A DNA stretch of 34,725 bases from Cochliopodium minus (taxonomy: Eukaryota; Discosea; Himatismenida; Cochliopodiidae), in assembly GCA_024220525.1 (NCBI GenBank), contig JAMYWO010000059.1:74011-108735 (forward strand). The letters run 5' to 3'. A program made the position numbers and the translations under genes. Below, one piece after another: positions 1 through 34,725 of the stretch. The notes beneath the pieces are model-generated. The model had not been told where the DNA came from. It worked only from the letters and a program-made list of their open reading frames with translations, and made no database searches. Each line of letters opens with the position of its first letter. Within the stretch, counting starts at the first letter, position 1.

Positions 1-1967
1 GTGTCATACTTTTGGAATACCTGAGAAATTAATTGATACTCCTACAATTGTTCCAAAAGAATATTTTAACAACAATTTTGTTCAACAAGTTTGTTTTAGT
101 GGTTCTATTATGGTACATATTTTTTTTTTTTTAATTATCAATTTTCTAAATTTCTTATTTTATTAAGTTTGTTTTGGATTCTGGAGGGAATGTTTACACT
201 TGCGGAAAAGGAACCCATGGTTGTATGGGGTAAACAAATTTTCTTTTTTAACAATTTAAAAATTTTTTTCATATTTGTTTTCTAATAAGACATGGAATTG
301 TGGAAGATGAAAGAAAACAACCAGAAAAAATTTCTTCTCTTTCTCCATTCAAAATAAAGTACATCGCCTGTAGTAATATTAGTTTCTTTGCATTAACAGA
401 GGATGGAATCGGTTTATTTTTTTTTCATTTATTCAAATAGTTTGTTTTAAAATTTAATTTGTTAGTTTATGGATGGGGGTTTGGAAATGTTATTGGTTTC
501 GAAATGTTAGATTTTATTGCAACTCCTACTTTAATTTCATTTGTAACAATTTTTTTTTACTTTTTTATTTTTAAAATTTTTTTATTTATTTTTAATTTTA
601 AAAAAATTTATTTTAAAAAGTGTTGTTTGTATCCGATTGAAAAAATTTGGGCGACAGATTCACAAACAGTCTTCAAGACAGAGAAAGGACACTATTACAA
701 TTTTGGACCATCCAGTGTGGAGTATGACAAAGATTGCCCCAATTTTTTGACAATGCAAAAGTCTTTTCGCATAGATAGCACCAATATTTTGGAAGACTTG
801 GATGTTGCTACCAATCATATTTTGTTTTTTGTTAAAGAACCTGCAAAAAAAGACAGTTTGAATCCTTATTACACTGAAAAAGTTTATAAAGATAAAGATT
901 ATTCTGTGAAACTAAAAAAACCAATGTAAAAATAATTTTTTTAAATTATTTTTTATTATTTAAGATTATATATTTCATTCGATTTTATTTCTTTTTTTTT
1001 TTTTCAAAAAAATAAAGTTTATCAAATAAATTTTATACTTTTGGAATTCTCTATCAAGAGAAAAACATCTGTTTACAGTATTGGCAAGAAATTGACAGTG
1101 ACAATGTGATCAAGCTTTATTCTGGTAATAATTTCCTTTTGACCTTTTGTTTCAAACTCTTTTTTTAATTTTTTTTAATTTTTTTAAAAGCTGAAAGACA
1201 TCAAATTGCACTCACTGATAAAGGTAACTTGGCTGTTAGAGGGTTAAATGAATTTGGACAACTGGGATTGGGAGACACTACTAACAGAGATGAATTTGTA
1301 TTTTATTATTTTATAATTCATTTTTTAATTTTTTTATTTTTATTTTTTATTTTTTATTTTTTTATTTTTTTATTTTTTTTATTTTTTTATTTTTTATTTT
1401 TGTTTTTTATTTTATATTGTTTATTTTTTTATAAAAAGACAGTCATCAAATCTTTGGCAAGTTGTGATGTGGTTGACATTTCTCTCGGTGCAACTCATTC
1501 ATTTGCAATAAACAAACTGGGATTGGTGTAAAATCTCACAAAATAAATTTTCTTTTTTACAAATATCAAATTTCCTATTTTTTTTTATAAAAAAAACAAT
1601 CAGGTATGGTTTTGGAGGAGGGGAAAAACCTGCTGGTGAAAATTGGACAACATTTTTTGATAATTACAACGCAGGTCAAGTTGGAGTTGGAGGTGAAAGC
1701 CAATTTTTTATTTAAAAAATTTTATTTATAATTTTATATTTAATTTTATTTTAATTTCATTTTGTTTTAACTTTAAATTATTTTAATTTTTTTTTGTTTC
1801 AATTTTTTTTTTTTTTGAAGATATGACCACCATTACAACACCTAGACTTTTACAAATTTTGTCTCCTTACAAAGTGATCAAAATAGCTTGTGGAAACATT
1901 CACACATTGTTTCTTACATCTGAAAAAGTTGTTTTCTCTGCGGGTTGTGGTAAATTTGGAAAGTTGG
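1..1967 (+). CDS. RCC1-repeat (beta-propeller) protein, partial at both ends
   Basis: Ten exons joined by phase: 1-112 (frame from base 2), 168-229, 290-411, 466-542, 621-925, 1018-1124, 1191-1297, 1439-1527, 1604-1692 and 1821-1967, about 405 codons. The joined protein shows repeated RCC1 motifs: GNVYTCGKGTHGCMG, ALTEDGIVYGWGFG, ALTDKGNLAVRGLNEFGQLG, VDISLGATHSFAINKLGLVYGFGGG (split here as read) and IKIACGNIHTLFL. RCC1 propellers act as Ran-GEFs or, more often in protists, as protein-binding scaffolds; no HECT, BTB or kinase partner is visible, so the role is unknown. The start lies left of the window. The last exon ends after GKFGKLG at a good donor (gtaaag, 1968), but no further exon is found in the T-rich tract beyond. 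The family call is strong; the exact function is not. Confidence 0.85.
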
Positions 1968-2277
1968 GTAAAGTTGTTCATCATTTCNTATTTTTTTATT
2001 TTTTTATTTTTTTATTTTTTTATTTTTTTATTTTTTTATTTTTTTATTTTTTTATTTTTTAATTTGGTTGTTTTTACTATTTTTTTTATTTTTTTTATTT
2101 TTTATTTTTTTTTATTTTTTTTTATTTTTTTATTTTTTTATTTTTTCATTTTTTTATTTTTTTATTTTTACTATTTTTTTTTTATTTTCATTATTTTCTT
2201 TTTTTCTTTTTTTCTTTTTTTTAATTTTTTTTTATTTTTTTTTATTTTGTTCGAATTGTATATTTTTATTTCTTTAC
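1968..2277. repeat. T-rich low-complexity tract with the window's only N
   Basis: Almost pure (TTTTTTTA)n-type DNA between the last recognisable exon of the RCC1 gene and the last recognisable exon of the opposing SMCR8 gene. An unresolved N sits at 1988. Both genes enter it with an open donor site and neither shows a terminal exon inside it. It may be a collapsed or wrongly joined assembly region. Confidence 0.7.
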
Positions 2278-5200
2278 CCGGAGTAAAGTAAGAACAGACC
2301 CTAATGAGATCTTCAACTTCTGTCTTTGCACTTGGTGAAGCAACAATTACCTAAAACAAAAAAAAAAATTTTCAAAAAAAATAAAATTAAAAATTAAAAT
2401 GATAATTAAAATTATTCAAAAATTGAAAATTGAAAATTAAAAATTAAAATTAATTAAAAATAATAATTAAAAATTAAAATCATAAATAAAATTGATAAAA
2501 AAATTGATAAAAATATAATTTGGAAAATTAAATTGAAAATTAAAAATGGAAAATGGAAAATTACAAATTAAAAATTAAAATTAATTAAAAATAATAATTA
2601 AAAATTAAAATCACAAATAAAATTGATAAAAATATAATTTGAAAATTAAAAATTAAAAAAATAAAAAAATAAAAAAAATAAAAAAATTATAAATAAAATT
2701 TTTTTGTACAAGAGTTCTTGACTTAAAAAGGGTATAAAGCAAATGTTTGACGAAAGAAAATCTGAGGAGTTTCTCCAAACCAAGGGAACCCCCATTTTGG
2801 GTCTGCCACAAAACAGAGACGAAAGAGTTGATCCCTAATGAGTTCTCAGCGATGCATTTGGGCAAGTAGTTATGGATGTTCAATGGATCTAAATCATCAA
2901 ACTCATCTATTTTCCAATCTTCTTCTTCTTTAGGAATTATTTCTTTTATATTTCAAAAAAAAAAAATATTATCAAAAATAATTATTTAATTATTTTTTTG
3001 AATTTTTTTTTTTTGCATTTTTAATTATTTTTTTTGTGATTATTTTAATTATTTTTATCATTGCATTTTTTTAAATTATTTTTATTTTGTTCAAAAGAAT
3101 TTGTTATCTTTCATAAAATTAGTATTTATGCATTTTTCAAATTTCTATTATTTTTTGATTTTTTTTTTGTTTTCTATTCAAAGTGGAATTTTTTTTTTTT
3201 TTTTTACCATTCTGGGGAGGAGGAGGTTTGTTATAACTGCTAAAACTGTGGTGCTTATAATCATTATTACTGTTATGATGAAGATTGATCTCATTTTGGG
3301 AAATCTGATTAATCTCAATATTTTTATTATTATCATTGATATTATTATTAATTTCATCGATATTTTTATCATTTTCATTGATAATTTTATTAATTTCATT
3401 ATTATTAGTCTCATTGTTATTTTCTTTGTTATTAATAATATGATTGTTATTTTCTTTGTTATTATTAATATTATTATTAATGTTATTGTTGTTTTCAGGG
3501 AATTTGAAGCTGGAGAAGCTGTTTTGGTTGCTGGGAGGGTTGAAGAGGACGGGGTTGTGAGGGTTGCTGAGGTTGAAGTTGTTGGGTTGGTGCAGGTCAT
3601 AGTGGTTGTTCTTTTGATGTTTTGAAATGATGTCTTGTGTATGGTAAAGTGTTGCCAAATCCAAAGAACTGTTGGTAAAATAATAAAATATTTAAAAAAT
3701 GAAAAATTAACAAGAAAAAAACAAAAAATTAACAAATAAAAATAAAATTAAATAAAAGATTCAAAAATTTTAAAAAAATAAAAATAAAATAAAAATAAAA
3801 ATTAACAAGAAAAAAAATAAAAAAATAAAAAAATAAAAAAAATAAAAAAATAAAAAAAAAAATTAAAAAGAAAAAAAAATAAAAATAAAAAAATTTTAAA
3901 ATAAAAATTTCTAAAATAAAATAATTAAATAAAAACAAAAAAAAAAAAAAAAATAAAAATTAAAAATAAATTTTTAACCTTGTGTTACTTGTGTTGAAAA
4001 ATCCTCGAAAAGTTCGAGGAAGAGTAAGGACAAACTGTTGAAGGAAGAAGTATTCATATCCTCCGACTCTGTATCCGATTCTGGGAATGCATTCCGTTGT
4101 TTCTGCTTAAAATATAAACTAAAGAAATTGTGATTTTTTTAGTAAAAATTTTTTTTTGATCATTTAAATTGATGCATTTTTGATTTTGATTTTATGTATT
4201 TATTATTTTTATTATTTTTAATATGATATATATTTTTTAAAACAATTCAATAATTTTAGTTTTTTATTTTTTATTTTTTAATTATTTTTATTATTGCATT
4301 TAAATTGATTTTTTTATTTTTTTTATATTTTTATTTTTATATTATTATTTTATTTTTTTAAAAATAATTCAATCATTTTAGTAAATTTTATTTTTTGATT
4401 CATTTTTATTTGTTATTATTTAAATTGATGTTTTTTGATTTTTTATTTTAAATTTTTTGATTATTTTTTTACTTTGTTTATTTGCTTCCCAGTTAAAGTT
4501 GATGAGAGGAGAATGACCCAAAACCAAAGCAGAAGAAGGATGACTCATGATGAGAGTATCCTCTTCCTCCAACATGAGAATCATGGAAGATCTCTTGAAA
4601 TGCAGTTGGATTCTGTTAATCACTTTTTGGGCCACAAGGTATTGGTCTTCCGTCAATGTATCTATGTTCCTCAATGTTTTACCCGACAAACTTGCCACTT
4701 GTTTAACCTAACAAAAAAAAATTAAAAATTAAAAATTGATAATTTGAAATTTAAATAAAAAACAATAAAAAAAAAATCAAGAAAAAAAAAAACAATAAAA
4801 AATTATATTTAAAAAATGATAGAATAAAAAAAATTTAAAAATAATAGAATTTTTACAGTTTTGACAATCTTTGGCTTATAAGATGGTATTCCGAGTCTTC
4901 TTGTGATTTGTTCTATTAGATTTTGATCATCAACAGGCTCTTCATGTTTGTCCTCCTCTTTGCTGAGATTACCGCCAGAAGTACTGACAAAAAAGAAAGA
5001 AAATTTGATAAAATTTTTTATTTCCTAAAAAAAAAAAAAGAAAAAACTTTTTTTTTAAAAAAATCATTTACTGTTTGTCCTTGAAATGTTCTTGTAAATT
5101 TTCCAAGCTAATCTCGTTTTCTTTAGTGGTATTATTATCTCCTCCAATATCAACAGGCAAAGTAGTTGCATTATTAAGAGTATCTGTTGTATTAGTAGCA

Positions 5201-6718
5201 ATAGTAGATCCTTCTCCCTCATTACTCTCCTTATTATCAGAAGTATCAGTTGTGTTTGTCTCCGTACTTGTTATATTGAGATCATTTTCTTTGCTTGGAG
5301 TTTCATTATTGACAAAACTGTCATTGGAGATATGTCGATCACTGCTGTTGTTATGGATGCTGTTGTTGCTGTTGTTAGGACTTTCTAAGCTGTTCTCCGC
5401 AAAATTTTCGACACTCTTGTTTTTCTCGTCCATTTCGGAGGATTCCTCCTCTGTGTAAAAAATGTTGCTTTCTCCACTAGTTGGTTTTTTATTCCTGAAA
5501 TATTCTCCCATTTCTCCAATATGATCTTCTTCTATACTTTTTCTTTAATTTTTTTTTTTCAAAAAAAAGATTAATAATTTTTTTTCAAAAAAAAGATTAT
5601 TAATTTTTCTGAGAACAAAAAAATATAAAGTTTACAATTTGTTTCTTAATGGAGCTTGTTGTGATAATTTATCATGCATTTGTGAAAGATCAATCAATTG
5701 AGATGAAATAGATTTATCCTGTGATGATAAAATTAAAATTTTAATATCAATAAATTAAATATATGATTTTATTTCTCTGAAAAATTAATTATTTTATTTG
5801 ATATTTGTTTGATGAGATGTATTTACCAATGAATTATGATCGAATGACTTATTTTTATTTGTTAATTCTTGAGTATAGGTGATATCTGCAATCTTCTTCA
5901 ATAAATCTTCTCTGAACAAACCATAATTCCCTGCTTTGAAGATTTGGGAGACATTTGAGAAACATTTGAGCATCTTGGTGAAATTATTCATCACCTTCTC
6001 GGAATCTTTCGTTAGATAAGTTATACAAAGGGGTCTGACATATCCTCTTGCTTGCAAATCCAATAATGTAACGTGATGGACCTATAAATTTATAAATTAA
6101 CATCTCATCAAGATAATACATCTCTTTAATCGAATTATAAAGTATATATTGTTATATTGTTATTTATGAAACAATATTTGATGATATTTTTGAAAAAATG
6201 AAAAATAATTCCAAATTACATAACAATATACATCCTGCTCTGGTTCATGCATCACCTATATTGAAAAAAAAATTAGAAAAGATTATAAATATCTATATAT
6301 TTGGTAAATATGGTGAAGTAATATTATTGAGAATGAAAGATTTATCAATGATTTTTCTATTCAGTTATAAAAATTTAATCCATGTTTAGAATTCGTTTTC
6401 AAATATTAGAGATATAATGATTGTTATGTTTATTATCTTCTTCCTCATTCAATAAATAAAATTTATTTTTTTAATTTTTCTTACCACTTGGGCATCTTCT
6501 CCAAAGAGTGCAGATGAACTTTTGGCTTGATGATCAGATGTATGTATCTTCAAAACGAATGATTGCAAATCAAAGGTCCCAGATGAATCAGGTGGAAAAA
6601 TTTCAAGGACCATAGGCCCGACTATTTCTGAAAATTCTGATATCACAATGAAATCTTCTTCAAATGTAGGTGTTTCTTCCTTATTATTTTTAGGTGTTTC
6701 TTCTTTGTTTTCTCTCAT
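2278..6718 (-). CDS. SMCR8: SMCR8-like protein (Longin-DENN, C9orf72-complex partner), 3'-incomplete
   Basis: Exons, 5' to 3' on the minus strand: 6718-6485, 6255-6220 (36 nt), 6081-5827, 5718-5636, 5542-5072, 4983-4857, 4707-4473, 4105-3979, 3668-3208, 2942-2710, 2350-2278, about 778 codons. The N-terminal Longin part carries DFIVISEFSEIVGP (about residue 22), GTFDLQSFVLKI, YVHHVTLLDLQARGYVRP and a following basic/acidic helix; these match the SMCR8 N-terminus closely in order and spacing. A Ser/Thr/Asn-rich linker (about 205-400) precedes a DENN-like half with YEYFFLQQFVLTLPRTFRG, an Asn-rich insert (about 523-676) and SLGINSFVSVLWQTQNGG. SMCR8 with C9orf72 (and WDR41 in animals) acts in autophagy and lysosome signalling as a GAP for small GTPases. 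C9orf72 is not in this window. The last exon stops at a donor (CCGG|gtaaag) with no following exon, so the C-terminus is missing. Confidence 0.85.
2437..2650. repeat. Direct repeat, about 75-90 bp, in an SMCR8 intron
   Basis: The stretch at about 2437-2530 recurs at about 2567-2650 with few changes; the shared core is attaattaaaaataataatt, followed by a run ending in ataaaattgataaaaatata. It lies inside the intron at 2351-2709, so it looks like a local tandem duplication of intron sequence with a spacing near 130 bp. Confidence 0.6.
3208..3668 (-). other. Asn-rich exon of the SMCR8 gene
   Basis: Exon 9 encodes about 153 residues dominated by Asn with Ile, Lys and Glu (runs of N3-N4), then a Pro-rich end. 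Two overlapping long frames exist here, but only the frame beginning SSLDLATLYHTQDI joins both neighbouring exons in phase. Such tracts are common in AT-rich protist genomes; this one is probably a disordered insert in the DENN half. Confidence 0.75.
6220..6255 (-). other. 36-nt internal exon of the SMCR8 gene
   Basis: Flanked by atatag on the acceptor side and gtaatt on the donor side. It encodes VMHEPEQDVYCY and joins DAQV to VHHVTLLDL in phase 0. Known SMCR8 proteins have a segment of the same length between the KVV-type strand and the VHHLTL motif, so skipping this exon would delete conserved core. Confidence 0.8.
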
Positions 6719-7014
6719 TTTTTTTGATTGCTCAATAATAATGGATTCTCTTTAATATATTTTTCAAATACAACCAGCAAAAAAAATTTTATGAATTTGT
6801 CGATTATATTTCCAAAATAAGCAAACAAATTGAGATATAATGAACAACTATTTTTTTTTTTGTTTTCCAATTTTCTCCCAAATATAAAATAATACTCACA
6901 AAAATTAAAAAAAAATTTCTTTTTTTCTTTTTCCTATACTTATTCTTTTTTAGTTTTCATTATTAAAAAAGAGACTCAAATTTTTTGAATATTCACTCAA
7001 TATCTACTCCAGAA
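6719..7014. promoter_or_regulatory. Divergent intergenic region SMCR8 / TTLL
   Basis: 296 bp between two start codons pointing away from each other; it must hold both promoters and 5' leaders. It is AT-rich with several TATA-like words, for example around 6878, and a T/C-rich run before the TTLL ATG. No element can be assigned with confidence. Confidence 0.45.
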
Positions 7015-9640
7015 ATGAACACAAATAAATTCATTTTGATGATATTTCTTTATTTGATTTCATGTTACATCTCTTTTTGTGATGCAAAGCACAGATTCAC
7101 TATAGAAGCGGCATTTGCAAAAAATGTACCCATCAGAGAGGCATTGCTATCCAGAAATTGGATAGAGAACAAGAAATCATGGAGCCCTGTTTACAAATTG
7201 AAATGGGGATGGTCAAAAGAAGAATTGGAACAGTTGGATGAAAGAAAAATCTACAATCATTTCGCTAATTTTGTAAAATAAAACAAAAAACTATTTTGTA
7301 TCATTTAATTTCAACTGATCTATGGAATATCTTCTTTTTTTACAAGAATTATATTTGGAAAATCCATTCCCATCAATCAATTCATTGGGAAACCATCTTA
7401 TCTTTATTAATTTTTTATTTGAAAGAATATTTTTTTAATAATAATTTCAAAACAAATTGATATGAAAACTAATCAAAATAATCAAAAAAAAATAAATAAA
7501 ACATTGATTTCATAATGGGCTTGACCACCACTTTGAATCAAGTTAAATATTTTTAAATTTAAAAGTTTGAAAAAAAAAAAAATTATCAAAACAATTTTTT
7601 TAAAAAAAAAAATTAAAATTATCCAATGAAGATTTTTTAAAGAAAATTTATTAAATTTAATTCTTGTTTTTTCCATTTCCTCAATTTTAATTTGAAGGAC
7701 CAAGTAGGAACAAAATGGGGACTCCATTTCAACTTGGAAAATAAAAACAAAGAGCAGGAAAATTTTGGGGTGGCAGAGTTTTATCCGAGAGCATACTATC
7801 TGTGCTCCAAAGAAGAAAAAGAAGAAAAGAAAGTGGATGAGAAGGTGTTTTGTCAGAATGATCTTTTCATCAAAGATTTCGAAAGAAATTCTGTCAATCA
7901 GACCAACATTTTGACGGATGAACAGTTGGATCCCATTTATCAAAACTTTAACTCTTTCTATAATATCAGTCAAAATCCTCAAATCCATCCTAAACAACCT
8001 ATTGACGGAAATAAGTAATACAATTTTTTTTTTATTTTTTTATCATTTTATTTTTTTTTTTTGTTATATTTTATTTTTTATTTTTATTTTATTTTGTTTT
8101 ATTTTGTTTTTAGTTAATTTCTGTATTTTTTTATTTTTTTTTTATATTATTATTTATTTATTTATTTGTTTTTTTTTTATTTTTTTATTTAAATTTTTTT
8201 TTTATTTACTTATTTTTATTTTTTGTTATCTTTTTCAGAAATATTTGGATTTTGAAACCTATATCGGGAACAAGAGGTAAAATAAAATTTCAATTAAAAA
8301 TAAATCCAATAGTCGCTGATGTAACATTATTTAGGAGTGGGAATACAGGTTGTCGATAAAGTAGGAGATGCTTTTGACATTGTCAAAAAAGAAAACAGTT
8401 CTTTCTTGATTCAAAAATACATCGAAAACCCTCTCTTACTTTTAAAAAGAAAATTTGATATCAGAATGTAAATGAATTATTTCATATTTTTAGTTTTTTT
8501 ATTTTTTTATTTTTATGTATTTTTTATTAAATTTTTTATTAAATTTTATTTTAAATTTATTTTAAATTTTTTATTAAATTTTTTTTATGATACTTTTTTA
8601 TTATTCTTTTTTAATTTTCATTATTAATTCAAAAAATAAAAATGAAGATTTGTATTAATAGCAAGTTTAGATCCTCTGGTTGTGTTTTTAAATTCTGACT
8701 GTTATTTAAGGTTTCAAAAATTTCAAAATTATTTTTGATAACCACATTAAATTATTTTTTCAAAAAAAAAAATAATTTTAAGGTTCAGGTAAGAAATTTA
8801 AAAAAGAAATTTTTTTTTTTTTGGAGTTTTTTATGAATTTTTTTTTATTTAAAAAAAATCAGTTCAGTCGAATATGACACAGAAAATCTCAACGATCTTT
8901 TCGTTCATTTAACAAATCACCAAATCCAAAAAATGTACAAACCTTCAGATTCCATCAACAAAAAGAAAACGATTGATTTTGAAGAAGAAAATCTTCCAAA
9001 ATTAATTAAAAACCAATTAAGCATTGAAAATACGAAGAAATATTTAAAACATTTTTATGGCAAAGATTTGAGCTTTTGGGATGACCATGTTTTTCCTAAG
9101 ATCAAAGACATTGCCGTCAAGGTTGGTCAATCTTGGCCTGAGAAGAAAATTTTTCACAGGAAAAACAGTTTTGAATTGTTGGGTCTTGACATCATGCTCG
9201 ATCAAAATTTTAATCCTTATTTATTAGGTTATATTTATTTAAATTTTTTAATAATTTAAAATATTTAAATATTTTTTTTAATAAAAAAAAAAAAGAGGTA
9301 AATACAAACCCTGGTAATGAATATTTTTTATCATATTTTTTTGTTAAATATTTCTTTATTATTTCATTTATTATTTCTATCATATTTTTTTTAAAAATTT
9401 TTTTTTATTTCATTTATTATTTCTAATTAATTTTTTTATTATTTTTTTGTATTTTTGAAAGGACTCCATCTTTTAACTGATGTTGTCAATGTACATCATA
9501 GAGAGGCTGTGGATGGAATCTTCAAAGTGTTTTTGGACAATGAGGCCTCCTGGAGAGAAAAGCACTTCCCTGAACAAATCAGTCTAGAAGATCAGAAAAA
9601 ATTGTTTGGAAACTGGAGATACATACACAAGTCTCATTAA
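7015..9640 (+). CDS. Tubulin-tyrosine-ligase-like (TTLL) ATP-grasp enzyme with N-terminal signal-like segment
   Basis: Nine exons: 7015-7272, 7698-8014, 8239-8276, 8335-8467, 8648-8710, 8783-8788 (6 nt), 8863-9227, 9296-9313 (18 nt) and 9462-9640; 458 aa. TTLL enzymes use ATP to ligate Glu, Gly or Tyr to proteins, mainly tubulin tails. Family motifs appear in order: NHF and GTKWGLHFNL, ILKPISGTRGVGIQVV (about 195-210), QKYIENPLLL with KFDIR, YLRFSSVEY, HLTNHQIQK and GLDIMLD followed by LLEVNTNPGLHLLTD (about 391-405), which carries the metal-binding Glu and Asn. The first 24 residues (MNTNKFILMIFLYLISCYIS, then FCDA) look like a signal peptide, odd for a tubulin modifier. The ATG at 7015 is the only one in this exon upstream of the conserved region. 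It converges on EMC7, 99 bp away. Confidence 0.9.
7273..7697 (+). other. Long first intron of the TTLL gene
   Basis: 425 nt. The flanking exons join ANF to DQVGTKWGL in phase 0, matching the continuous family motif NHF-x5-TK-x-GL, so no exon is needed. A minus-strand frame across 7482-7997 overlaps the next exon and is taken as a shadow. Confidence 0.7.
8783..8788 (+). other. 6-nt microexon of the TTLL gene
   Basis: gttcag flanked by aag on the left and gtaaga on the right. It supplies the third base of Arg, all of Phe and two bases of Ser in YLRFSSVEY. Skipping it keeps the frame but deletes the Arg-Phe of the conserved LR-F/Y-S motif of TTLL enzymes. Confidence 0.75.
9296..9313 (+). other. 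18-nt microexon encoding the TTLL metal-binding motif
   Basis: Flanked by aaaag and gtaatg. It encodes EVNTNPG (first and last codons split), which carries the catalytic Glu and Asn of the ATP-grasp fold. Its identity is fixed by this near-invariant motif. Confidence 0.85.
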
Positions 9641-9739
9641 AAATAAAATATTTAAATAAAAAAAAAAACTAAAAAAAATATTTGATAAAAATATTTTAAT
9701 AAATAAACAAAAATTTTTATTTTAATAAAAGTTATTTTT

Positions 9740-10701
9740 TCAATTTTCTTTCTTGTCATCATTACTCATGAATGCATTTCTTATTTCGTTTTCGTCTATA
9801 CCAGCAATGGAGCTGTTCAAAAAGTAGACCACTGCGATACCTCCGATCATGATGAGGACCATGGGGCTCTGAAAGATTCCTAACAAGTCCATGTGTTCTC
9901 TTTGTAAATACATATTCTTGGTTTTGATGGCATCTATTACGATTGGTGATTTCAATTTTTTCTCGTTGTTTAATAATACGTATGTATCTTTTCCAACATT
10001 CAATTTGATCTGAATTTTGTTTTTTTTTTTGCTGATATTAGTATCATGTCATTATTTATAAGAAATCTCTTATTATTTTGATTAATTTGCTTTATTTATT
10101 TTCTCACAGCTCCATTTTTTTAATTATATTTAATATGTGAGCTATTATAGGATAATTGATATTCTTTATTTGAGATTTTTACGTATCTCCACAATTAAAT
10201 ATTAGATAATTGGCTTTCATCATTTGTATGAAAATCAAATATGGTAACCATTATCCATAATTCTAGTTCTTAATAAGTTAACACGTGATTATGTTTGATA
10301 TGTATTTATATTTTGTCAGATATTTCAGCAAATATAGTTTTTTTTTAAAGGATATCCTCTATTTTATGATACTTACATTTGGGAATTCCAATTTGGTATT
10401 GATTATCTCCAAATTATATACTCCTTCATTCAAATGATAAAGGACAAATTGACCATTACTTCTAACATGTGTTTTGGAAGTATCACCATTTGAATCAGTG
10501 ATCAATACACTGATATCTGAAAGATCATCTTGAATGGGGATGTTTTAAAACGAAATTTTTTTAGAGATAATCAAGGATATTGTTTTTACGTAGTGATGGA
10601 GCAAATATACGGATAGGAATAGAATATGTTTGAATTGATGTATTTGAAAAAGCTGTTCCTAAAATAAAAATAAAAAGAAAAGATATTATTTTAAGTGACA
10701 T
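9740..10701 (-). CDS. EMC7: ER membrane protein complex subunit 7 homologue
   Basis: Three exons: 10701-10590, 10528-10377 and 10009-9740; 177 aa, stop TGA. EMC inserts tail-anchored and multipass proteins into the ER membrane, and EMC7 is a peripheral lumenal beta-sandwich subunit with one TM anchor. The sequence shows a signal peptide (MSLKIISFLFIFILGTAFS), a carboxypeptidase-regulatory-like beta domain with SNGQFVLYHLNEGVYNLEI (about 66-84), then the family's C-terminal block: GIFQSPMVLIMIGGIAVVYF (about 132-151), containing the TM, followed by acidic residues and NAFMSN. It is shorter than animal EMC7 (about 240 aa). The intron between exons 2 and 3 is 367 nt; its flanks join FPN to IKLNVG smoothly, so nothing seems missing. 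It is divergent from the TTD14-like gene with 254 bp between start codons. Confidence 0.88.
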
Positions 10702-10955
10702 TTTTTTTTTTAATTGAATATATTGGATTTATTTAAAGATTATTGAAGGATAGAATGATGATGATCAACTATAAAAGGTTTATTCAAATATTAACAATCA
10801 TTTATTAATTTCGTTATGAAGAAATAATAAAATTTTGGGGTGAGTGTATCAGATTATCTTCTTAAATCGTTCATCCTCAACCTTCCGTTTAATAAATACT
10901 AATTCAAAGAAAACTAAACCTGGAATTGGAAAAATAAAAAATAAAGAAAAAAAAG
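10702..10955. promoter_or_regulatory. Divergent intergenic region EMC7 / TTD14-like
   Basis: 254 bp between opposing start codons, less T-monotonous than introns. It must serve as promoter for both genes. An A-rich leader (aaataaagaaaaaaaag) precedes the ATG at 10956. No specific motif is identified. Confidence 0.4.
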
Positions 10956-13900
10956 ATGAAGCTGAAAAAGTTAATCACCAAATCAAAATTTAACAAGAGT
11001 TCTTTATTCAAGAATCAATTCAATTTGTTCAACTCTAAACATAGATTTCTCCAAAAATACAGCCAACAATTTATTGGCAATAATCTGTTGATGAAGGGAT
11101 TATTCATTGGTGGAAGCTTGCTCACTGTGGCCATTGTCACTGTATATGCCAACAATGAAGAGTCCAAAGAAAATGATAAAGAAGATAAACAAATTGAGAA
11201 AAAGAAAGAAGAAAATAAAGAAGAACCAAGAATCTATAGGGTAAAAAAAAGAAAAGATAAGGATTATTGATTGAAGGAGAATTAAAATTTTCATATCTCT
11301 AACGGCCAAAAAAATATTTATTTTAAATTTCATGTGAATATAAATATTTAATATAATCATTTTTATTTAATACGATTATCTAACAAATAAATTTTTATTA
11401 TTCTCCAAAATTTAGATTGTTCTCACTGGGGGTATTAATTTAAATAAATTTAAATTTAATATTTATTGATTAAATTAATTTTAATTTTAAAAAAAATAAT
11501 TGAATCAAAATTAATCCAATTTATAAACAAAGGACCTTGTTCGGGAAAAAGTAAATTAAAAAAATTTTTTTTTTTTTAATTAAGTTTAAAAAATTTTTTT
11601 GTATAGGTACCGCAATGTCCAAGCTTAGTGATCAATTGATCTCACAAGGTAAAAAAGAAAAAAATTATTTTTCTTTCTTCTTTCTTTCATTCTTTTATTT
11701 TTGGTGTTAAACTTTTCTTCCAAAACAAAGGTTTTAAAGTCTTCATCGTACCTGAGATACCAACCATCATGTTGACAGGTGGAGCAACCTACAGGTTCAA
11801 CCAATTTTTTTTATTATTAAATGTTTTTTTTTTTCATTTTTTTATTAATTTTTTATTAACATTATTTTATCAATTTATTTCATTTTCATTATTTTATTAT
11901 TTTTTATTATTTTATTATTTTATTAATATTATTTATTATTATTTTATTATTTTGTTATTTATTATTATTTTATTATTTTATTGTTTTATTTTTCATTTTT
12001 ATTTGTTTTTGTTTTTATTTTTGTTTTTATTTTTAATTTTATTAATATTTTTTATTTATTAAATTTAAAAATGTTTTTAAATTTTTTTTTTTCATTATTA
12101 TTTATTTTTACTTTTTTAAAAAGAAATACATCACAACAAGAGTTGATTCATTTTGAGGACAACGTGTTAAAGATACAAATGATGATGGAAGAGTCTTTCT
12201 ACGACATCGCAAAGTCCACCGGAAAAGACTGCGTCATTCTAATGGACCGTGGTGTAATGGACATTTATGCTTACAGTAAAAAAAATATTAAAAAATTATA
12301 AAAAGATATAAAAATTAAAAAATAATAAAAAAAATTAAAAAAATTAAAAATCATAAATATAAAAAATAAAAAAATAAAAAAATTAAAAATTAAAAATTAA
12401 AAATTAAAAATTAAAAATTAAAAATAGTTTAGTATTAAATATAAAAATAATATTAAGAATAAATAATAAATAATAAAAAATAAATAAAAAATAGATTTAA
12501 AAATTGAAAAATAAAATTTTTTTTTTTTTTTGCTTTCAAGTTCCTTCTGAAATTTGGTCAATTTTGTTGGAAGGTAATTTACATATTTTATTTTAATTTT
12601 TTATTATTATTTTGATTGATTCCCTTAAATAAACCAAACTTCTTTAGAAAACAAACAAACAAATGTATCTTTGAGAGACAGAAGATATGATGCAGTTATA
12701 CATTTGGTAATTTTCAACTTAATTTTTTGATTTTTTATTTTTAAAGATAGGGATGTCCAAAAATATTACAACAGTTTAAATTTTGTTAGTAAAAATTTTA
12801 TATCCGCTAACAAAGTTGTAATATTTGGACATGTCTATTTTAAAGATTAATTTTTTTTATTATTTTTATTATTTTTATTTATTTTTTTATTTTTTAGTTT
12901 TTTTAGTTTATTATTTTTATTATTTTTTTTATTTTTATTATTTTTATTATTTTTATTATTTTTTTATTTTTTTATTTTTTTTTAATATTTTTTATTTTCA
13001 TTTTTTGTTTATTATTTTATAGGTCACTGCGGCAATAGGTGCGGAGGAATGGTACACCACCCAAAACAACAGTGCAAGAATGGAAACTGCAGAGGAAGCC
13101 AGAATGCTCGACAAGATGACCCTCAATGCATGGATAGGTATGGAAATTAAATAACTTTAAATTTAATTAAATAAAAATTTTAAATAATTTAAAAATAAAA
13201 TAAAAACAACAAATTAAAAAAATAAAATATTTTAATTAAATTTAATTTTATAGGACACAAAAATCTTTTCATTGTTGATAATTCCACAAATTTTACTGAA
13301 AAAATAAACAGGTAAAAATTTCATTTTTTTTTTGTTTTTTTTTTTGTTTATTTTTTTATTTTTTTTTATTTTTTAAAAGAGTGATCAAAAGTTTAAGGGG
13401 AACTGTTGGACTTCCTAAATTGGAAGAAAATGAGAACGTTTTCAATGTGATTTCAGTTAATCTCGAAAATTCCTCTTCCCAATGCGGAAGGCTCGAATCT
13501 TTTGAAGAAGAAGAGTTTGTGCTTCAATCAAACAATCCTGACTTGTTCCCTTCTTTGATTAAAAGAGGGTAAAATAAAAAGAATTTTTTAATTTTATTAA
13601 TATTTTTTTATTTTTTTTCTTTTTTTTTTTAAAAAAAATCATTTTTTATTTTATTAATATTTTTTTTTTTTTCTTTTTTTTTTTTTGAAAAAAATATCAT
13701 TTTTTATTTTTTTGTTACCATTCTTAACATTTTTTTGTAAAAGGCAAAACGGATCTTTTGTTTACTTTTACAATGTCAAAAAAACAGATGAGTTTGGAAA
13801 CCCTATCACCAATTCCCGCATCATCAACGCCAGAGAGTTCATCACCCTCAAGACTAACTGCCATACCACTCCCCAAAGTAAAAGGGTTACATTTTTCGAG

Positions 13901-14157
13901 TATCAAAACAATTATTTCACATTGGAAACCTCTGAGAATGGAAACCAGGTAAAAAAATTTTAATTTATTTTTTAATTCCAATTTTTTATTTTTTTTTTTT
14001 ATTCATTTTTTTTTATTTATTTATTTTTTTTAATTTTAATTTATTTTTTATTAATGAAAAAAAAAAGATTTTGAGGTTCAAACTTCGTAAAGGAGAAAAC
14101 AAATTTGAAATCCCTGATTTCATTGTATTGGGAGAACGTATCAAGCAAGAAAAATGA
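10956..14157 (+). CDS. TTD14-like P-loop protein (AAA_28/NadR-like plus CYTH-like domain) with N-terminal TM anchor
   Basis: Thirteen exons: 10956-11240, 11416-11431, 11533-11550, 11607-11648, 11731-11794, 12124-12275, 12541-12573, 12648-12706, 13023-13137, 13254-13311, 13380-13568, 13744-13948 and 14068-14157; 441 aa. Drosophila TTD14 (TRPL translocation defect 14) binds GTP and PtdIns(3)P and works in receptor-channel trafficking. Seen here: Walker A GGPCSGKST (100-108), KVFIVPE, DCVILMDRGVMDIYAY (about 177-192), RDRRYDAVIHLVTAAIGAEE, LDKMTLNAWIGHKNLFIVDN, and a C-terminal beta-rich CYTH-like part with FVYFYNVKKTDEFGNPI and ending in GERIKQEK. Residues 1-44 are Lys/Asn/Phe/Ser-rich; 45-65 form one TM helix; 66-92 are Lys/Glu-rich. 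This anchor precedes the P-loop directly and differs from fly TTD14. It converges on the RasGEF gene, 93 bp away. Confidence 0.85.
11416..11431 (+). other. 16-nt microexon (start of Walker A)
   Basis: Flanked by tttag and gtatta. It encodes IVLTG plus the first base of the next Gly, and with the following 18-nt exon builds the P-loop. Confidence 0.8.
11533..11550 (+). other. 18-nt microexon (centre of Walker A)
   Basis: Flanked by aaag and gtaaat. It encodes G-PCSGK-S with split first and last codons; it carries the catalytic P-loop Lys (about 106). Confidence 0.82.
12738..12847. mobile_element. MITE-like inverted-repeat insertion in a TTD14-gene intron
   Basis: Two arms face each other: tagggatgtccaaaaatatt (from 12748), continuing acaac, and gttgtaatatttggacatgt (12815-12834), continuing cta. 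They pair over about 22 bp with few mismatches. The inner segment holds a second short pair (gttag / ctaac). The word ttttaaaga flanks both sides (12739-12747 and 12838-12846), as expected of a 9-bp target-site duplication. No coding capacity. It lies in the intron 12707-13022. Confidence 0.55.
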
Positions 14158-14250
14158 ATGAACAAGATTTTATTTAAATTAAAAATAACCAAAAATTCAT
14201 ATTTAAAAAAAATCTTTATTATTTTTGTTTTTTGTTTTTTATGTTGTGTT

Positions 14251-17200
14251 TTAATTTTCGACAATCTCTTGTGTTTTGGATATTTTCAATGTTGCTGCAT
14301 TGATAGAAAAAGCCTGGAGATCAAGTATGCTGTATTTTTCGGCCAATTTGAAAGCAATGAACCGGAAATACTTGATACTCATCAAAGGATTATTTTTCAT
14401 CAAAGCATCAAGAAAGAATCCTTTTCAAACAAATTAAAAAAATAAAAAATTAAATGAAAAAATTAATAAAAAATAAAAAATAAAAATATAAACCTTCTAT
14501 TGTTGTTAAAACTACATCAGTTTTTGCAATTAAATTGGCAACGTTTATTGGATTTATCAAAAAATTAGTTTCTCCAAACGTTTCTCCTTCCTTGATGACA
14601 CCCACTTCACTTTTGTCTTTTCTGTAAAATTTGGGAACGTTTTTTTTCTTTTTGTTTTTCTTGGATTTTTTTTTGTCTTTCTTTTTCTGTGATTCATGTT
14701 CGAAAGAGACAGCTATTGTTCCTTTTTGAAGAAAATAGAAATTGTGATCTATTGTGCCTTGTTTTGCAATTATTTCTCCTTTTTTGAATTTCATTATTCT
14801 TGAACCTTCAAAGTAGGTAGATTAAATTAAAAAATTTTTAAAATGAAAATATGAATAATAAAAAATAAAATGAAAAAAAATAAAAAAAATTGAAAATTAA
14901 AAAAATAAAGAATAAAAAATCATCAACAATAAAATAAAAAAAAAAAATAAAAAATAAAAAATAAAAGAATTGAAAAATAAAAAAAAATAAGAAAAATTAA
15001 AAAAAAAAAATAAAAAAAATAAGAAATAAAAAAATATAAAATAAAAATTTTCTACCATTCATCAGTTGAACCCAGTCAGATTTAGTAAGAGAATGGTCAA
15101 AAAGATCCTGATAGTTTTTCTTCTCTTTTTTCTCATGTGAATTTTCTTTCTTTTCTTCAATTTGATTGAAAAGTTTGCTTTTTTTCTGTAAAACACTGGA
15201 GAAACTCTCGATATCTTTTGAGTGAAATTTGAAATGGTAGTTCATAGAGTTTTCTTGGAAAAGAACGCATTTTTCTTCCTTTATCACTTCGTATGACTTT
15301 ATGTTTTTGTATTTTAAAAGTTCGTAGAAATTGTTCCCAAACAATGTTCCTTTTTAAAAAATGATTTTTTAGAAAAAAATTAATCTTAAATTTAAATAAA
15401 ATTAAATAAAATTTTTCAAAAAATAAATAAAATAATTTAATAAAAATAAAATAAATTTAAATAGATTTTTATAATTTAATATGAATAAATCCATATTAGA
15501 TTTATTTTTAAAAAGATAAAAATTAAAAAGTTTTTACCTTGAAAAATAATGAACTTCATTTTTTTAAAAAATTGAAAAAATAAATAAATTTAAAAATAAA
15601 TCAAAAAAAAATTAAAATATAATTTTTTTTTTGTACATTTTCGAAAGTGTGGAGATCTCCTTTCAGAATGAGACGCTGAGAATGAGAAGAGACATTGGAG
15701 AAAGTTTGTTCGACATTGTTTCCCAGAATTTTAAGCAATTTGGAAAAAGGGACGCCCACACTGTTATTCATCAAGTGGCTCATCGAAATTCTTTTTTTGT
15801 TGTTGGAGTCAAAGTTGGAGTCGAAAGAGAGGTTATCGTAACTTATGTTCTTCACCAATTTTTTACTGTCACTAAATCCAAGTTCGCTGCTACATTTTAT
15901 TTTTTTAAAAAAAAAATAAAAAGATTTAAAATTTAAAAATTGAAAAATAATTATCAAATAAACAAAATTTAAAAAAATTTAAAGGTAATTAAAAATAAAT
16001 TTTTTTTTTTTGAAAATTACAAAATCGAAAATAAAAAACAAAAAATTTTAATGAAAAATCAAAATACAATGTTTATAAAATCGAAATTAAAAACAAAGAA
16101 TTAAAAAAAATTTTAAATGAACAAAATTTGAAGGGAAGTAAAAACAAATTTGAAAAATAATGTTTGTAAAATCGAAAAATGAATAGAATTAAAAAAAAAA
16201 AAAAAATGATAATTTTAAAAACGATATTTTTTTATTTTAAATATAAAAAAAAAAAAAATGAAAAAAAAATAAATATTAAGTAAAAATCAATTAAAATTTA
16301 GAAAAGTAAGTTAACCTGACTGAATTCTCGTCTTCAGTAGAAATTTCTTCATGAAGATGGTTGACGTTGTTAGTGCTAGTGTTCAACTTGTTGAGATCGA
16401 CAGTGCTGTTCTTCAAAATCAACAAGTTGTTGGAAGAACTGTTGTGAGAGGCATTGTTGAACTCGTCATTTTCGTTATAAATGGGCAACAAATAACCATT
16501 CCTCACTTTGATTTTGTAGGACAATTGGATGATGAGATAACGGTAAAAAATGGAGGCGATCTTGGGGTTTTCTACGAGGGTCTTTTGCAGATCTGTGTTC
16601 TTTATGATCGTCGCTGTGCAGGTTCCGTCTGCGTAGATCGTCACTGGGTATTCTGGGTTCAATGTCGGGAAGATGCACAGTGTTCCTATTAAGTCTGGCG
16701 CAGACAGTTTTGTAATTTCCAACGAAATCTAGTATTTTTTTAAAAAATAAAATGAGAATAAAATGAATTATTAATAAAAAAATTAAATTTAAAAAATTAA
16801 AATTAAAAATGAAATAAGAATAAATAAAATTAAAATTAAAACAATAAAAATAAAAATAAAAAATTTCATTAAAATTGAATTAAAATAAAATTAAAATAAA
16901 AAATTTAATTAAAAATTGGATTAAAAAAAAATAAAAATAAAAAAACTCAATAAGAAAAATGTTATAATAAAAATAAAATAAAAATATTAAATTAAAATCA
17001 ATATCATTTAGTTTTAATTTTAAATAAAATTTTAATTATTTTTTTTTTTACGAGTTGCTTTTTGTTTTTTTGTTTGAGAACAACAGAACCAGACTCCAAC
17101 CTACAAAAACAATTCACAGGATCCCCTTGCTTGAAAAGGACAGCCTTCTTTGGAAACTTCTGGGGCATTTTGTTGAAAATGAGTTTCCATTCCTCCTTGT

Positions 17201-20060
17201 CAAACTCCAAATCGGTGAAATCTTTTTCTATTTTTAATCTCATTTTTTTGATTTGTGCGTTTAATCTGTAAGCTATCAAACTCGATATTAATGCAAGTGG
17301 AGGTGATCTAAAAAAATTTTTTTTATTATTTTTATTATTTTTTTATTAATCATTTTTTTTAAAGTAAAGTTTTTCTTACGGCATATTGGCTGTGAACACA
17401 ATGAAAGAATTTTCCTAATTATATTTTTTATTTAATATTTTATTTTATTTTAATGATTATTTTTTTTTTGTTAATTATTTTGTTTTTATTGATTAATTTT
17501 TTTGTTAACTAATTTTATTTTTATTATTTTGAAATTTTGAAATTTTATTTTTATTTTAATATAAGATTAATTTTTTTATTTTTTTATTTTTTTTTTACAG
17601 TTATAGTTTTTTGGACCCTAGATTTTAGTTTTTGTAATATACTCTGATTTTCATTATTGGAGACAATTTCTGTCTCTTCTTTTTGGGTATCCAAAGTGGT
17701 ACAAAGAGCTCTGATCTGGAAAACGTGCAAAAGAGGGGAATCGTACAAAATATATTTTACAATTTCCTTAAACTTGTTTGGAATATCCATTTTGAAAGGT
17801 TTATTAAACTCATATCCCTTTATAAAAAAATTTTAATTTTTTTTTTTTGATTTTTATATTTTTATTAAGAAATATCATCATTTAATATTTTTTTATTTTT
17901 TATTTTAAGTTTTATTCTTTATTTTTTATTTATTATTTATTATGTTTTGTTTTATATAATTAATTTTGACTATTTATATTCTAGATTTTATTTTATTTTA
18001 TTTTATTTTATTAGATTTTATTTTAATTTCTAATTTTAAGTAATTGTTTATCTTTATTTGTTTTTTTTTATTTTTTTATTTTTTAAAAATTTTTATTACA
18101 AAGTTAACTCTTATCGCACAACCAATATCACAAAACTTTGAAAAATTCATGAAGGAAGAAATGAGATCAGGAGACTTGAAATCTATTTCTGTGACATCAG
18201 AAATGAGACTCCCTATGAAAGGAAGCTTGAAATCAAGAATAGAGTTCATAGACTGGTAATATCTTTTATACCCTTCAGTGTGATCCATTATGTAATTCAA
18301 ATTTGAAAGTTTTGTTTTAGATTTATCAGGTACATCCTTTTAAAAAAAAAAATAATTATTTTTTAATTTATTTTCATTTATTTTTTTATTTATCATATAT
18401 TTATTTTTTGAAATTTTTTTTTTATTGTTTTTTTTGATTGTTTTATTTATGTTTTAATTATTTTTTTATTTACTATTTTTATTATTTTTGTTTTTATTTT
18501 TATGTTTTTTAATGATATTGTTTTTTTTTTACGTCCCAAGTTTTTTCCAAAGAAAGAATTGCTTCACCTTGAAGACCATCTAAAACTTCTTTAACCCCAT
18601 TGAAATTCCCCAACTTCAAAAATTCCTTTAAAAAATGAAAATAATTTGAAATATAAAAATTAAAATTGAAACAAAATAAAATTAAAATAAAATAAAAATG
18701 AAATTGTTTTTACATATGCCAATTTAATCAACCAAATAATTAATAAAGCGCGATTTTCTATTGTCTTCGTGGAGACAATCTCGCTGGATATCCAATTCAC
18801 CACATTAGAGAACCAAATATAGTAACGAGAAATATTATTACAAGATATGTTGCTATTTTCGATATTCCAAGACCTCGCTAAAAGTTGTCTTTCAAAAAAA
18901 AAAGATTTAATTCAAAATAAATATCAAAATAAAAATAAAAAAAAATGATTGAAACTAAACTTTGAATGAAATAAAAAAATTTAAAAAATAAAAATTGATA
19001 ATTTTTTTTTTTACCTTGTAGTTAGACTTGATATTATTTTTTGTTCAATTATAGTAATTGTCTTTGCCACTTCTTCTATTGGAAAAGTGGACAAGTGAGA
19101 GCTTTTTTCTCTGTTGACCATCACGTTGAAATCTGTGACGTTGTGCTCGTCCATGAAGAGATCTGCGTTTTCTTTTCTCTTGATTATATTTTTGTTGGAC
19201 AAGATGGATTCTATGTCCTTGTAAATCATCTTTTCAAAATGTGATTCAAAGTGATCTATCTTCTTTAGGAACTCTCCCAATCTTTTTTTGAGCTTTCTGT
19301 CGTAATCAAAATCTTCTTGGGTTGATATCCATCTGTACAGGAAGAATGATATCGACTGTTTGTATCTCTTTTTTTCCTCTTCTTTCACCTTTTTATCATA
19401 TTTCGAGATTATTGTGTTCAATAGATCATTGGAACTGATGAAGGATGGATATGTAAGCAAGAAATTATCTATCCATTGAAGATATCCTAATATATAATTG
19501 TTTTTGTAAAGTATCATTAAAATTGGGTCCCATTTTCATTTGTATTCTTGATTTAAAAAGGGATATATATCGTTATATTCGAAATATTTTTGTTCCTTTC
19601 AAAAAAAAATTTTTATTTTTTTACCTTTTGTCTTGGATACAAACATTTCATCTAGATACTCTTCTATTTTCTTATTTTGAAGATTATTTTTTTCCAATCT
19701 TTTTGTAAATGGACAATGATTAAAGTGTAAGCAATTAAAATCCAAAGAAGGATAATGATCTCTTCTTAATATCGTTGTATCATCTTTCTCTTCTGTTTGA
19801 AATCTTTTACTTTTTCTTCTGTTTGAATAATAAATTATATCTTTTAAAATTATCCAATCAAAAATAGATTTGGGTTACATATAGATCTCGAATTGTGATG
19901 ATGTTTGTATATTTGAAAATGATTCAACATAATTGTGATAATAATGGAGGATATTTTCTTTTTTTGGATTCACATCAATTCCTAAAAGTTAAATTTGATT
20001 CATTAACTTGGTTAATCTTTGAATATGAATATTTAATAGTTTGTTACCTTCCTGAATCAT
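14251..20060 (-). CDS. GbpD-like Ras/Rap GEF: REM - RasGEF - cNMP - GRAM - cNMP
   Basis: Sixteen exons: 20060-20048, 19981-19879, 19818-19625, 19486-19015, 18888-18714, 18625-18533, 18336-18100, 17817-17599, 17414-17380, 17307-17052, 16728-16316, 15889-15637, 15553-15538, 15349-15056, 14805-14494 and 14420-14251; 1084 aa. Domains: REM (about 90-205; FLLTYPSFISSNDLL), RasGEF (about 245-490; IEEVAKTITIIEQKI, WISSEIV, GNFNGVKEVLDGL, KTWD, LPFIGSLISDVTEID), cNMP fold 1 (about 540-660; FKQGDPVNCF, LIGTLCIFP), GRAM (about 785-880; LILKGDLHTFENFIIFQGTL), and cNMP fold 2 (about 925-1075; FKKGEIIAKQGTIDHNFYFL, GETFGETNFL). This order equals Dictyostelium GbpD, a Rap GEF, and differs from Epac, where cNMP precedes the GEF. 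Predicted to load GTP on a Ras/Rap protein at membranes. Both cNMP folds lack the usual phosphate-binding Arg. The N-terminal joins (exons 1-3) are the least certain. Confidence 0.87.
15538..15553 (-). other. 16-nt microexon inside the GRAM domain
   Basis: ttcattatttttcaag with flanking gaag and gtaaaa. It encodes FIIFQ and the first base of Gly, joining DLHTFEN to GTLFGNN. The result matches the GRAM pattern of a GxLy-T-N-icF strand followed by a second strand. Confidence 0.75.
15890..16315 (-). repeat. Long intron with imperfect internal repeats
   Basis: 426-nt intron of the GbpD-like gene. On the plus strand the words aaaatcgaaa, aacaaaatttg/aaa and aatgttt(a/g)taaaatcg recur near 16020, 16078 and 16160, suggesting degenerate local repeats. 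No exon is needed here because the flanking exons join in phase. Confidence 0.45.
16729..17051 (-). other. AT-only intron within the first cNMP domain
   Basis: 323 nt, nearly pure A/T, between KKQL and ISLEITKLSAPDLIG. I see nothing else in it. Confidence 0.6.
20048..20060 (-). other. 13-nt first coding exon of the GbpD-like gene
   Basis: ATG ATT CAG GAA G followed by gtaaca. It joins in phase to IDVNPKKENILHYY (exon 2). No other in-frame ATG leads into exon 2. The start is plausible but rests on frame alone. Confidence 0.5.
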
Positions 20061-20200
20061 TTTTTTTTTTAATTATTTTTCTTCAATCAAAATTTCAATT
20101 CTTTTGATGATATAAATTATCAAATCAAAATTCAAATTAGTTTCATCAACGAGAAAACTGAACAAAATATTTTCTCTGTTTAAAGAAATTAAAAAAAAAA
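20061..20200. promoter_or_regulatory. Divergent intergenic region GbpD-like / ankyrin gene
   Basis: 140 bp between opposing ATGs. The ankyrin start is preceded by an A-run (attaaaaaaaaaaATG). Both promoters must fit here or inside the neighbours. No motif is assignable. Confidence 0.4.
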
Positions 20201-23200
20201 ATGAAAGAAAACATCTTTGACAATAATTTTTGGATTAAAGGGACTTTATATCTTAATTTCGAACCCCTATATTTAAATTCAAATTATTATGAAACATTCA
20301 CAGTGGATGATCAATATAGTGCAAAATCATTGGATGAATATAGATGGGAGGATTATAATTCAAATAATCAGAATATTCTAACAAATTTTGATTCTCTTTT
20401 AAGCTTTTCTCCAATAAAAAATGAAGATAAGAATAATCCAATGACCCAAAATAAAAAGATGTTTGTATTTAGAAAATCATCGAATAATACCAAAAATATA
20501 AACAAAAATAAGGAAATAGAGGAAGAGAATTCTTCAGATGAGGATTTATTCTCATCCTCAAATCAAATTTCAACAAAGAATGAAGAAACATTATTCAATA
20601 CCATAAATAACAATAAAATCAATAGGAAATCATCTAATTTCGATTTTAATTTCGATTTCTCACAAAATACAATCAATCCATTCGAGAACATTATTAATCC
20701 TTTTGAAATAACTTCTGATGTGAACAATACAAAAAATAAAGAAGAAAGTAATACGAGTGTTTTTGTTTTTGGTTCTCCATCGAAAGACACTCCCACCAAG
20801 AAAAAGACTCCCAAAAAACAAAACTTATCAATTTCTTTTGAAGATCCCTTTGTTGTTTATACAGAACTGAAAGAAATGATAATCAATAATAAGACTAACG
20901 AATCTAGATTTGGAGTTCTTTTGGACAAAATGTACAAAATAGACATTTGCACCGAAAAAGGAGACACCCTTCTCTATTACTCTCTTTTACATAACTGTAA
21001 ACTTGAAACAATATCTCTTCTTCTTTTTAAAAAAGCAAACCCAAACATAATGATAGATGTTAAAAATATGTTAAATTTTGCAATAGAAATTAACAGAGAG
21101 GACGTAATAGGTACCCAATACAAAATTTATTTAATATTTACTTTTCTTTAATCAATTTTTTATTTTTTTATTTTTTTATTTGTAAATTTTAGAAATATTA
21201 ATTGAACACAAAGCTGATGTGACAAACCTTTACCCATTGAAAGGAGCAATTGACAAAAACTTTTCTTTGCGTACAATCGACTTACTTTACAAAAAAGGCG
21301 CGATTTTGCCTTTCCAGAGTTCTCCTCTCCACTACCTATTCTTCAACAAAATAGAAAAAGAAGGGTATATAAGCTACTTTATTGACAACCAAGATCTCAA
21401 TTTAACCAATTTTGATAAAGAAACTCCTCTACATCTTTGGTGCAGAAAAATTTCTTCTTCAAGTAAATTTATTGATCACATGTTGCTTAAAAAAGCAGAC
21501 GCAAATTTAATCAATAGCATGGGTGAATCTCCTCTCACTTTTTCCCTCAAAAACAATCCCTCCATCGAAGTTATCGGCTCTCTTTTATCCAACTGCAATA
21601 ATGTTATAAACAAGTATTCGGAAAACAAAGAGACTTTGTTCCTCTCTTACTTGAAAAATGAAAATTTTAAGATAGACATCTTAAAACTCTTTCTTGAAAA
21701 GAAAGCAAATCTTAATGTTTGCAACGATAGACACGAAAATTCTCTTAACATATATCTGAAGAGAAATAAAATAGATTTTGAAGTTTTAAAGATTCTTCTC
21801 GAAAACAATGCTTCTCCAAATATCGTCAACTCTTCTAAATCTCCTTTATTTTATGCTTTGAAAAACAATAATTATGATTTCCTCAAATTACTCTTTGAGA
21901 ACAAATGCGACACAAGCAATTTTCGTTTCCAGTTACTCCAAAACAAACTCAACAACCTTTCTCTCAAGTCTTTTTCTCTTCTTTTAGAAAACAAAGCAAA
22001 TCCTAATGCCAAAAGTTTCAAAGGAAATTATCCTCTTTATTACGCTTCTTTTTGCACAAATGAACATGTAAAACTTCTCATTGAACATAAAGCTAAAGTG
22101 AAATCTTCTGTGGTTGAAAAAATTCTTAAAGGGAAGAACAAAGAAAAAATTAACAGTAGATTACTCCAAATATTTCTTGAGGAAAAGCCAAACTTAAAGT
22201 TCAATCCTTTTCAATTTATTTCCAGATCAGATTTGATGAAGTATCCTGTAATCAAACTTCTTTTGGAAAATGGATTTGATCAAAATATTGTCTTTGAGAA
22301 CACCACCTTCTTCCTTGAATATCTTTCAGCAGGTTCTGTTGAATTGAATGTGATCAAACTTTTGGTTGAAAATAACGCAAACATCAACATTATTATTGAA
22401 AACAATTCCACTTTGAACTGTGCTTTTCAAAATGGAAACGTTTCTTTTGGAATGATCTCTTATTTGTTTGAAAAAAAGATTGATCCTAAAAAACAAAACA
22501 CAACTCCTTATCTCCACTCTCTCATTGAAAACAAAAAATTGAAAAAACATTATGAAATTTTGAAATATTTGATTGAAAATGGAGCGAAAATTAATCAGAA
22601 AAACTCTAGTAAAGAAAATATTTTGCAAGTTCTTCTCAAATCAAGTGGAGTGGATGTAAATAAAAGTTTGGTAACTTTAATGATTGAATCCAAAATTGAT
22701 ATTGACTCTCAAGATATTGATGGAAACACTGCTTTACATATTTCTAATTCAAACTTTACTACTTGGTTTTTTCTTGAGAACAAAGCAAATCCCAATATTT
22801 TGAATTATAAGGGACTTTTACCTTACACTGGTAAATCAAAAGACCAAAATGAAATTTATGAGAAATTTGGTGTTAAAATTATCAAAAGAGGGTTTAGTGG
22901 TAAAATATTTTTTTTTCAAAAATTTTAAAAACATTTTTATTATTAAAAAAATTTTTTTTTTTGATTAATATTTTTATAAAGGGTTGTTTGAAAGGAATGA
23001 TATCGAAGAAATTAGGTCAGTATTAAAAGATATTGAACTTGCAAAATGTGAAGAATCAGGAAATTCTTTTCTGGTGAAATACCTCAAAACACAACAGGAC
23101 ATAAAAGAAGAGATTGTCAATTTTTTGATAGAAAAAAAATCAAACGTTTCGAACAAAAACAACAATGCCCTCCATTTTTCAGCCACTAATCCCAATATTT

Positions 23201-24458
23201 CTTTGAATATTCTCAATTTAATATCCAAAACTATAATTGCCAAAGATAAAAGTAAATCTTTAGTTGGAGACATGTTGAATAGAGGAGTAAAGAACTTGGA
23301 GATCTACAAATTTGTTTTTGAGAAGGGATTCACCATCGAGGACAATTTACTCCACCCACTATTTCTGTATCACAATGATCTTCAACTTTACAAGTTGTTT
23401 CACTATTATGGAGTCAGTTTTGACAAAATTTTCTTTCACCATTTCATATCATGCAACAAATCAGTCGAAATTTTAAAGTAAAAAAAACAAAATCAATTAT
23501 CATTATTTTTTAATTTATTTTTTATTTTGTATTGTTTTGTTTTTTTTTATTTTTATTTTTTTTTATTTTTAATTAATTTTTCTTTTTAGATTTTTTCTGG
23601 ACTTAAAATTAAATGTAAATCAGTTTGATCAGTATGGCAGGACTCCTCTTTGCATAGAATTGTTGATTCCCGAACCCTCTTTTGAAAGAATCAAATTTTT
23701 GTTGGAGCAAAAAGCCTCTTTCAACAATCTCAATTCTCACAACGTTTCAGCTGTTGAGATATTGATTAATCGAAAAGATGATAAAATTGACATTTTAAAA
23801 TTTGTCACTGAAAATTCAATATCTAATAATGGTTTTGTTTATTCCGAATACCTGGCCTTTTCTATTTTCTTTAAAAAGTCTATTGATTTCATTCGTGTAG
23901 TGTTGGAAAATTCTAATCCTAATTTTTTGGTCCAAAATTCTAGTATAATGATGATTGCTCTTAGATTAGATTATGGTAAAGATCACATCATAAATTTAAG
24001 ATTTTAATTCCAAAATTTTAAATATTCTTTTTAATTTAATTTTTCTTTTTTGTTTAGATAATTTTGAAGATTTGATTTATCTTTTGTTGGCACACAAAAC
24101 GTATTTTCCTCAATTTCTCTTCAAAAAAAAAAATAAAAAAAAAAAGCTCGGAAAAAAAGATATTATCATACAAAAGTTGATAGAAAAGAATAGTTATTGG
24201 AACACTGAAAAGTTTCACTTGTACCCTCCTATTTTTCAACAAAAAGTCAAAACCTTTTTTTTGATTAATAACCATATTTCTCTTAAAAATCGTGTTTTAA
24301 AGATACCCAAACCTGTTCTCAACAAAATACTCCTTTTATTGGCAGATCTTCAAGTTGCCTCATTGATAGAAAACAACAATTTTAACTTCAAAAATACTCT
24401 ATCTGATAAAGTAAGTTCTATCGAAAACAATAAAATTGGATTCAATCAATTTAATTGA
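20201..24458 (+). CDS. Large ankyrin-repeat protein with disordered NPF-containing N-terminus
   Basis: Five exons: 20201-21110, 21193-22899, 22982-23477, 23590-23975 and 24058-24458; 1299 aa, stop TGA. Residues 1-215 are low-complexity and Asn/Lys/Glu/Ser-rich with two NPF motifs close together (TINPFENIINPFEI, about 165-178), FVFGSPSKDTP and a Lys/Pro/Thr basic patch. From about 235 to the end come many degenerate ankyrin repeats; typical units read SSPLHYLFF, KETPLHLWCRK, LLKKADANLINSMGESPLT, LLENNASPNIVNSS, DIDGNTALHIS and LENKANPNILNYKG. Repeats are irregular and of the protist type. It is probably a protein-binding scaffold; NPF motifs suggest an EH-domain partner, an inference. A Lys-rich run near 24122-24148 is coding as read but could be intron-derived. 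It lies first in an ankyrin/Sel1/ankyrin/Sel1 series, 63 bp before the next gene. Confidence 0.85.
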
Positions 24459-24521
24459 TTCTCTCCAAAAATAAAATAAATAAAATAAATAAAATAAATA
24501 AAAATTTATAAAAAAATTGAA

Positions 24522-26773
24522 ATGAATAAATTAACTGACCCTAAAGAAGTTAATGATTTGATCAATTATGCAAATAATTTGGAATTCCCTTCTGAATTCC
24601 CAACCGCAAATTTTAAATTCTTCTATCATAAAGCCAAAACCGAAAATTGCCCTATCTCACAAGTAATCATATCAAGATGTGAGTATTAATTTTCATATAT
24701 ACTAATATATCAATCCTAATGAATGAAATAAAAGTGTATATATCAGGATCTGGTAAATGAATTTGAGAAATATCATTCAACAAGATATAAATTAATTAAT
24801 TAACCATTAGGAACATTTATAAATGAATTTGAAGCTATGAAAAATTGTGAATTGTCTTATGATCAGGGAAATCTGGGTATAATTTATTTTTTTAAAACCA
24901 ATTTTTTGAATAATGAAAAAAAAAATATAGTTGCTTTGGGATTAAAATACTATTATGGATGGGGTGTTTTCAAAGGTTTATAAATATTCATTATTTAATT
25001 TTGATTTCCTAATTCATTAAAGATAAATCACATGCAAAAAAAGTATTTGAAGAACATCTTTCCAAAAACTCTGAAAAAGATAGAAAAGATAATGTTCTTG
25101 CTCAATTCATGATAGCATTCATAGAACAAATGTTCGAAGATAGTAAAAAAAAAAAAAACTTTAAAATTAAATTTCTAACCCTTTTTTAATAGATCCTCAA
25201 AATGCAAAGATAATATATGAGAAAATAATTGATGATATTGATTTTGGTGTAAAAATAAAAAATTTTCTATTTTTTTTTGATTAAAAATAAAAAAATAAAG
25301 ACATTCAATAATTTGGGTTGTATTTATTATGTAAAATTCCTTGTTTTTTATTTTTTCTTTCATCTTTAATCGATATTTTTTGATTATTTAGAATGGAGAG
25401 GGAGTGGATAAAGATTTTGATAAAGCAAAAGTTCTTTATTTCGAAGGATTAAAAATGGGAAGTGTTGGTGAAAAAAAAATAAATTTTTTTCAATCCAAAT
25501 AAAAAAATTTATGAAAATAATTCAAAAAAATTTTATTTTTTTTTATTAAAGGAGCAATGTTAAATCTTGGAGTGATGTAAAAAAAAAAAAAAAAAAATCT
25601 TTAATTAAATTCGATTTTATTTTAATTATAGGCTGGAGAACGGACATGGATTTTGTAGAGATTATGGAAAGGCAATTCATTGTTTTGAAAAGGCAGGAGA
25701 GAAAGGAGATTATGATGCTATTTATTATGTAAAAAAAAATAATTTAATTTAATTAATTTATTCCAATAAAAATTTCTTCATTTTTTTTGTCAAAGGTTGG
25801 TAAGTTAAATATTTTTTTTTTTTTAATTCTTTTTTTTTTATTCCATTTTATTAGGAACAATGTATGAATTTGGGAATGGAGTAGAAGAAAATATTTTTCA
25901 AGCTATTGCTCATTACGAGAGTGCTGGTTTTCTTTTCTACTTTCTCTTTTTATTTTAATTCACTTTTTATTTCTCTTTTTTTTTTAAAAAAAAAATAAAA
26001 AAGCAAGTAATAATCTCCCTGAAGCTTTAACAAAACTTGTAATTTAAGATGTATTCAAGTTGATTTATAATTAAATTTATTTTTTTTTAAAAAAAATTTA
26101 TAGAGGTAAAAAGATTAAAATCAAAAAATCAAAAAAACTTTCAAAATAATGTTAATTTCATTAGTTATTTATACGAAAATGGATCAAAAATTGAAAAAAA
26201 TTTAAAAAAATCATTGGAATATCTCACAAAAGCAGCAGATTTAGGTTATTACCAATTATTTTAATTTCATTTTTATTTATTTATTATTTTAATTATTTTC
26301 AAATTTTATAATTATTTTTTAAATTTTTTTTTTTGATTTAAAGATGATAAATCATCTTGTTATAAACTTGGTCTTTCTTACTTTAATGAACAATACGGTT
26401 TGAAGCAAAACCACGAGTTGGCTGTCCACTACCTGAATAAATATCTCAAAATTGGAAAAGATCATGATGCAATGGATTTCATAAAAATTTCTCTCAAAGT
26501 AAAAAAAAAAATTTTAAAAATAATAAAAAAATAATAAAAAAATAATAAAAAAATAAAAAATTTTAGACAGGAAAAGTCATGTGGTCAACTGATTATCACA
26601 AGTTTTGGCCTCTTGAAGATCCTAAAAAACTTTCAGATCAGATTGTTCTTCTTCTTCTCATTTCCAAGCACCGCCTTTCTTTCCTGTCTTCTCTCTCTTT
26701 TTTTTTCATCAAGGGTGTTTGTATCAATTGCATCAAATTTTTGTCCATGGCTTGGTTGGATTGTAATTTATGA
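24522..26773 (+). CDS. Sel1-like repeat protein, 16 exons, with 4-nt microexon
   Basis: Exons: 24522-24678, 24735-24752, 24811-24876, 24931-24975, 25023-25142, 25192-25247, 25301-25330, 25392-25467, 25552-25576, 25632-25728, 25796-25799, 25855-25926, 26004-26038, 26106-26244, 26344-26498 and 26567-26773; 433 aa. Sel1 repeats are TPR-like helical pairs that bind proteins, as in ER-associated degradation adaptors and signalling scaffolds. Units seen: LGLKYYYGWGVFKDKSHAKK, FNNLGCIYYNGEGVDKDFDK, LNLGVMLENGHGFCRDYGKA, DAIYYVGTMYEFGNGVEEN, FISYLYENGSKIEKNLKKS and YKLGLSYFNEQYGLKQN. The C-terminal about 69 residues (MWSTDYHKFWP, then a hydrophobic LLLLISKHR part) form a separate short module. No signal peptide. 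Substrate and partners are unknown. The 26106 acceptor (tagag) is chosen by phase and is less certain. Confidence 0.83.
24735..24752 (+). other. 18-nt microexon of the Sel1 gene
   Basis: Flanked by aaaag and gtaaat; encodes (L)YISGS(G), joining VIISR to GTFINEFEAM. It matches the first Sel1-like helix turn, with small split codons at both sides. Confidence 0.6.
25796..25799 (+). other. 4-nt microexon of the Sel1 gene
   Basis: gttg between caaag and gtaagt, the best donor in the gene. It gives Val plus the first base of Gly, restoring DAIYYVGTMYEFGNGV, an exact Sel1 consensus (DA-x-Y-x-LG-x-MY-E-G-GV). Skipping it shifts the frame. Confidence 0.75.
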
Positions 26774-26936
26774 AACAATAATTATAAAAAAAAAAATCAA
26801 TTTAAGAATCTTAATCCAAGTTTTTTTTTTATGATTTTGATTTTGATAAAATAAAAATTAAAATAGTTAAAAAAAAATTGATCCATTTTTATATATTTCT
26901 TGAAACTTTCTCTTTTTTTTTTTATATAAGATAATC
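26774..26936. promoter_or_regulatory. Intergenic region Sel1 / second ankyrin gene
   Basis: 163 bp, same-direction neighbours. It holds the 3' end of one transcript and the promoter of the next. A T-run followed by tatataagataatcATG precedes the start. Nothing else recognised. Confidence 0.35.
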
Positions 26937-28393
26937 ATGGAAGATAAACTCAATTTGATAAGGGATCTTGAAAATTATTTTGATCCAAGCTATGATTTGT
27001 TCAAAAAATTAGATTTTGGAGAAGAATTAATCTTAAAAGAAGCCTTGGAAAAAAAAGATCTATCCAATATAATCCGTAAAAATTATTATCCTCCTTCCAT
27101 TCTTAATTTTTTTTTTAATTATTTGAATCAGATGAAGATTCATTGAATACACCTCTTCATAATTTATTTTCACAAGAAAAAGAAACAAAGATGGAGGATA
27201 TTAATTTTTTTTTGGAAAATAAGTGCGACCTCAACCTTAGAAACAGGTTCCAAATAACACCTCTCCACCTCTCTATGAGATGCAACAAACTAGAAACAAT
27301 AAAATATTTAATTAATTATTCAAAGTTTAAAACCGAAGAAATAAAAGAAGAGGATAAAAATATTTTGTTGTTTGCATGCAGAAAGAACGAAAATTTGGAA
27401 GTAATAAAGTATTTGGTTGATGAGCTAAAGTTGGATTACAATCTGATTGGATCTTTTTCAGAAACTCCATTTCAAATTGCAATCAGATACAACAAAAACA
27501 CAGAAATAGTCAATTACTTTTTGGATGAAAAAGAATTTGATATGAGTTTTAAAGATCCGGATGGGGACGGGTTGGTCAATCAAGCAATATTGAGCGAAAG
27601 AAACGGAGTTGAAGTGGTAAAGAAATTAGTTGAGAAAAAATGCGACATAAACTTGGAAAATAAATTCGGGCAAAACAGCTTACATGTTGCTTCGATGTAT
27701 CATAACTTTGAAATTGTCAACTTTCTCATTGAAAACAAAGCTGATGTCAATTTGAGAGACTGGGATGATCTTTTTCCTGTCGAATTAGCTCTCCAAAATT
27801 CTAACAATTTTGATATCATGAATCTCCTTATAGATTCAACCGAATTTGATGACGAAGACAACAAAAAACATTCCATTTGTAAATCTGTTTTCAATGATAA
27901 TCTTGAGGTTGTTAAACATTTTGCTGATGTCTATCAAATTGATTTTATGGGAGAAGATGAAAATGGGGAAATTCTTTTCCATAAAGCGCTCGAAAAAAGC
28001 AAAAACCTAGATGTCATAAAATTTCTCATTGAAGAAAAGAAGTGTGATCTCAAAAGCAAAAGTGAATACGGAGAATCTCTTCTTGTTTTGTCTTGCAAAT
28101 TTTATGGTTTCAAGTATGAAATTTTCAAGTATCTTGTTGAAGAAAAAGGTTTTGATATCAACGAAAAATATGGTGAGACTACTTGTCTTCATCAATTTTT
28201 CTCCAACTTGGATTATAGTTCTTTCCCAAATCCTGAGCCTTTGTTGGTCTTTTGTTTGTCAAATGGTGCACTTTTCGATTTGGAAAATACTGAGGGTGAT
28301 ACTTCAAGATTAATTATTCAAACTAGATATGGAAGAGAATATTTCGAGTTGATTGATAAAACTATTGATGAATTTAAAAAAAAAAAAATATAA
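26937..28393 (+). CDS. Ankyrin-repeat protein, 466 aa
   Basis: Two exons: 26937-27075 and 27132-28393, stop TAA. The 56-nt intron removes a frame that would end 15 codons later, and the join gives KDLSNIIHEDSLNTPLHNLF. About eleven ankyrin units follow: LNTPLHNLFS, FQITPLHLSMRCNKLETIKYL, NILLFACRKNENLEVIKYLV, ETPFQIAIRYNKNTEIVNYF, GQNSLHVASMYHNFEIVNFL, IENKADVNLRDWDDLFPVEL and GESLLVLSCKFYGFKYEIFK among them. The tail is Lys-rich (DEFKKKKI). There is no TM or signal peptide; probably a cytosolic scaffold. It is a shorter relative of the 20201-24458 gene by repeat style (LIENKADVN / LLENKANPN). Its stop is only 22 bp before the next start codon. Confidence 0.85.
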
Positions 28394-28415
28394 AAAATAA
28401 AAAAATAAAATAAAA
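28394..28415. other. 22-bp intergenic gap
   Basis: Only A/T (aaaaaataaaaaaataaaat-type) between a TAA stop and the next ATG on the same strand. It is too short for a usual separate 3' end and promoter. Confidence 0.7.
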
Positions 28416-31400
28416 ATGAAAGAGATATTCAAATCAAAATCAAATATTCTCAAATATTTCCCTTCAAAAAGATTCTTCTCAAATCTTCCTAAATCTTTCA
28501 ACATTGCCAAAAATTTGTTATCAAATAAAGCCAAATTCAACATAAAATCTCCAATTTCAATTAAACAAGATTATCATTCGACCAAACAATCCAAATACAT
28601 AGGTATGTAAAGAATTGAATAAATTTTATGAATAAAAATTTTTCAATCAAAACTCATATCATTGAAAGATGTAATAGTAGAATCAAAATCATTGAAGGAA
28701 GGTAAAATTATAATTATAATTCTTTGTATCACCCAACAATTCACTTAAATTGACATTTGAAGATTATGAGAATTCAATAAAAGCATTCAATTTGATATTG
28801 GGAATAGATGGCATCGAAGATATAGAAGCAGCTCAAAAGATATGCTTGGAAAAATGCACAGAAGAAAATAAATTTGCCGAAGCGATGAAATATCATTACG
28901 GATGGGGAAGGGAGGCAGATAATAAAACCTCCACAAGAATGTTTGGAGAAATAATAAAAGATGAAGCGATGGACAAGTCAATAGTCTCCCTTTCTTATCT
29001 TTTTCTCGCAAGATATTATGAGCAGGGATTCGGTGTCAAAAAGGATCTCAATAAGGCTTCAGAATATTATAGGGAAGCATTGAGGCTCAACAAATCTCTC
29101 GTCAATTTCATGGCTAAGAATGGAGTGTTGGTAGGTAAAGAAAGAAAAAAGAAATCAAAAAAACATACCTAATTAACAATAATGGAACAAATATAGAGGA
29201 TTATACTTTTTGATTCTGGATTATATTTATATTTTCATTTTATATTATTTAATTTTTTATTTTATTTTTTAATTTTTTTTTATAAATCTATTATTCTTTA
29301 CAAAAAATTTTCATATCCTATATAAATCTTTTATTCTTTTTTCTGACATTTTTGAATTTTCATTCTCCTTCACTTCAAACATTTTTTTATCGTTTTTATT
29401 GATTGAAATCCATTTTGGTTGTTCAATTAAACTATTGATCTTGAACACTATATTAATAAAAATATCAAAAATAAAAAATTTTCTTTTCAAAACCTTCATT
29501 CACAAATGATCAAAACGAAATTGATTTGAACAAAAAAAAAAATTGTTAATTTAAACTTTTAAAGATCTTCAAAAATAATTCACAAAAATTTTTTTAATTA
29601 ATTAATTTAATTTTTAATTTAATTTTTTTAAATTTATAATAATTTTTTTGAAAGACACTAAAAAAGCGGTGGAACTTTTCCAACAAGCCACTGAAAAGGG
29701 AGATGTGGAGGCGATGTTCCAAGTGGCTTCCATCTTCGAACAACAGGACATCGAGAAGGCCATAGAGATGTACAACAAAGCAATTTCTCTCCAACACTCT
29801 CCTTCAATGAATAATCTCGCCATCATCTATATGAATGGTGATAAAAAAAAATTTTCAATTTTTTTATTTTTTATTTATTTTTTTTTTATTTATTTTTTAT
29901 TTATTTTTTTTTTATTTTTTTTTTATTTTTTTTTTTAATATTTAATTTTTATTTATAATTTTTTTTTTAAAAAAAAAGGAATTAATGGTGCAAAAGAAGA
30001 TGTAAAACAAGCTTTGGATTTATTTGAAAGAGCAGCAAAATTAGGAAACACAGACGCTATGTATTAATTTTGATTTAATTTTTTTCAATATTTTTATTGT
30101 ATTATTTACATTTTTTTTTTAAATATTTTTTATTTAAATATTTATTTTTTTATTTTAAAAAGGTTTAACTATGCTAACACTTATGACACTGCATTTAAGG
30201 TCGAAAAAGACTATCACAAAGCCTTTCAGTTTTATAACCAAGCCGCTCTTTTGGGTCATCCAAAAGCAAATTTTTATGCTGGATATTTTTATCACATTGG
30301 AAAATCTGGTAATTTATTATTTTTATCATATTTTTCAATCAAAATTATATTTTTTAATTGTTTTTAAATTTTGATTTTTAATTATTTTTAATTTTAATTA
30401 TTTTTAATTTTTTAAAATTATTTTTTATTTTTTAAAATTATTTTTAATTTTTTAAAATTTTTGATTTCTTAATTTATTTTACCATTTTTTAAAATAAATT
30501 TCCAAATTTTACAATAGGTATCAAGGATATAAAGAAAGCAGTTGAGTTCTACAAAAAAGCAGTTGAATATAACAATACAGACGCTATGAATAATTTGGCA
30601 GTTATTTATAGATATGGAGATGAAGGAATAGGTATTTTTTCATTAATTATTTTCATTTTTTATTAATTATTTTTTTTAATTTTAATTTATTTTTATTTTA
30701 TTTTTAAATTTTTTTTTTTTTTATTTTTGTTAGAAATTGATCTCAAATCTTCACTTGATCTTCAAACTCGTGCAGCAGAATTAGGAAACATCAACGCTAT
30801 AAACGTATTAAAAAAAAAAATAGTTTTATTCGCAAAAATTTCAAAAAAAAAAAAAAAATTTATAAGAATTTAGGATATGTTTACGAAAGAGGAGAATTGG
30901 GAGTTGGTAAAAAAATTGTTTATTTAAATATTAATATTTTATTTTATTTATTTTATTTTATTTAAATATTAATATTTTTTTATTTTATTTTTATTTAAAA
31001 TTTTTTTATTTTATTTTATTTTTTTTATTTTATTTTTAGAACCAAATATCAAAAAAGCTATCGAATTATATGAGAAAGCTTCACAAGCACAGTTTCCTCT
31101 CGCAATGTACAACCTTGGGATCATCTACGAGAAAGGGGCAGAGGGAATCAGTGTGGACATCAAAAAAGCTCTCGATTATTTCGAAAAAGCAAGCAAAATT
31201 GGTCATCCTGATTCCTTATTTCACATTGCTGATATTTATCGTACTGGAAAGGGTTTAAACAAAATTATTTTTGTTTATTTTTTATTTTTTATTATTTTTT
31301 CTATTTTATTTCATTATTTTTTTGTTTATCTTTAATTTAATTTTTAATCATATTTTACATATTTATTATTTTATTTTTAATTAAATTTTTTTTAAAATTT

Positions 31401-31540
31401 TTTTATTTTCATTTTTATTTTCATTGTTATTTTATTATTTTATTATTTTATTATTATTTTTTATTTTTTATTTTTTATTTTTTATTTTCTTCATCTTATT
31501 TTTTAAATTTAAATTTATTTTTTTTGTTTTATTTTTTATT

Positions 31541-31571
<31 letters not shown>

Positions 31572-32990
31572 ATTTTTATTTTTTATTTTTTATTTTTTAT
31601 TTTTTATTTTTTATTTATAATTTATTTATTTATAATTTATTTATTTATTTTTTTTATTTATAATTTATTTATTTTTTATTTTTTATTTTTTATTTATTTT
31701 TTTTTTTTTAAAAATAAATTTATCTTATCTTTTATATTAATATTGTTGGATTTTTTAATTTACCAAATAATTTTTTTATTTTTTATTTTTTTTTTAAAAA
31801 AAGGCCAGATGATAACTATGTTTGGCTACTCTTCTCATTTTATTCTTACAACTTGGCGCAACTCAAAAACAAATCAGAAACATGGATTGCTTCTCAGAAA
31901 ATCCTCAACCTCATCCTTCAAAACAATTTCTTTCTTGAAAACAATGAAATACTCCTCTTTGTCTATGGTGCTCTCATTGATACTCACCTTCACCTCTTTC
32001 AATATGATCAATGTAAAAATAAATTTAATTTTAATTTTTATTTCAATCCCAATTTTTCATCATTTTTATTTTGAAATTTTTTTTAATTTTTTTAAAATTT
32101 TCTTTTAGTTTCAAATTTTATTTTATTTGATTTTTTTAGTTTCAAAATTTTAATTTTTTTTTTTTAAAAATTTTTTTAAAAAAATTAGCAAATGAACTTC
32201 TTGAGATATTGGAGAAGAAAATAGACACCAAAAACGAAGAGATGCAAAGCAAATACCTCTGGCAAAAGTCCAAAGTCCTCTCCGCAAAGAAAGAACACAA
32301 ACAAGCGATCCTGACTCTCCAAAAAAGCACCTCCCTCCACCCCAAAAATTACATAGCATGGATCGACTTGGGAAACCTTTTTTTCAAAACAGATCAGCTT
32401 CAAGAATCAAAGACAACTTATCAAAATTTATTAGCGGAGAATTTTTTTGGTAATGATCTTAACAAAAAAATCGAGATTTCAGTTCGCTTGTCCTTTGTTC
32501 TTTACCGTTTGCAAGATTTTGATGGTAGTTTGAAGCTTCTCATTGATTGTGGCAAGTCCAAATCTACTTTTTCTTCTTCTTTGTTTTTTTTGCAGTCTCT
32601 TTGTTTGATTCGTTTGTCAAATTGGAAGCAGGCTGAGTACAAACTCAAAAAAGCTCATTCTGTAAATCCCTCCCATCCTCTTCTCTCCTATTACCTTTCA
32701 AGTACAAAAAAAATTTTTTTTTTTAATTTTTTATTTTTTATTTTTTATTTTTTATTTTTAATTTTTTTTTTAAAGGAGTTTACAATGGGATGAAAGATTT
32801 TGAAAATGAAGAAAAAGAATTGATAAAGGAGAGACAGACTCTTGTTGGATCTACTTTCTCGGATGTTTATTTTTGTTTGGGGAAGATTTACCAAAACAAT
32901 AAAGAGAAGGAACTTTCCAAATTGAACTTTCAAAAGAGCATCATGTTCAATCCTTCAAACCAATCTTATTGGGAAGAAATTAAAAAATAA
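28416..32990 (+). CDS. Sel1-repeat / TPR protein with presequence-like N-terminus
   Basis: Thirteen exons: 28416-28602, 28669-28701, 28763-29134, 29655-29837, 29979-30060, 30163-30308, 30518-30631, 30734-30804, 30866-30905, 31040-31252, 31809-32012, 32189-32701 and 32776-32990; 790 aa. Residues 1-60 are rich in Lys, Ser, Phe and Asn and nearly lack acids (MKEIFKSKSNILKYFPSKRF), like a mitochondrial or hydrogenosomal targeting sequence. Sel1 repeats cover about 120-540 (LFLARYYEQGFGVKKDLNKA, AVELFQQATEKGDVEAMFQV, MNNLAVIYRYGDEGIG, LAMYNLGIIYEKGAEG), then TPR-like pairs to the end (NYIAWIDLGNLFFKTDQLQE, DVYFCLGKIYQNNKEKE). Such proteins bind other proteins; the target is unknown. The 29135-29654 intron joins an apparently separate upstream frame (which would stop at 29172) to the rest; its phase fits and the downstream part lacks its own ATG, but this join is the weakest one. 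Confidence 0.75.
29135..29654 (+). other. 520-nt intron of the Sel1/TPR gene with a minus-strand small ORF
   Basis: Longer and less monotonous than most introns here. It carries a 62-codon minus-strand ORF with a true ATG (29499-29311; KWISINKNDKKMFEVKENEN, then a basic end) that could be a nested gene or chance. If it is a gene, the upstream (28416-29172) and downstream parts would be two genes. Confidence 0.35.
31253..31808 (+). repeat. 556-nt intron made of T-rich arrays
   Basis: Mostly (TTTTTTA)n and (TTATT)n runs, e.g. 31530-31690. The acceptor is taken after gccag (31808) because the frame then reads TGKDDNYVWLLFSF; the nearer aaag would shift it. A short exon could be hidden in it. 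Confidence 0.55.
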
Positions 32991-33087
32991 TATATTTTAA
33001 TTTTAATTTTAATAAAACTTTTTTTTTTTCTTAAGAAAAAATAATAAAAAAATAATTGTTTTGGCTTTATTTTATCGAAATAAAAAG
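32991..33087. other. Convergent 3' gap, Sel1/TPR and cation exchanger
   Basis: 97 bp, AT-rich, between two facing stop codons (TAA and TAG). It must hold both 3' ends. Confidence 0.5.
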
Positions 33088-34359
33088 CTATTTTAGTGCA
33101 GAAGAAATAGAAGAAGCAATAACCCCATTTATTGCACGATTAGCACCAGAAAGAGTGTTGGCAGAGTCTGGAACGAAATAAAAAGTAACAATCATGAGAA
33201 TGTAGACTATCAAAAGTACTGAACCGTGGAAATAGTTGGCACGTCCATCAATAGAAAGATAATTCAAGATGATAACTGCAAAAATGACTAAAAAGACTTC
33301 CAAAGTAGGAAAAATCATAACGAAACTGTGTTCTGACTTTGCGTGGTTGATAATTGCACTAAAAGCAACCACAACAGGGATTTGAATCAATGTGATTTGA
33401 CATGTGATGGAGTAACCTATTTCAACAGAAAGTTGGATGTTGTTTTTCAAAGCAAAGAGAACTGCGTTGACGAATTCTGATGTACTTGGAATAATGGCAA
33501 GAAAAGTAACTCCTGTAAATGTTTGTGAAAGACCTATTGATTCTGTTGCAGGTTGGATTACTCTATTAAATAATTTAATTGAGAAATTAAATAAATTAGA
33601 CTAAATGAAATAATAAATAAAATAATTAAATAAACAAAATAATTAAATTCAGTCCTGAATTCATTTTCCATTAATTTAGTTTTTACCCTGTAATTGCTTC
33701 TGCTATCATTGCTTTAAAAAATTATTATTTTATTTTAGTATCAAATATAAAATCTAATTTTTCATTTACCAAACAGAGCAGTTGCGACAACTAAGATGGT
33801 CAAACAAAGTGGAACTCCCCACTCCTAATAAAAAAAAATTATTTTAAATTTATTAATTCTTTATTTTTATATTTTATTATTTATTTTTATAATATTTCTT
33901 TTAATTTTTTATTTTTTTGTTTTTGTTTTTTTATTTTTATTTTTACTGGAGCATCGTGTCCTCCATGTCCTTCATGTTCATCTTCTTCTTCTTTTTCACC
34001 TTTTGGTTTCTTTCCAGTTTTTGCATCAAATTTGGTATCAAATTTCAAATCATAAATATGTGAATGTGTTTTCAATGTGAATATTAATCCTAAAATTTAA
34101 TTATTATTTAATTTTTTTATTTTTTTTTATTTTTTATTCTATTTTATTTTTTATTTTATTTTTTATTTTATTTTTATTTTTTTTTATTTTTTGTTTTATT
34201 TTATTTTTATTTTATTTTCTATTTTGTTTTTTTACCAATTATGTACGCAAAAGGGAGGATAGCTGCACAAATATACATGAGAGGTCTAGTTCTAGATATG
34301 TAAACGGGATCTGTATCGTAATTTATAGCTGTAGTTGTACACAAGTTACATACTAAATC
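33088..34359 (-). CDS. VNX/CAX-type vacuolar cation/proton antiporter, 5'-incomplete
   Basis: Five exons seen: 34359-34236, 34089-33947, 33824-33770, 33711-33687 (25 nt) and 33562-33088; 273 aa, stop TAG. The CaCA family exchanges Ca2+ or Na+/K+ for H+ across vacuolar-type membranes. The order of motifs fits yeast Vnx1-like members: AAILPFAYIIGLIFTLKTHS, a His/Glu/Lys-rich loop (EDEHEGHGGHDAPEWGVP), a TM segment (LCLTILVVATALFAMIAEAI), the alpha-2 repeat GLSQTFTGVTFLAIIPSTSE with FVNAVLFALKNNIQLSVEIG, then ITLIQIPVVVAFSAI and two more TM segments with NYLSIDGRANYFHG. The canonical CAX GNAAEH is replaced by PSTSEF, as in VNX-type proteins, so monovalent cation transport is possible. The first TM half (alpha-1) lies beyond the window. 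Confidence 0.87.
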
Positions 34360-34725
34360 CTAAAAAAAATTTAATCACAATTTTATTTTTTATTTTTTAT
34401 TTTTTATTTTTTTATTTTTTTATTTTTCTTTATTTTATTTTTTATTTTTCATTATTTTTTACTTTTATTTTTTATTATTTACTTATTTCATTTTTATTAT
34501 TATTTTTATTTTATTTCATTTTTATTTTTAATTTTTTTAATTTTATATTTCTTATTTTTATATTTATAAGTTTTTATTTTTTATTTTTTATTTTTTATTT
34601 TTTATGTTTTTATTTTTTTATAAAAATTTATTTTGGGAATTTTATTTTAACATTTTTATTTTTTATTTTTTATTTTTTATTTTTTATTTTTTATTTTTTA
34701 TTTTTTATTTTTTATTTTTTATTTT
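34360..34725. repeat. Terminal T-rich microsatellite tract
   Basis: 366 bp with no exon. It is made of TTTTTA/TTTTTTA units and ends in a clean run of the 7-mer attttttt-type repeat (from about 34660). On the minus strand this would be the upstream intron of the cation exchanger. The window ends inside the array. Confidence 0.75.

What the first reader, a model, noticed from the sequence alone, without database searches (positions are those of the whole stretch)
25729..25854. A 4-nt exon is needed to keep a Sel1 repeat in frame
Seen: exon 25632-25728 ends in phase 0 and exon 25855-25926 needs one preceding base. The only bridge is gttg (25796-25799), flanked by caaag and gtaagt. The join gives DAIYYVGTMYEFGNGV, a perfect Sel1 consensus. 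Four-nt exons are rare and need special spliceosome handling.
Basis: partly seen in the sequence, partly recalled or inferred. Interest (0 to 1): 0.82.

Follow-up and report, generated by a model that had tools for sequence, protein, structure and literature searches.

The report
Four-base exon in Sel1-repeat gene
A protist gene for a Sel1-repeat protein very probably contains an exon only four bases long, which keeps one repeat in frame; such microexons are already known in plants and fungi, so this is a neat new example and not a new kind of thing.

Summary
Exon 25632-25728 ends in phase 0, exon 25855-25926 needs one base (mod 3), and gttg (25796-25799) lies between caaag and gtaagt. Of 11 open GT-AG chains enumerated across the gap, only this one keeps the Sel1 repeat YY-V-G-TMYEFGNGV. 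A spliced alignment to a Sel1 profile built from database proteins chose it unprompted. Forbidding it costs about 31 bits, and Pfam Sel1 drops from 50.0 to about 20 bits. Chance: 217 of 20000 shuffled introns hold an equivalent 4-nt exon, 11 with splice sites as good; of 62 control introns put out of frame, one was rescued as well. With an 18-nt exon added, the gene (24522-26773) reads 451 codons through 14 GT-AG introns of 47-99 nt, which argues against a pseudogene. A U1 candidate has the canonical 5' end, complementary to the microexon's GTAAGT donor. No cDNA or orthologue was found, so inclusion in mRNA is inferred. One-nt exons and an RT-PCR-validated 4-nt rice exon are in print. Verdict: probably real, a new member of a known kind.

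The parts
24522..26773 (+). Sel1-repeat protein gene, 15 exons, 451 codons, open from ATG to TAA when the 18-nt and 4-nt exons are included
   Evidence: Pfam Sel1 122.4 bits, 5 stretches
25632..25728 (+). upstream exon, ends in phase 0 (...DAIYY)
25729..25795 (+). upstream intron, 67 nt, gtaaaaa...gtcaaag; donor 6.1 and acceptor 5.9 bits
25796..25799 (+). 4-nt microexon GTTG: Val codon plus first base of a Gly codon
25800..25854 (+). downstream intron, 55 nt, gtaagtt...ttattag; donor GTAAGT complementary to the U1 candidate's 5' end
25855..25926 (+). downstream exon (G|GA ACA ATG TAT..., GTMYEFGNGVEENIFQAIAHYESA)
24735..24752 (+). 18-nt exon (LYISGS), the only open GT-AG bridge found between exon 1 and exon 3 in the enumerated range; weak splice sites
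   Evidence: site sum -5.2 bits; Sel1 16.3 bits with it, no match without
26104..26105 (+). possible 2-nt exon AG, an alternative to the longer exon 26106-26244; undecided
   Evidence: (10.9 bits)

Best explanation
GTTG at 25796-25799 is a coding microexon, probably constitutive, of a Sel1-repeat gene in an AT-rich eukaryote with short introns. Shown from sequence: frame need, GT-AG sites on both sides, ordinary intron lengths, restoration of a complete Sel1 repeat, and an otherwise open gene. Inferred: the two introns are recognised one by one (intron definition). Because U2AF/U2 at the upstream 3' site and U1 at the downstream 5' site can hardly both sit 4 nt apart, they would be removed in sequence. 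The downstream intron probably goes first, helped by its GTAAGT match to U1; GTTG then becomes the start of a normal-sized exon and the upstream intron follows. Skipping it, or retaining the upstream intron, gives a truncated protein.
For: Spliced Viterbi alignment to a cyclic Sel1 profile from 111 repeats of database proteins, any exon length allowed, picks 25729-25795 and 25800-25854. With trained sites and a 13-bit charge per intron, banning the acceptor costs 31.3 bits (31.0). All four sites score positive: 6.1, 5.9, 0.9, 2.4. Pfam Sel1, which is independent of my profile, on the local piece: 50.0 bits with GTTG, 19.8 skipped, 20.1 upstream intron retained, 44.9 for a non-canonical TA-AG join. 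Controls: 4 of 248 artificial frame breaks in 62 introns are rescued with 31 bits or more, all in one intron; 11 of 20000 shuffles match register, residues and site quality. A U1 candidate begins AUACUUACCUG. The 15-exon frame is open.
Against: No cDNA; two protein searches gave no orthologue (115 hits at 22-42% identity, partial coverage; 20 candidates, none at E 0.001). No paralogue aligned carries the same microexon, and the exact 14-mer AAAGGTTGGTAAGT occurs once in the genome, so there is no comparative support. Shuffled introns reach the whole-path score by some structure, not always a microexon, in 56 of 1500 cases. My profile seeds came from the hits, whose query held the GTTG residues, and were picked by a pattern that requires L-G at this very place, which favours a Gly there. 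The donor GTAAGT is atypical of inferred donors (1 of 98; GTAAAA 37 of 98). The exon 1 to exon 3 junction works only through weak sites, leaving some room for a decaying gene.
Confidence: 0.82

Rival explanations
1. The junction is simply broken (pseudogene, or a small indel or assembly error) and GTTG is a chance cryptic exon.
For: Chance rescue is not negligible: 217 of 20000 shuffles hold a 4-nt exon of the right register; one of 62 control introns rescued a frame break as strongly; 56 of 1500 shuffles reach the path score by any structure. Exon 1 to exon 3 needs weak splice sites.
Against: The other junctions of the gene are open with GT-AG introns and the protein runs 451 codons; with site quality counted, chance falls to 11 of 20000.
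Confidence: 0.11
2. One intron is removed with a non-canonical donor (TATG|TAAAAA...ATTAG), giving YY-G-TMYEF with one residue fewer.
For: It would restore the frame with one splicing event; Pfam Sel1 still scores 44.9 bits.
Against: It needs a TA-AG intron one base beside a GT donor of 6.1 bits, and removes a residue from the repeat; the GTTG form scores 50.0. It was not covered by the GT-AG enumeration.
Confidence: 0.03
3. The protein ends by retention or skipping (a truncated product such as ...YYVKKNNLI or ...YYEQCMNLGME), and 25855 onwards belongs to another gene or a regulated isoform.
For: Both truncated frames exist in the sequence.
Against: Sel1 repeats continue in register across the junction. 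I did not search for a separate start of the downstream part.
Confidence: 0.04

Closest known systems
Plant microexons of 1-15 nt, including a 4-nt rice exon and 1-nt exons of APC11 and VPS55 (PMC8831610, passages; PMC4674806, passages)
   Same: tiny coding exon between GT-AG introns, frame-critical, often missed by annotation; VPS55 microexons have GTRAGT donors, here GTAAGT
   Different: those have RNA-seq or RT-PCR proof and conservation across species; here neither exists
One-nt exon of Fusarium CYP621A (PMC12940212, abstract and discussion)
   Same: inferred from out-of-phase exons inside a conserved protein motif; the authors' cryptic-exon rescue model could apply here
   Different: 24 genes share it and SRA reads of two species confirm it; here one gene, no reads
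Potato invertase 9-nt microexon (as described in PMC4674806, passage)
   Same: removal of the downstream intron before the upstream one is the order proposed here
   Different: reported from experiment there, inferred here

Membership tests
Spliceosomal coding microexon | exon of 15 nt or less | tested here: met
   4 nt, 25796-25799
Spliceosomal coding microexon | flanked by introns with canonical GT-AG sites | tested here: met
   gtaaaaa..caaag and gtaagt..attag; site scores all positive
Spliceosomal coding microexon | needed for frame or for a conserved motif | tested here: met
Spliceosomal coding microexon | included in mature mRNA | not testable with these tools
   no transcript-derived protein found; no reads held
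Spliceosomal coding microexon | conserved in relatives or paralogues | tested here: inconclusive
   no copy among the Sel1 loci aligned or by exact 14-mer; no related species held
Sel1-repeat protein (PF08238) | match above Pfam's curated cut-off, several repeats | tested here: met
   122.4 bits against 30.7, 5 stretches
Recursive splicing ratchet point (zero-nt exon) | AG|GT used in full, leaving no base in the mRNA | tested here: not met
   the sequence does read AG|GTTG, but a zero-nt exon leaves the frame broken (join without GTTG)

The most novel reading that the evidence does not exclude
One gene carries a series of vanishing exons (18 nt at 24735, 4 nt at 25796, 2 nt at 26104) that keep Sel1 repeats in register. 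This would suggest that this lineage's intron-definition spliceosome tolerates exons down to 2 nt and that repeat arrays preserve them.
Probability: 0.2. Interest if true: 0.5.

Novelty: new member of a known kind. Interest (0 to 1): 0.33.

Why it matters
It would add a 4-nt coding exon from an AT-rich protist with short introns to published cases that, as far as I saw or recall, come mainly from plants, fungi and animals. It would suggest that such exons can be spliced where introns are 50-100 nt and most donors are weak. It is also a warning that automatic gene models of such genomes may truncate or frameshift repeat proteins.

Tried and rejected
Organism: the SSU rRNA family search failed twice with tool errors and a universal SSU 17-mer had no match. 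A guess at Anaeramoeba was looked up (search listing and passages); nothing seen supports it and it is not claimed.

First reading of exon 1: joining 24678 to 24811 gives TGA, which looked like a pseudogene. Enumeration (donors 24560-24700, acceptors 24700-24830, middle exon of 60 nt or less) found an 18-nt exon as the only open bridge. Flat splice scoring gave many spurious tiny exons, so trained sites and controls were used. In the trained run 10 exons of 12 nt or less were proposed in 20 loci plus the window. Apart from GTTG and the 2-nt AG of the same gene, the other 8 had poor sites, inserted residues or no score gain; the next best, 6 nt in L049, gained 27.9 bits but with both donors at -4.2. 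Larger small exons also gained: 13 nt in L051 50.8, 20 and 15 nt in L054 24.2 and 14.8. In 38 further loci (three hold this same gene, several others overlap the 20) no other exon of 12 nt or less gained more than 11.8 bits. Literature searches for 4-nt exons and for microexons in protists. They do not show that protist 4-nt exons are unpublished; PMC4739763 (passages) describes a search for 3-15 nt microexons in a unicellular relative of animals, of which I saw no counts.

Full report
Setting. The window is C59:74011-108735 of a 44.65 Mb assembly in 598 contigs, 15-30% GC along the window, with many Sel1 matches in the genome (150 scored, a cap). The gene in question lies on the + strand, 24522-26773.

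Check. Phases, coordinates and flanks are as reported. The direct join gives YYEQCMNLGME and a stop; with GTTG it gives YYVGTMYEFGNGVEENIFQ.

Alignment. A nucleotide-level spliced Viterbi aligner was written that fits DNA to a cyclic Sel1 profile, allowing GT-AG introns in any phase and exons of any length. The profile comes from 111 repeats in the protein hits; the query of that search held the GTTG residues, and the seeds were picked by a pattern that demands L-G at repeat positions 4-5, so a Gly at this place is favoured. On 24401-26900 the best path uses introns 25729-25795 and 25800-25854, hence GTTG. With splice-site models trained on inferred introns of 20 Sel1 loci plus the window (introns beside exons under 24 nt were not used for training), forbidding that acceptor costs 31.3 bits. 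The donor, acceptor, donor, acceptor scores are 6.1, 5.9, 0.9 and 2.4 bits.

Enumeration. Of 11 open GT-AG chains between the two exons (introns 35 nt or more, middle exon 60 nt or less), one keeps the Sel1 repeat. Pfam Sel1, a model independent of mine, scores the local piece 50.0 bits with GTTG, 44.9 for a non-canonical TA-AG join lacking the Val, 19.8 skipped, 20.1 with the upstream intron retained.

Chance. (a) 1500 dinucleotide shuffles of the 126-nt interval: 56 reach the real whole-path score by any structure (the eight best all by one intron and a longer exon), 202 use an exon of 12 nt or less. (b) 20000 shuffles, direct count: 2686 hold a frame-restoring exon of 12 nt or less, 217 one of 4 nt coding a hydrophobic residue plus Gly, 11 with middle sites as good. 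(c) 62 control introns, chosen with flanking exons of 40 nt or more and good sites: intact, 0 of 62 use an exon of 12 nt or less, which the choice partly ensures. With 1, 2, 4 or 5 bases removed after the intron, 7 of 248 best paths use such an exon and 4 of 248 are rescued with 31 bits or more, all four from one intron of L052. A broken junction would thus look this good by luck between once in 27 and once in 1800 cases, depending on what is counted.

Whole gene. With GTTG and an 18-nt exon at 24735-24752 the gene reads 451 codons from ATG to TAA through 14 GT-AG introns of 47-99 nt, median 59.5. As single introns the two spots would be 126 and 132 nt, longer than any other in the gene. This is an observation on one gene: inferred introns elsewhere are often that long (44 of 98 are 126 nt or more, a set that includes false ones). 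The 18-nt exon has weak sites (sum -5.2 bits); with it the exon 1-4 piece reaches 16.3 bits of Sel1, below the cut-off, and without it nothing. At 26039-26164 two readings are open: one intron to 26105 and a longer exon, or a 2-nt exon AG with a second intron. My profile prefers the second by 10.9 bits and Pfam scores 38.6 against 29.7, but its last acceptor is poor (-3.4) and the first is simpler; this is left undecided.

Machinery. The one U1 match in the genome search (36.7 bits, below the family's gathering score of 69.5) begins AUACUUACCUG, the canonical 5' end. Inferred donors are mostly GTAAAA-like (GTAAAA itself 37 of 98), GTAAGT 1 of 98. The microexon's downstream donor is GTAAGT, 7 of 9 matches to CAG|GTAAGT, tied for best of the gene's 14. 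This fits a tiny exon helped by a strong downstream U1 site, as reported for plant VPS55 (PMC8831610, passage), but it is one case, and by this genome's own donor model the site is only fair (0.9 bits).

Comparative evidence is absent. The genome has no close paralogue (matches outside this gene 26-49% identity), no second exact copy of AAAGGTTGGTAAGT, and no orthologue was found in the protein collection (each limited to a range of protein lengths).

Known kinds. One-nt exons in Arabidopsis (PMC4674806) and Fusarium (PMC12940212), and a 4-nt rice microexon (PMC8831610), are in print, so the finding is a new member of a known kind. Special spliceosome handling is not shown; sequential, intron-defined splicing is the likely route and is inference.

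Noticed in passing
window 24735-24752: An 18-nt exon TGTATATATCAGGATCTG is the only open GT-AG bridge found between exon 1 and the exon at 24811; it would supply the YxxGxG core of a diverged Sel1 repeat.
   Followed up: partly
window 26104-26105: A 2-nt exon AG would give a complete Sel1 repeat (EALTKLSYLYENG); the simpler rival is one intron 26039-26105 and a longer exon.
   Followed up: partly
window 29651-31254 and 28801-29079: Further Sel1-repeat exons downstream (333 and 63 bits in the flat spliced alignment); the smallest exon proposed there was 40 nt.
   Followed up: partly
window 27119-28393: A long open frame of 424 codons that looks ankyrin-repeat-like by eye (label recalled, not tested).
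   Followed up: no
L062 1501-1663 (- strand): U1 snRNA candidate with canonical 5' end but a body scoring well below Rfam's gathering score.
   Followed up: partly
L059 1462-3594: HSP90 ORF of 710 aa without introns, 98% identical to an unnamed EukProt transcript, so transcriptome data of a near relative should exist.
   Followed up: partly
G000:C30:190833-191153: Sel1 repeats inside an open frame of 8148 codons, very long for an AT-rich genome.
   Followed up: no
L051 (- strand) 4374-4386: A 13-nt exon proposed in another Sel1 gene gains 50.8 bits although its sites are only middling (2.7, 2.0, -1.5, -2.7).
   Followed up: no
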